Assembly (NCBI GenBank): GCA_028289445.1
Contig: JANQPO010000004.1
Coordinates: forward strand, 310,001-374,000
Source: Tepidamorphaceae bacterium
GTDB lineage: Bacteria; Pseudomonadota; Alphaproteobacteria; Rhizobiales; JAKSCL01
Reading direction: 5' to 3'
Length of the DNA: 64,000 nucleotides
Shown here: positions 1 to 64,000 of the stretch, piece after piece
Numbering within the stretch: the first letter of the stretch is position 1
How the letters are laid out: each line of letters opens with the position of its first letter
Notes under the pieces: model-generated
The model's input: the letters and a program-made list of their open reading frames with translations, nothing else
Database searches by the model: none
What the model was told of the DNA's origin: nothing
Program-made: the position numbers and the translations under genes

Positions 1-91
1 GGCGGACCGCCATATAGGCACCGAACACGACAACCGCGACGCCGGCCAAAACCGAGAGTCGCTTGAACCAACGCCACAGGAAACTCATCAT
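1..91 (-). CDS. N-terminus of a membrane-anchored protein (partial, continues beyond window start)
   Basis: Reverse strand reads MMSFLWRWFKRLSVLAGVAVVVFGAYMAVR: basic N-terminus followed by one hydrophobic helix; runs off the window edge. Confidence 0.55.
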   Translation of the reverse strand, partial: MMSFLWRWFKRLSVLAGVAVVVFGAYMAVR

Positions 92-107
92 GACTCGCCC
101 CCCTGCG

Positions 108-1668
108 TCATGACCCTTGGTCCATCTTATCGAGAAGGGCGGCAACAATCACCCGTCGCTGGAACGGACCTTCGGCGAAAATCTCTGGGGGCAGATCTTC
201 GATGGCCGTGTCGAGCGAGGCCACGTCATCGATCACAGAGATCGTTGCCGTGATCGCTGCCCAGGGTTCGTCAAGCGCAAGTGTGAGAGACGAGAGACGC
301 TCGCCGGTGGCAAGCCGTGCAGGTGCGCCGGTACCCTGATGAAGGGCAAGCGTTAACGTGTTGCCACTGCGCGATGACGTGTCATCGGCGATCTGTACGC
401 GATGAAGCGGCGCGCGGTCGACCAGTCGAAGCGTGTCGATCCGCCCGCCGACAATGCGCTCATCGTCCAATTGAACGAAGCCGGAGAGTTGCAGGGCTTC
501 GTTTGTTTCGCAGTCGAATCGAACCTCGTCGGGCCGTGTGTCATGCCGTGCGAGCCGCGCAACGCAAGCGGACTGAAATCGCTGCCGCTCACCGTCGCGT
601 GTCATCAATCGAGAAGCGATCGCCGCGATATCGCGATCGGGAAGAAGCATCGCGAGGGAGCGAACGGCCCTGTGCATATCGGCAATTCGATCGCCGGACA
701 CTGGCCAGATTATCCGGCTTGGGCGCGCTGTCTCGGGATCGAAAACACCGGCGGCCTGAACGATGTCGCCGGGGGCGATGCCGGCCTCAAGGTCAACTGC
801 CGGGTTACGGCTCGGGATTTGAAAATCGGCAAGCGCGAAACCCTGAGGCCAATCCGCATTAAGCCGCTCCTGGAGTGTTTCCGCCAGTTCGCCATGGTCG
901 GCAACGGCCCGGTCGCCGCCCAGGCGAAAACGGAGAGCGGTCGTCAGGAGCCCGGTTCGGCAGCGCCGCGCCCGGTCGCCGGGGTCGCACACCTCGCGCC
1001 ACAGCCATTGTGCTGCAATTAGGTCGTTGGCGCGGGCGACCGACTGATCGAAGGCGTCTGGCTCATCGATCCCTCGCCTGACGGGAATACCGTGGAACGT
1101 ATCGCCTAGACCGGTAAGCCGCGCCGAAATCGCCGGGTTGCCGTTCGTCTCGTCCCAAAGCGGCGCGGAAAAGATTGGTGCACCGCCTTGATGACAGGTA
1201 AGGCAGATGTCCCGGTCCACGGGTGCGAAGATGTTCGGTTGATCGGCGCTGTAGTCTTCGATCGTTCGGAACTCGAACTGGCCGCTTTCCTCGCTGAACG
1301 CGATGGCCTCGATGATACCCGATGCCGGTTGGAAGCCGAGGAACACGCGGTCTTTCAATGCCGGGCCCGCGCCCGCATCCTGATCCACCGCGACGACGAT
1401 CCGGGGCGATACGAAATAGTCCGGATCGGCGGAAAACCGCTGAAGGGAACGACCGATCGGGATCAGCGCGGTTCGCACCTGAGCCGGCGCGATGCGCGCA
1501 TTGAGCGCCGCAACAAGGGCTTCAAACGGATAGGGCGTCCCGCCGCTTGCTTCGCTGAAGATTTCATCAAGTGCTGACACCGGCGTTTCCGCCTGGGCCG
1601 CGCCGATCGACAGGCCAACCGTCAGCGCGGTGACCAATGCAGCACGGCGTGTGCGCGGGGCGGTCATG
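108..1668 (-). CDS. secreted protein with a single c-type heme motif, otherwise unknown
   Basis: ORF 108..1730; likely start at MTAPRTRRAALVTALTVGLSIGAAQA (signal peptide); CxxCH motif in DICLTCHQGGAPIFSAP. Confidence 0.7.
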
Positions 1669-1674
1669 ACAGTC

Positions 1675-2661
1675 CTATTGGACCGCCGCTTGGCGCGCCT
1701 GCTCGCCAATCCAGCAATCCTCGGCGACATCGCCGCCGCCCATAAAGTCAGCCGCGCCGGCCTCTGCGACCTCTGGATTGTAGAGCGTGAAGTTCAACAG
1801 AAACGCTTTGTGGACATAGGCCCGGCCCAGATAAAAGCCCGGCCGGACCATCCTGATCTCGTCGCGCACCTGTAGGCCGCCGCGTCCGGCGAGACTGTCG
1901 GGGCCTTTTTGATAGCCGGCGATCTCGTCGGAGAACATGTAGTCGATGATGATCGATTCGCGCCGACCGTCGAGGAGGCTCTGGCCGCAATAGAGCTTCG
2001 CCGGGAAGACTAGCCAGACATTCGTCGTGGGCCGGAAATATTTAAGCCAGCCCTCGCGCGGCACGTTCGCGGTCAGCAGCGCATCCGGATTGTCGATCAG
2101 GGCTTCCAGCGGTCTGAAGTCCTCGATGAAATTCCGCAGGACCCGCTCCTCGCGATAAAACATCTTGCCCTTCCAAAGCGCGCGGCCGAGCTTTTCGGCG
2201 ATCTCGATCTTGCGCCCCGCCAAGCGGCCCTTGAAGCCGCCAACGATCTCCTCAAGGCGCGGCTCCAGGTCGCCCTCCTCGCCGCGCGGGAAGAACAAAT
2301 CGCCAAGATAAGCGCCATCGGGGATCGGTCCGGCGGCCAGCCGTCCGTAAATCTGATCGATCTCTTCCTGGTTGAGCGACCGCAGATTGTCCGGCGTCAG
2401 CGCCATCAAATCGGCGCGCGAGAGCGGGAGGTCGGACTCCACCCGCGCGAAATCGACCCGGAAGACCTTCGCCGGATTATCCGGATCCTTCAAACTGTCG
2501 TCGGTAAGAGGCGCGAAGGGAACGTCGGGCCGTGTCGCCTGAACGAGTTCTTGCGAGCCGGAGTAAAGCAGGCCGGCGGCGCCGATCAGCACGATCGCCA
2601 CGCCGAGAATACCGATAAAAACGGGACGAACCATCAACCGCCTCCACTCACAAGGTCGCAA
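1675..2661 (-). CDS. membrane-anchored protein of unknown function
   Basis: N-terminal helix MVRPVFIGILGVAIVLIGAAGLLY; overlaps the start of the downstream-oriented neighbour set; no family recognised. Confidence 0.65.
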   Translation of the reverse strand: MRPCEWRRLMVRPVFIGILGVAIVLIGAAGLLYSGSQELVQATRPDVPFAPLTDDSLKDPDNPAKVFRVDFARVESDLPLSRADLMALTPDNLRSLNQEEIDQIYGRLAAGPIPDGAYLGDLFFPRGEEGDLEPRLEEIVGGFKGRLAGRKIEIAEKLGRALWKGKMFYREERVLRNFIEDFRPLEALIDNPDALLTANVPREGWLKYFRPTTNVWLVFPAKLYCGQSLLDGRRESIIIDYMFSDEIAGYQKGPDSLAGRGGLQVRDEIRMVRPGFYLGRAYVHKAFLLNFTLYNPEVAEAGAADFMGGGDVAEDCWIGEQARQAAVQ

Positions 2662-5119
2662 CGAAGGCGATCAGCGCCTGCTTCTCGCGGTCGCTCAAGC
2701 CCTCGCCGAAACGGTGACCGGCGTTTTCGATGCGGTCGAGAACATTGGAGTAATAGCCCTGAACGAACTCGTCCCGGACCGTGAGCAGGGACTGATCGGT
2801 CGAGGCTTGAACGACATCGGTCTGACCCAGCGCCAGTTTCAAAACCGTCCGCCCGGCCATCTTCTCAAGACCTTCGCGAATCTCCAGAAGACCCGCACGT
2901 AGTTCGTCGCGGCGCTCCGGCGTCAGGTTTTCTGTGTATTTCGCATCGAACCGGTCGGGATCGGTCTTCACAAGGACCAGATCCTGGATCAGATCCTTGT
3001 AGCGCAGAGAATTGACCGAAACCGCCGGGAACCCTCTTGGGATCGTGATCGAAAGGCCCAGTTCCCGGTCGCCGATCTTGATGTCCGGCGCGACGTCTAT
3101 GATGAGATCGCGGTCGAGCAGGAACATTTTCGGCGTCCGAACTTCCGGATTAAGCAAAAGCTCCATCGAGGCCTTGTAAAGCTGGTAACGACCCTCGACG
3201 GAGGGATCGAACGCCCAGCAATTGGGTGGATCGGCGAGCGGTTGGCCGCCGTCGTCGACATAGGGCGAGCGATAGAAATCGACTGCGCGATCGCTTGGCT
3301 TGCCGCAGATTTCAGGGCCGATCGCGTTGTTGTGCATGAACGGCGCGTGCGCCCAGGTCGAAAGCAGCGAAATGTTGCGATAGTAGCCGCGCCCGGCGTT
3401 CGACATCACTTCCGGCCGGTTCGGGTCGTGCGCGCGCTCGTGCAGGTCGAGCGAGGCATATTGCTCCCAAACCCGTGTCTTCATGTGGTTGGAGTGAAGC
3501 GAGCGGGCACTGTAGGTGCCGATTTCCGTCGCCGGCGAGAGTTGGTCGTTGCCGAGCCAATCGAGCCTGAGCGTTGGATCATCCGGGTCGGTGGCGGTGA
3601 AGTCGACATTGTCGTAGGGCCCAGGCTGGCTCGAATGGCACCGGGCACAGGTCTGCGCGAACACCGCGCGGCCTTCTTCGACGGCACCGTCGAAGTATTC
3701 GTCGTCAAGGGCAACTTCCAGGTCGCGCGGGCTATCGAGGCCCCGCGCCTGCCACAAATCGGTCGGTCTTGCGGTCAGGAAGAAAGCCTTGATGTCGTCC
3801 AGCCGGTCCTCGATTGCCCGGAAACTGGCGCAGTCGCGGCGACAAATGCCGATGTCGAATGGCGTTTGGCCATAATTGCGCTGTGCCGGGTCGGCGGCGC
3901 GCAGGTCCGGGATATGGTTCATCCAGCACTGTTCGGCGCAAGAGCCGATGTTGAAATAGACGCGTTGGATCGCTTCGTTGAAGCCGATGGAATCCTCGCC
4001 GCCTTTCAGCACGAAGGGCACGTCCTCAACCTTCTCGGAGCGCTCCCAGCACTTACCGGCCTTGCCTGGCTCGCACCAGCAGGCATCCGGGTCGGCGTCG
4101 ACGGCGCACATCTCGGTCTTGCGCCATTTCAAGACCCGCTGCTCGAACACCGGCCGGCGGGCAAAATTGATGATGGCGTTCATCGTGCCTGGATTGGACA
4201 CAAGGTCCATCGGCAATGCGGAGGTGTCGACAATGCCGGGCCGGGCGCGGGCGACAAGCTGCCACTCAAGCCGGTGCTGCGACAGGCCCGATCCGAGCAT
4301 CTCGGAAATGCGGCTGTACTGATTGCCGACCAGGCCCTTGATGTTTTCCCAGGCCGGATTGTCCGGGTCAGCCGGCGGATTGAGCGGATCGTAGGCGATG
4401 TGACAGGCGCCACAGGCCATGCCGATGCGGAACGGCGGCTCCACCGAGCCATCCATGATCCTGTTCATGCGGCCATCGGGATCGTTCGGATCGGGCGACA
4501 GCATGTTGCGGTAGCCGTCCCAGGACGCCGGCGATCCGTTCAGTCGCGTCCAAGCATCGGCGTCGAAGCGGGGGTTCGGAAACTTCCGCAAGCCGAGTGC
4601 GCCGGTCGAGGTTCCAAAGTGCAGATCACAGGAATCCTGCCGTTGATCGACGTCGCCATGTGGCGTCGCCGTGTCGAACGGTCCGTCGACGAAGTCGCAG
4701 GCCGGGTCGCGATATCCTTCGCGGCCAACGAAGGCCAAAAGCTCGTCGTCGCCCGGACACCATTGAAACCCATAGGTCTCCTCAAGCGATTGAGCGGGGC
4801 AGTTTTCGTCGCCGGGCACGCAGCAGTCGGGATTGGGGATCGCGCCCCAGGCATTGAAGAGGTCACCCTTCTTCTCGGCGGCCAGCACCTTATACCAGTC
4901 GATCACCGCACCCAGGCGCTGCGGATAGGAATAGGTGAAGAAGCGGTCGTTGAAGGCCGTGGCGAACAGCCAGATTTCCCGGCCGGCTCGCTCCGATGGC
5001 GAGTAGATCGAATCGGTCGCGGCATAGTCTTCGCTCAACATGCTTTGCGCGCGCGCCGGCGATGCCGATCCAACAATGGACAGAAAAACAAAGACAAGAA
5101 TTATCGAAATCAGTCGCAT
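2648..5119 (-). CDS. secreted diheme c-type cytochrome, possibly RoxA/RoxB-like
   Basis: Signal peptide MRLISIILVFVFLSIVGSASPARAQ; two CxxCH motifs (MACGACHIAYDPLNPPADPDNPAWENIKG and TCARCHSSQPGPY) far apart in an 823-aa protein. Confidence 0.7.
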   Translation of the reverse strand: MRLISIILVFVFLSIVGSASPARAQSMLSEDYAATDSIYSPSERAGREIWLFATAFNDRFFTYSYPQRLGAVIDWYKVLAAEKKGDLFNAWGAIPNPDCCVPGDENCPAQSLEETYGFQWCPGDDELLAFVGREGYRDPACDFVDGPFDTATPHGDVDQRQDSCDLHFGTSTGALGLRKFPNPRFDADAWTRLNGSPASWDGYRNMLSPDPNDPDGRMNRIMDGSVEPPFRIGMACGACHIAYDPLNPPADPDNPAWENIKGLVGNQYSRISEMLGSGLSQHRLEWQLVARARPGIVDTSALPMDLVSNPGTMNAIINFARRPVFEQRVLKWRKTEMCAVDADPDACWCEPGKAGKCWERSEKVEDVPFVLKGGEDSIGFNEAIQRVYFNIGSCAEQCWMNHIPDLRAADPAQRNYGQTPFDIGICRRDCASFRAIEDRLDDIKAFFLTARPTDLWQARGLDSPRDLEVALDDEYFDGAVEEGRAVFAQTCARCHSSQPGPYDNVDFTATDPDDPTLRLDWLGNDQLSPATEIGTYSARSLHSNHMKTRVWEQYASLDLHERAHDPNRPEVMSNAGRGYYRNISLLSTWAHAPFMHNNAIGPEICGKPSDRAVDFYRSPYVDDGGQPLADPPNCWAFDPSVEGRYQLYKASMELLLNPEVRTPKMFLLDRDLIIDVAPDIKIGDRELGLSITIPRGFPAVSVNSLRYKDLIQDLVLVKTDPDRFDAKYTENLTPERRDELRAGLLEIREGLEKMAGRTVLKLALGQTDVVQASTDQSLLTVRDEFVQGYYSNVLDRIENAGHRFGEGLSDREKQALIAFVATL

Positions 5120-5228
5120 GAACCGCTCCCGTCGCCGTCCAAGCCACCGAGGGTCAGGGTGTCAGCCACGTCCCGCCTCCCGGCAACTTCGCATGGACCG
5201 AAAGCTGCGCCATTGCCCCTGACACAAC

Positions 5229-5248
5229 TGTTGGCATGCTAACATGCC
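5229..5248. promoter_or_regulatory. candidate operator palindrome upstream of the diheme cytochrome gene
   Basis: TGTTGGCATGCTAACA (one mismatched pair in a 16-bp palindrome) overlapping GGCATG-CTAA-CATGCC. Confidence 0.35.
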
Positions 5249-5334
5249 GCGACGTCATGGCAACCTTTGCGCGCAATTGCCGCAGTGCTTTTCGTGTGTG
5301 GTCGACACGCTTGCGCTCGAAGCGATCGTTTGCG

Positions 5335-5841
5335 TCAGTGACCTGCGGGAATGAGGCTCTCTGCCATGAGGTCTTCGACGAAAAGGCTGAGCAGTTGCGT
5401 TCTGCCGTTCACGCCGGCCTTGCGGTAGATCGCGTTGCACTGCGCCTTAACTGTCCCCTCCTTTGTCTCCCGAACGCGTGCAATCTCGGCGACCGGCAAG
5501 CCCTTGATGGCCAGCAGCGCCACGTCGCGCTCGGCTTCGGTCAGGCTCCAGGTCTCGAAGTGTTCCCGCAGCAGGTCGGAAAACGCGCCCGATGCCGCCT
5601 TGATTTGATGCTCCATCCGCTGCTGACGGCGCAGGATTTTTCGGATTTCCAATCCGGTGAGCACGAGACCGAGGATCAGGGCGATCACGACCAGATATTC
5701 GAACAAATCCGTGTCCTTGACGCCAAGCGCTTGCTCCCAGCCCATCACGTCCGCGACCGCGTCCCCGAGGAAAAACAGGACGCAGAACGCCTGCAGCGTG
5801 AACAAGGCAAAAAGGCTGATATGGCGTCCAGGTTCGGTCAT
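5335..5841 (-). CDS. membrane-anchored LuxR-family transcriptional regulator
   Basis: Two predicted TM helices (SLFALFTLQAFCVLFFLGDAV; YLVVIALILGLVLTGL) then LuxR HTH (SLTEAERDVALLAIKGLPVAEIARVRETKEGTVKAQCNAIYRKAGVNGRTQLL). Confidence 0.8.
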   Translation of the reverse strand: MTEPGRHISLFALFTLQAFCVLFFLGDAVADVMGWEQALGVKDTDLFEYLVVIALILGLVLTGLEIRKILRRQQRMEHQIKAASGAFSDLLREHFETWSLTEAERDVALLAIKGLPVAEIARVRETKEGTVKAQCNAIYRKAGVNGRTQLLSLFVEDLMAESLIPAGH

Positions 5842-5925
5842 TGGAATCTCTTGGCTTGAATATCGCGCGTCCTTGAGTCGGTCTCGGGCCAGAGCACAAG
5901 GCGCCTGGCCCGAACCGCATGACGA

Positions 5926-6234
5926 TCAGTCGTTGTCATCGTCAACGTCGTCTTTTTCGATCTCAATCTCGATCACTTCGCCCGTTTCAGTGGCGATCTC
6001 GATCTCGTAGGCGATTGAATCCTTCGTCGCCTCGACTTCGATTTCGTCGCCCTCGACCTCGATCTCTTCGATCACGTAGCCGTCCTGTTCAAGCATGGCG
6101 CGGATTTCCTCTTCCGTCGAGCCAAGCTTGTCACCCACCGTCACGCTGGCAAACGCGAGCGCTGGCGCCAGGGCAAGTGCCAGAACGGCGGCCGAGCCTT
6201 TGAGTCGATTGGATGTGATAAACGATTTCGTCAT
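5926..6234 (-). CDS. PepSY-domain-like small secreted acidic protein
   Basis: Signal peptide GSAAVLALALAPALAFA; C-terminal alternating acidic/hydrophobic residues EIEVEGDEIEVEATKDSIAYEIEIATETGEVIEIEIEKDDVDDDND. Confidence 0.6.
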   Translation of the reverse strand: MTKSFITSNRLKGSAAVLALALAPALAFASVTVGDKLGSTEEEIRAMLEQDGYVIEEIEVEGDEIEVEATKDSIAYEIEIATETGEVIEIEIEKDDVDDDND

Positions 6235-6364
6235 TTGGGGTCTCCATTGGTTCAAGTTGACGTGCGCCCGCTCCGTGCGGGCCGACCCGAACTAGGTGCT
6301 GAAGCGCCCTCACCCCATTGCCAAAAAGCTTATGTCTTTCAGCCTATAACCAAAGTTTAGGCGC

Positions 6365-7333
6365 CTAGCGCCTCTTCACGCGATAGTGCGTCGGGCTTTC
6401 GCCGAAACGTGCCTTGAACCGGCGGGAAAACACCGATGGCGCGCTAAAGCCGGTTCGCACGCCGATCTCGCCGACCGAAAGACTGGTATCGCGCACCATG
6501 CGGCGCGCCGCCTCAAGGCGCAGATCGCGATAATAGCGGCCCGGACTGCGGCCGAGCGCGGATCGGAACAAATCGTCCAGCGTGCGTGTCGACACCGATA
6601 GCCGCTTTGCGATCGCCGGAAGCGTCAGTGGCTCGTCAAGCGCGCCCGTCATCAGGTCGATTGCCGCCGCAACGCGCGGCTCGTGGCCGCCGAGCCGGCC
6701 TGTGGACACCAGTGGCTGCGCGTCGGTGCCGGAATGGGCGGCGTCGTAGATGAAGACGCTCGCCACCGACAGTGCCAGCGGCATGTCCCAGCGCGCCTGG
6801 ATCAAGTGCAGCATCAAATCGAAAGACGGCGATGCACCCCCGGCCGTGAAGACCGGAGGATCGACGACGAAGCGATCCGCCCGCACATCCGTTTCGGGAA
6901 ACCGCGCGGCGAAGTCCTCCAAATCCTCCCAGTGCGTGGTCGCGGATTTGCCGTCGAGCAGCCCTGCCCGGGCCAGCAGCCAACTGCCGGCTTCCACACC
7001 GCCGATCATGGCGAACCGCCGCAACGCGGACGACAGATATCGCAATCTGCCGCGCTCGACGTGACTGGCCTGTCGAAACCCGGCGATGATGATCAAAAGG
7101 TCGCCCGCCGACCGTTCGCCGAAGGTGCCGTCGGCGGCGATCGGCACGCCGCACGTCGTCATCGCCGGACTGCCATCCAAAGTCTCGATCCGCCAGGAAA
7201 ACAACACCCGGTCGGCGACCCGATTGGCGGCCCGCATCGGATCGACTGTGGAAGCAACCGACATGATCGATGAATCCGGAACGACCAACAAAGTGGCTGA
7301 AAGCGGCTGATTGGACGGTGCGAACAAAGACAT
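6365..7333 (-). CDS. GlxA-family AraC-type transcriptional regulator (CdhR-like)
   Basis: DJ-1/PfpI-like N-terminus (SATLLVVPDSSIMSVASTVDPMRAANRV) plus AraC HTH C-terminus; divergent from the carnitine-type operon. Confidence 0.82.
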   Translation of the reverse strand: MSLFAPSNQPLSATLLVVPDSSIMSVASTVDPMRAANRVADRVLFSWRIETLDGSPAMTTCGVPIAADGTFGERSAGDLLIIIAGFRQASHVERGRLRYLSSALRRFAMIGGVEAGSWLLARAGLLDGKSATTHWEDLEDFAARFPETDVRADRFVVDPPVFTAGGASPSFDLMLHLIQARWDMPLALSVASVFIYDAAHSGTDAQPLVSTGRLGGHEPRVAAAIDLMTGALDEPLTLPAIAKRLSVSTRTLDDLFRSALGRSPGRYYRDLRLEAARRMVRDTSLSVGEIGVRTGFSAPSVFSRRFKARFGESPTHYRVKRR

Positions 7334-7420
7334 TGCGAAAATAATCAAGTATTTCGCTGAATTCGTCAAACATAGACGGAGAATCTCGTCAACATGACCG
7401 CTAAAGAGGGAGGAATCGCG

Positions 7421-8329
7421 ATGGCATTGTCGGTCAACCGCGCCGTTTTCATCACCTGTGCGCTCACCGGGTCGGGCGACACGGTCGGCCGGTCCGACAA
7501 GGTGCCTGTGACACCGCGACAGATCGCCGACGCCGCGATCGAGGCCGCCGAGGCGGGCGCGGCGATCGCCCATATCCATGTCCGCGACCCTGACACCGGC
7601 AAACCGTCGCGCGATCCGGCGCTCTATCGCGAGACGGTGGACCTGATCCGTGCGTCCGGCGTCGACATGGTGCTGAACCTAACCGCCGGCATGGGGGGCG
7701 ATCTGGTACTCGGCTCGCCGGACCGTCCCCTGCCGCCCGATGATGCCGGCACCGACATGGCGAGCGCTGAGGAGCGCCTCGTTCATATCGCCGAGATCAA
7801 GCCTGAAATCTGCACCCTCGACTGCGGCACGATGAATTTCGGCGAAGGCGACTACGTGATGACCAATACGCCGGCCATGCTGAAAGCGATGGCCGCGCGC
7901 ATTCAAGCGCTCGGCGTGCGTCCCGAAATCGAGATCTTCGATGGCGGTCATCTGGTGCTGGCCAAGTGGCTGAAGGATCAAGGACTGATCGACGATCCCG
8001 TCATGGTGCAGTTGTGCATGGGCATTCCCTGGGGCGCACCGGACGATATCCCGACCTTGATGGCCCTGGTCGGCAATCTACCGGAAGACTGGACGTTTTC
8101 CGCGTTCTCCATCGGCCGCAATCAACTGGCTTATACGGCGCTCGCAGCGCTTGCCGGCGGCAACATCCGCGTCGGTCTGGAAGACAATCTCTGGCTTGAA
8201 AAGGGCGTGTTGGCGACCAATGGCGATTTGGTGGCGCGCGCTGTAACCATCGCAGAATCAATGGGTTGCGCCATACTCGGCCCCGATGAGGTGCGTCAGA
8301 AACTCATGCTTCAAAAGCGCTGGGCATGA
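7421..8329 (+). CDS. BKACE-family beta-keto acid cleavage enzyme, probable 3-dehydrocarnitine cleavage enzyme
   Basis: VFITCALTGSGDTVGRSDKVPVTPRQIADAAIEAAEAGAAIAHIHVRDP is a BKACE signature; GAGGGAGG RBS before ATG at 7421. Confidence 0.85.
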   Translation: MALSVNRAVFITCALTGSGDTVGRSDKVPVTPRQIADAAIEAAEAGAAIAHIHVRDPDTGKPSRDPALYRETVDLIRASGVDMVLNLTAGMGGDLVLGSPDRPLPPDDAGTDMASAEERLVHIAEIKPEICTLDCGTMNFGEGDYVMTNTPAMLKAMAARIQALGVRPEIEIFDGGHLVLAKWLKDQGLIDDPVMVQLCMGIPWGAPDDIPTLMALVGNLPEDWTFSAFSIGRNQLAYTALAALAGGNIRVGLEDNLWLEKGVLATNGDLVARAVTIAESMGCAILGPDEVRQKLMLQKRWA

Positions 8330-8330
8330 T

Positions 8331-9329
8331 ATGAGTAGTATTAATAAAATAGCTGTCGTCGGTGGCGGCGTTATCGGCGGCGGTTGGGCGGCCCGGTTCG
8401 TTCAAAACGGTATCGATGTCGATGTTTTCGATCCGGCGCCGGACGCCGAGAATACCATATCGGCATTACTGCGGGACGCTGAGCGGGCCTTTAAGGCGCT
8501 CTTTCCGAAGGCCAGGTGGATGCCCGGCCAGATGCGGTACTGCGCCAGCATCGCCGACGCCGTCGCCGATGCCGACATGGTCGTCGAATCGGTGCCGGAG
8601 CGTCTCGACATCAAGCAATCCGTCTATGCGGAGATCGAGGCCGCAGCCTCAAAGGAAACGATTATCACGTCCTCGACGTCTGGCCTTCGTCCGACGGCAC
8701 TCCAGGCCGAGATGATCCATCCTGAGCGCTTGATTGTCGCTCATCCGTTCAATCCGGTTTATCTCATTCCGCTGGTCGAGCTGGTTGCGGGTGAGCGATC
8801 CGACGATGCGGTCGTTGCGCGGGCGGCCGACCTCTACACGGCGCTCGGCATGAAACCGCTCGTCGTGCGCAAGGAAATCGATGCTTTCATCGCCGACCGG
8901 CTGTTGGAGGCCATGTGGCGCGAGGCCCTCTGGCTGGTGAAGGACGGTGTCGCGACGACGTCCGAGATCGACGACGCGATCCGCTTCGGCTTCGGCCTGC
9001 GTTTCGCGCAGATGGGGTTGTTCGAGACCTATCGGATCGCCGGTGGCGCGGCCGGCATGCGCCATTTCCTGGCGCAGTTCGGTCCGACATTGGCGTGGCC
9101 CTGGTCCTATTTGACCAATGTTCCGGAGTTCACGGACGACCTCGTCGAGACGATCGCCGGTCAATCCGATGCCCAGTCCGGCGATCGCACGCTTTCCGAC
9201 CTGGCGCGCAAGCGTGACGACAATCTGGTCGCGATCCTTGCCGCCCTCCGTGAAACTGGCTGGGGTGCTGGCGAAACGGTCGGTGAACACGCTGCGCGTC
9301 TGGCTGACCGGCCATCTGCGGGGAACTGA
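8331..9329 (+). CDS. 3-hydroxyacyl-CoA dehydrogenase family, probable L-carnitine dehydrogenase (no fused thioesterase)
   Basis: Rossmann motif IAVVGGGVIGGGWAARF; HPFNPVYLIPLVELV; adjacent to BKACE. Confidence 0.85.
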   Translation: MSSINKIAVVGGGVIGGGWAARFVQNGIDVDVFDPAPDAENTISALLRDAERAFKALFPKARWMPGQMRYCASIADAVADADMVVESVPERLDIKQSVYAEIEAAASKETIITSSTSGLRPTALQAEMIHPERLIVAHPFNPVYLIPLVELVAGERSDDAVVARAADLYTALGMKPLVVRKEIDAFIADRLLEAMWREALWLVKDGVATTSEIDDAIRFGFGLRFAQMGLFETYRIAGGAAGMRHFLAQFGPTLAWPWSYLTNVPEFTDDLVETIAGQSDAQSGDRTLSDLARKRDDNLVAILAALRETGWGAGETVGEHAARLADRPSAGN

Positions 9330-9331
9330 CC

Positions 9332-10492
9332 ATGGATTTTGCCCTTTCCGACGAACAACGCCTGTTGGTCGACACGGTTCGCAGCTTTGTCGAGACGGAG
9401 ATCTATCCCCACGAGGCGGAGATCGATCGCACGGGCAAGGTGCCGCCGGAGCTTGGCGAAGAGATCAAGCAGAAATGCATCGATCTGGGTTTTTATGCCG
9501 CGAACATGCCCGCCGAAGTTGGCGGCGGCGGCCTGGATTTTCTCAATTTCACGCTTCTGGAACGCGAGCTTGGCCGCGGCACGATGGCACTGACCGTGTT
9601 TTTCGGCCGGCCGTCGGCGATCCTGATGGCTTGCGAAGGGGATCAGCGCGACCGTTATCTTAATCCCGCTGTCACCGGCGAGAAGATCGACGCTTTGGCG
9701 ATGACCGAACCGGACGCCGGTTCCGATCTACGCGGCATGAAGTGCATGGCCAAGAAAGATGGTTTGGACTGGATCATATCGGGTACGAAACATTTTATCT
9801 CGCATGCCGATATTGCCGATTTCGTCATCCTGTTCGCTGCGACGGGCGAAGACGACACGCCGCGCGGCAAGAAGAAGCGGATCACCTGCTTTCTGGTCGA
9901 TCGCGGCACGCCCGGCTTCGAGATCCGACCGGGCTATAACTCCGTCAGCCATCGCGGCTATCACAACACGATCCTGTCCTTTGATGAATGCCGTATCCCC
10001 CAGGATCAGGTTCTGGGCGCCGTGGACGGCGGTTTCGAGTTGGCCAATGAATGGCTTTTCGCAACGCGACTGACCGTTGCCGCCATGGCGGTTGGGCGCG
10101 CCCGACGTGCCTTCGAGCTGGCTCTGCCCCAGGCGGCGGAGCGGCGGCAATTCGGTCAGCCGATCGGTCGGTTTCAGGGCGTGGCCTTCAAGCTTGCCGA
10201 CATGATCACCGAGATCGATGCGGCCGATTGGCTGACCCTTGCCGCGGCCTGGCGCCTCGATCAGGGCCTGCCCGCCGAGCGTGAGATCGCCTCGGCAAAG
10301 CTCTACGCGACGGAGATGCTGGCGCGGGTAACCGACGAGGCGATCCAGGTCTTCGGCGGCATGGGCCTGATGGACGATCTGCCGCTGGCTCGCTTTTGGC
10401 GCGACGCGCGTGTCGAGCGCATCTGGGACGGGACGTCGGAGATCCAGCGTCACATCATCGGTCGCGAACTGTTGCGGCCGCTTGGCGCCTGA
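9332..10492 (+). CDS. acyl-CoA dehydrogenase (CaiA-like / gamma-butyrobetainyl-CoA dehydrogenase candidate)
   Basis: MTEPDAGSDLRGM and QVFGGMGLMDDLPLARFWRDARVERIWDGTSEIQRHIIGREL motifs. Confidence 0.88.
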   Translation: MDFALSDEQRLLVDTVRSFVETEIYPHEAEIDRTGKVPPELGEEIKQKCIDLGFYAANMPAEVGGGGLDFLNFTLLERELGRGTMALTVFFGRPSAILMACEGDQRDRYLNPAVTGEKIDALAMTEPDAGSDLRGMKCMAKKDGLDWIISGTKHFISHADIADFVILFAATGEDDTPRGKKKRITCFLVDRGTPGFEIRPGYNSVSHRGYHNTILSFDECRIPQDQVLGAVDGGFELANEWLFATRLTVAAMAVGRARRAFELALPQAAERRQFGQPIGRFQGVAFKLADMITEIDAADWLTLAAAWRLDQGLPAEREIASAKLYATEMLARVTDEAIQVFGGMGLMDDLPLARFWRDARVERIWDGTSEIQRHIIGRELLRPLGA

Positions 10493-10495
10493 GCG

Positions 10496-12550
10496 ATGAC
10501 CGGTCATCGCCTCGACCGCCTGCTGCGTCCGAAGTCAATCGCCGTCTTCGGCGGCGCGTGGGCGGAAAACGTCGTCGTTGAGTGCCGAAAGTTAGGGTTC
10601 TCCGGCGACATTTGGCCGGTTCATCCGTCTCGCGAAAGCATCGGAGGATGCCCCGCCTTTCGCGATCTTTCGGCGCTGCCTGGCAGCGTCGACGCGGCAT
10701 TTATCGGCGTCAATCGCGACCGGACCATCAAGATCGTCGCGGGCCTCGCGGAGGCTGGCGCTGGCGGTGCCGTTTGCTTTGCGTCCGGCTTCAGCGAAAC
10801 CGGGGCCCATGGCGCGGCACGTCAGGCGGCGCTGCTCGCGGCCGCAGGCGCCATGCCGGTGCTGGGGCCGAATTGCTACGGTTTCCTCAATTGTCTCGAC
10901 CGCGTGTCGCTCTGGCCGGACCAGCACGGTTGCGAGCCGGTGGACAAGGGCGTCGCACTGGTCATGCAATCATCGAATATCGCGATCAATGCCACCATGC
11001 AGCGGCGAGGTCTGCCGGTGGCTTACGTCGCAACGGTGGGCAATCAGGCGCAGATCGGCCTCGCCGCACTCGCCGACGCCATCTCGGCCGATCCGCGCGT
11101 GACGGCGATCGGGTTTCTCATTGAGGGGATCGGCGATCTGGCCGCGTTCGAGGCCTTCGCGATAGCGGCGCGGCGCGCCCGCAAACCTGTCGTCGCCGTC
11201 AAAATCGGACGAAGCGAGGCGGGTCGTGCGTCGACCGTCAGCCACACGGCGGCGCTTGTCGGCGAGGATGCCGGCGCTGAGGCGTTGTTCGAACGGCTCG
11301 GCATCGCCCGCGTCGCCACGATACCGACCCTTTTGGAGACATTGAAGCTTCTCCATGTCCACGGTCCACTTAGCGGTAATCGGTTGATATCGTTGAGTTG
11401 TTCCGGTGGCGAAGCGGGCATGATCGCCGATCTGGCGGACCCGGCTGGGTTGTCTTTTCCGGAATTCGAAGAGCCGATTCGAGAAAAGCTCGCCGAAATC
11501 CTCGGTCCCAAGGTCGCCATCGCCAATCCGCTCGACTATCACACCTATATCTGGAACGACGTGCCGAAACTGACCCGGCTCTTTGCCCGAGCGTTCCAGA
11601 CATCCGCCGAGTTCGGTCTTCTCGTCATGGACCTGCCGCGCGCCGACCGATGCAATCCGGCGTCGTGGATGACAACGGTGTCGGCATTCGAAACGGCTGC
11701 GGAACAAGCCGCTATTCCACTTGCTCTTGTGTCGGTCGTTCCCGAGAATCTGCCGGAAGACCTTTGCCGCAAACTAACCGCGCGCGGTATTGCGCCGCTG
11801 AACGGTCTCGATACAGCGGCCCAGGCCGTCGCCGCGGCCGCCATGATCGGTGCCGCATGGCAGCAGTCTGAACCGGTGCCGGTCATCGTTCCACCCCCCG
11901 AATCACCGCCGTCGAGCCGGACACTCACGGAGGCCGAGGCGAAGATGGCGCTCGTTTCCCATGGTGTGGACTGTCCACGTGGACAGGTCGCACCGTCCAC
12001 GGACTGTCTCACGACGACCGCCGCTGCCATCGGCTATCCGGTTGTCCTGAAGGGAGAGGGCGCCGCGCACAAGTCCGAGGCCGGTCTGGTCGCGCTCAAC
12101 ATCGACAACGAAGCCGCTCTTCTCGCGGCGGCGCAAAAGATGGCCGGCACGACGGGCGGCTTCCTTATCGAGGAAATGGTGACAGGCGCGATTGCCGAAC
12201 TGCTCGTCGGCGTGATCCGCGATCCGGCCCATGGCTTCGTGCTGACGATCGGTGCTGGGGGGATCTATACCGAAGTCCTGGACGATAGCGCTGTTCGCCT
12301 GCTGCCGGTCCGGTGCGACGATATTCGCGCGGCGATCGCGTCGCTGCGGATCGCGCCAATCCTGAACGGCGCGCGGGGGCGCCCCGCCGCGAACATCGAC
12401 GCCGTCGTTGATGCTATTCTAGCCGTCGCGCGCTATGCCGGCGATCATGCCGACCGTCTCGAAGAACTCGAAATCAACCCGCTCATCGTCACCGAGGACC
12501 GCGCGATCATTGCCGACGCCTTGATCCGCCTGAGGGAGGACCGCTCATGA
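10496..12550 (+). CDS. acetate--CoA ligase (ADP-forming) family protein, fused alpha-beta domains
   Basis: CoA-binding N-terminus (LLRPKSIAVFGGAW), succinyl-CoA-synthetase-like middle, ATP-grasp C-terminus (GYPVVLKGEGAAHKSEAGLVALNI). Confidence 0.85.
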   Translation: MTGHRLDRLLRPKSIAVFGGAWAENVVVECRKLGFSGDIWPVHPSRESIGGCPAFRDLSALPGSVDAAFIGVNRDRTIKIVAGLAEAGAGGAVCFASGFSETGAHGAARQAALLAAAGAMPVLGPNCYGFLNCLDRVSLWPDQHGCEPVDKGVALVMQSSNIAINATMQRRGLPVAYVATVGNQAQIGLAALADAISADPRVTAIGFLIEGIGDLAAFEAFAIAARRARKPVVAVKIGRSEAGRASTVSHTAALVGEDAGAEALFERLGIARVATIPTLLETLKLLHVHGPLSGNRLISLSCSGGEAGMIADLADPAGLSFPEFEEPIREKLAEILGPKVAIANPLDYHTYIWNDVPKLTRLFARAFQTSAEFGLLVMDLPRADRCNPASWMTTVSAFETAAEQAAIPLALVSVVPENLPEDLCRKLTARGIAPLNGLDTAAQAVAAAAMIGAAWQQSEPVPVIVPPPESPPSSRTLTEAEAKMALVSHGVDCPRGQVAPSTDCLTTTAAAIGYPVVLKGEGAAHKSEAGLVALNIDNEAALLAAAQKMAGTTGGFLIEEMVTGAIAELLVGVIRDPAHGFVLTIGAGGIYTEVLDDSAVRLLPVRCDDIRAAIASLRIAPILNGARGRPAANIDAVVDAILAVARYAGDHADRLEELEINPLIVTEDRAIIADALIRLREDRS

Positions 12551-13332
12551 CCGCACATCCCATCAAGACCCGGCGCGATGGCGCCGTCCTTGAAGTGACC
12601 ATCGACCGACCCAAGGCGAACGCCATCGATCTCGCCACCAGCCGGATCATGGGCGATATCTTCGCCGACTTCCGCGACGACACGGACCTGCGCGTCGCAA
12701 TCGTCACCGGTGCCGGTGAAAAGTTCTTCTGCCCCGGCTGGGACCTAAAGGCTGCGGCGGACGGCGACGAAGTCGACGGCGACTACGGTCAGGGCGGGTT
12801 CGGTGGGCTTCAGGAACTCCCCAACATGAACAAACCGGTGATCGCGGCCGTCAACGGCATCTGCTGCGGCGGCGGACTGGAGATCGCTCTTTCGACCGAC
12901 ATCATTCTGGCGGCCGATCACGCCACCTTCGCCCTGCCGGAGATCCGTTCCGGCACGATTGCCGATGCGGCATCGATCAGGCTGCCGAAGCGCATCCCGT
13001 ATCACATCGCCATGGAGATGCTGATGACGGGCCGCTGGCTCGACGCCGAGGAAGCGCACCGCTGGGGCTTGGTCAATCGCGTAGCGGCCGCCGATGCGCT
13101 GATGGATGAGGCACGCCAAATGGCGGCCATGATCGCCGCAGGACCGCCATTGGTCATGGCCGCGATCAAGGAAGTCGTCCGCGAAGCTGAGGCGATGCGT
13201 TTCAACGATGCGCTCAATCGGGTGACCAAACGGCAGTTTCAAACCGTCGACAGGCTTTATGGCAGCGAGGACCTTCATGAGGGCTTTAGGGCCTTTGCCG
13301 AAAAGCGCGACCCGGTCTGGCGCGGCCGATGA
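12547..13332 (+). CDS. enoyl-CoA hydratase/isomerase (CaiD-like crotonobetainyl-CoA hydratase candidate)
   Basis: VTIDRPKANAIDLATS; EKFFCPGWDLKAA; GICCGGGLEIALSTDIILAADHATFALPE. Confidence 0.85.
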   Translation: MTAHPIKTRRDGAVLEVTIDRPKANAIDLATSRIMGDIFADFRDDTDLRVAIVTGAGEKFFCPGWDLKAAADGDEVDGDYGQGGFGGLQELPNMNKPVIAAVNGICCGGGLEIALSTDIILAADHATFALPEIRSGTIADAASIRLPKRIPYHIAMEMLMTGRWLDAEEAHRWGLVNRVAAADALMDEARQMAAMIAAGPPLVMAAIKEVVREAEAMRFNDALNRVTKRQFQTVDRLYGSEDLHEGFRAFAEKRDPVWRGR

Positions 13333-13415
13333 CGATGCGACGACACCGCATGACCTTGAATTGAAAGCCAAAATCCCGCAACTATGTGCGCCGCACCATA
13401 AACTCGGTTCGGCGC

Positions 13416-14201
13416 ATGCTGAAAGCCCGCATCATTCCCTGCCTCGACGTCAAGGACGGTCGTGTCGTAAAGGGTGTCAACTTCGTCGATCTGCGCGACG
13501 CCGGCGATCCGGTCGAGGCGGCCATCGCCTATGACGCGGCCGGTGCCGACGAACTGTGCTTTCTCGACATAACCGCCAGTCACGAAGACCGGGCCATCTT
13601 GCTCGATGTCGTGAAAGCCACCGCGGAACATTGTTTCATGCCCGTAACGGTTGGCGGCGGCGTTCGGACTTTGGACGATATCCGCGCGCTGCTTCTAGCC
13701 GGTGCCGACAAGGTTTCGATCAACACGGCGGCGGTCAAGGACCCGGACTTCGTGCGCCGGGCGGCGGAGAAATTCGGCGATCAGTGCATTGTCGTGGCCA
13801 TCGACGCCAAGCGTGTGTCTGCCAACGACGAAACGCCGCGCTGGGAGATCTTCACCCATGGCGGACGCACGCCGACGGGGATCGACGCGATCGAATTCGC
13901 GCGAAAGGTGGCAATGCTCGGCGCCGGGGAAATCCTACTGACCTCCATGGATCGCGACGGCACGCGCATTGGATATGACGTGGCCTTGACCCGTGCCGTT
14001 GCCGACGCCGTGCCGATTCCGGTTATTGCGTCGGGCGGTGTCGGCACGCTCGATCACTTGGTCGAAGGCATCCGCGACGGCGGTGCGACGGCGGTGCTCG
14101 CCGCCTCGATCTTTCATTTCGGCGATCACACGATCGCCGAGGCCAAGGCGCACATGGCCACCGCCGGGCTAGCCATGCGCATGGATGCCGGTGCGGCATG
14201 A
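13416..14201 (+). CDS. hisF: imidazole glycerol phosphate synthase subunit HisF
   Basis: [36 protein letters not shown]. Confidence 0.97.
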
Positions 14202-14527
14202 GCGATGACACTCTCAGTTTGCTTGTCGCGACGATCCGCCAGCGGTGGACCGCCGACGCGGATGCGTCCTACACCAAAACCCTTTTGGACGCTGGCACTG
14301 CCATGTGCGCGCAAAAGTTCGGCGAGGAAGCGGTTGAGACTGTCATTGCCGCAATGTCTGAGGACTCTGGCGCACTAAAGGCCGAAGCCGCCGACGCCAT
14401 CTACCATCTCCTGGTTCTTCTGGAATCCGCCGGCGTCGATTTTAACGACGTTCTGGCGGAACTGGAGGGCCGGACCGGTCAATCCGGACATGCGGAAAAA
14501 GCCGCCCGAGGCGGCAAGGCGGGATAG
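14198..14527 (+). CDS. hisE: phosphoribosyl-ATP pyrophosphatase
   Basis: [44 protein letters not shown]. Confidence 0.95.
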
Positions 14528-14535
14528 CAAACGCC

Positions 14536-15513
14536 ATGCCGCAACGGGGACAACGCTTCAAGGACGACATCACCCGCAACGGCTTATCGCCTTATCGCGT
14601 GTTCAGGCGCCTGGAATGGGCGGGTCTGCGCGCCGACACGCCAATGACACTGACCGCAGAGCAGCTCGACGCCCTGCGCGGCCTGAACGAGCCGATCTCG
14701 CTCGAAGAGGTCGAAGAGATCTATCTCGCCGTCGCCCGATTGCTGCGCCTCTACATCACGGCGACCGCAGGATTGTTCGATGTCACCGGGCGGTTCCTGG
14801 GCGGCGATGGCGCCAAGACCCCATACATCATCGGCATGGCCGGCAGCGTCGCCGTCGGCAAGTCGACGGCCGCCCGCGTCCTGCGCGCCCTCCTTGCCCG
14901 CCTGCCCAACGCGCCGAAAGTCGACCTCATCACGACCGACGGCTTTCTGCATCCCAACGCCGTTCTTGAAGCCGAAGGACTGATGAACCGGAAGGGGTTT
15001 CCCGAGAGCTACGATGTCGGCACGCTCCTGCGGTTCCTGACCGACATCAAGGCGGGCGTTCGCAATGTCGAGGCGCCGAAATACTCACACCTGGTTTATG
15101 ACGTGTTGGCCGATGAGAAGACTGTCGTCGATCAGCCGGATGTGCTGATCGTCGAGGGCTTGAACGTGCTTCAGCCCGCCCGACTGCCCCGCGACGGCAA
15201 GGCCATCCCATTCGTCTCCGATTTCTTCGATTTTTCGATCTATATCGACGCCGATGCGAGCCACGCGGCGGAGTGGTATGTGTCGCGCTTTATGCGGCTA
15301 CGCGAGACGGCGTTCTCCGATCCGCGCTCCTTCTTTCACCGCTACGCCAGCCTCACCGACGAGGAAGCGCGGGAAACGAGCTTGAAGATCTGGAACACGA
15401 TCAATCTGCCCAATTTGCGGGAAAACATCCTGCCGACGCGTCAGCGCGCCGATCTCATTCTGCACAAGGGGCCGGATCACAGCGTCGAAGCGGTGGCCCT
15501 TCGGCGGCTGTAG
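14536..15513 (+). CDS. coaA: type I pantothenate kinase
   Basis: [59 protein letters not shown]. Confidence 0.96.
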
Positions 15514-15568
15514 GGCCGGTTGCGCAACTAGAATGGGATAAAGTTCGGCCTGTTTACTTCGCGCGTCT

Positions 15569-15613
15569 TCCCGGATGCGCTGCGGCATGAAATGCTGCGC
15601 CGATCCGGGATCG
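15569..15613. repeat. REP-like palindromic repeat (same family as 19891-19940)
   Basis: TTCCCGGATGCGCTGCGGCATGAAATGCTGCGCCGATCCGGGATCG; reverse complement closely matches 19891-19940. Confidence 0.65.
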
Positions 15614-15679
15614 TTCGACGTCAGACACCTGCGTCCATGATGACGATGGAGGGGATACTCCATTTGGACGCATTCCGCT

Positions 15680-16678
15680 TTAGATCGCGATGCCGGCCTG
15701 GCGCGCATCGTCCGCAAGATTGACCTGCGGACGCGGTCCAATCTGCTCGATCGACCGCGCGGCGGCCAGCGCGCCCAGGTCCTGCGATACGGCATGCGGC
15801 AAATCATGGGTCAAACCATAGAGAAATCCGGCCGCGAACAGATCGCCGGCGCCGGTCAAGTCGGCGATCTGCTCCACCGGGCGCGCGCCGACGGTTGACG
15901 TCGTCTCGCCTTCCACGACCATGGAGCCGTGCTCGCTCATCGTGACGATCCCAAGCGCCGCATCGGCGCGCAAGGCCGTGATCGCCGTATCGAAATCGGC
16001 CGTTTGATAGAGCGCGCGCACCTCGTGCTCGTTGGCAAAGACGATATCGACGGTTCCTGACCGAATGAGGTCGAGGAATTCCGACCGCCAGCGGTCCACA
16101 CAGAAGGAGTCGGACAGCGTGATCGCCATTCGGCGACCGTTGGCATGGGCGATGTCCGCCGCCTTGCGCAGCGCGTTTTTGGCGCGCGGCGGGTCCCACA
16201 GATAGCCTTCGAAATAGATAACGGCGCTGGAGGCGGCCACGTCGTCATCGATATCCTCCGGGCCGAGTTCGACGCAGGCACCGAGATACGTGTTCATCGT
16301 GCGCTCACCGTCGGGGGTGATGAGAATCATCGAACGCGCCGTCGGCGCGCCATCAAGCAGCGGCGCGGTTCGGAAGTGCACGCCCTGCGCGGTCATGTCG
16401 TGGCGATAGACGGTGCCAAGGGCGTCGTCGGCGATTTTGCCGGCATAGGCCGAGCGACCGCCCAGGCTCGCGATCCCGGCGGCGGTGTTGCCGGCCGAGC
16501 CGCCTGACGCCTCGATCGCCGGCCCCATGGCGGAGTAGAGCGTTTCGGCCCGTTCCGCATCGATGAGATTCATCGATCCTTTGGCGAGGCCTTCCTGGAC
16601 GAGGAAATCGTCATCGGACCGGGCGAGAATATCGACAATGGCATTGCCGATGGACAGCACATCGAACTGGCTGGTCAT
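15680..16678 (-). CDS. adenosine kinase / PfkB-family sugar kinase
   Basis: DVLSIGNAIVDILARSDDDFL; DLTGAGDLFAAGFLYG. Confidence 0.9.
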   Translation of the reverse strand: MTSQFDVLSIGNAIVDILARSDDDFLVQEGLAKGSMNLIDAERAETLYSAMGPAIEASGGSAGNTAAGIASLGGRSAYAGKIADDALGTVYRHDMTAQGVHFRTAPLLDGAPTARSMILITPDGERTMNTYLGACVELGPEDIDDDVAASSAVIYFEGYLWDPPRAKNALRKAADIAHANGRRMAITLSDSFCVDRWRSEFLDLIRSGTVDIVFANEHEVRALYQTADFDTAITALRADAALGIVTMSEHGSMVVEGETTSTVGARPVEQIADLTGAGDLFAAGFLYGLTHDLPHAVSQDLGALAAARSIEQIGPRPQVNLADDARQAGIAI

Positions 16679-16840
16679 GAGAACTCCGCGAACGCGTCAA
16701 CACCGCGCCACCGGCTAGACGATAGCGGGAGCAGTTGCAAGGCCGCCTTTCTGTCAGTCGGCGATGCGGGCGACGCGACAGTGCTTGTATCGTGCGCGGC
16801 TTGCGCCTATCTCGACCCTGAACCTTTCTCGGACCGCTGC

Positions 16841-17506
16841 ATGATCCGCGCCGCGCGCACTGCCTTCAACGACATTTGGTCACCGCCGTTTCGCTCCGTC
16901 TTTTGGAAGGCGCTGGGGCTGACGGTTCTGTTGCTGGTGGTGGCCTGGATCGGGTTGAATGGGCTTTTGAGCGTCGTCCTGGTCGTTCCCTATCCCTGGC
17001 TGGAAACGCTGATCGCTTTCGTCGCCGGCTTCGGTTCGATCATCATGCTGGCATTCTTGATCGCGCCGATCACTGCACTGATCGCCAGCCTGTTTCTCGA
17101 CGACGTCGCCGATGTCGTGGAAGACACCCACTATCCGCTCGATCCCGCTGGGCATCCGTTGCCGATGGGCGCGGCGATGGTTCAGGCCGCCAAGTTCGCG
17201 CTGGTCGTCGTCGGGGTGAACATCGGCGTGCTCTTGCTGGCGCTCTTGCCGGGCATCAACTTCATCGCCTTCTTCGTTGCGAATGGCTATCTGCTCGGCC
17301 GGGAGTATTTCGAGCTGGCCGCGCTTCGGCACATGACGGTCGAGGATGTCGCCGAATTGAGGCGCGCCAAGGGTGCTCAGGTTTTCCTGGGCGGCCTCAT
17401 CATTGCGGGCTTTCTGGCCGTGCCGCTTTTGAACCTTTTGACGCCGCTCTTCGCCACGGCCTTCATGGTCCATCTTGTCAAGGCCATCCGGGCGGGACGG
17501 GTCTGA
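16841..17506 (+). CDS. EI24-domain / CysZ-like membrane protein
   Basis: Multiple TM helices; GREYFELAALRHM; start at MIRAARTAFNDIWSPPFRSVFWKALG. Confidence 0.8.
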   Translation: MIRAARTAFNDIWSPPFRSVFWKALGLTVLLLVVAWIGLNGLLSVVLVVPYPWLETLIAFVAGFGSIIMLAFLIAPITALIASLFLDDVADVVEDTHYPLDPAGHPLPMGAAMVQAAKFALVVVGVNIGVLLLALLPGINFIAFFVANGYLLGREYFELAALRHMTVEDVAELRRAKGAQVFLGGLIIAGFLAVPLLNLLTPLFATAFMVHLVKAIRAGRV

Positions 17507-17513
17507 AGCCAAA

Positions 17514-17540
17514 TCCGAAAAGTGGGAACCGGTTTTCGGA
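17514..17540. repeat. RIME-like palindrome
   Basis: TCCGAAAAgtgggaaccggTTTTCGGA, 8-bp perfect arms; related core recurs at 19949-19995. Confidence 0.6.
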
Positions 17541-17564
17541 CCAATCAAGCGACAATTGAGGACT

Positions 17565-18278
17565 CTAACCCGGCGCCGGTGTCTTTTCCTTGTGTTGGCA
17601 CAAATCCTCGACCGGACAACGCCAGCATTCGGGCTTGCGCGCCTTGCACAAATAGCGCCCGTGCAGGATCAACCAGTGATGCGCGTGTAGCCGGTAGGCA
17701 TCGGGAACCACTTTTTCCAGCGTCAACTCCACGTCAAGCGGCGTCTTGCCGGGTGCCAGTCCCGTCCGGTTCCCGACCCGAAAGAGATGGGTGTCGACGG
17801 CGATCGTCGGTTGGCCGAAGGCGATGTTGAGGACGACGTTGGCCGTCTTGCGGCCGACGCCGGGCAGGGCCTCCAGCGCCTCACGCGTGTCCGGCACCGT
17901 TCCGCCGTGCTCGTCGATCAAGGTGCGGCACAGCGCCATCACGTTCTTCGCCTTGTTGCGATAAAGGCCGATGGTTTTGATGTATTCGCGCAGCCGCTCC
18001 TCGCCGAGCGCTAGGATTTTTTCCGGCGTGTCGGCGACGGCGAAAAGCGGACCCGTTGCTTTGTTGACGCCCACATCGGTTGCCTGGGCCGAGAGGACCA
18101 CAGCAACCAGCAATGTGAACGGATTGACATAGTTCAGTTCGCCCTTGGGCTCCGGATCGATCGCCTTTAGGCGAAAGAAGAACGCCTCGATCTCCTCCGG
18201 CTTCAATCGGGATCGCCTTGAAGGCTTTCGCCGCCTGGCTTTGGTGAGTTTCGCGGCGGAAGGCTGGTCTTGCGGCAT
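17565..18278 (-). CDS. nth: endonuclease III
   Basis: LEALPGVGRKTANVVLNIAFGQPTIAVDTHLFRVGNR; C-terminal 4Fe-4S cysteines CKARKPECWRCPVEDLC. Confidence 0.95.
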   Translation of the reverse strand: MPQDQPSAAKLTKARRRKPSRRSRLKPEEIEAFFFRLKAIDPEPKGELNYVNPFTLLVAVVLSAQATDVGVNKATGPLFAVADTPEKILALGEERLREYIKTIGLYRNKAKNVMALCRTLIDEHGGTVPDTREALEALPGVGRKTANVVLNIAFGQPTIAVDTHLFRVGNRTGLAPGKTPLDVELTLEKVVPDAYRLHAHHWLILHGRYLCKARKPECWRCPVEDLCQHKEKTPAPG

Positions 18279-18300
18279 CGGGTCTCTATACTCCAGGGCG

Positions 18301-18798
18301 ATGACGAATGCAGCCGCTTATCCACGACAGACCACGCCGCTTTTCGCCGCGACGCTGACCCCGCACCGCTCGATGGCGCACAACCAACTGCTTTTGGCGG
18401 TCGCTGTCTTTGCCGGTGTGTGTTCGATACCGGCCGCGGTCTTTCTGGCCATGGGCGCATGGCCGATCGTCGGATTTCTGGGTCTCGATGTCTTGATCAT
18501 TTTCCTGGCGTTTAGGGCCAACCGAAATGCCGCGCGCGCCTATGAGACCGTGGTCCTGACGCCGGAAAGCCTGACCATCCGCCATGTGACGGCGGCGGGC
18601 AAGGCGCGCCAGTTCGTGCTTGACCCAAACTGGGCGCGGCTTGCGGTCGAGCGCACCGAGGACGGCGTACAGGACATCGTCGTTTCAGTGCGCGATAAGG
18701 CGGTGGCGATCGGGCGTTTCCTGCCGCCGGGTGAGAAGGAAACGTTCGCTGAAGCCTTCGCGCCGGCGCTTCGAAAGGTCTCGCTGTTTAGTCGTTAG
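18301..18798 (+). CDS. DUF2244 domain-containing membrane protein
   Basis: LFAATLTPHRSMAHNQLLLAVAVFAGVCSIPAAVFLAMGAWPIVGFLGLDVLIIFLAFRANRNAARAYETVVLTPESL. Confidence 0.8.
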   Translation: MTNAAAYPRQTTPLFAATLTPHRSMAHNQLLLAVAVFAGVCSIPAAVFLAMGAWPIVGFLGLDVLIIFLAFRANRNAARAYETVVLTPESLTIRHVTAAGKARQFVLDPNWARLAVERTEDGVQDIVVSVRDKAVAIGRFLPPGEKETFAEAFAPALRKVSLFSR

Positions 18799-18871
18799 TC
18801 GGCGCACAAGAAACGGGTGGTTCCGGCCTGTCGGCGGTCATAACTTGCCGCTAGGATTAAGGATCATCACC

Positions 18872-19768
18872 ATGCGCGACACACACGACATGACCATGCC
18901 CGACACGACGTCAATCTCCGCCAGCGACACCATGGCGGATTACCGGATCGTTTCACAGGCGATCGAGTATCTTTCCGAGACCTGGCGCGACCAGCCTGGC
19001 CTCGATGCGCTGGCTCGCGAGATCGGTCACAGCCCCTCGCACATCCAGCGCGTGTTCACGCGTTTCGCCGGCCTGTCGCCGAAAGCGTTCGTCCAGGCGA
19101 TCACCATCGACAGCGCTCGCAAGCTCTTGCGCGAGTCCGCCAGCGTGCTGGACACGGCCTATGAGGTTGGCCTCTCCGGTCCCGGCCGTCTGCACGACCT
19201 TTTCGTCACCTACGACGCCATGTCGCCGGGCGAATACAAGGCGCGGGGTGCCGGACTCGAAATCGTCTACGGCTTCCACGCCTCGCCCTTTGGCCGCGCG
19301 CTGATCATGGCAACCAATCGTGGCCTGGCCGGCCTGGCATTCGCCGAAGAGGGCGGTGAAGAGGCAACCTTCGAAGATATGGCCAGCCGCTGGCCGGCGG
19401 CGCAGTTCAAGCGCGACGACGCGGCGACCGCATCGTATGTAACCCGTATCTTCGATCCGGACGCCTGGCAGCCGGACCAACCCTTGCGTCTGGTTTTCAT
19501 CGGTTCCGATTTCGAAGTGAAAGTCTGGGAAACGCTTTTGCGCATTCCCATGGGCCGGGCGACGAGCTATTCCGATATCGCCAGCCACCTCGGCAAGCCG
19601 AACGCGGCGCGCGCCGTCGGTTCGGCGGTCGGCCGCAACCCGCTCTCCTTCATCGTCCCGTGCCATCGCGTGCTCGGCAAGTCCGGCGGGCTGTGCGGTT
19701 ATCACTGGGGCGTAACGCGTAAGAAGGCGATTCTGGGCTGGGAAGCCGGGCTGGCGAACGCGGCTTAG
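18872..19768 (+). CDS. AraC-HTH / methylated-DNA--[protein]-cysteine S-methyltransferase (Ada-like)
   Basis: AraC HTH N-terminus followed by the PCHRVLGKSGGLCGYHWGVTRKKAIL active-site region. Confidence 0.92.
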   Translation: MRDTHDMTMPDTTSISASDTMADYRIVSQAIEYLSETWRDQPGLDALAREIGHSPSHIQRVFTRFAGLSPKAFVQAITIDSARKLLRESASVLDTAYEVGLSGPGRLHDLFVTYDAMSPGEYKARGAGLEIVYGFHASPFGRALIMATNRGLAGLAFAEEGGEEATFEDMASRWPAAQFKRDDAATASYVTRIFDPDAWQPDQPLRLVFIGSDFEVKVWETLLRIPMGRATSYSDIASHLGKPNAARAVGSAVGRNPLSFIVPCHRVLGKSGGLCGYHWGVTRKKAILGWEAGLANAA

Positions 19769-19804
19769 GGGGAAGCGGGTCAAGTAGAAGCATTCCCCTT
19801 CTTG

Positions 19805-19858
19805 GGTCATCCCGGGCGCGGTGTAGCACCTTGGTGATGCACCGCAGAACCGGGATCG
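19805..19858. repeat. palindromic intergenic repeat module
   Basis: GTCATCCCGGGCGCGGTGTAGCACCTTGGTGATGCACCGCAGAACCGGGATC with inverted CCCGG/CCGGG and CGGTG/CACCG arms. Confidence 0.5.
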
Positions 19859-19890
19859 TTTTGTCAAAACGCAAACCTCGAACATCGAAA

Positions 19891-19940
19891 GATCCCGGAT
19901 CAGCGCATCAGCATTTCATGCTGCAGCGCGTCCGGGATGA
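19891..19940. repeat. REP-like palindromic repeat
   Basis: GATCCCGGATCAGCGCATCAGCATTTCATGCTGCAGCGCGTCCGGGATGA. Confidence 0.65.
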
Positions 19941-19948
19941 CGCGTCGG

Positions 19949-19995
19949 AGCATGGTCCCGAAAAGTGCGTGCGGTTTTCGGACAAGAACATGCTC
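19949..19995. repeat. RIME-like palindromic module
   Basis: GAGCATGGTCCCGAAAAGTGCGTGCGGTTTTCGGACAAGAACATGCTC. Confidence 0.65.
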
Positions 19996-20008
19996 AAAAT
20001 CAAAGAGA

Positions 20009-20050
20009 TAGAGCATTTCCGGTGACTCGACTTTCACCGGAGATGCTCTA
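20009..20050. repeat. palindrome overlapping the phnN stop codon
   Basis: TAGAGCATTTCCGGTGActcgactTTCACCGGAGATGCTCTA inverted repeat. Confidence 0.7.
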
Positions 20051-20632
20051 GGTCCTCTCCGCTTTCTCAGGAAGAGCCAAACCGGCCTCGGCCATAACGG
20101 CGAGCGTGGACTTGCCGGCGTCCTGGATGGGTCCGGAGTTGTCGACATCGACGACATCGGCGCCGGCGATCCGAAAGGCCAGCGATTCCGCCAGGCGGTC
20201 GTCGACAGCGCTGTCCGTCGACCGGCCCCGGTCTTCCAGCCGGCGGCGAAGTTCGGCTTCCGACACCGTCAAGTTGATGAATTGGACCCGCTCGAACCGC
20301 GCCCGGATCGCATCGACAGACCGTCTGGAGCCGTTGGCGATCGCCGCGCCGCCTGAGGTTAAATGCCCCGCGATGGCGATCGGCCATCCATAGGCGTGGC
20401 CATGCGCCCGCCAGGTGATCGCGAACTGGCCGTCTTGTTCGGCGCGGTCGAACGCCGCCGATGACATCGTATCATGGGCCTCGTGCGCGGCATTGGACGT
20501 GCGCGTGACGGTTCGGCGCACGAAAACAATCGATGGATCGCCGGCGAGCCGGTCCTTCAGCCAGGCGATCAGCGTATCCTTGCCGGATCCGCTCGGCCCA
20601 ACGACCACAAAAAGCGGCCCCGGCTGCACCAT
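20048..20632 (-). CDS. phnN: ribose 1,5-bisphosphate phosphokinase PhnN
   Basis: MVQPGPLFVVVGPSGSGKDTLIAWLKDRL; RRTVTRTSNAAHEAHDTMS; FAITWRAHGHAYGWP. Confidence 0.9.
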   Translation of the reverse strand: MVQPGPLFVVVGPSGSGKDTLIAWLKDRLAGDPSIVFVRRTVTRTSNAAHEAHDTMSSAAFDRAEQDGQFAITWRAHGHAYGWPIAIAGHLTSGGAAIANGSRRSVDAIRARFERVQFINLTVSEAELRRRLEDRGRSTDSAVDDRLAESLAFRIAGADVVDVDNSGPIQDAGKSTLAVMAEAGLALPEKAERT

Positions 20633-20642
20633 CGACCCGGCC

Positions 20643-21782
20643 TCACACGACCCGGTCGCCCTGCCGCCACACGGTGCGGACGACTGGCACGTCGCCATCG
20701 CGTCGCACGCGAACGACATCGGCGCGCAGGCCCGGTGCGATGCGGCCGCGATCGTCGAGCCCGACCGCTTTGGAGGGCGTGGCGGTGACCATGGCGATAG
20801 CGGCAGGCAGCGTGATCGCTTCGATCGCGTCGGCCAGCAGGAATGGCGCATAGATCAGACTGAACGGCACATAGTCGGACGACAGCACATCCAGCACGTC
20901 GTCCTCGGCCAGATCCTTGGCCGCGACATTGCCGGAATGGGAGCCGCCCCGCACAATATTAGGTGCGCCCATCAAGACACTCATGCCGGTGTTGTGGGAG
21001 GCGCGCGCCGCTTCCAGACTGGTCGGAAACTCCGCCAGGCGAACGCCGAAGCCGATGGCCTCTTCGACGTGCGCCGTCGTCGCATCGTCGTGGCTCGCTA
21101 TCGCAATGCCGCGGGCATTGCAGGCCGCCGCTATCGCTTGGCGATGCGCCGCCGAATAGGTTGCCGAAGCCTCTTGCCGGCGGCGGATGAAATGGGCGAA
21201 CTGCTCATCGCTCAGGCCGCGCTTGGTCTTGTAGTACAGCTCATACTGATCGAGCGTTTGAAACTGCCGCTGCCCCGGCGCATGGTCCATCAGCGAGGCC
21301 AGCTTTACATAGGGGTCGTCGTCGAACAGCTTGAAGTGTTCAAGCACATCGGCGGCAGACACTTCGCAGCGCAGGTGGATGAGGTGCTCGGCGCGCAGCC
21401 GGCCCTCTTCCTGCGATGCCTCGAGCGCATCCGCCAGGTAGCGGATTTCGGTGCCGTTGAACCCGTCTTCCTCGTCGGAACCGAGGCGCAGGCAATCGAA
21501 GACGGTGGTGATACCGGACGCCGCGATCTGCGAATCGTGGGCCTGGATCGCCGCGGTCATATTCCAGCGCACACCGGGTCGTGGGGCGTAGTGGCTTTCC
21601 ATATGATCGGTGTGCAGCTCGACCAAGCCGGGGATCAGGAAGTCGCCATCCATCGATTCGCCGACGCCGACTGGTCCCGTGCCGATGTCGGCAATCCGGC
21701 CGTCGCGCATGACCAGCGCGCCCTCGACAACGTCGTCTTCCAGGACGATACGGGCGTTTGAAAGAACGGTCTCAGCGGCCAT
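20643..21782 (-). CDS. phnM: alpha-D-ribose 1-methylphosphonate 5-triphosphate diphosphatase PhnM
   Basis: DFLIPGLVELHTDHMESHYAPRPGVRWNMTAAIQAHDSQIAASGITTVFD. Confidence 0.93.
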   Translation of the reverse strand: MAAETVLSNARIVLEDDVVEGALVMRDGRIADIGTGPVGVGESMDGDFLIPGLVELHTDHMESHYAPRPGVRWNMTAAIQAHDSQIAASGITTVFDCLRLGSDEEDGFNGTEIRYLADALEASQEEGRLRAEHLIHLRCEVSAADVLEHFKLFDDDPYVKLASLMDHAPGQRQFQTLDQYELYYKTKRGLSDEQFAHFIRRRQEASATYSAAHRQAIAAACNARGIAIASHDDATTAHVEEAIGFGVRLAEFPTSLEAARASHNTGMSVLMGAPNIVRGGSHSGNVAAKDLAEDDVLDVLSSDYVPFSLIYAPFLLADAIEAITLPAAIAMVTATPSKAVGLDDRGRIAPGLRADVVRVRRDGDVPVVRTVWRQGDRVV

Positions 21783-21795
21783 GGTCGCGCTCGGG

Positions 21796-22509
21796 TTAGC
21801 CAGTTAGAGCAAGCGGCAAGCGGTGCCGCGCCATGAAGGGCGTGTCGGGTTCGTCTTCGACGAAGACCGTGACCGCGTCGACAAGAAGCGGCGCGCCGAG
21901 AACCGGTTCGAAATAGGATCGAAGCACGGCCTCGACAGCGTCTTGCGCGTCGGCGGCGACCGGTCCCGTCAGCGTCATGTGGAATCGGAACGCATCGAAT
22001 ACATAGGGGTAGCCCCAGCGGTCAAGATAGTCGCGCTCCGTGTCGCTGAGACGATCGACATTGCGCTTGGCGATCTCGGCCTCGGTAAGCGGCGCACGGA
22101 ACGTGTCGAAGTCCTGCACCAATGCAGCGGCAAGGGCGTGGAGCGCCGGCACGGGGGCGGACGGCAGGAGCGCGAAGAACGACCCAAGTCGTCCGACGGC
22201 CAACGGTGGGATCTCAAACGCCGGCAGTTCGGCGCAGAACGCTTCGAGATCGTCCAAAAGAGCTGTCTTGGACGCGCCATAGGCGAGGCGGAACGGCGCC
22301 TTCAGTGTTCCGTGAAACCCGTAGCGGCGTGGAAACGCGACACAGCGCCCCCAGTCATGCGGGTCCAGCGCGGCGACTGGGCAATCGGTTGTCTGGCCGG
22401 AAAACGCATCCCGCCCAAGCCAGCGCGCCGCGCTCATGGTCAAAGGGTGATCGGGCGGCGGCGTGAAATAAAGGGCATAGCGACGGGTGTTGGCGCCCGC
22501 ACTTTCCAT
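21796..22509 (-). CDS. DUF1045 phosphonate-associated protein (2H-phosphodiesterase-like)
   Basis: RRYALYFTPPPDHPLTMSAARWLGRDAFSG; RRYGFHGTLKAPFRL; FHMTLTGPV (two HxT motifs). Confidence 0.88.
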   Translation of the reverse strand: MESAGANTRRYALYFTPPPDHPLTMSAARWLGRDAFSGQTTDCPVAALDPHDWGRCVAFPRRYGFHGTLKAPFRLAYGASKTALLDDLEAFCAELPAFEIPPLAVGRLGSFFALLPSAPVPALHALAAALVQDFDTFRAPLTEAEIAKRNVDRLSDTERDYLDRWGYPYVFDAFRFHMTLTGPVAADAQDAVEAVLRSYFEPVLGAPLLVDAVTVFVEDEPDTPFMARHRLPLALTG

Positions 22510-22532
22510 CCGGCTTACGTCGTTTGCTTGGG

Positions 22533-22745
22533 TCACGGCGCTCTTGGGTTGGTGGTGCCGATCGGGCGCCCGCACGGGGCGGTCGAAATCGAATCGAAGA
22601 CATACACCACGATCGGGATGAGAATGACCATAGTGGCGACGTTTTCCCAATCCTGATTGGGGCGCACGGCCTTCCGCAGCTTCAACCCGATGCCGCCCGC
22701 ATCGACCGCGCCGACAATCCGGGACGACGCGAGGCGACGATGATT
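22533..22745 (-). pseudogene. C-terminal remnant of a phosphonate ABC transporter permease (PhnE-like)
   Basis: Reverse-strand reading gives ...IVGAVDAGGIGLKLRKAVRPNQDWENVATMVILIPIVVYVFDSISTAPCGRPIGTTNPRAP*, with an in-frame TAG just upstream and no start; absent from the supplied ORF track. Confidence 0.75.
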
Positions 22746-22765
22746 CTATGTGAGAGCGTTCCGCT

Positions 22766-25066
22766 CTAGCCGGCCGGTTCTGTTGGCGCGCACCACCGCT
22801 CAATCATGCGCGCGAGCGCGCGCGGTTCGAGCGGTTTGGTCAGGTGATCGTTCATGCCGGCGGCTTGGCAGGCCCGCCGATCCTCAGGAAACGCGTTGGC
22901 GGTCAGCGCGATGATCGGCACCGCCCCGCCGTGCGGCAGCGCGCGGATGTCGCGGGTCGCGGCAAGGCCGTCCTTGCCGGGCATGTGAACGTCCATCAAG
23001 ATCAGATCGAAGGGCGTATCCTTTGGGTTCGCCAGGGCCCGCACCGCGTCTTCGCCGTTCTTGACCAAGGTCACGCTGTGGCCGCTGCGGGTCAAAAGGG
23101 TCTGGGCCAAGAGCGCGTTGATGTCGTTGTCCTCGGCCAACAGAATGCGCAGGCTCTGTCCGGACACGACGGCCAGTTCATCATCGTCGTGCGATGCGGC
23201 GTAGTCCGGCGCATCCTTGCCGGTCACGACCCGCCAGAAGGAGTCCGGGCGCACCGGCCGAACGAGATAGGATTGAAAGCCGCGCGCGCTGAGCGCCTCG
23301 ACCCGCTTTTTCTCGCCGGGCTTGATCAGTGAGATCTTGCGGTTGAATTCGAGACCTGCGAACCGGTCGGGCGCTTTGGAATCCACCGGCGCGACCAGAT
23401 CGGCATCGGCAATCAGGATCGTCGGGTGGAAGACCTCCGCAATCGTCGTGAAGTCGGAATCGCCGCGCGCAATGTCCGCTGCACCGCCGAAATCTGTGGC
23501 CAGCGCCCGCAAAACGGCAGCCTCGACAACCGTATCCGACGCGATCAGGACACGCTGGCCAAGCAGCGGTTTATGACACCTGACGACATTGTCCTTTGAG
23601 ACGCGGATCGGGATGTCGACGGTGAAAGTCGCGCCCTTGCCCACGTCGCTCTCGACCCTGATCCAGCCGCCAAGTGCATGTGCGACCTTTTGCGAAATCG
23701 TCAGCCCGAGACCCGTTCCGCCGTGCTGGCGGGCGAGCGAGCCGTCGCCTTGTTCGAACTCCTGGAAGATGATCGCCCGCTCGGTGTCCGACAGGCCGGG
23801 TCCGGTATCGGTCACCGAAAGATGCAGCATATCGCCGCCATCCCGTTCGATGTCGATCACGACGCCGCCGGTGTCGGTGAACTTCACGGCGTTGCCGGCG
23901 AGATTGAGCAGCACCTGGCGCACGCGCTGATCGTCGGTGATCACGCGCTGCGGGACGTCGGGCGCAATCCGCCAGGCGATCTCCAGACCCTTGTCATGGG
24001 CTTTGGGCGCCAGAAGCTCCACGACATCTTGAACGATCGCCGTAAGGTCCACCGGGCCGTTGACGATGTCGAGATGGCCGGCCTCGATCTTGGAGAAGTC
24101 GAGGATATCGTTGATGAGGGCGAGAAGGCTCTGGCCCGACGTCGCGATGGCGCGGGAATAGGTTTTTTGCTCCGGTGTGAGTGGCGTTGCGCCCAAAAGG
24201 CCGGTCATGCCCAGTATGCCGTTGAGCGGTGTGCGGATCTCATGGCTCATCGTGGCCAGGAACTTCGATTTGGCCGCGTTGGCGCTTTCCGCCTGCTGCC
24301 TGGCGTCGGCCAGCAGCTTCTCTGCCGCCTTTCGCTCGGTCACGTCGCGCCCGACGATCTGCTGGGCGTCGTGGCCGCCGCCATAGATCGGGATCGTCTC
24401 CCAGTCGAACCATCTGGGTCCCTGTGCCGTCTCGACCAGGATATCGCCATCCAAGGGTGCGGCGTCGGCGCCGTCCGACGGCGTGCCGGGGGCGCTCTCC
24501 AACGGTGTTCCCCGTGCCGTGATCTTCGGCTCGAATGGGCTCCCCTCGATGTCCCCGCGCCTTAGACCGAAAACCGTCAAGAACGTGTCATTGGCGAATG
24601 TGATCCGGCCTTCGCTGTCGACGCGATAAATAACGTCGCGGTGGTGATCGAGAAGCTCCCGATAGCGCTCTAGGATCTGAACCAGTTCCCAGTTTTGGTC
24701 CTTGACCTGTTCAAGCGTTCCAACGCCCGGATCGGCCTCGCCGTCCGGCTTGGACTCCTTGGGCGTAGCCTGGCTGGGCGGCCATGTGAGCATGGGCTCG
24801 TTCGCCGGCGCACCGACGATCCACCCGCGCCATAAGCCGAAAAGGCCGACGGTCGCAAGGAGCCCGGTCGCCAGGACGGTCGCGAACGGACCGATATGGT
24901 CAGGCAGCGCTTCCGTCAAAATAAGGACGCCGGCAAGCGCCAATGCGGCGAGCCCGACAGCGAGCGCCGCGAATGCCGCGGTACGGCGGCTTGGCGGTGT
25001 GCGCCAGCCGGCAAACCATCGATTGAAGGTGGCCGGGGGGCGGCAATGCGGGTCCGTCGCCTTCAT
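22766..25066 (-). CDS. hybrid sensor histidine kinase/response regulator (2 TM, PAS, HisKA, HATPase, REC)
   Basis: FLATMSHEIRTPLNGILGMTGLL; ISQKVAHALGGWIRVESDVGKGATFTVDIP; C-terminal REC ILLAEDNDINALL...LILMDVHMPGKDGL. Confidence 0.95.
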   Translation of the reverse strand: MKATDPHCRPPATFNRWFAGWRTPPSRRTAAFAALAVGLAALALAGVLILTEALPDHIGPFATVLATGLLATVGLFGLWRGWIVGAPANEPMLTWPPSQATPKESKPDGEADPGVGTLEQVKDQNWELVQILERYRELLDHHRDVIYRVDSEGRITFANDTFLTVFGLRRGDIEGSPFEPKITARGTPLESAPGTPSDGADAAPLDGDILVETAQGPRWFDWETIPIYGGGHDAQQIVGRDVTERKAAEKLLADARQQAESANAAKSKFLATMSHEIRTPLNGILGMTGLLGATPLTPEQKTYSRAIATSGQSLLALINDILDFSKIEAGHLDIVNGPVDLTAIVQDVVELLAPKAHDKGLEIAWRIAPDVPQRVITDDQRVRQVLLNLAGNAVKFTDTGGVVIDIERDGGDMLHLSVTDTGPGLSDTERAIIFQEFEQGDGSLARQHGGTGLGLTISQKVAHALGGWIRVESDVGKGATFTVDIPIRVSKDNVVRCHKPLLGQRVLIASDTVVEAAVLRALATDFGGAADIARGDSDFTTIAEVFHPTILIADADLVAPVDSKAPDRFAGLEFNRKISLIKPGEKKRVEALSARGFQSYLVRPVRPDSFWRVVTGKDAPDYAASHDDDELAVVSGQSLRILLAEDNDINALLAQTLLTRSGHSVTLVKNGEDAVRALANPKDTPFDLILMDVHMPGKDGLAATRDIRALPHGGAVPIIALTANAFPEDRRACQAAGMNDHLTKPLEPRALARMIERWCAPTEPAG

Positions 25067-25258
25067 CGCGAACTTCGCACGAAGCAGGCTCTGCCGGTTC
25101 TGCCGGAGGCTCTCAAAGGCAATACGGCGGCGCCCGGCCGTTATATGGCTGCGAATAGGATGCACGCGCTACTTGGTCCTTGTCGCTTTGCCCAGACGAC
25201 GACCGTACCATCAACGCGTTGGTGAAGTGTTACCGGTTTAGTCTCGTTTTATGGGGCT

Positions 25259-26794
25259 CTAAGCAGCGGCAAGCGCGGCGTTCTGGAAGCGGAACCGATA
25301 GGCGAGCGCCTCGGCGACATGCGGACGGGCTATGGCCTCGGCGCCCGACAGATCGGCCAGCGTGCGCGACAGTCTGAGCACCCGGTGATAGCCGCGCGCG
25401 GAGAGCCGCAAGCGATCGGCAGCATCGCGCAGGAGCGCCAGGCCGGCGCCGTCGAGTGCCGCCACCTCGTCGAGCGCGGCAGGCGGGCAGGCGGCGTTGG
25501 TGCGCACGCCGGCAAGACCGAGCGCGGCATAGCGTTCGGCTTGGACCGCGCGGGCGGCGACTACCCGCTCGCGGACATCGGCGCTCGTTTCCGCGCCGGC
25601 CGGGGCCATCATGTCGACGGCCGACACCGGCGGGATGTCGACATGCATGTCGATGCGGTCGAGGAAGGGCCCCGACAACCGCGCCTGATAGCTTTCCGCG
25701 CAGCGCTCGCCCTGGCGGCAGGTGTGGCCCGGCTCCCCGGCGTAGCCGCATTTGCACGGGTTCATCGCGGCGACGAGCTGGAAGCGGGACGGGTAGGCGA
25801 CGCGAAAGTTCGCCCGCGCAATGACGGTTTCGCCGTTTTCGAGCGGCTGGCGCAGGGAATCGAGCACTTGCGGCGAGAATTCCGGCAACTCGTCGAGAAA
25901 GAGCACGCCGTTATGGGCGAGCGCCGCCTCGCCGGGAGTCGCCCTGGCGCCGCCGCCGACCATCGCCGCCATGGAGGCGGAATGGTGCGGCGCCCGGAAC
26001 GGCCGCACCTGGGTCAACGCGCCGCCGACCAGATCGCCGGCAACGCTCCTGATCATGGCCGTTTCAAGCATCTCCGCCGGTGTCATAGGCGGCAGGATCG
26101 AGGCAAGGCGCGACGCCAGCATGGATTTGCCGGCGCCCGGCGTGCCGACGAAAAGGAGGTTGTGACCGCCGGCCGCGGCGATTTCGAGCGCCCGCTTGCC
26201 GGCCTCCTGGCCCCTGATGTCGGCCAGATCGCCGATGGTCGCCGCACCGTCGCCAAGCGCCGGGCGCGGCTGGTCGAGCACCTGCCGGCCCTCGATATGA
26301 TTGATGAGCTGGCCGAGATCGCCGGGCGCGGTAATCGTAAGGTCTTCGCCGGCCCAGGCGGCCTCCGCACCGCAGCTTTTCGGGCACAACAGCGAGCGGC
26401 CCATGGCGTGCGCGGCCATCGCCGCCGGCAGCGCACCCGACACCGGCGCGATCGAGCCGTCGAGACCCAGTTCCCCGATGACAACGAATTCGTCCAAGAT
26501 GTCGGCCGGAATGGCGCCGGTCTCGGCCAGAAGGCCGACGGCGATCGGCAGGTCGAAATGGCTGCCGACCTTTTGCAGGTCGGCCGGGGCGAGGTTGACA
26601 GTGATGCGGCGGGCCGGAAGCGCCAGCCCGATGGCCGACAGCGCGGCGCGCACCCGTTCGCGGCTTTCGCCGACCGCCTTGTCCGGCAGGCCGACAATGG
26701 TGAAGGCCGGCAGGCCCGGCGCGATATGGACCTGAACGTCGATTGGCCGCGCCTCGACGCCCAAAAACGCGACACTCGCCACATGCGAGACCAT
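25259..26794 (-). CDS. comM: YifB/ComM family Mg-chelatase-like AAA ATPase
   Basis: VEARPIDVQVHIAPGLPAFTIVGLPDKAVGESRERVRAAL; GTPGAGKSMLASRL; C-terminal ARGYHRVLRLSRTLADLSGAEAI. Confidence 0.95.
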   Translation of the reverse strand: MVSHVASVAFLGVEARPIDVQVHIAPGLPAFTIVGLPDKAVGESRERVRAALSAIGLALPARRITVNLAPADLQKVGSHFDLPIAVGLLAETGAIPADILDEFVVIGELGLDGSIAPVSGALPAAMAAHAMGRSLLCPKSCGAEAAWAGEDLTITAPGDLGQLINHIEGRQVLDQPRPALGDGAATIGDLADIRGQEAGKRALEIAAAGGHNLLFVGTPGAGKSMLASRLASILPPMTPAEMLETAMIRSVAGDLVGGALTQVRPFRAPHHSASMAAMVGGGARATPGEAALAHNGVLFLDELPEFSPQVLDSLRQPLENGETVIARANFRVAYPSRFQLVAAMNPCKCGYAGEPGHTCRQGERCAESYQARLSGPFLDRIDMHVDIPPVSAVDMMAPAGAETSADVRERVVAARAVQAERYAALGLAGVRTNAACPPAALDEVAALDGAGLALLRDAADRLRLSARGYHRVLRLSRTLADLSGAEAIARPHVAEALAYRFRFQNAALAAA

Positions 26795-26910
26795 GGCTCA
26801 CCTCCCGTCAGGAGTGTAGCGTCAGGCGGTGAGCGACGTCAAGAACATTTAGTGAACAAATGCCTTCTAGTCGGATCTGTTGACTCTCGAGCAGAACTTC
26901 ATGTGCCCAA

Positions 26911-26980
26911 GAGGGTTAATGGAAGCTAATGGAAGCTAATGGAAGCTAATGGAAGCTAATGGAGGGTAATGGAGCCTAGC
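26911..26980. repeat. 10-bp tandem repeat (GGAAGCTAAT)n
   Basis: Four perfect consecutive units at 26921-26960 flanked by degenerate units gagggttaat, ggagggtaat, ggagcctagc. Confidence 0.95.
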
Positions 26981-26996
26981 TGCCTGGTCCCAAATC

Positions 26997-28244
26997 CTAC
27001 ATGGCTCTTTCAGCATCCTTCTTGGAAGCAGCGGCTTTGATCGCGTTGATCCAAACCGCGAAAGACTTAGTTGGAAGCCGATAGAACCCTCGACGTGCTT
27101 CGTCCGAAATGACGATCTCTCTGTCGCGCAACGCCTTTAGAGCATTCGTGACACTCGTCTCAGATACACCCGACTCCTTGATAATTGTCTTTCGGGCCAC
27201 CCAGCCATCCCCGTGCTCAGCCATTGAGTCCAGCACCCTTCTGTAGTCTTCTGACGAAATTCTCGCGTTGTACATCTGGCTAAAGAATTTATCTCCGAGC
27301 TGAGAAAGTGCCCCATTCTCATCAAATGCACCGTATACGACGTCATCAAAATCAATTATCTCATCCGAATCATATTCGAATGCGCTATAAGCAAACTGCT
27401 GCACGAAATGCGGATACCCCTCTGAAAGCTCGGCTAGAAAATCCAATGCATCTTCTTCAACAGCAGTAACTTCAGAGTTTACGTTGTTGGCCTTCTCGAG
27501 CCCCAGGTTAACTACCTTCTTTCTTTCATTAAACTCCAAAGGCTCTAGTAGCATGATATGGAAGAGTCTCGGGGATGATTCGTGGCTCTCTCTGAGCTTT
27601 GCGAGAAGTGTTGGAAGGCCTGCAAGCCCGAAAAGAACATTATAGCAACGCTCACGCGCAAGCCTTTCGCAAGTAAACTTAATAATTCGACCAAGCTCGG
27701 CTTCTAACGGAGGTGCATCAGCTTCATCTATGAGTAACAGTATTCCATCTATCGATCCTGTAGATTGAAAAAGAAATTTGGATACCCTGCTGATAAACTC
27801 ATCCATTATCTCCTCAACATCTATATTTTCTATAGAAACAGGTTTATTATATTTAATACCCAAGATTTCCCAGTTGGTGATCCAATCCCAGAATTCACTT
27901 GCATTTTTCAACAGATCATCGTGTTTATTTAGTTCTAATCTCAATCCTCTTCCCAGGCTCTTAACAATATCAAGATTCGACCTGCAACCGCTGAAATCGA
28001 TAAAGACCGTAAGAAATTTAAACATTTGTTGATCTGGAGTGGCAAATTCACCGTTTGCTAAATCCTTTACATAATCGAGTAGCGACGTTTTGCCGATTCC
28101 ACGTTCGCCATGCACCAAAAAATGCAAAGGATTCCCATTCTTTGCTTGGAGCAGAGACTGTTCAATCGCATCCAGTTCCTTACCGCGACCGACGAACATA
28201 CCTGGGACGACGGGATTGTTGGGGCGGAATGGATTGAATCGCAT
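26997..28244 (-). CDS. orphan AAA+/Orc1-like ATPase with C-terminal winged-helix-like domain
   Basis: Walker A HGERGIGKTSLLDYV; Walker B GILLLIDEADA; N-terminal FRPNNPVVPGMFVGRGKELDAIEQSL; C-terminal RRVLDSMAEHGDGWVARKTIIKESGVSETSVTNALKALRDREIV; visibly A/T-rich against the surroundings. Confidence 0.85.
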   Translation of the reverse strand: MRFNPFRPNNPVVPGMFVGRGKELDAIEQSLLQAKNGNPLHFLVHGERGIGKTSLLDYVKDLANGEFATPDQQMFKFLTVFIDFSGCRSNLDIVKSLGRGLRLELNKHDDLLKNASEFWDWITNWEILGIKYNKPVSIENIDVEEIMDEFISRVSKFLFQSTGSIDGILLLIDEADAPPLEAELGRIIKFTCERLARERCYNVLFGLAGLPTLLAKLRESHESSPRLFHIMLLEPLEFNERKKVVNLGLEKANNVNSEVTAVEEDALDFLAELSEGYPHFVQQFAYSAFEYDSDEIIDFDDVVYGAFDENGALSQLGDKFFSQMYNARISSEDYRRVLDSMAEHGDGWVARKTIIKESGVSETSVTNALKALRDREIVISDEARRGFYRLPTKSFAVWINAIKAAASKKDAERAM

Positions 28245-28258
28245 TGCTTGATTGCCGA

Positions 28259-28277
28259 GTTTAAAAGTTATTTAAAC
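28259..28277. promoter_or_regulatory. inverted repeat upstream of the orphan ATPase gene
   Basis: GTTTAAA-agtta-TTTAAAC perfect 7-bp arms, 15 bp upstream of the ORF start. Confidence 0.4.
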
Positions 28278-28393
28278 GGCTAGATCGACATACCCGCCAG
28301 AGGGCGGGAATCTACTGATTGGTCGATTGATTCGACACTAAAACATTATACTTATCTGGATGATTTGAGTGCAACTTGCATGTGGGTCGTGGT

Positions 28394-29353
28394 TTACGAC
28401 TGCACCTCCACCGCGTCCCACACCAGCGCCGCGATATCGGCGCCGCCGAAGGCCTTCACCTCGCGGATGCCGGTCGGTGAGGTAACGTTGATCTCGGTCA
28501 GATAATCGCCGATCACGTCGATGCCGACGAAGATGAACCCGCGCGCCTTCAGGTCCGGGCCGATGCGCGCGCAAATCTCCCGCTCCCGGTCCGTTAGCTC
28601 CGTCGGCACGGGCTTCCCGCCAACATGCAAATTGGAGCGCGCCTCGCCCGGCGCCGGCAGGCGATTGATCGCGCCGACCGGCTCGCCGTCGACCAGGATG
28701 ATGCGCTTGTCGCCGGCCCGCACATCCGGCAGATAGCGCTGGATGACGAACGGCTCGCGAAAGTTCTCCTCGAACAGTTCGACCAGCGCCGCCAGGTTTT
28801 GATCGCCGGCCGACAACAGGAACACGCCGGCCCCGCCATTGCCGTAAAGCGGCTTGATGATGATGTCGCCATGGGCCTCGCGAAAGGCCAGGATTTCCGC
28901 CCGGTCGCGGGTGATCAGCGTCGGCGGCATGAGGTCCGGATAATCGCACACAAAGAGCTTTTCCGGCGCGTTGCGCACCTCTTTCGGGTCATTGACAACA
29001 AGCGTCTTCGGGTGCACCCGCTCCAGCAGATGAGTGGCGGAGATGTAGCTCATGTCGAAGGGCGGGTCCTGGCGCATCAGGACCACATCGAAATCGGCGA
29101 GCGAGCGCCGCTCCGCCGCGCCAAGCTCCACATGGCGCCCAACCTCGTCACGCAGCACCTCAACAGGCCGACCGTTCGCAGAAACTACCCCGTCCGACAT
29201 CGCAAGCGCGTTCGGCTGATAGACGAATAGCGCATGGCCGCGCGCCTGCGCCTCCAGCATCAGCGCGAAGGTCGAGTCGCCCTTGATATCGATGGTCTCG
29301 ATCGGGTCCATCTGGACCGCTACGGTGAGCGCCACGCGGCATCCCCTCTTCAA
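28394..29353 (-). CDS. gshB: glutathione synthase
   Basis: [53 protein letters not shown]. Confidence 0.96.
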
Positions 29354-29359
29354 ACAACG

Positions 29360-29740
29360 TCAGGTGAAATCGACGTCGGCCTGAAACGCATCGACGATAT
29401 GTCGTGTCTGGCCGCCCGGCGCAAGCAGGACGACGTCGAAGCGCATATCGCGGTTGGCGAAGTCGGGATGATCGGCGCACCAGATATCCGCCGCCTGGGC
29501 GATCCGTTTTTGCTGGCGTGGGCTGACGGCCTCCGCCGCGCCATCGAGCGTGCGGCGTCGTTTCACCTCGACAAAGGCAACCAGATCGTCGCGCGCGGCG
29601 ATCAGATCGATCTCGCCGGTGGCGGTGCGGACCCGTTCGCCGACAATGGCAAAACCCCGATCGCGATAAAGCGCAGCGGCGCGGGCTTCGGCGTCGATCC
29701 CGCGGCGATAGGCGGCCTTGCGGGCGGCGGTGCCGGTCAC
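29360..29740 (-). CDS. YraN family protein (UPF0102)
   Basis: AEARAAALYRDRGFAIVGERVRTATGEIDLIAARDDLVAFVEVKRR. Confidence 0.92.
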   Translation of the reverse strand: MTGTAARKAAYRRGIDAEARAAALYRDRGFAIVGERVRTATGEIDLIAARDDLVAFVEVKRRRTLDGAAEAVSPRQQKRIAQAADIWCADHPDFANRDMRFDVVLLAPGGQTRHIVDAFQADVDFT

Positions 29741-30663
29741 GTCTTCCGGCCTTTCAGCGCCAGCGCCCGGTCGTAGACTGTCTTGCGTGGCAAGCCGGTT
29801 TCGGCGGTGACCGCGGCAACCGCGTCGCGCATCGTCTGGCCGGTGAGCGCGTCCGTCAGCAAGGCATCAAGGTCGATTGCCTCCGATGCGGTGTCATCTC
29901 CGCGCTCGACCAGAATGACGATCTCGCCCTTGACCGCCTTCCGACCGGCGAACTCAAAAGCCAAGTTCGATAACGATGCGCGAACGACCTCCTCGTGCCG
30001 CTTGGTTAATTCGCGCGCGACCGCCGCCGTTCGGTCGCCAAGAACCGTCGCCATATCCTTCAGGCACGCGACCAGCCGATGCGGCGCTTCATAGACGACG
30101 AGTGTGGCCGGTTCGTCCTTCAGGGCTTCAAGCCGTTTCCGGCGCGCGGTTGTCTTCGTCGGCAAGAACCCCGCGAAGAACACCGCGTCGGTTGCGATAC
30201 CGGCGACCGACAATGCGCCGGTCAGCGCTGACGCCCCGGGAACCACATGAACCGGATGTCCGGCGGCTCGCGCCGCGTCGACAAGGCGATAGCCGGGGTC
30301 GGAGATGAGCGGTGTGCCGGCATCGGAGACGAGCGCGACCGCCTCGCCGGCGGCCAGCGCATCGAGCACGGTCGGCAGCACGCGCGCGGCGTTTTGGTCG
30401 TGATAGGCCGAAAGCGTCGTCGCGATCCCGTAATGGCCGGTGAGCCGCCGCGTGATCCGTGTGTCCTCGCACAGCACCTGGTCGGCCCCGGCCAGTGTTT
30501 GCAGCGCGCGTACCGTGATATCGCCCAGATTGCCGATCGGCGTCGCCACGACATGAAGACCCGGCGCCGCCGACGGGGCACTGAAGGTTTGCCCCAGTAA
30601 CGTAAAGTTACCCACGGCTTGGCGCCCGGAAGTCTTTGCGTTTTCAAGACTCATACGTTGCAA
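29737..30663 (-). CDS. rsmI: 16S rRNA (cytidine(1402)-2'-O)-methyltransferase
   Basis: GLHVVATPIGNLGDITVRALQTLAGADQVLCEDTRITRRLTGHYGI; LVSDAGTPLISDPGYRLV. Confidence 0.95.
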   Translation of the reverse strand: MQRMSLENAKTSGRQAVGNFTLLGQTFSAPSAAPGLHVVATPIGNLGDITVRALQTLAGADQVLCEDTRITRRLTGHYGIATTLSAYHDQNAARVLPTVLDALAAGEAVALVSDAGTPLISDPGYRLVDAARAAGHPVHVVPGASALTGALSVAGIATDAVFFAGFLPTKTTARRKRLEALKDEPATLVVYEAPHRLVACLKDMATVLGDRTAAVARELTKRHEEVVRASLSNLAFEFAGRKAVKGEIVILVERGDDTASEAIDLDALLTDALTGQTMRDAVAAVTAETGLPRKTVYDRALALKGRKT

Positions 30664-30777
30664 AGACAGGTCCTTTCGCCTTACGGTCCGATGACGATTC
30701 GGTATTGTCCGCCGATCAACGGCATCGTGGCAAGGGTGATGGCCACGCCGGTCGGCTCAACGGCTGGGAGGGACCGA

Positions 30778-32022
30778 ATGGCCAGCCCCGTTTCGCGTAA
30801 CCGCAGCAGTCTCTTGCGGACATTTTCAATGGTTGCACGACGCCGTGTCGTGTCGGGCGCCGCGCTTTTCGGCGTAGCGCTTGTTGTCGCTGCTTGTAGC
30901 GCCGGCGGATTCTCGCGCCTTGGCACGATCGACGGCGCGGCACCGGATGCCGCGCCGGTTACCGGCGAGGTCATCGGCACCGGTTCGGTGCGTGTGGCGC
31001 TTCTGGTTCCAGCATCCGGCGGCGGCAACACAGGTGCCATCGCGCGGGGCCTGCGCAACGCCGCCGAGCTTGCGGTCGGTGATTTTTCCGCAGCCGATAT
31101 CCAGGTCATCGTGAAGGATACGCAAGGCTCGCCCGCCGGCGCTCAAGCGGCGGCGCAAGCGGCCGTCTCCGAAGGCGCGGAACTGATCCTCGGGCCATTG
31201 ATCTCGTCGTCCGTTTCGGCGGCCGCCTCCGTGGCTCGTGGCGCGAATGTGCCGATCATCGCGTTTTCCACCGACACGAGCGTTGCCGGCCAGGGGGTCT
31301 ACCTGCTGAGCTTCCTGCCGCAAAACGATATCCGCCGCGTCGTCAACTACGCCCACGGCCAGGGGCGTCGTAGTCATGCCGCGCTGTTGCCCGACAACGC
31401 CTATGGTCGCGTGGTCGAAGGCGCCTTCCGGGAGACGGCAGCGGCGCGGGGAACCCGTGTGGTCGCAATCGAGCGATACTCCAACAACCAAGCCGCCGTC
31501 GTTGGACCGGCGCAGAGCCTGGCCGCGAGCGCGGTCGGCAATGCCGATGCGCTCTTGATGCCGGATGGATCCGGCGCGGTCGCGGCCATCACACCGATCT
31601 TGTCGACACAGGGCGTGAACCCGCAATCCATCAAGCTGCTTGGCTCCGGTCAGTGGAATTCGACCGCGTTTCGCCAGAATCCGTTCCTCCAGGGTGCCTG
31701 GTATCCGGCGCCCGATCCGACCGGCTGGACGAATTTCGTGTCGCGCTATCAAGCGAAATTCGGGTCCGCGCCGCCGCGCCTTGCGTCGCTCTCTTACGAC
31801 GCCGTGAGCCTTGCGGCCGCATTGACCCGCGCGCCGGCCGGGCGGCGATACACCGATGGCGTGTTGACCAATCCGAGCGGCTTTTCCGGCATCGATGGAA
31901 TTTTCCGGTTCAAGCGCGACGGCAGCAACGAGCGCGGCCTGGCGATCCTCGAAATCACCGCCGGTGGAGGGACCAGAACGGTCGATCCGGCGCCGAAGCG
32001 GTTCGGTCTGCTGGGTAGCTAG
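30778..32022 (+). CDS. penicillin-binding protein activator (LpoA-like lipoprotein, periplasmic-binding fold)
   Basis: Lipobox region GVALVVAACSAGG; VRVALLVPASGGGNTGAIARGLRNAAELAVGDF. Confidence 0.85.
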   Translation: MASPVSRNRSSLLRTFSMVARRRVVSGAALFGVALVVAACSAGGFSRLGTIDGAAPDAAPVTGEVIGTGSVRVALLVPASGGGNTGAIARGLRNAAELAVGDFSAADIQVIVKDTQGSPAGAQAAAQAAVSEGAELILGPLISSSVSAAASVARGANVPIIAFSTDTSVAGQGVYLLSFLPQNDIRRVVNYAHGQGRRSHAALLPDNAYGRVVEGAFRETAAARGTRVVAIERYSNNQAAVVGPAQSLAASAVGNADALLMPDGSGAVAAITPILSTQGVNPQSIKLLGSGQWNSTAFRQNPFLQGAWYPAPDPTGWTNFVSRYQAKFGSAPPRLASLSYDAVSLAAALTRAPAGRRYTDGVLTNPSGFSGIDGIFRFKRDGSNERGLAILEITAGGGTRTVDPAPKRFGLLGS

Positions 32023-33182
32023 TCTGCAGCGCCAACGGCCATCAAATCGACGACGAGCCGGTTGAGCACCGGCCGGCCCCTGTCGGTCGCGTGCAACCGC
32101 CCTTCGCTCTGCGCGACAAAGCCCTGATCGGAAAGGCTGGCCACGACCTCTGAAGCGAGCGGCCTGCCGGCAATCCTCTCGTAGCGTGCCAGATCGATGC
32201 CGGCATCGATCCGCAGACCCATCATCAAGAGTTCGTCCGCTGCCTCGGCTCGGCTCGCGCGACGATAAGCGCTGGTTCCATGACCGTGTCGCTCCACGGC
32301 ATCGCGCCAGGTTTCCGGGTGCGCGAGACGCACGGTTTCGATGCGGCGGCCGTCACGCCAAAAGCGGCCATGGGCGCCCGGCCCGACACCGATGAAATCA
32401 CCGCACTGCCAGTAGATCAGATTGTGGCGGGACTCCGCTCCCGGCCTGGCATGGTTGGAGACCTCATAGGCTGGAAGTCCAGCCGCGTCGCACAGCGCCT
32501 GTGTCGCCTCGTAGAGCGTGGCGCTCGTGTCCGCATCGGGAACCGGAAGTCGTCCCGCATTGTGCAGCGCGTGAAACGGTGTCCCTGGCTCGATTGTGAG
32601 CTGGTAAAGCGACAGGTGAGCGGGTTTGCGCGCCAGCGCCTGCGACAATTCATCGGTCCAAGCGCTCACGGATTGGCCGGGCCGGGCATAGATCAGATCG
32701 AAGGAGACACGGTCGAAAATATCGTTCGCGATATCGACCGCATCAAGCGCTTCCGCCGCTGTATGCAGCCGGCCAAGCGCCTGCAAGTCCTTGTCGTTCA
32801 AGGCCTGAACGCCAAGCGAGACGCGATTGACGCCGGCAGCTCGGTAGGCTTCGAAGCGCTCGGCCTCGACGCTGGTCGGGTTGGCCTCCAAGGTGATTTC
32901 GACGTCCTCGGCGAGCGGCCAGCAATCGCGCACGGCATCCAGAATGGTCGCGACCGTGTCCGCAGCCATCAACGACGGGGTTCCGCCACCGAGAAAAACG
33001 CTCCCGACGACGCGACCTTCATGGCCTGCCGCCGCCTGATTCAGCTCTTGAACGAATGCCGCCGCATAGCGGCTCTGATCGACGCCGTCATGCCGAACAT
33101 GGGAATTGAAGTCGCAATAGGGGCACTTCGCCGCGCAAAACGGCCAGTGGACATAGATCCCGAAATCCGGGTCCTCGGTCAT
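32019..33182 (-). CDS. hemW: radical SAM heme chaperone HemW
   Basis: [34 protein letters not shown]. Confidence 0.95.
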
Positions 33183-33838
33183 TGCGCCCCGAAGACGGCC
33201 CCGGCGAATTTCGCGAACGCGCGCGAACGGTGCGACAGGCCGAGATCGCCGCGCCCCGCCTCCCAGGCGTGTTTCTCGCTGGCCGGCATCTCTCCAAAGG
33301 TCACGTCATATCCATCTGGCTTGAAAACCGGATCATAGCCGAAGCCTTTGTCGCCACGCGGCGGCCACACCAGGGTTCCGTCGACCTCGCCGCGAAAATA
33401 TTCCGCATGGCCGTCGGGCCAGCACAGACAGAGTACGGCAACGAACCGAGCGGTTCGTTTCTGCTCTTCGGTTGCGCCGGCGGCCTGAAGCCGCTCCTCT
33501 ACATTGCGCATGGCCATGGTGAAATCGCGGCTGCCATCAGGCAGTTTGGCCCAATCCGCTGTGTGCACGCCGGGATCGCCACCAAGCGCGTCGACGCACA
33601 GACCGGAATCGTCCGAGAGCGCCGGCAAGCCCGTCGCGACAGTCGCCGCGTACGCCTTCGTATAGGCATTTTCCTCAAACGTCGTTCCGTTTTCCTCCGG
33701 TTCCGGCAACCCGCGCTCGGCCGCGGACACGACGGTGATGCCGAACGGTTCGATCAGGTCGACGATCTCGCGTATCTTGCCGGCATTGTGGCTGGCGACC
33801 AGGAGTTCGCGATCCGTGAAGGGCCGGGTCTCAGCCAT
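33179..33838 (-). CDS. rdgB: XTP/dITP diphosphatase
   Basis: [51 protein letters not shown]. Confidence 0.95.
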
Positions 33839-33840
33839 CG

Positions 33841-34554
33841 TCAGGCGATGGTCAGCTTTTGCATCGACACCAGTTCGCCAATCCCGTGTCGGGCAAGCGC
33901 CAGCAACGCGGCGAACTCGTCCTCGCTGAACGGCTTGCCCTCCGCCGTCGCCTGGACTTCGACGAGCCCGCCGGCACCCGTCATGACGAAATTGGCGTCG
34001 GTCTCGGCGTCGGAATCTTCTAGATAGTCGAGATCGAGGACAGGCGTGTCCTTGTAGATGCCGCAGGATACCGCCGCGATGTGATCGGTGATCGCCGTCG
34101 GCTGGACCATGTCGCGCGCCGCCATCCACTGGACGCAGTCGTGCAGCGCCACCCAAGCCCCGGTGATCGCCGCCGTCCGCGTGCCGCCATCGGCCTGGAT
34201 GACGTCGCAATCGACACTGATTTGCCGTTCTCCAAGTGCTTCCAAGTCGATCACGGCGCGCAGCGACCGACCGATCAGCCGTTGGATTTCCTGGGTGCGA
34301 CCGGATTGTTTGCCGGCAGCCGCCTCCCGCCGCATGCGCTCGGTCGTCGAGCGCGGCAACATGCCGTACTCCGCCGTCACCCAGCCGCGACCGCCGCCCC
34401 GCAACCAGGGCGGTACACGGTCCTCCAGGCTCGCCGTACACAGCACATGAGTGTCGCCGAATTTGACGAAACACGAGCCTTCGGCATGGCGCGAACAGCG
34501 CCGCTCAAGCGACACGCGCCGCATTTCGTTGGGTTGCCGTTCGGAAGGGCGCAT
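33841..34554 (-). CDS. rph: ribonuclease PH
   Basis: [46 protein letters not shown]. Confidence 0.97.
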
Positions 34555-34701
34555 GACGGCCGCATCTCCTTAAGGAACAAACGCCGCCGTCATAAGCCGG
34601 CTGGCGCGCCCCGTAAAGCCGGTTCGCCCGATGGGCGTCCGGATTGACGGCCATGGGGAGGAATCCCTACATATCTGCCACGTCAGACCGACCCAAAGGC
34701 C

Positions 34702-35796
34702 ATGAACCAAGCACCGAGCCTTACCGAACTGGACCAGCGATCGCGTGAGATATTCCGTCAGATCGTCCAGGCCTATATCGAAACCGGCGATCCCTCCGGC
34801 TCACGCAACATTTCGCGCTCGCTGCCGATGACCCTTTCGCCGGCATCGGTGCGCAATGTGATGGCGGACTTGGAGGCCCTCGGTCTGATCTATGCGCCGC
34901 ACACCAGTGCCGGCCGACTGCCGACAGAAACCGGTCTCAGGCTGTTCGTCGACGGTATGATGGAGGTTGGCGACCTGGCGCCCGATGAGCGGCAGAAGAT
35001 CGAAAAGCAGGTGGCCGGCGATACCGCCACCACGTCCATAGAATCGTTGTTGAACGAAGCCAGTCAGCTTCTCTCGGGGCTATCGCTTGGCGCAGGTGTC
35101 GTGCTGGCTAACAAGGCCGACAGCCCGGTCCAGCACATCGAGTTCGTGCGGATCGACCCGACGCGGGCGCTTGTGGTTCTGGTCGGCGATGGCGGCAAGG
35201 TGGAGAATCGGATCATCGATCTGCCGCCCGGCCTGCCGACCTCGGCCCTGACCGAGGCATCGAATTATCTCAACGCCCACTTGAATGGCGGCACGCTGTC
35301 GCAACTGCGCGCTGCGATCGAGAAGTTGCGCGCCGACCGGAAATCCGAGCTGGATGCCTTGACGGAGAAGATTGTCGACGCCGGCCTCGCCGTTTGGGCC
35401 GGCGGCGACGACGTCGATGCGCCGAAATTGATCGTGCGCGGCCGCTCCAACCTTCTCTCCGAGGCCAGCGCCCAGGACGACCTGGAGCGGATCCGGATGC
35501 TTTTTGACGATCTGGAGACGAAGGATGCCTTGGTCCGTCTCCTTTCGGCATCCGAGGACGCCGACGGCGTGCGCATCTTCATCGGATCGGAGAACAAGCT
35601 CTTTTCCCTTTCCGGCTCATCGCTGATCGTCTCGCCCTATCGCGATGGCGGCAAGCAGATCGTCGGCGTTCTGGGCGTCATCGGCCCGACGCGGCTCAAC
35701 TATGCGCGTATCATTCCCATGGTCGACTACACCGCCAAATTGGTCGGGGAGCTTCTGGCGCAATCGCGCCTCGCGCCAAGCGATCTTCAAACTTGA
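34702..35796 (+). CDS. hrcA: heat-inducible transcription repressor HrcA
   Basis: [72 protein letters not shown]. Confidence 0.96.
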
Positions 35797-35856
35797 TTTT
35801 TTGGCCCCGACAGTCGATATGCGCGGGCACCGCCTGAACAAAATGCGCAGCGAGAC

Positions 35857-36585
35857 GTGACGACAATGGACGAACCGACACCGTCGAAACCGGAAACCGA
35901 GGCGTCAGTCAAACCGGAGCCTGAGGCGGCTACGCCGGAGGTTGAGCAAGAGAACGCAGCCGAGACGCCTGAGAGTGCTTGGTCGTCTGGCGCCGAGGCG
36001 GAGCGGATCGCTGAACTGGAAGCGGAAAACGCCGACGTCAAGGATCGGTTGCTGCGCCTGGCCGCCGACATGGAGAACCTGCGCCGGCGGACCGAAAAAG
36101 ACGTGCGCGACGCTAGCCAGTATGCCATCGCGAAGTTTGCCCGCGACGTGGTGAGCGTTGGCGATAACCTGCAGCGTGCGCTTGATTCCGTGCCCATCGA
36201 GGACCGGGAGGCGGCGGAGGCAGGGTTGAAGGCACTTCTTGAGGGCGTCGACATGACAGCCCGTGACCTCGACAACATGCTCGGGCGGCACGGCATCACC
36301 CGGATTGATCCCAAGGGCGAGAAATTCGATCCCAACAGCCATGAAGCCGTCTTCCAAGTGCCCGACGAGACCGTGCCGGCCGGGACCGTCGCGCAAGTCA
36401 TGCAGCCGGGCTACACGATCGGCGACAGGGTCCTGCGTCCGGCCATGGTCGGCGTGTCGGCTGGCGGTCCGAAAGAGGCCCCCGTAACTGACGAGGCCGG
36501 CGAAGCGGCTCCCGAAGCCGAGGACGCAGCGACCTCGCAGGACGACACCGTACCGCCCGGATCGACGGTCGACAAAACCGCTTGA
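35857..36585 (+). CDS. grpE: nucleotide exchange factor GrpE
   Basis: [48 protein letters not shown]. Confidence 0.96.
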
Positions 36586-36715
36586 CCCATACCGGCTCTG
36601 AACGCCGGCCTCATTTCAGCCCGCATGTCCTGGTCTCCTTCGATTGTCACTTGCGTGCCATAGTTTTGTTGTTAAGCTGTGGCTTAATTAAGAATGCAGG
36701 TAGGGGAGCCGCAAC

Positions 36716-37102
36716 ATGACCGGACATGGACACTTCCACTGGAACGAATTGATGACCCGCGACCCGGCGGGCGCGAAAAAGTTCTATGGCGACACGATCG
36801 GATGGACATTCGATGACGTGCCGATGCCCGAAGGCATCTACACGGTGTGCATGGACGGCGAGACGCCGGTCGGCGGGATTTTCGACATGAACGGCATGGA
36901 CCAGATGGAGGGCATTCCGTCCCACTGGTTCGCCTATCTCTCCGTCGACGACATCGACGCGCGGTTGGCTAAAGCCAAAGCCGCGGGCGCGACGGTCATG
37001 CGCGAGCCGTTCGATGTCGAAGGCGTCGGCCGCATCGCCATCATTCAGCAGCCGGATGGCGCGGCGATCGGATGGATGACCCCGGCTCCGCCTCCGGCGT
37101 AG
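36716..37102 (+). CDS. VOC family (glyoxalase-like) protein
   Basis: HFHWNELMTRDPAGAKKFYGDTIGWTFDDVPMPEGIYTVCMDG. Confidence 0.9.
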   Translation: MTGHGHFHWNELMTRDPAGAKKFYGDTIGWTFDDVPMPEGIYTVCMDGETPVGGIFDMNGMDQMEGIPSHWFAYLSVDDIDARLAKAKAAGATVMREPFDVEGVGRIAIIQQPDGAAIGWMTPAPPPA

Positions 37103-37111
37103 GTGCTGCGG

Positions 37112-37732
37112 TCAAACCGCTTCGGTGACCCGCCGCAGCGTCAAGTTGATCCGCCCGCCGCCTTTGAGAAGCGTCGAGGTATCGGGAACAATCCGATCGA
37201 TGCCGTGATAGGCAAGGCGTGCGGGCCCCGCCAGCACGATGGCATCGCCGGATGACAACTTGACCGAGCGGGTCGGCGCCTTGCGCTCTTGCCCGCCGAC
37301 GCGAAAGACACCGGTGTCGCCGAGCGACATCGACACAACCGGCGCCGCAAATTCCTCTTCGTCTGAGTCCTTGTGCAGGCCCATGCGGGCTTTCGGGCCG
37401 TAGAAGTTGATGAGACACGCCTCCGGCGGCGCATCGAAGTCCGCCAGGTCCGACCAGGCCGCCATCAAGGCGTCCGGGATCGCCGGCCACGGCTGGCCGG
37501 TGACGGGGTGGGTTGGCTGATAGCGATAGCCGCCGTCCTTGTCCGATACCCAGCCGAGTGGACCGCAATTCGTCATCTTGACTGAGAAGGGCTTTCCCGT
37601 TCTGGGCATCGTCGGCGCAAAGAGCGGCGCCTCGGCGACGATCTTTCTCAGCGTGTCGCGCAAGGCTTCTTGTGCCGCGCGGTCGAGATAGCCGGGCAGA
37701 TATGTGACGCCGTCGGCAATCGTCATGGCCAT
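37112..37732 (-). CDS. alkB: alpha-ketoglutarate-dependent dioxygenase AlkB
   Basis: PEACLINFYGPKARMGLHKDSDEEEFAAPVVSMSLGDTGVFRVGG; RLAYHGIDRI; INLTLRRV. Confidence 0.93.
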   Translation of the reverse strand: MAMTIADGVTYLPGYLDRAAQEALRDTLRKIVAEAPLFAPTMPRTGKPFSVKMTNCGPLGWVSDKDGGYRYQPTHPVTGQPWPAIPDALMAAWSDLADFDAPPEACLINFYGPKARMGLHKDSDEEEFAAPVVSMSLGDTGVFRVGGQERKAPTRSVKLSSGDAIVLAGPARLAYHGIDRIVPDTSTLLKGGGRINLTLRRVTEAV

Positions 37733-37825
37733 CGCGTCAATTCTCCCGACGTTTCGACATAAGAACCGCTCACGCCACCCTTACGTATCGAGTTCAATTG
37801 CTGAACTGCCGAAGGGCCTTCTTCC

Positions 37826-38233
37826 ATGACCGCCCCCATCCACACAAGTCTATACGCCCTCCTGTCGGCGGTCCTCTTCGTCTATCTGTCGTCGCGCGTG
37901 ATCCGGACCCGTCGAACGGCCCGGGTCGCGGTTGGCACCGGCGACGATGCGGCGCTGCTGCGCGCGACACGAGTCCATGGAAATTTCGCTGAATACGCGC
38001 CCTTTACCTTGCTCCTGATCGCACTCGCTGAGCTCAATGGTGCTTGGCCCATGCTTATTCACGCGCTCGGCCTTCTTCTAGTCGCCGGACGTGCGGCCCA
38101 TGCCTACGGGCTTGCGCCAACGAAGGATAAGTTCGACTTCCGAGTGCGTGGCATGGCGATGACCTTTTTCGCGCTGATCGGGGCAGCGGTAACCGCTGCA
38201 ATCTTTGCGGTTTTGCAGCTTCTTGGCGGCTGA
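37826..38233 (+). CDS. MAPEG family membrane protein
   Basis: LRATRVHGNFAEYAPFTLLLIALAELNG; RAAHAYGL. Confidence 0.9.
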   Translation: MTAPIHTSLYALLSAVLFVYLSSRVIRTRRTARVAVGTGDDAALLRATRVHGNFAEYAPFTLLLIALAELNGAWPMLIHALGLLLVAGRAAHAYGLAPTKDKFDFRVRGMAMTFFALIGAAVTAAIFAVLQLLGG

Positions 38234-38239
38234 TCGCGG

Positions 38240-38268
38240 CTTGCGCGCAAGCACCGGCTTTCCTATAT
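38240..38268 (+). promoter_or_regulatory. candidate RpoH (heat-shock) promoter of dnaKJ
   Basis: CTTGCG - 16 nt - CCTATAT, about 150 nt upstream of dnaK; resembles the alphaproteobacterial RpoH consensus. Confidence 0.55.
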
Positions 38269-38421
38269 ACCGCGCGAGGTCTTCCGTCTTTTGGGCGGGG
38301 GTTTTGTCCACGTATGGGGACCGGCGACACGAAGGTCCGCGCGCTCCAGGCGACAGGCCGGAGCGTGCGTGCGACGCCTGAACGGGTCCGGTCGGTCCGC
38401 CAAGACATGAGGTAAATGAAC

Positions 38422-40365
38422 ATGGCGAAGGTAATCGGCATCGACCTCGGCACGACGAATTCGTGTGTCGCGGTCATGGACGGCAAGGATCCAAAGGTCA
38501 TTGAGAACGCCGAGGGCGCGCGCACGACCCCCTCAATGGTCGCGTTTTCCAGCGACAATGAGCGGCTCGTGGGCCTGCCCGCCAAGCGCCAGGCGGTCAC
38601 CAATCCGGAAAACACCTTGTTCGCGGTCAAGCGGCTGATCGGTCGCCGCTACGACGACCCGACGGTGAAAAAGGACCAGAAGCTGGTCCCCTACAAGATC
38701 GTCAAGGCCGACAACGGCGACGCCTGGGTCGAGGCCAATAGCGAAGCCTATTCGCCGTCGCAGGTCTCCGCCTTCATTCTGCAAAAGATGAAGGAGACGG
38801 CCGAGGGTTATCTCGGCGAGAAAGTCGAGCAGGCGGTCATCACCGTTCCGGCCTACTTCAACGACGCCCAGCGCCAGGCGACCAAGGATGCCGGCAAGTT
38901 CGCCGGTCTGGAAGTGCTGCGCATCATCAACGAGCCGACCGCTGCCGCGCTGGCCTACGGTCTCGACAAGAAAGAAGGCAAGACCATCGCCGTCTACGAT
39001 CTGGGCGGCGGCACGTTCGACATCTCGATCCTTGAGATCGGCGATGGCGTCTTCGAAGTGAAGTCGACCAATGGCGACACCTTCCTCGGCGGCGAGGATT
39101 TCGACATGCGCCTGGTCGAGTACCTGGCCGAGGAGTTCAAGAAAGAACAGGGCATCGACCTAAAGGCCGACAAGCTCGCCCTTCAGCGCCTGAAGGAGGC
39201 CGCCGAAAAGGCGAAGATCGAGCTGTCCTCGTCGAGCCAGACCGAGGTCAACCTGCCGTTTATCACGGCCGACCAGTCCGGCCCGAAACACCTCACCATC
39301 AAGCTCACCCGCGCCAAGCTCGAAGCCTTGGTCGACGATCTGGTGCAAAAGACCATCAAACCGTGCCAGGCCGCGCTCAAGGATGCCAGCATCTCGGCCG
39401 GCGAGATCGACGAAGTGATCCTGGTCGGCGGTATGACGCGCATGCCGAAGGTTCAAGAGGCGGTGAAGGACTTCTTCGGCAAGGAACCGCACAAAGGCGT
39501 CAACCCGGACGAGGTCGTCGCCATGGGCGCGGCTATCCAGGCCGGCGTCTTGCAGGGCGACGTCAAGGACGTTCTGCTTCTCGACGTTACGCCGTTGTCG
39601 CTCGGTATTGAGACGCTGGGCGGTGTCTTCACCCGGCTGATCGACCGCAACACGACGATCCCGACCAAGAAGAGCCAGGTGTTCTCGACCGCTGAAGACA
39701 ACCAGTCGGCCGTCACCATTCGGGTCTTCCAGGGTGAGCGTGAAATGGCCGCCGACAACAAGATGCTCGGCCAGTTCGACCTGGTCGGCATTCCGCCGGC
39801 ACCGCGTGGCATGCCCCAGATCGAGGTGACCTTCGACATCGACGCTAACGGCATCGTCAATGTTTCGGCCAAGGACAAGGGCACCGGCAAGGAGCAGCAG
39901 ATCCGCATCCAGGCCTCCGGCGGATTGTCCGACGACGACATCGAATCGATGGTGAAGGATGCCGAGTCGCACGCCGAGGAAGACAAGAAAAAGCGCGAGC
40001 TGGTTGAAGCCAAGAACCAGGGCGAGGCGCTTGTCCACTCGACCGAGAAGTCGATGGCCGAGGTCGGCGACAAGCTCGAAGAGGCCGACAAGACCGCGAT
40101 CGAAGAGGCGGTTGCCGCTTTGAAGACCGCGCTTGAAGGTGAGGACAAGGACGACATCGACGCCAAGCTTCAGGCGCTCGCTCAGGCTTCCATGAAGCTC
40201 GGCGAGGCCGTCTATGCCCAAAGCCAGGCGGAAGCCGCCGAAGCGGCTGAAGCGGACGGTGACGACAACGGTGGCGGCGATGCCGACGCGGGCGAAGATG
40301 TCGTCGATGCCGATTTCGAAGACATTTCGGACGACGACGACGAAGACCAGAAAAAGTCGGCGTGA
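38422..40365 (+). CDS. dnaK: molecular chaperone DnaK
   Basis: [42 protein letters not shown]. Confidence 0.99.
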
Positions 40366-40505
40366 CCGGCCGATCCTCGCTCTGTTGCCCGGGCCGGTGC
40401 CATGACGCCGGCCGCGGGCGGACAGCTTTCCGACACGACCGACAGGTTCGCGAGTTCCCGTTGGCGACAATGACAGCGCGCAATTGGGCCGCGAGACGTT
40501 GACCC

Positions 40506-41654
40506 ATGGCCAAACGTGATTTTTACGAGACCCTCGGTGTCGCTAAAGGCGCTGACGAGAAGGATCTCAAATCGGCGTTCCGCAAGCTTGCCAAGCAATA
40601 TCACCCCGATGCCAATCCCGGCGATGGCGAAGCGGAAAAGAAGTTCAAGGAAATCAACGAAGCGTATGACACGCTGAAAGACCCGCAAAAGCGTGCGGCC
40701 TACGACCAGTTCGGCCATGCCGCCTTTGAAGGCGGCGGTTTCGGCGGTGCCGGCGGTCCCGGCTTCGGACCGGAATTCGGCTCGTCGATGTCGGACATTT
40801 TCGACGATCTGTTCGGCGAATTCATGGGCGGCGGTCGGCGTGGCGCCGGTCGGCGCGGCGGTGTCAATCGTGGCGCTGATCTGCGCTACAACATGGATGT
40901 CACGCTGGAGGAGGCCTATAGCGGCAGGACGGCGCAAATCCGCGTGCCGTCGCGGGTCGTCTGTGACGTGTGCTCAGGGTCTGGCGCCAAACCGGGAACC
41001 AGTCCGACCACCTGTCAGACCTGTGGCGGTCATGGCAAGGTTCGCGCCAGCCAGGGCTTCTTCTCCATCGAGCGGACGTGCCCGACCTGCCAGGGGCGCG
41101 GCCAGATCATCGAAGACCCTTGCACCAATTGCGCCGGTACGGGTCGTATGGTGAAGGAGCGGACCCTTTCGGTGAACATTCCGGCCGGTGTCGAAGACGG
41201 CACACGCATCCGGCTTGCCAACGAAGGCGAGGCTGGGTTGCATGGCGGACCGTCCGGCGATCTCTACATCTTCCTGTCGATCAAGCCGCATAGCGTCTTC
41301 CAGCGCGACGGCGCGGACATCTTTTGCCGCGTGCCAATCTCGATGACGACGGCGGCCCTTGGCGGGTCAATCGAGGTGCCGACCATCGATGGCGGTCGGA
41401 CGCGCGTCAAAATCCCGGATGGCACCCAAACCGGCAAGCAGTTTCGCTTAAGGGCGAAGGGGATGCCGGTGTTACGCTCCAACCAGTCCGGCGACATGTA
41501 CATCCAAGTGAATGTCGAAACGCCGACCAGCCTGTCGAAGCGCCAACGTGAAATCTTGAAGGAATTCGAAGAGTTATCGGGTGACGCGACAAACCCGGAA
41601 TCGCGCGGGTTCTTCTCCAAGGCGAAGGATTTTTGGGACGGTTTGAGCGACTGA
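40506..41654 (+). CDS. dnaJ: molecular chaperone DnaJ
   Basis: J domain with HPD ([10 protein letters not shown]), G/F region, four CxxCxGxG zinc motifs. Confidence 0.98.
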
Positions 41655-41749
41655 TCGATGCGTCGTCTCGCAGCTTGTCGCATGCGGGGCGCCGAACTAA
41701 GGTGACCGGACAAGGATAACAATCCGGCTTGGCGTCAACGGAGTTCGAG

Positions 41750-42280
41750 ATGACACTACGATCCCTGGCCGCGACGGTCTTCGGAGTGACGGCGGCCGCG
41801 ATACTGATTGCTAGCCCTGCGTTCGCTGGGTTTGAAGCCCTGGCGGGACGCTGGCAATCGGAGCCGATCGTCATTGACAGTGCTCCGGCCTGTGCGCCTG
41901 AGACCATTGCGGTTACGATCGCCGGCAATTCCGACAAACCCGATATCGTCATCAAGGCTGGCTCGGCCGTCGATCTCGATACCACGCTCGCCAAGGGCGA
42001 AGATGGCGCGGTTTTCGTCGAGCAATCCGGCTGGCTGAAGCGCTTCGGTATGTCGGACGAAACCCAGCGCGATGCGTTTATGAATCTGGAACCCGTGCTG
42101 TGGGCCCGGGAAACGGGAACCGGCGTGGTCATCTATCGGGCGCGCATTCAAGACAACGGCACGCTCAATCTGTTTCGCCTGGCGCTTGAGCCGGTCGACG
42201 GCGGGATTGCGGCCACACTTGAGCTCGCCGAGGGGGACTGTCGGGTGGAACCCTTCACGACCTCGCTGATCGCCCGATAG
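41750..42280 (+). CDS. small secreted protein of unknown function
   Basis: Signal peptide MTLRSLAATVFGVTAAAILIASPAFA then FEALAGRWQSEPIV. Confidence 0.7.
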   Translation: MTLRSLAATVFGVTAAAILIASPAFAGFEALAGRWQSEPIVIDSAPACAPETIAVTIAGNSDKPDIVIKAGSAVDLDTTLAKGEDGAVFVEQSGWLKRFGMSDETQRDAFMNLEPVLWARETGTGVVIYRARIQDNGTLNLFRLALEPVDGGIAATLELAEGDCRVEPFTTSLIAR

Positions 42281-42288
42281 GACCCGTC

Positions 42289-42840
42289 ATGATGTTCTTG
42301 CGCACTCTCGTCCTAGCCGTTGCCGCCTTCATTGTCGCTCCGGCCACGGCAATCGAACTCGAACAACTCGAAGGCATCTATGTCGGCATCACCGAGGACT
42401 TCGATGGTGATGGCCACAAGCTCGCCGAGCGCCATGTCGACATGGTGCTGACCAAGCACGGTGCCAAAGGCTTCAAGATCGACTTGACCAGCGTCTTGCT
42501 CGTCGACGGGCGCCGCGATGTCCCAGGCGTCCGCAGGCGCGTCTATAGCGCTCAGTTCGAGCCATCGGAAAAGGGCGACTTCTTTCTGGCGACTTCGCCG
42601 TTCGATCCCTTCGTTGAGCGCGAGTCGGAAGAGATGATCGCCGGCGAGCCGCTGGAATGGGCGCAGATCGACGGCGACAGCCTGGTCATCTATACGCTCG
42701 CTGTTCTGAACGACGGTCGCTACGAGCTTCAGGTCTATGAGCGCGCGTTCAATGGCGATACGATCAAGACGCTTTACGAGCGCCATTTGGACGGTGTGTT
42801 GCAACGCCAAACCGTCGGTCAGATGGTACGTTCCGATTGA
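42289..42840 (+). CDS. small secreted protein of unknown function
   Basis: Signal peptide MMFLRTLVLAVAAFIVAPATA then LEQLEGIYVGITEDFDGDGH. Confidence 0.7.
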   Translation: MMFLRTLVLAVAAFIVAPATAIELEQLEGIYVGITEDFDGDGHKLAERHVDMVLTKHGAKGFKIDLTSVLLVDGRRDVPGVRRRVYSAQFEPSEKGDFFLATSPFDPFVERESEEMIAGEPLEWAQIDGDSLVIYTLAVLNDGRYELQVYERAFNGDTIKTLYERHLDGVLQRQTVGQMVRSD

Positions 42841-43553
42841 GCGCGCCTTCGGTTCGAGAACGGCTCATCGTCCCGCTGGACGTTCCCTCCGTCGAGGATG
42901 CGTGGGGGCTCGTCGACCGGCTTGGCGATACCGCCTGTCATTATAAGATCGGTCATGCCCTGCAGTTTTGCGGCGGGCTCGATCTCGCGCGCGATCTTGT
43001 CCGTGACGGCAACCGGGTTTTTCTCGACGTCAAGCTGCACGACATTCCGAATACGATCGAAAACGGTGTTGCTCGCATTCGCGATCTAGGCGTTGGATTT
43101 GTCACGGTCCACGCCTATCCGCAAACCATGGCCGCCGCCCAACATGCCGCACAAGGATCATCGCTTCAGATTCTAGGCGTCACGGTCCTCACCAGCATGG
43201 CCGACGCCGACCTGACGGAGGCCGGCTATGCGATGTCGGTCGCCGATCTGGTTCGGCAAAGAGCGCGACAGGCGGCCGATGTCGGTGTTACCGGCGTAGT
43301 CTGCGCACCGCCGGATTTGGCGATGATCCGCGAGGATGTCGGCGATGACCTTCAACTGGTGACGCCCGGTGTGCGGCCCGCTGGGAGCGAGGCTGGCGAT
43401 CAGAAGCGGGTTGCGACGCCCGGCGAGGCGATTGCTGCCGGTGCCGACTATCTGGTCGTCGGTCGGCCGATCTATGCGGCACCTGATCCGGCCGCTGCCG
43501 CGCGGTCGGTGATCGAGGAGATCACACAGGCTTTGGGAGAGCGGAATGCCTAA
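42837..43553 (+). CDS. pyrF: orotidine-5'-phosphate decarboxylase
   Basis: LIVPLDVPSVEDAWGLVDRLGD; VFLDVKLHDIPNTIENGV; TTG start overlaps the upstream TGA. Confidence 0.95.
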   Translation: MSAPSVRERLIVPLDVPSVEDAWGLVDRLGDTACHYKIGHALQFCGGLDLARDLVRDGNRVFLDVKLHDIPNTIENGVARIRDLGVGFVTVHAYPQTMAAAQHAAQGSSLQILGVTVLTSMADADLTEAGYAMSVADLVRQRARQAADVGVTGVVCAPPDLAMIREDVGDDLQLVTPGVRPAGSEAGDQKRVATPGEAIAAGADYLVVGRPIYAAPDPAAAARSVIEEITQALGERNA

Positions 43554-43839
43554 GGGATATTGGATCGGGCGCATCGATGTCAGCGACCCCGAAGCCTACA
43601 AGAAATACGTTGCCGCCAACGCCGAGGCGTTTGGAAAATATGGCGGTCGTTTCCTGGTGCGCGGCGGCCAGTTCGAAGCTATGGAGGGATCGTCGCGCCA
43701 GCGCAACGTGGTGCTTGAGTTCGACTCCTATGAAGCGGCGCTTGCCTGCTACAATTCGCCGGAATACGCGAAGGCGAAGGCGTTTAGAACAGACGCCTCA
43801 GAGGGCGAGCTTGTCGTCATCGAAGGCTACGATCCGTAG
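43546..43839 (+). CDS. DUF1330 domain-containing protein
   Basis: KGYWIGRIDVSDPEAYKKYVAANAEAFGKYGGRFLVRGG. Confidence 0.93.
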   Translation: MPKGYWIGRIDVSDPEAYKKYVAANAEAFGKYGGRFLVRGGQFEAMEGSSRQRNVVLEFDSYEAALACYNSPEYAKAKAFRTDASEGELVVIEGYDP

Positions 43840-43898
43840 TCCCGCGCTCTGGTAGTCGCTAAGCGCACCTGCTATAGCGAGCCTCCGATCTAACCGAG

Positions 43899-44170
43899 TT
43901 AGGGTCAGGACCCATTAATGTCATCCATTCTGCGCGAGCGAATTTGGCCGCTGAACAGGAGCGAAGGTGAAGGAAATGTGGTTCATTTTCAAGGCTTTGC
44001 GACGTATTCAGCGGCCAAAGGCGCCGCGCCCTTCGGGTTTGGCGGCAGACACCGGACCAGGATCGCTCAATGCTCGAAAAGGCAACCAGCCTTTCCTTGC
44101 GCTTGAGCGATCCTGCTCCAGTACCTGTCGCCAAACAGAATTGTATGAGATTAATGAGTCCTGACCCTAA
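43899..44170 (+). mobile_element. 272-bp MITE-like element, copy 1
   Basis: TTAGGGTCAGGACCCATTAATGTCAT...ATGAGATTAATGAGTCCTGACCCTAA; about 92% identical by eye, no indels, to the inverted copy at 63341-63612. Confidence 0.9.
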
Positions 44171-44202
44171 TCCAAGTCGAAATGCCGCCTATTGAAGACG
44201 CC

Positions 44203-45009
44203 ATGAAACTCGTCGTCGTCGGCGCCGCCGGCCGCATGGGCCGAGCGCTGATTGCGGCCATCGCCGGCAATGACCGCACGACGCTACACGCCGCCATCGA
44301 GCGGGAGGGCGCCAGCGAACTTGGACAGGACGCCGGCACGCTTGCCGGCATCGGCGCCCTTGGCGTTTCCGTCAGCGACGATCCGCTTACCGCTTTCGTC
44401 GGCGCCGAAGGCGTGCTCGACTTCACCATCCCGCAAGCGACGGTTGCCTTCGCCGAGATCACGGCCCAGGCCCGCATCGTCCATGTCATCGGAACGACGG
44501 GGTTCGCCGGGGATGACCTAAGTGCACTCAAGGCGGCCGCCCGCCACGCGACGATCATCCGCTCCGGCAATATGAGCCTGGGCGTCAATCTGCTCGCCAA
44601 TTTGACGGCACGCGTCGCGCGGGCGCTGGACGAAGATTTCGATATCGAGGTCTTGGAAATGCATCACCGGCATAAGGTCGACGCACCCTCAGGCACGGCA
44701 TTGCTTTTGGGCGAGGCGGCCGCCTCGGGCCGCAACATCGCCTTGTCTGAGAGGTCTGTCAGGGTGCGCGACGGCCAAACCGGCCCACGCGGGCGGGGTG
44801 ATATAGGCTTTGCAACCCTGCGCGGCGGGTCGGTCGTCGGTGAGCATTCCGTCATCTTCGCCGCTGACGGCGAACGCATCGAACTGACCCACAAAGCCAC
44901 CGATCGCGGCCTCTTTGCCCGTGGTGCGCTGGCGGCGGCGCTGTGGGGGAGGGGCAAGAAACCCGGACAATACTCCATGGCCGACGTCCTCGGCCTCACG
45001 GACGAATAG
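44203..45009 (+). CDS. dapB: 4-hydroxy-tetrahydrodipicolinate reductase
   Basis: [43 protein letters not shown]. Confidence 0.97.
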
Positions 45010-45021
45010 GAGACGCCAGTC

Positions 45022-45642
45022 ATGGACCGACTTCTCGTGCTCGTGCGCCACGGCCAGAGCGAATGGAACCTGAAAAACCTGTTCACCGGCTGGACCGATG
45101 TCGGCTTGACCGAACAGGGGATTGCCGAGGCGCGTCAGGCCGGACGTTCGCTAAAGGACTTGCAGCTAGAGTTCGACGTTGCTTACACATCCGTGCTCAT
45201 CCGCGCTCAGAAGACACTCGATCTGATGCTGGAGGAGATGGGCGTCGCCGATCTGCCGATCGAGCGCGACCAGGCGCTGAATGAGCGCGACTATGGCGAT
45301 CTCACCGGCCTCAACAAGGACGACGCCCGCGTTAAATGGGGGGAGGAGCAGGTGCACATCTGGCGCCGCTCGTTCGATGTCGCGCCGCCGGGCGGCGAGA
45401 GCTTGAAAATGACGGCCGAGCGGGTGCTACCCTATTTCACGGCCCATATCCTGCCGCGCGTCATCGCCGGTGAGCGGGTGCTGGTCTCCGCCCATGGCAA
45501 TTCGTTGCGGGCCCTCATCATGCACTTGGAGGGTTTGTCCGGCGAGGAGATCGTCAAGCGCGAGTTGGCGACCGGTGTCCCGATCATCTATCGGCTGAAC
45601 GAGGACGGCTCCGTCGCTGAAAAGCAGGACCTAACGGCTTAA
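45022..45642 (+). CDS. gpmA: 2,3-bisphosphoglycerate-dependent phosphoglycerate mutase
   Basis: [38 protein letters not shown]. Confidence 0.95.
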
Positions 45643-47816
45643 GTGCCCCGGGTCTCATTCGCTGTCGAGCGGTCGAAGCTTGCCAGAAGCGGCGGCAGGA
45701 AGAATAAGACGCCGACCCACGCTGCGAACAAGATCATCAGCGTCAACACGCCGAGCTGGTGATTGACCAAGAAGCCGGAAAAACAGAGCGCCAGGAAACC
45801 GCTGGCGATTGAAAGCGTCGTCGCGGTGACAGCGATGCCGACTGTCCTGAAGCTCTCGGCGATCGCATCCTCGACGCTGAGGCCCTCAACCCGACGAAAC
45901 CGATTGTATTTGGCGAGCACGTGGACCGTGTCGTCAACGATGATGCCAAAAGTCAGCGCCATGACGACCGTCGCAACGAACGTCATTTCGCCGAAGGCCA
46001 GGCCCCAAAACCCGTAGGCGAAGAGCAGCGGCGCGAGATTTGGGATCAGGCTGAGCACACCGCGACGGGCATTGCCGAGTGCAACGAAGAGAATACCGGA
46101 GACGAGGAGAAGCGCGGCGAGGGTTCCGATCATCATCGGCCGAAGGTTTCGCTCGGAGAGATAGGCCGCCAGAAGCGTCGTGCCGGCTGCGCCCGTCGAA
46201 AGGCTTGGTACATTCTCGGCAAGCCAGCCGTCTGCCTCGGCCGCAAAGTCCCTAATTTGGCTAGAGCTGACCTTGGCCAGCACCACGGAAAGTGCAATCG
46301 CCTCGGCCTCCGTCCCCACGTTTGAGGCAGGCCTGTTGACCCGGTCGACAAGAGGATGCGCCTGCAGCCAGTCCACGAAGGCATCCAATTGCGCTTGGAT
46401 GGGCGGTCCGCCGCCCTCAAGGACGCTCGCGTCCGCGATCGGGAACTGCAACACGCTCAGTCCGGTCAGGCGCTCCTCCATGAAGTCGGTGTCGCGCCGG
46501 AACTCGAACCGTTCAGAGAAATAGTGCGAGAACCGGTCGTCGAAGCGCAGCTTCGTGGTTCCCCACGCAGCACCGGCGGATAGGGCGACCAGCACGACAA
46601 TCAGCACCGCCCGTTGCCGCACGACAACATGGCCGAGCGATGCCATGCCGGCCTCCATGCCCGTCCGTCGCGAGGCTGATCCCATGGGGATGACCGACAC
46701 CAGGGCCGGCAAGAGCGTGAATGCCAGGATGGCAGTGGTCCCAAGACCGAGCGCGATCAAGTTTCCGAGCTGCCGAAACGGTGGAGAATCGGAAAAGTTC
46801 AGGCACAAGAACGAGATGATGGTGGTGAGTGTCGCCAGGCCGATCGGGAAGGCATTGATCCGAACCGCCAGGACTAACGCCTGGATGGCGTCTCCCGTCG
46901 CGCGAACATTCTGCTGCCAGGCCATTAGCAGATGGATGCAGGTTGCGACAGCCAGGCCGAGCAGGATCATCGGCGTGGCGCTCGTGACACCGTTGAGACT
47001 GAGCCCCAGCCAGCCGGCCGCGCCCATGGTGATGGTCGTCGCGGCTCCCAGCACGATCAAGAGAACGATCGTCGCGCGGATCGACTGTAGGCAGAAAAGG
47101 AGAAGCGCCATCAAGAGGAGGCCCTGAAACGGCGCCAGCCAGATGATGTCCTCCACGATCGCCTGCATGAAGGCCGCGTCCATCGCGGCCTCGCCGGACA
47201 GCCGATAGTCGATCTCCGGATTATCTGATTTGAGCGCGCTCTTGAGCTGCTGGATATCGTCGATGACGGAGACGACGCTGTGCTTCGTTGGATCGATAAG
47301 CCCAATGACCGCGCTGACGCCTCCGTCGGCGGACATCAGCGATCTCAAAGCGTCCTGGTCGCGCCGCCAGTAGATTTCGATCAGTTGCGCCTTCGCTTCG
47401 ATCGGAATCGTGCGGTCGGTGTTTGAGCCGGTCGAATCGGAAAACACCGGCAGGTTGGTGACCGAGTGGACGCTCTCCACGCCTGACATATCTTGGAGGC
47501 GATCGGTGGCCGTCGCGACAGCCGAGAGAAATTCTGGCGCAAGCACATCGCCGTCCGCCGGAGCCAGCATCAAGACAGCGCTGACCGCGCGTCCGTGCGC
47601 GTCCTCGAAAGCTTCGAGCTTCACCCGCTCCGGATTGTCCTTTGCGAAGTAGGCGCGCGGATCGGGATCGAATCGCAGACTGATGGCGCCCGCGCCGACC
47701 GCGATTGTGACCGCCGCGACGATGACGAAAATCAGCCATCGAAAGCGAACCATGGCGGCGACCAGAACGCCAGCGCCCCCCTGCGCCGCATCGACAGTTT
47801 TGGTGCTATGTTCCAA
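45639..47816 (-). CDS. RND/MMPL-family transporter
   Basis: Two sets of TM helices; [20 protein letters not shown]; 725 aa. Confidence 0.9.
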
Positions 47817-47962
47817 TTATGCCCGCCAAATGAAGACGTTGCAGAAACCGCGCTTGCCTTTTGCCATGCGATCTTTCACGATGTTGGCGGGCTGACGTGA
47901 GGGAAGGTCGAAGGACCTGTCAGTCCGAAATACTCGATGTAGAATCACCAAAGGGGGGTGAG

Positions 47963-49225
47963 GTGTCAAACATCGTAGGGCGAAGCATCCTTGCATGTGG
48001 CCTGTCGGGCCTCGTTTTCGTTGGCTTGACCAGCACCGTCGAGAGCGCCGGCTTTTATGTACGCGAGCAATCGGTCTCCGCCATGTCGACCGGGTTTGCC
48101 GGGTCGGCGTCGCGAGGCACCGATTCAAGTCATCTGTTTTTCAACCCGGCGACGATCATCGAAAATGAGAATCTCGATATCACCGGCGACTTTCGCCTGT
48201 TTCATCCGCATGTCGAGATAGACCGGACCACAGCGACCTCGGCGCTCGGTCTGCCGGTGATGGGTACGACCAGCACCGGTAACATGGCCAATCTGGCGAT
48301 CGCGCCGTCGTTCTTCGCCAGCTATGCGGTGACGGACCGCTTCAGTGTCGGCATCGGCGGCACCGGGCCGTTCGCCGTGGTGATCGATTCCAACCCGATG
48401 TGGGCCGGACGTTTCCATCTCTTGGAAACGGATATGCGCACCTACAACGTCAATCCGGTCATCGCCTTCAAGGTCGCCGAATGGCTGACGGTCGGGGCCG
48501 GTTTGCAGGCCCAATATTTCGATGCGGAGCTTCGCAACGCCCAGATTTTTCCCGTGCCGCCGGCGTTTGTGGAAACCGTCGGCTTTCTGGAGGGCGACTC
48601 CTGGGACTTTGGTTTCACGGCCGGGGCGTTGCTGAAACCGCTTGAAAGCACGACCATCGGCATCGGTTATCGGTCGCGCATCAAACATGAGCTTGATGGC
48701 TCGGCCGGCGTCATTCCGACGGTCGCGCCGATCGAGAGCACGACGTTCGATGTAACGACACCGGACGTCCTGACCGCCAGCATCTCTCATCGCTTCAACG
48801 ACTACGTCACCGTTCACGGCACGTTCGAGTGGGTCAACTGGAGCCTTTTCAAGGATATCACGGTGGAGTTCGCGTCCGGGAGGCCGAACGAGGTGCGCCC
48901 CCAGGACTGGGAAGACACCTATTCCGGTTTCGTCGGTGCCAGCGTGATGGTGCTTCCCAACACGACGATCAGCGCGGGCGCCGGTTACACGACCGCCGTC
49001 TCCGACGGCACGACGACCAGCATCTCGCCGGACGGCGACCGGACGACCGTGGCGATCGGCATCACGCAGAAGATTTCCGAGCTGGCGACCGTCAAGGTCA
49101 GCTACGCTCACGTGTTCTTCTCAGACACCAATATGAACATTGTCTCGCCGACCGCGGGCACGATGCGCGGACAGTCGAACATCGATCTCGATATCTTAGG
49201 CGCCAGCCTGACGTTGACCTGGTGA
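47963..49225 (+). CDS. FadL/TodX-family outer membrane transport protein
   Basis: GTG start; FYVREQSVSAMSTGFAGSASRGTDSSHLFFNPATI; C-terminal beta-barrel ending LGASLTLTW. Confidence 0.92.
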   Translation: MSNIVGRSILACGLSGLVFVGLTSTVESAGFYVREQSVSAMSTGFAGSASRGTDSSHLFFNPATIIENENLDITGDFRLFHPHVEIDRTTATSALGLPVMGTTSTGNMANLAIAPSFFASYAVTDRFSVGIGGTGPFAVVIDSNPMWAGRFHLLETDMRTYNVNPVIAFKVAEWLTVGAGLQAQYFDAELRNAQIFPVPPAFVETVGFLEGDSWDFGFTAGALLKPLESTTIGIGYRSRIKHELDGSAGVIPTVAPIESTTFDVTTPDVLTASISHRFNDYVTVHGTFEWVNWSLFKDITVEFASGRPNEVRPQDWEDTYSGFVGASVMVLPNTTISAGAGYTTAVSDGTTTSISPDGDRTTVAIGITQKISELATVKVSYAHVFFSDTNMNIVSPTAGTMRGQSNIDLDILGASLTLTW

Positions 49226-49241
49226 GCCACCTGTGAACGAA

Positions 49242-49269
49242 AAACCCGCCGGCGTTTGCCGGCGGGTTT
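49242..49269. terminator. bidirectional rho-independent terminator between the fadL-like gene and pnp
   Basis: AAACCCGCCGGC-GTTT-GCCGGCGGGTTT, perfect 12-bp stem in a convergent intergenic region. Confidence 0.9.
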
Positions 49270-49291
49270 AACTTGGATCGCACCGTACCGA

Positions 49292-51424
49292 TTACTCGGC
49301 CGGTTCTTCTTCCTTGATTTCCTCGCCGGTCTCCTGGTCGACCACTTTCATCGACAGGCGGACCTTGCCGCGATCGTCAAAGCCCATCAGCTTGACGAAC
49401 ACCTCATCGCCTTCCTTGACGATATCGGTCGTCTGGTTCACCCGCTGAGGCGCGAGCTGCGAGATGTGGACCAGGCCGTCCTTCGGCCCGTAGAAGTTGA
49501 CGAAAGCGCCGAAGTCGACGGTCTTGACCACTTTGCCCTTATAGATCTCGCCGACTTCCGGATCGGTCGCCACCATCTTGATCCAGTCAAGGGCAGCCTC
49601 GATCGAGCTGGCATCGTTGGACGCAACCGTCACGGTGCCGTCGTCCTCGACATTGATCTTGGCGCCGGTCTTCTCGACGATCTCGCGGATCACCTTGCCG
49701 CCGGTGCCGATCACATCGCGGATGCGGTCGGTGGCGATCTTGATCGTTTCGATGCGCGGCGCGAACTCGCCGACATCCTCACGTGCTGTGTCGAGCGCCT
49801 TCGCCATCTCGCCGAGAATGTGCATGCGGCCGCCCTTCGCCTGGTCGAGCGCCACCTGCATGATTTCCTCGGTGATACCGGCGATCTTGATGTCCATCTG
49901 GAGCGAAGTCACGCCATTCGCGGTGCCTGCCACCTTGAAGTCCATGTCGCCCAGATGGTCCTCGTCGCCGAGAATGTCGGACAGAACGGCGAACTTTTCG
50001 CCTTCCAGGATCAAGCCCATGGCGATGCCGGCAATCGGCGCCTTGAGCGGCACGCCGGCGTCCATCAAGGACAAAGACGTACCGCAGACGGTCGCCATCG
50101 ACGAGGAACCGTTCGATTCGGTGATCTCAGACACCACCCGGATCGTGTAAGGGAACTCCTCCTTGGTCGGCAGCATCGGCCGAACCGCCCGCCAGGCGAG
50201 CTTGCCGTGACCGATCTCGCGCCGTCCGGCGCCGCCCATGCGCCCGGTCTCGCCGACCGAATAGGGCGGGAAGTTGTAGTGAAGCAGGAAGTGCTCCTTG
50301 TAGGTCCCGTCCAGCGAGTCCACGAACTGCTCGTCCTCGCCGGTTCCAAGCGTGGCAACCACGATCGCCTGGGTCTCGCCGCGCGTGAAGAGCGCCGAAC
50401 CATGGGTGCGCGGAAACACGCCGGCTTCGGCGACGATCGGACGGACATCGGCCAGGCCACGGCCATCGATACGAACCTTGTCATCGAGGATCGACCAGCG
50501 GACGATCGACGCTTCAAGGTCCTTCAGGACACCGCCAACCTGAGTCGAGGTCGGTCCACCCTCGATCTGTTCGCCGTCAGGGAAATAGTGCGCTTTGACC
50601 TTCTCCTTGGCGGCGTCCACAGCGTCGCGACGCTCGGTCTTCTCGCTGATCTTGTAAGCCGCGCGCAGATCGGCTTCGGCGATCTCGCGGGCCTTGGCCT
50701 CGATCTCGGAGGTATCGGCCGGCGCGAAGTCGCGCGGTTCGCTGGCCGCTTTCTCGGCCAGGCGAATGATCGCCTCAATCACCGGCTGGAAGCCCTGATG
50801 GCCGAACATGACGGCCTTCAGCATGGTCTCTTCCGACAGTTCCTGGGCTTCCGACTCGACCATCAAGACGGCATCGGATGTGCCGGCGACGACCAGGTCG
50901 AGGTTGGATTCCGGCAGCTCGTCGGTCTGCGGGTTGAGCACGAACTCACCGTTGATATAGCCGACGCGCGCGCCGCCGATCGGGCCCATGAAGGGCACGC
51001 CCGACAGGGTCAACGCAGCCGAGGCCGCCACCATGCCGACGACGTCCGGATCGTTTTCCAGATCGTGCTGCAGCACGGTGATGATGACCTGGGTATCGTT
51101 CTTGTAGCCCTTGACGAAAAGCGGGCGGATCGGCCGGTCGATGAGACGCGAGGTGAGCGTTTCCTTTTCCGTCGGCCGGCCTTCGCGCTTGAAGTAGCCG
51201 CCCGGAATACGGCCGGCGGCGAAGTATTTTTCCTGATAGTTGACCGTCAGCGGGAAGAAATCGAGCCCCGGCTTCGGCTGCTTTTCCGACACGACGGTGG
51301 CGAGCACCACGGTGTCGCCATAGGTGGCCAGAACCGCGCCATCGGCCTGGCGGGCGATGCGCCCGGTCTCAAGCGTCAGCGTGCGGCCGCCCCAGTCGAG
51401 CGTTTCGGTTTGAGTGTTGAACAT
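49292..51424 (-). CDS. pnp: polyribonucleotide nucleotidyltransferase
   Basis: [47 protein letters not shown] and S1 domains. Confidence 0.98.
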
Positions 51425-51490
51425 GGAATGTTGTCCTTTCGCGTGTTCGGACGAGCCTGAACGCGCCATGGACAAGATAGCCGGGCGCTT

Positions 51491-51523
51491 CTTCGCAACG
51501 CCCTATCGGGCGTCTTTGCGAAG
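51491..51523. promoter_or_regulatory. long hairpin in the rpsO-pnp intercistronic region
   Basis: CTTCGCAACGCCC-TATC-GGGCG(TCT)TTGCGAAG. Confidence 0.65.
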
Positions 51524-51611
51524 CAACCGGCAATCCTGCCATGGCACCATTTGGAATCGTCCTGCGTGCGTCAGCGCGCGGGGCCCATCCCCACGCGCAA
51601 GGTGGGATGGC

Positions 51612-51881
51612 CTAGCGGCGGATCCCGAGCCGCTTGATCAGCGACTGATAGCGTTCGGCGTCCTTCACCTTGACATAGTCAAGCAGGCGTCGACGCTGGC
51701 TCACGAGCTTCAAAAGCCCGCGGCGCGAGTGATTGTCCTTCTTGTGACCCTTGAAGTGCTCCGTCAGGTTGACGATGCGTTCTGTCAGGATAGCAACCTG
51801 GACTTCCGGCGAACCTGTGTCGCCGTCTTTGGTGCCGAACTCTTTGATCAGCTCGGCCTTGCGTTCGATCGTGATCGACAT
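51612..51881 (-). CDS. rpsO: 30S ribosomal protein S15
   Basis: [70 protein letters not shown]. Confidence 0.99.
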
Positions 51882-51909
51882 CGGGTATCCTCTTCACCGG
51901 ACGGCTTCT

Positions 51910-52833
51910 CTAGCCGCCGAAATTGAAAACACGGGTGGGCTTGAACGATCCCTGTTCGACCTGGCCGAGCGCCACAGGGCGTCCACGCGCTGTGGCATAG
52001 GCCGGGCCGGAGACGATGGGAGCGTCAGAACCCTTGATCAGGACCGGCTGACCATGTCTGAGCCGGGCCGCATCTTCGCCACCGAAGGCCAGGGCCGGGA
52101 TGTCGTCCAGCGCGGTCTCGATGGGCAGAAGAAATTGCGCCGGATCGACCGGCGCGGTGGCCTTATGCCCGAGTTCTTCGAATTTTTCCAGCGAAATCGC
52201 ATCGCTTTCGTCGAACGGTCCAACGGCGGTTCTGCGAAGCGCCACCACATGGCCACATGTGCCCAGTCGGCGTGCCATGTCGCGCGCCAGCGCCCGCACA
52301 TAAGTGCCCTTGCCGCAGGCGGTCTCGAACTCCCCATGATCGGCATCGGGGCTGGCCACAAACGACAGATCCTCGATCTCGACCGGGCGTGGTTCCAGGT
52401 CGACCGCGACGCCGGCGCGGGCAAGGTCGTAGGCCCGCTCGCCATCGACCTTGATCGCCGAATAGGCGGGCGGCGTCTGCTTGATCGTGCCGGTGAACTC
52501 GGAAAGAACTGCCTCAATGTCAGCTTCGTTCGGCCGGACATCGCTGGTTTCGACGGACGCGCCATCGGCGTCGTCGGTGTCGGTCTCAACGCCCCAACGG
52601 ACCGTGAAGCGATAGACCTTCTGGCCATCCATCGCGAACGGCACCGTTTTCGTCGCCTCGCCGAAAGCAAGCGGCAGAATGCCGGATGCGAGCGGGTCGA
52701 GCGTGCCGGCGTGTCCGGCCTTTTTGGGTCGGATCAAGCGCTTGACGATGCCAAGCGCCTTGGTGGAGGTCATGCCGACGGGCTTGTCGAGGACGATCCA
52801 GCCATGAATGGCACGCTTTTGCGATGCGGACAT
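51910..52833 (-). CDS. truB: tRNA pseudouridine(55) synthase
   Basis: IHGWIVLDKPVGMTSTKALGIVKRLIRPKKAGHAGTLDPLASGILPLAFGEATK. Confidence 0.98.
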   Translation of the reverse strand: MSASQKRAIHGWIVLDKPVGMTSTKALGIVKRLIRPKKAGHAGTLDPLASGILPLAFGEATKTVPFAMDGQKVYRFTVRWGVETDTDDADGASVETSDVRPNEADIEAVLSEFTGTIKQTPPAYSAIKVDGERAYDLARAGVAVDLEPRPVEIEDLSFVASPDADHGEFETACGKGTYVRALARDMARRLGTCGHVVALRRTAVGPFDESDAISLEKFEELGHKATAPVDPAQFLLPIETALDDIPALAFGGEDAARLRHGQPVLIKGSDAPIVSGPAYATARGRPVALGQVEQGSFKPTRVFNFGG

Positions 52834-52842
52834 GTGGAAGTT

Positions 52843-53235
52843 TTACGACGGCCGGCGATGATCTTGGCTGGCAAGCAGGGCGTCGATGCGGCCGGCCTCC
52901 TCAAAGCTCGTGTCGAGCCGAAAACGCAATTCCGGTAGGAATTTCAGCGTGATACCATGTGCGATTTCACGCCTGAGCGTCGGAGCCTCGCGCGCCAGTG
53001 CCTTAACGACCCGATCTTGACCCTCGCCGCCAAGCGGCATGACGAAGACAGTGGCGATCTTCAGATCCGGACTCATGCGCACCTCCGGCACGGTGATCAC
53101 CAGGCCGGAGAGATCGGGATCGCGCATGTCGCCGCGCGCCAGGATATCGGACAGCGCATGACGAATAACCTCGCCGACGCGAAGCTGGCGCTGTGACGGG
53201 GCACCGCCGCGCTCCGTTTGAAACCGTTTTCCCAT
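52843..53235 (-). CDS. rbfA: ribosome-binding factor A
   Basis: RQLRVGEVIRHALSDILARGDMRDPDLSGLVITVPEVRMSPDLKIATVFVMPLGG. Confidence 0.96.
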   Translation of the reverse strand: MGKRFQTERGGAPSQRQLRVGEVIRHALSDILARGDMRDPDLSGLVITVPEVRMSPDLKIATVFVMPLGGEGQDRVVKALAREAPTLRREIAHGITLKFLPELRFRLDTSFEEAGRIDALLASQDHRRPS

Positions 53236-53295
53236 CGCGGAATCCCTTCACCGCGCCCTTGCGACTGCAAGACGCTGCACTCGGCTCGACCGACG

Positions 53296-55875
53296 CTAGA
53301 GCGTCCGAGCCACCTCTTCGACGCGGAAACACTCGATCACGTCGCCAACGCGCATGTCCTGGTAGTTGGCGAACGCCATGCCGCACTCCTGACCGCCCGG
53401 AACCGAGTTGACGTCGTCCTTGAAGCGTTTGAGCTGCGCCAATTCGCCTTCGTGGATCACAACGCTGTCGCGGATCAAACGAACGGCGGCGCCGCGCTCG
53501 ACGCTGCCCTCCGTCACCCGGCAGCCGGCGATCTTGCCGACCTTGGAGACATTGAAGATTTCCAGGATCTCGGCATTGCCCAGGAACGTCTCGCGGCGCT
53601 CCGGCGACAACATGCCGGACATGGCCGCCTTCACATCGTCGACCAGGTCATAAATGACGTTGTAGTAACGGATCTCGATACCCTCGGCCTCGGCCGCGTC
53701 GCGTGCCTGTTTGTTGGCGCGCACATTGAAGCCGATAATGGCCGCGTCGGAGGCTGCCGCCAGGGACACATCGGACTCGGTGATGCCGCCAACGCCGGAC
53801 AGGATCACCCGCGCCGCGACCTCGTCGGTCGCCATCTTGTCGAGCGCGCCGACAATCGCTTCGCCCGACCCCTGGACGTCGGCCTTGATGAGAAGCGGGA
53901 ATTCGGAACGACCGGCCTCCTGGAGCTTCGACATCATCTGCTCCAGCGAGCCCCTGGCGCCGAGACCGCGAGCGGCGGCTTCCTGGCGCGCCTGGCGCTG
54001 ACGGTACTCTGTAATCTCGCGGGCGCGGGCCTCCGTTTCGACAACGGCAAACGGATCGCCGGCTGCCGGTGCTCCGGTGAAACCCAGAACCTCGACCGGC
54101 GTCGCCGGACCGGCCTCGTCGACCTGTTCGCCGGTATCGGATATCAGTGCGCGCACCTTCGCCCACTCGGCACCGGCAACCAGAATGTCGCCTTTCCTGA
54201 GCGTTCCGGTCTGAACCAGCACCGTGCCCACCGGCCCCCGGCCCTTGTCGAGTTTCGCCTCGATCACGATGCCCCGTGCGGCGCGTTTCGGATTGGCTTT
54301 GAGCTCAAGAATCTCCGCCTGAAGCGTGATCGCCTCAAGCAGCGTGTCCAATCCCTGCTTCTTCAGCGCCGAAACCTCGACCTCCTGGACATCGCCCGAC
54401 ATCGATTCAACAACGATTTCGTGCTGCAGCAGGTCGAGTTTGACCTTGTTCGGATCGGCGGATTCCTTGTCGATCTTGTTGATCGCAACGATGAGCGGCA
54501 CTTCGGCCGCCTTGGCGTGATTGATCGCCTCGACCGTTTGCGGCATGACGCCGTCATCGGCCGCGACAACGAGCACGACGATATCGGTCACGCGCGCCCC
54601 CCGAGCCCGCATCGCGGTGAACGCCTCGTGGCCCGGCGTATCGATGAAGGTGATCTTGGCGCCGGCGTGTTCGACCTGATAGGCGCCGATATGCTGGGTG
54701 ATGCCGCCGGCCTCGCCGCTGACCACATTGGTTTCGCGCAGCGCATCGAGAAGCGATGTCTTGCCGTGGTCGACGTGACCCATGATGGTGACCACCGGCG
54801 GACGCGAGTCCGTCGCGCCCTCGTCCTCGACGATATCGAAGACACCTTCTTCGACGTCGGCTTCCGAGACGCGCTTGACCGTGTGACCCATCTCCTCCGC
54901 GATCAACTGCGCCGTGTCGGCGTCGATCGTGTCGGTGATCTTCATCATCTGGCCTTGCTTCATCAAAAACTTTATGACTTCAACGCCACGCTCGGCCATG
55001 CGATTGGCCAGTTCCTGGATCGTGATCGTTTCCGGAATGATGATTTCGCGGACCTTGCGCTCGCGCGGGCCTTGTTCCTCCAGCGCACGCTTTTCGCGCT
55101 CACGCTTGCGACGGACGGCCGCCAGCGACCGGCCCCGTTCCGAATCCTCGTCGAACGCGGTTGTAACCGTGATCTTGCCCCGCCGGCGGTCTTCGCCACC
55201 GCGCGGCGGACGGGTGTCGGCCTTCGCGCGCTTCAGACGCTGCGCCTCGCGGGACGCCTCTTCCAGCGACAAGCCACGGCCCTGCGGCTTTCCGGCGCCG
55301 CGGGAAGCAGGCGCGGCGACGGCCGGCGAGGGCTCCGGTTCACCGAGCCGTTCGCGTGCCTCGCGCTCGGCCTTGCGGCGGGCTTCCTCGTCGACCTTGC
55401 GACGAGCTTCTTCCTCTAATCGCCGGCGTTCCGCTTCCTCATGCTCGCGCGCCAAGCGTTCAGCCTCTTCAGCCCGACGCTTGGACTCCTCGATGGCATG
55501 TTCGCGCTCAACGACCTCGCGCTCGCGCGCATCGGCCAGCGCCTGCATACGCGCATCCTGCTCCTCCGTCGTGAGCGTCTTGAGAACCATCCCTGGACGT
55601 TCGCTCGACGGTGCCTCGGTTGGCGTCGTCGCCGGGCGTTCGCGTGCTTCGACCTTGACCGGCGCCTTCACTGGAGCCTCGGCGACCGTCGGCTCCGGCG
55701 TTTCGCCTGGCTTGGTGATCCGGCGCCGCTTCTTCTCCACCACAACGGCTTTGGATCGGCCATGCGAGAAGCTTTGACGCACCGTGCCTTTTTCGACGGT
55801 ACGGCCAAGCGAAAGCGTCTTTTTTGCCGGCGACACGGTCAGTGTCTTATCGGTCGTGTTCTTCGATTCACTCAT
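53296..55875 (-). CDS. infB: translation initiation factor IF-2
   Basis: [39 protein letters not shown]; charged N-terminal region. Confidence 0.99.
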
Positions 55876-56540
55876 CTCACATCCGGTCTTGCTTCAGTGG
55901 TTGCCACGGCATGGTGCCCGGGCCCGGTGCCGCCGCTGCCCTGAATTCCGTCAGGTTCTTGACGATAGCGCATCAGCCGATCGACCGCCGCCACAAACGC
56001 GTCGGTCGCCGGAGATTTCAATCCAGCAGCATGTACCACATTTAGTCGGCCCAATGCCAAGCTCAATTCGTCGATTGCAAATTCTGTGATCGCTGAGGTC
56101 GCTGCGGACTGTGCCTTGCGATCGAGTTTTCGGCACCCATCGGCGGCTGCATCGGCACCGTGAAGGAGAACGGCGACGGTATCCCGCCCGAGTGCCTCGG
56201 CGACCGCATCGAACCCCGTGACAACGGCGCCCGCCTTGTTGGCGAGCGACAAAGCAGCCAGCGCCCGCGCGCGCAACAGATCCTGCACCCGGTCCGCGAG
56301 GTCCGGCGGCGTGCTGACGGATCGCTTTAAGGCGCGCGCGAAAATGGATTTTCGCGTCGCTTGTGCAATGGCGGCATGCCGGGCTTCAATCCACACGCCC
56401 CGCCCGGGCAGAGCACGTTTCAAGTCGGGTGTTATGGTTCCGGTCGGATCGGCGACGAAACGGATCAGACGCGCGGTCGGTAAGACCGCGCGGGTCAGCG
56501 CGCAGCGGCGCTCCTGTCCGTTTTTGCCGGTCCTATCCAT
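55872..56540 (-). CDS. YlxR/DUF448 RNA-binding protein with L7Ae-like C-terminus
   Basis: [48 protein letters not shown]; located between nusA and infB. Confidence 0.92.
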
Positions 56541-56559
56541 GCGTGCCGGGTCATCTCCC

Positions 56560-58212
56560 TTACGCGTCCGCCGGAGCGGCAGCGTCAGTGGCCGCCGTCT
56601 CGTCGGACTCGTCTTCTGTAGCCTCGTCTTCGTCTTCCTCAGCTTGCGCGGCCGCCAGATCGGCTTCAGTGATCCAGCCGGCCTTGAGCCGGGCAGCCAC
56701 GACGATCGCTTCGGCCTCTTCGCGACTCAGATCGAAGTCGTCGAGGATGCCGGGTTCGCGCCGGGTTTCGCCATCGACCCGCTCGACATAGCCGATCAAG
56801 TCGTCGGTGGCGCAGCCAGCCAGGTCTTCCAGCGTTTTGACGTCGTCGCTGCCAAGCGCGACAAGCATCGCATTCGAAAGGCCGGGAACTTCCTTGACGG
56901 TGTCCTCGACGCCCAGTTCGCGCCGCTTAGCGTCCAATTCGGCTTCGAGCGCTTCCAGATAATCCCGCGCCCGCAACTGAATCTCAGACGCCGTCTCGTC
57001 GTCGAAGCCCTCGATAGAGGCGATTTCATCGATCTCGACATAGGCGACTTCTTCGAGCGACGTGAAGCCCTCCGACGCCAGCAACTGGCCGACCACTTCG
57101 TCGACATTGAGCGCCGACATGAAGATTTCGGTGCGGTCGGTGAACTCCTTCTGCCGGCGCTCCGACTCCTCGGCTTCAGTCAAAATATCGATGTCCCATC
57201 CAGTGAGCTGCGAGGCCAAGCGGACATTCTGACCACGGCGACCGATCGCCAGAGACAGCTGGTCGTCGGGAACGACGACCTCGATCCGCTGCGCGTCCTC
57301 GTCGAGCACGACCTTCACAACCTCGGCCGGTTGCAGCGCGTTGACGACGAAGGTCGCGGCATCGGGCGACCAGGGAATGATGTCGATCTTCTCGCCCTGC
57401 AACTCGTTGACAACGGCCTGCACCCTGCTGCCGCGCATACCGACGCAGGCGCCGACGGGATCAATGGACGAGTCGTTCGACAGAACGGCAATCTTGGCGC
57501 GCGAGCCCGGATCGCGCGCGACGGCGCGAATCTCGATGATGCCGTCGTAGATCTCAGGCACTTCCATCGTGAACAGTTTGGCCATGAATTGCGGATGGGT
57601 CCGCGACAGGAAAATCTGCGGTCCGCGCGGTTCGCGCCGAACGTCGTAGATGTAGGCGCGGATGCGATCGCCATAGCGATAGTTTTCGCGCGGGATCAGT
57701 TCGTCGCGGCGCACCACGGCCTCGCCACGGCCGAGATCCACGACCACATTACCGTACTCCACGCGCTTGACCGAGCCGTTGACGATCTCCGAAATCCGGT
57801 CCTTGTACTCTTCGTATTGCCGCTCGCGCTCGGCGTCGCGGACCTTTTGCACGATAACCTGCTTGGCGTTTTGCGCTGCGACGCGGCCATATTCCATGGG
57901 CGGCAAGGGATCGAGAATGATGTCGCCGACCTCGGCCGCAGGATTGCGGTCGCGCGCCATCTCAAGGGAAATCTCCTTGGAGATGTCCTCAATGGTCTCG
58001 ACAACCTGAAGCCGACGATTGAGCCTGGTCTCGCCGGTCTTGGGGTTGATCTCCGCCTCGATATCAGTCTCTTGGCCGTAGCGCGAGCGGGCCGCCTTTT
58101 GGATGGCGTCCTCCATCGCTTCGATCACGATCGTGCGGTCGATCGATTTCTCGCGCGCGACCGCGTCGGCAATCTGTAAGAGTTCCAGTCGATTGGCGCT
58201 TACACCGGCCAT
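56560..58212 (-). CDS. nusA: transcription termination/antitermination protein NusA
   Basis: NRLELLQIADAVAREKSIDRTIVIEAMEDAIQKAARSRYG; S1 and KH domains. Confidence 0.98.
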   Translation of the reverse strand: MAGVSANRLELLQIADAVAREKSIDRTIVIEAMEDAIQKAARSRYGQETDIEAEINPKTGETRLNRRLQVVETIEDISKEISLEMARDRNPAAEVGDIILDPLPPMEYGRVAAQNAKQVIVQKVRDAERERQYEEYKDRISEIVNGSVKRVEYGNVVVDLGRGEAVVRRDELIPRENYRYGDRIRAYIYDVRREPRGPQIFLSRTHPQFMAKLFTMEVPEIYDGIIEIRAVARDPGSRAKIAVLSNDSSIDPVGACVGMRGSRVQAVVNELQGEKIDIIPWSPDAATFVVNALQPAEVVKVVLDEDAQRIEVVVPDDQLSLAIGRRGQNVRLASQLTGWDIDILTEAEESERRQKEFTDRTEIFMSALNVDEVVGQLLASEGFTSLEEVAYVEIDEIASIEGFDDETASEIQLRARDYLEALEAELDAKRRELGVEDTVKEVPGLSNAMLVALGSDDVKTLEDLAGCATDDLIGYVERVDGETRREPGILDDFDLSREEAEAIVVAARLKAGWITEADLAAAQAEEDEDEATEDESDETAATDAAAPADA

Positions 58213-58269
58213 CGTCGTGCTCCCTAATCGCGGCGGGGTGCGAGCACCCCATCCTAAAGTCCGTGGCGC

Positions 58270-58809
58270 CTATGCTTTCAGCGCCTGTTTCCCTGCCTTA
58301 AGCGACGCGCGCAACAAGGCATCGTTCATTACCAGTTTCGCTTCGGCCATGTCGGCGACTGCAAGGCCCGTCGTTTCGGATCCCGCCTCACCGCTCATAC
58401 CGACCGATACGATGCCGTCGGCATACCCTTCGATCACGCCGCGAAAGCGACGACGCCCGTCGATCAGACGCGACATTTCGATCTTCGCTTCGTGTCCGAT
58501 CCAGCGTTCAAAATCGCTGGCGCGAACGAGAACCCGGTCGATCCCCGGCGACGACACCTCCAGGTGATAGGCCCGGTCGAGCGGGTCTTCAACATCGAAG
58601 ACCGCCGACAGATCGCGGCTGACGTCGGCGCAATCGTCCACCGTGACTTCGCCGTCGGCCTTGTCGATCATCACCTGCACCGTCAGACCGTCCCGCCCCG
58701 AGATTCGAACCCGAACCAACCGACATCCGAATCCCTCGCAAACCGGTTCCGCGATTGTCGCGACCCGTGCTTCAAGTCCGCTTTCGGTAATCAAACGAGG
58801 CTCGCTCAT
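58270..58809 (-). CDS. rimP: ribosome maturation factor RimP
   Basis: GFGCRLVRVRISGRDGLTVQVMIDKADGEVTVDDCADVSRDLSAVFDVEDPLDRAYHLEVSSPGIDR. Confidence 0.96.
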   Translation of the reverse strand: MSEPRLITESGLEARVATIAEPVCEGFGCRLVRVRISGRDGLTVQVMIDKADGEVTVDDCADVSRDLSAVFDVEDPLDRAYHLEVSSPGIDRVLVRASDFERWIGHEAKIEMSRLIDGRRRFRGVIEGYADGIVSVGMSGEAGSETTGLAVADMAEAKLVMNDALLRASLKAGKQALKA

Positions 58810-58954
58810 TCATCCTACTGCGTCGTCTGTCCCGATAACCGATAAAGGGTCCGCGAGCGGGTTTGTGGACAACACCACCACCCACTCCCATCAAACCGTC
58901 GGTTAAAGGGAAGTTGAGTGGTGTATAGGGGCGAAACGGCGAAGTTTCAAGGCA

Positions 58955-58980
58955 GAAAGCGCACTGTGGCATGGTGCGCT
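58955..58980 (-). terminator. probable rho-independent terminator after trmB
   Basis: Reverse strand AGCGCACcatgccacaGTGCGCT followed by a short T-rich stretch (TTCTGCC). Confidence 0.45.
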
Positions 58981-58992
58981 CCCACGCGGTTG

Positions 58993-59745
58993 TTAGGGCG
59001 CAAGCAGGAATGTCAGATAGTGGCCGCGTCGTCCTTCGCGCAAGGCTTTGGCCTCGTATCGCGTTCCGGGCCAACCAGGCCAGGGCGTGCGCCAATCGGC
59101 CGCTGTGGACGCCTGCCAGGAAAAGCGGCCGTGTCGCCGAACCTCAAAGAGGGTCCATGCGATATAGCTATCGATATCGCTAGCGAAACGGAACGCGCCT
59201 CCCGGCCTGAGCACGCGCGCCAGCCGATCCAGGCTCTGGGCATTGACGAAGCGTCGCTTCCAATGTCGCTTCTTCGGCCAAGGGTCAGGGTAAAGCAGAT
59301 CGATCCGGTCGACGCTTTCGCTTGGCAGCCAGTCGAGCAGATCGCGGGCGTCGTGGTCGTGAATGCGGACATTGTCGAGATCATGCTCAACGACGGCGCG
59401 AACCAGCTTTGCCACGCCGTTGACGAAGGGCTCTGACCCGATGAACCCGACACGAGGGGTGTTCCGGGCTCCGGCTACGAGATGCTCGCCGCCGCCAAAG
59501 CCGATTTCCAGGACGACCGCATCCACCGATTTCGGAAAGAGCGCGGTGAGCTTTTCCGGCGCCGGCTGCGCGAGATCGAGTCTGAGCCGGGGCAGGTGGT
59601 CGCGCATGAGCCGCAGGGCGCGCGGCGACAGGCTATGTCCTTTGGCGCGGCCGTAAAGCCGCGCCGCGCCGTCATGGTTCAGCAGCCCTTTCAGGCTTGC
59701 TTCAGCGCTGTCTTCAGCGGCTTCACGAGGTCGGTCTTTTCCCAT
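58993..59745 (-). CDS. trmB: tRNA (guanosine(46)-N7)-methyltransferase
   Basis: [59 protein letters not shown]. Confidence 0.95.
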
Positions 59746-60959
59746 GAGAACGAGCCATCGCGCCCAGGTTTGCGGCCGAAATGGCCATAGGCCGCCGTCT
59801 TCGCATAGATCGGCTTGTTCAGGTCGAGGTGCTTGCGAATGCCGGAGGGCGAAAGATCCATGACCGCTCGGATGGCGTCCTCGATCTGATGCTCGGTGAC
59901 ATGCCGTCCCGTGCCGTCGAGGTCAACATAAACCGAGAGCGGCTGAGCCACGCCGATCGCGTAGGAGAGCTGGATCGTGCAGCGTTCAGCCAGCTTCGCG
60001 GCGACGACATTCTTGGCGAGATAGCGTGCGGCGTAGGCGGCCGAGCGGTCGACCTTGGTCGTGTCCTTGCCGGAAAACGCACCGCCGCCATGCGGCGCTG
60101 AGCCGCCATAGGTATCGACGATGATCTTACGACCGGTCAGCCCGGCATCGCCGTCTGGCCCGCCGATCACGAACTTGCCGGTTGGATTGACGTACCAGTT
60201 GCAATCGTCGGCGATCTTCAGGTCGCCGAGCGCTTCCCGAATATAGGGCTCAACGACGCTGCGAACCTTTTTGGAATCCCAGCTCTCGTCGAAGTGCTGG
60301 GTCGAAAGCACGATCTGCGTGACCTCCTGGGGCACGCCGTCCTCGTAGCGCACGGTAACCTGGCTCTTGGCGTCCGGTCCAAGCTTGCCGGCCTCGCCGT
60401 TGTTGGCGTGGCGCGCGTCGGCCAGAAGCTCCAGGATTTTATGGCTGTAGTAGATCGGGGCCGGCATGAGATCGGCCGTTTCATTGCAGGCATAGCCGAA
60501 CATGATGCCCTGGTCGCCGGCGCCCTCCTCGCCCTGCCGATCGGCGGCGCTGTCAACGCCCTGCGCGATATCGGCGGACTGGCCATGCAGCAAGACGTCG
60601 ATCCGGGCGGTCTTCCAGTGAAAGCCCGCCTGTTCGTAGCCGATCTTGCGAATTGCCCGCCGTGCGGCGGACCGGATGCGGCCCGGGGCAACCATCGGCG
60701 CTCCGTTGCCGTCGGTGACGATGTTGCCGGACTTGTCCTTCTTAAGGAGCGTTTCGGGAACACGCACCTCGCCGGCGATGACGACGCGATTGGTCGTGGT
60801 CAGCGTTTCGCAAGCGACGCGGACATCCCAGGGATCCATCCCTGTCTTGCGCGCTTCCCGATAAACGAGGTCGACAATCTCGTCGGAAATCCGATCGCAC
60901 ACCTTGTCGGGATGGCCCTCGGAGACGGATTCACTCGTAAACAGATAGGATCGTGACAT
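59691..60959 (-). CDS. metK: S-adenosylmethionine synthetase
   Basis: [75 protein letters not shown]. Confidence 0.98.
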
Positions 60960-61069
60960 GTCCGCAGCATTCTCAATCTTAGGAAGAGGGCCGCGTTGTG
61001 GCAGTCAGGTGATGACAGGTCAAGGCTGTCTTTTCCGGACCAGCGCCGTGGCTGGTCCGGTCGTCGGCG

Positions 61070-61516
61070 TCACTCGGGCTCGGCGTCAGAGTCCGAAATA
61101 GCTTTGACGAGGTCGACGATCCTGCGCCGCACCGCCGTATCCTCGATCCTTAGGAACGCCTTGACCAATTGCAGGCCGTCGGACGAGTTGATCAGGTCGA
61201 GGACATAGCTTGGAGACGGCGACTCGCCGAAGCCCTCGCTCTCGACTTCAGCACCGGCATCCATGTCGTCGAAGAAATACGAAACCGGGACTTCCAGAAT
61301 TGTCGAAATCTGATGCAGGCGGCTGGCGCCGATGCGATTCACGCCTTTCTCGTATTTCTGGACTTGCTGAAACGTCAGTTTAAGTTGTTCGCCAAGCTTT
61401 TCTTGGCTCATGCCAAGCAATAGTCGCCGAAGCCGTACACGCGATCCGACGTGTACATCGATGGGATTTGGCCGTTTTGTCACCTTTGAGACCTCTTTGC
61501 GTTCGGTCCCCACCAT
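61070..61516 (-). CDS. XRE-family helix-turn-helix regulator
   Basis: VGSRVRLRRLLLGMSQEKLGEQLKLTFQQVQKYEKGVNRIGASRLHQISTILEVPVSYFF. Confidence 0.93.
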   Translation of the reverse strand: MVGTERKEVSKVTKRPNPIDVHVGSRVRLRRLLLGMSQEKLGEQLKLTFQQVQKYEKGVNRIGASRLHQISTILEVPVSYFFDDMDAGAEVESEGFGESPSPSYVLDLINSSDGLQLVKAFLRIEDTAVRRRIVDLVKAISDSDAEPE

Positions 61517-61647
61517 CCCGCAGATTCAGTTTTTAATCGAATTGAGCGCAACTTATGCGATCTCACGCAATGATTGAAATGCGTCCTGTTGGTAATATTA
61601 ATACGAACATCGCGCAACAGTGAATTCAAAGACTTACGCGTTGATCC

Positions 61648-63228
61648 TCAGACTTTTTGTCTGGTTTTGCCGATCATTGCACCGGTAAAACACAGGCCAA
61701 GTGCGCCAAAGAAGACTACTAAACCATAGCGCGAAGCCGGTGGCGGCTCGATGGCCTCGGGCAAGTCGACATCCACGACGCCTCGCGTGTTCAAGGGGAT
61801 ACGCTCGACGATCCGGCCATAGGGATCGATGAGCGCCGATATACCGGTGTTCGCGACGCGAACAAGCGGCAAGCCTTCCTCGGCGGCGCGGACTCTCGCT
61901 TGATGAAAATGCTGGCGTGGGCCGGCGGTGTCGCCGAACCAGGCATCGTTCGTCAGGTTCAAGAGCCAGGCCGGCCGGTCGTCGCGGCTGATGACGGCAT
62001 TCGAGAAAATCACCTCGTAACAGATCAAAACGCGCACCGGTGGAAGACCGGGCACGTCAAGCAGATCGGCATTCCTGCCGGGAACGAATGTGCCGGGCAG
62101 GGTCACCAGGCGTCTTATGCCGAGTTGATTCAAGAGCCGTTCAAGCGGCAACATCTCGCCAAAGGGGACCAGCCTGTTCTTGTCGTAGCGCGCGGCGATC
62201 GTGCCGGCGTCGTCGATCAAGTACGCACTGTTCGTGTAGTAGATTTCATCGCTGGTCGCGTCGCGCTCAGCACCGTTCGATCCCGTAATCAAGTATCGAC
62301 CGACCGGCAAAAGGTCGGCGATGGAGCCGAGCGCGCCTGGCTCTTGCGCCAAAAAGAACGGGACAGCCGCCTCGGGCCAGATCGCCGCCGTCACGTCCCG
62401 CAAGGCGTTTGGGGGTTCGCCACGTGTCTGAGCCAAGAAGTCGGCGAAAATCGCCGCGCGGTTCTCAGGGCGCCACTTTTGATCCTGTGCGATGTTCGGT
62501 TGAACCAATCGCAGCCGCGTCTCCGTGAGCGCGACATCGCCCGATGACTCCAAGCGCCAGGCGCCATAGCCGACCAGACCGACAAGGGTCAGACCGGCCA
62601 ATATCATTGGGAAAGACGACCGATTTTCGTCGGCCAGCGTCGCCGGCGCAGCAGCAACGGCAATCGTCACGAATGTCAGGCCATATATCCCGATGAGCGA
62701 TGCCGCCTGCATTGGCCAATCATGGACGGTCGCCGCATAGCCGATGAGGTTCCACGGGAACCCCGTCAAGATGTGACCGCGCAGCCATTCCGCAGCGCCC
62801 AGACCGAACGCCAGCGCCAGGACGCGCCAGGCTGTTTCCGACCAGAAAATACGAGCGAGTGTCGTGCCGACCGCAAAGAAGAGCGCAAGGCCGGCCGGCA
62901 TTGCGACCACGGCAAATGGCATCATCCAGCCGAAGACGTCGCTGTCGACCAAAAACGCCTGGCCGATCCAATAAAGCCCGGCCAGGAAATACCCAAACCC
63001 GAACCACCAGCCGGTCGCGAAAGCCGGCCAGTAGAGCCGGACCCGTCCCTTCTCGTTCGAATCGACGGCGCCGTCGAGGAGCCAGACCAGGACAGGAAAG
63101 GTCAAGAACAAGATGAGCGGAAAGCTCACCGGCGGCAAGGCCAGCGCCGATACGCCACCGGCCAAGCCGGCCAGGATTGCCCTTTGCCATCCCCAAAGGA
63201 GCATGATCCGCGCGGCGACAGCATTCAT
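61648..63228 (-). CDS. lnt: apolipoprotein N-acyltransferase
   Basis: ALALPPVSFPLILFLTFPVLVWLLD; nitrilase-like domain with WPEAAVPFFL, NRLVPFGEMLPLE, ICYEVIFSN. Confidence 0.96.
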   Translation of the reverse strand: MNAVAARIMLLWGWQRAILAGLAGGVSALALPPVSFPLILFLTFPVLVWLLDGAVDSNEKGRVRLYWPAFATGWWFGFGYFLAGLYWIGQAFLVDSDVFGWMMPFAVVAMPAGLALFFAVGTTLARIFWSETAWRVLALAFGLGAAEWLRGHILTGFPWNLIGYAATVHDWPMQAASLIGIYGLTFVTIAVAAAPATLADENRSSFPMILAGLTLVGLVGYGAWRLESSGDVALTETRLRLVQPNIAQDQKWRPENRAAIFADFLAQTRGEPPNALRDVTAAIWPEAAVPFFLAQEPGALGSIADLLPVGRYLITGSNGAERDATSDEIYYTNSAYLIDDAGTIAARYDKNRLVPFGEMLPLERLLNQLGIRRLVTLPGTFVPGRNADLLDVPGLPPVRVLICYEVIFSNAVISRDDRPAWLLNLTNDAWFGDTAGPRQHFHQARVRAAEEGLPLVRVANTGISALIDPYGRIVERIPLNTRGVVDVDLPEAIEPPPASRYGLVVFFGALGLCFTGAMIGKTRQKV

Positions 63229-63340
63229 GGGCGACGAGACCTGCCGGTTTCAACGCTGGCGGAATCGAACGGTGACTAGCCCGCTAGCGATTTTCACGCT
63301 CAGGCCTCGCAGATTCGGCGAGTGTATTCAATCCGTTGGG

Positions 63341-64000
<660 letters not shown>

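Follow-up and report, generated by a model that had tools for sequence, protein, structure and literature searches.

Fatty-acid oxygenation is, to our knowledge, documented for only a small number of bacterial enzymes, and the diheme representatives among them, namely the rubber oxygenases and the oleate diol synthase, are found alone or in pairs. Among eukaryotic enzymes, the coral allene oxide synthase converts fatty-acid hydroperoxides. In the rubber oxygenase RoxA of Steroidobacter cummioxidans 35Y (structure 4b2n), residue F317 lies beside the bound O2, H641 is the second axial ligand of the C-terminal heme, and W302 is a tryptophan in RoxA only, when compared with RoxB (PMC6311187). In P. 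aeruginosa, the RoxA-like proteins PA2077/PA2078 (FadCcp), an oleate 10S-dioxygenase and a diol synthase, are encoded in tandem, and between them they produce a fatty-acid hydroperoxide and transform it further; one of the two proteins has an inter-heme tryptophan, which the other lacks (PMC4496055). Apart from this P. aeruginosa work, a literature search retrieved no description of a gene cluster like the one presented here.

Organization of the locus

The analyzed window is a stretch of 64,000 nucleotides from a Tepidamorphaceae bacterium (contig JANQPO010000004.1, positions 310,001 to 374,000). At its start lies a set of five tightly packed genes on the minus strand, A-B-C-D-E. A single operon is the natural reading of this arrangement, since the genes overlap or are separated by gaps of less than 20 bases: A and B share 14 nt when position 2661 is taken as the start of B, and the gap between C and D is below 20 nt. 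The window edge had cut the set short, as D and E were found beyond it, in the adjoining 10 kb of the contig. The original prediction had recognized the right kind of system, but it covered only three and a bit of the five genes and missed the continuation of the operon beyond the window. The features are as follows (window positions unless stated otherwise):

5841-5335, minus strand: membrane-tethered LuxR-type regulator (GerE domain, E 2.3e-7), a local neighbor outside the conserved set
5119-2648, minus strand: gene A, 823 aa, secreted, two c-hemes, distant RoxA-like core
4400..4414, minus strand: N-terminal heme motif CGACH of A (H240), read from the sequence, invariant in 35/35 homologues
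3635..3649, minus strand: C-terminal heme motif CARCH of A (H495), read from the sequence, invariant in 35/35 homologues
2714..2716, minus strand: H802 of A, aligning with RoxA H641 (35/35 homologues)
2661-1675, minus strand: gene B, 328 aa, start at TTG 2661 or ATG 2634, N-terminal membrane anchor
1667-108, minus strand: gene C, ATG at 1667 with the ORF open from 1730, 519-540 aa, exported
1191..1205, minus strand: heme motif CLTCH of C, read from the sequence, present in 37/37 homologues
91-1, minus strand: start of gene D (first 91 bases inside the window), RoxA-like diheme protein
contig about 310091-308508, minus strand: whole gene D, 546 aa by longest ORF
contig 308501-306975, minus strand: gene E, 508 aa, RoxA-like diheme protein, wholly outside the window

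The operon contains seven c-heme motifs. Those of A and C are no chance occurrences, because both motifs of A are invariant in 35/35 homologues and the first CxxCH of C is present in 37/37. Hydropathy analysis reveals hydrophobic N-terminal segments in A, B, D and E, and the N-terminus of C looks signal-like by eye. The ORFs, the motifs and these N-termini confirm the earlier view of leftward genes with exported or membrane-anchored products, some of them carrying CxxCH.

The LuxR-type protein, which has two hydrophobic segments, had also been counted as a member of the system. This assignment was dropped, as no relative occurs at any other locus. Upstream of its gene, a PepSY-domain protein (5926-6255; PF13670, E 4.5e-12) and an AraC-type regulator similar to GbdR (6365-7579; 212 bits against a cut-off of 480) are encoded, and both were rejected as members on the same ground. 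Beside the GbdR-like regulator, on the plus strand (7394-9329), genes for beta-keto acid cleavage enzyme-like and 3-hydroxyacyl-CoA/carnitine dehydrogenase-like proteins suggest carnitine or choline catabolism. Downstream of E, on the opposite strand, genes for aerobic carbon monoxide dehydrogenase-like subunits were observed (L002:1386-5255).

Relationship of the five proteins to described families

D and E pass the cut-offs of both the RoxA-like_Cyt-c family (PF21419: 57.7 and 55.7 bits, cut-off 26.7) and the di-heme-cytochrome C peroxidase family (NF040606: 173.4 and 159.5 bits, cut-off 150). Against the RoxA and RoxB models, they score 54.5 and 59.6 bits (D) and 51.0 and 66.5 bits (E), below the cut-offs of 900-1000. 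By far the best PDB match of a D/E profile is RoxA (4b2n, E 2.1e-26), with the cytochrome c peroxidase 9qdt far behind (2.3e-6). Like RoxA and RoxB, D and E have two CxxCH motifs, the MauG motif and the bis-His position of the C-terminal heme; unlike them, they are membrane-anchored and smaller. The MauG motif reads PY[FLM]HNGSVP, with its histidine in all 44 D and E sequences. From the di-heme cytochrome c peroxidases and MauG, whose superfamily includes D, E and, distantly, A, the proteins differ by the RoxA-type extra C-terminal histidine ligand, their larger size and their fixed gene neighborhood.

The active sites were compared by taking the RoxA positions from PMC6311187 and aligning the D/E profile to 4b2n. 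In D, histidines at the equivalents of H195, H394 and H517 and the tryptophan at W302 are present in 23/23 sequences, the histidine at H641 in 22/23 (with one gap) and the phenylalanine at F317 in 21/23. E has a leucine at the F317 position in 21/21 sequences and a tryptophan at W302 in only 11/21. Given the positions kept by D and those lost by E, D looks like an O2-binding enzyme of the RoxA type, and E like its diverged partner. A comparable asymmetry is described for PA2077/PA2078, also a tandem RoxA-like diheme pair: compared by description, the inter-heme tryptophan is found in all D and is often missing in E. In contrast to E, PA2078 retains the phenylalanine, and the description of the P. 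aeruginosa system mentions no counterpart of the genes A, B or C (PMC4496055).

A is a more distant relative. Its family matches are marginal (PF13442, 27.4 bits for a cut-off of 27), and its second heme region scores as Cytochrome_CBB3. It reaches only 20.5 bits with the RoxA model (cut-off 1000) and 15.6 bits with the RoxB model, below cut-off, and falls below the cut-offs of PF21419 and NF040606 as well. When a profile of 35 A homologues was compared with that of D/E, the C-terminal heme domains could be aligned (hhalign E 1.7e-15); judged by this comparison, A and D/E are homologous in that domain. The two CxxCH motifs together with the H641-type ligand are found in 35/35 A, in 22/23 D (one gap) and in 21/21 E sequences. 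For the N-terminal, presumed catalytic half of A, no alignment to RoxA was obtained. The MauG motif is degenerate in A (PFMHNNAIGP); its histidine occurs in 34/35 proteins of the closer group of loci (type I, see below) and is absent in type II. A is further distinguished from RoxA and RoxB by its 823 aa with 13 invariant or nearly invariant non-heme cysteines, and the whole system by its fixed partners B and C and by the scores of A, D and E, far below the RoxA, RoxB and RoxC cut-offs. The RoxA connection first suggested for A is therefore clear for D and E and distant for A itself, the less RoxA-like member.

B and C gave no significant match to Pfam, NCBIfam or PHROGs, and their profiles found no meaningful match in the PDB. 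They had been predicted to be two dedicated partners of no known type, and the lack of a Pfam or NCBIfam family for either agrees with this. The AlphaFold model of B (pLDDT 86) has its best Foldseek match with 4mve (TM 0.65 by target, E 9e-3), presumably a protein of the GXWXG/DUF4334 type, for which no Pfam match was found in B. The next, partial matches are retinoic-acid- and fatty-acid-binding proteins. The predicted fold, an alpha/beta domain with weak fatty-acid-binding-protein/lipocalin-like matches, hints at a lipid-binding barrel. B relatives have a lipobox-like N-terminal anchor. Short B homologues (~143 aa) that lack a membrane anchor were also noticed near many type II A genes (L085, L086, L088-L090, L092-L099, L101 and L105).

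The AlphaFold model of C (pLDDT 89) gave no Foldseek match in the PDB under E 0.001. Weak matches to dirigent/allene-oxide-cyclase-like barrels (probability 0.4-0.9, TM by target 0.3-0.4) were discounted. Compared with the D/E profile, only the CxxCH stretch of the C profile matches. C has one CxxCH here; long homologues in Nitrospira, Gammaproteobacteria and others add a second, C-terminal CxxCH domain, which is missing in the alphaproteobacterial forms.

Conservation of the gene set and exchange of the D/E pair

A scan of 85,462 genomes yielded at least 431 encoded relatives, and 79 of these loci were kept. In type I loci, A is about 40-76% identical. Their carriers, according to record titles and among the matches listed, are Alpha-, Beta- and Gammaproteobacteria, Nitrospira, Acidobacteria, Chloroflexi (Ardenticatenales) and a Bdellovibrio. 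The titles Candidatus Kuenenia stuttgartiensis and Rhizobium sp. Q54 (L034, L032 and L033) fit poorly, their A being nearly the same as that of L031 (Sphingomonadales), and some of these assemblies are probably mislabeled. Type II relatives, found on rhizobial plasmids and elsewhere, have an A of about 930 aa that is 25-30% identical. Their clusters are ordered OYE-D-small protein-E-A-GMC, followed in one case by a patatin-like phospholipase gene.

Among the matches listed, B follows A in 44/44 testable loci and C is present in 36/39, so that the neighbors do co-occur and the gene set is dedicated and conserved, as originally predicted. D and E are found in 18 of the 25 listed loci with full flanks, always in the order D-E where both are visible. 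In an unbiased sample of 386 genomes of the same class, A occurs in seven and the tandem D/E in six, all six with A (p 1.6e-12). The A of the seventh genome is a fragment at a contig end, in an assembly that is 82% complete; three other genomes of the sample contain a single D/E-like gene without A. On these counts, the genes can be regarded with near certainty as a genuine multi-heme system of the envelope that is conserved.

Where D/E is missing, three other genes often lie directly 3' of C, encoding X433 (an unassigned protein of ~433 aa), a DyP-like protein (TIGR01413, under the cut-off at E 5e-21) and a catalase-like protein. Among the matches listed, 40 loci have only D/E, 19 only this cassette, none both, and 27 neither in view (p 8e-7, with some loci incomplete). 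Over whole genomes, DyP is lacking in a first set of 7/7 genomes with D/E (that of the window and six more) and present in 9/10 genomes without a full D/E (p 4e-4). Most of these ten genomes were picked because their locus lacked D/E, and many because the cassette was present; what is informative here is therefore that the respective other module is missing. Among 22 further D/E genomes, DyP was matched strongly in one, which also has a second A locus, and more weakly in two. Conversely, D/E was found in 0/12 type II genomes picked for the cassette, with a query that does match other genomes. Nitrospira is itself split, four against five, between D/E and DyP. In the tree of A, six changes between D/E and the cassette are needed, at least five of which are forced by well-supported branches. 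Repeated exchange at one site, with never both modules at a locus, is what functional equivalence predicts; genetically, this argues strongly that the two heme modules, although unrelated, fulfil equivalent tasks.

In the PDB, the catalase-like profile matches only the allene oxide synthase of corals (1u5u, E 3.5e-5; 3dy5, E 5.4e-4), weakly per domain, and no true catalase. Unlike the coral enzyme, the bacterial protein is not fused to a lipoxygenase but stands alone beside the DyP-like protein, and the cassette is absent from the operon of the window itself. By hydropathy, no export signal was found in the X433, DyP-like and catalase-like proteins (L047, L053, L092, L098 and others), and the replacing cassette may therefore lie on the other side of the membrane from the membrane-anchored D/E. 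In one genome (L019), A, B, catalase-like and DyP-like genes lie ~7 kb from a gene that looks squalene-hopene-cyclase-like by eye, and a different contig of this genome holds two additional DyP-like copies with weaker scores.

Lipid-linked neighbors recur around these loci: GMC oxidoreductases, patatin-like and Tle1-like lipases and OYE-type reductases, plus an LCAT-like protein once.

Possible function in the cell envelope

By analogy with the described enzymes, the system may be a pathway of the cell envelope in which an unsaturated hydrophobic molecule is oxygenated, with an unsaturated fatty acyl chain as the most likely substrate, and the lipid hydroperoxide formed is converted further (probability of about 0.45). 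Following RoxA and PA2077, A and/or D would act as dioxygenases, with O2 bound at the N-terminal heme. The hydroperoxide would then be converted by E or, elsewhere, by the DyP-like/catalase-like cassette, as PA2078 and the coral allene oxide synthase suggest. The membrane-anchored B, from its predicted fold, might bind or present the lipid, with C as a putative c-heme partner. Optional patatin, Tle1-like or LCAT-like lipases could free the substrate, and GMC and OYE proteins could process the products in some versions. Several observations speak against lipid oxygenation: a number of carriers are nitrite oxidizers (Nitrospira, Nitrotoga) and not lipid degraders; E has its leucine at F317 and keeps W302 in 11/21 sequences only; the presumed catalytic half of A gave no alignment to RoxA; the DyP-like and catalase-like proteins show no export signal by hydropathy; and both the 1u5u match, domain by domain, and the fold match of B (E 9e-3) are weak.

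The main rival is an envelope peroxide defense without any oxygenase, in which D/E, or the DyP-like and catalase-like proteins, would remove H2O2 or lipid peroxides by reduction, with electrons supplied or damage sensed by A, B and C. Every swapped protein is also peroxidase-like, D and E belonging to the NCBIfam family 'di-heme-cytochrome C peroxidase' and being replaced by members of two further peroxidase families, which fits plain peroxide removal, and the nearby lipases could clear damaged lipids. However, D still carries the RoxA signature, with the F317 position and the H641 ligand as part of it, the RoxA structure (E 2.1e-26) is matched far better than the 9qdt peroxidase (2.3e-6), and the catalase-like profile matches allene oxide synthase and not catalase. 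A pure defense function is the less probable of the two, and oxygenation with hydroperoxide handling is the best-supported mechanism, at slightly less than even odds.

Far less probable is a MauG-type protein maturation, by which the diheme proteins would generate, in a partner like B or C, a cofactor made of modified residues. The PYLHNGS motif in D and E and the strict linkage of B and C, both without known families, would fit such a role; yet the set has no partner of a known quinone-cofactor type, D/E is swapped for DyP-like/catalase-like families that are not known for maturation, and the neighbors that recur are lipid-linked. About as improbable is a relay for electron transfer at the cell surface, with A, C, D and E merely carrying electrons: seven c-heme motifs in one operon and the Cytochrome_CBB3 score of A are compatible with it, but the RoxA-type active-site positions are conserved, and the recurring neighbor clusters contained no conspicuous gene for a porin-cytochrome (outer-membrane) or a terminal oxidase. 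Degradation of rubber (polyisoprene) by RoxA/RoxB orthologues encoded in this operon, for which RoxA as the closest solved structure to D/E would speak, is very improbable in view of scores of 15-78 bits with the RoxA, RoxB and RoxC models (cut-offs 900-1000), the missing F317 equivalent in E and the nitrite oxidizers among the carriers.

Returning to oxygenation and hydroperoxide conversion, the five-gene system occurs across phyla with core proteins of no assigned family and a second module that is repeatedly swapped. We tentatively propose, as a possibility that falls short of even odds, that it represents a widespread, new oxylipin-type pathway of bacteria, in which a fixed envelope core of A, B and C would be combined with exchangeable hydroperoxide-processing cassettes (RoxA-like c-type pairs, or DyP-like plus allene-oxide-synthase-like proteins) and sometimes with built-in phospholipases and enone reductases. 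The system would thus offer a testable set of genes for the oxidation of oxylipins or membrane lipids in bacteria, the nitrite-oxidizing Nitrospira among them.
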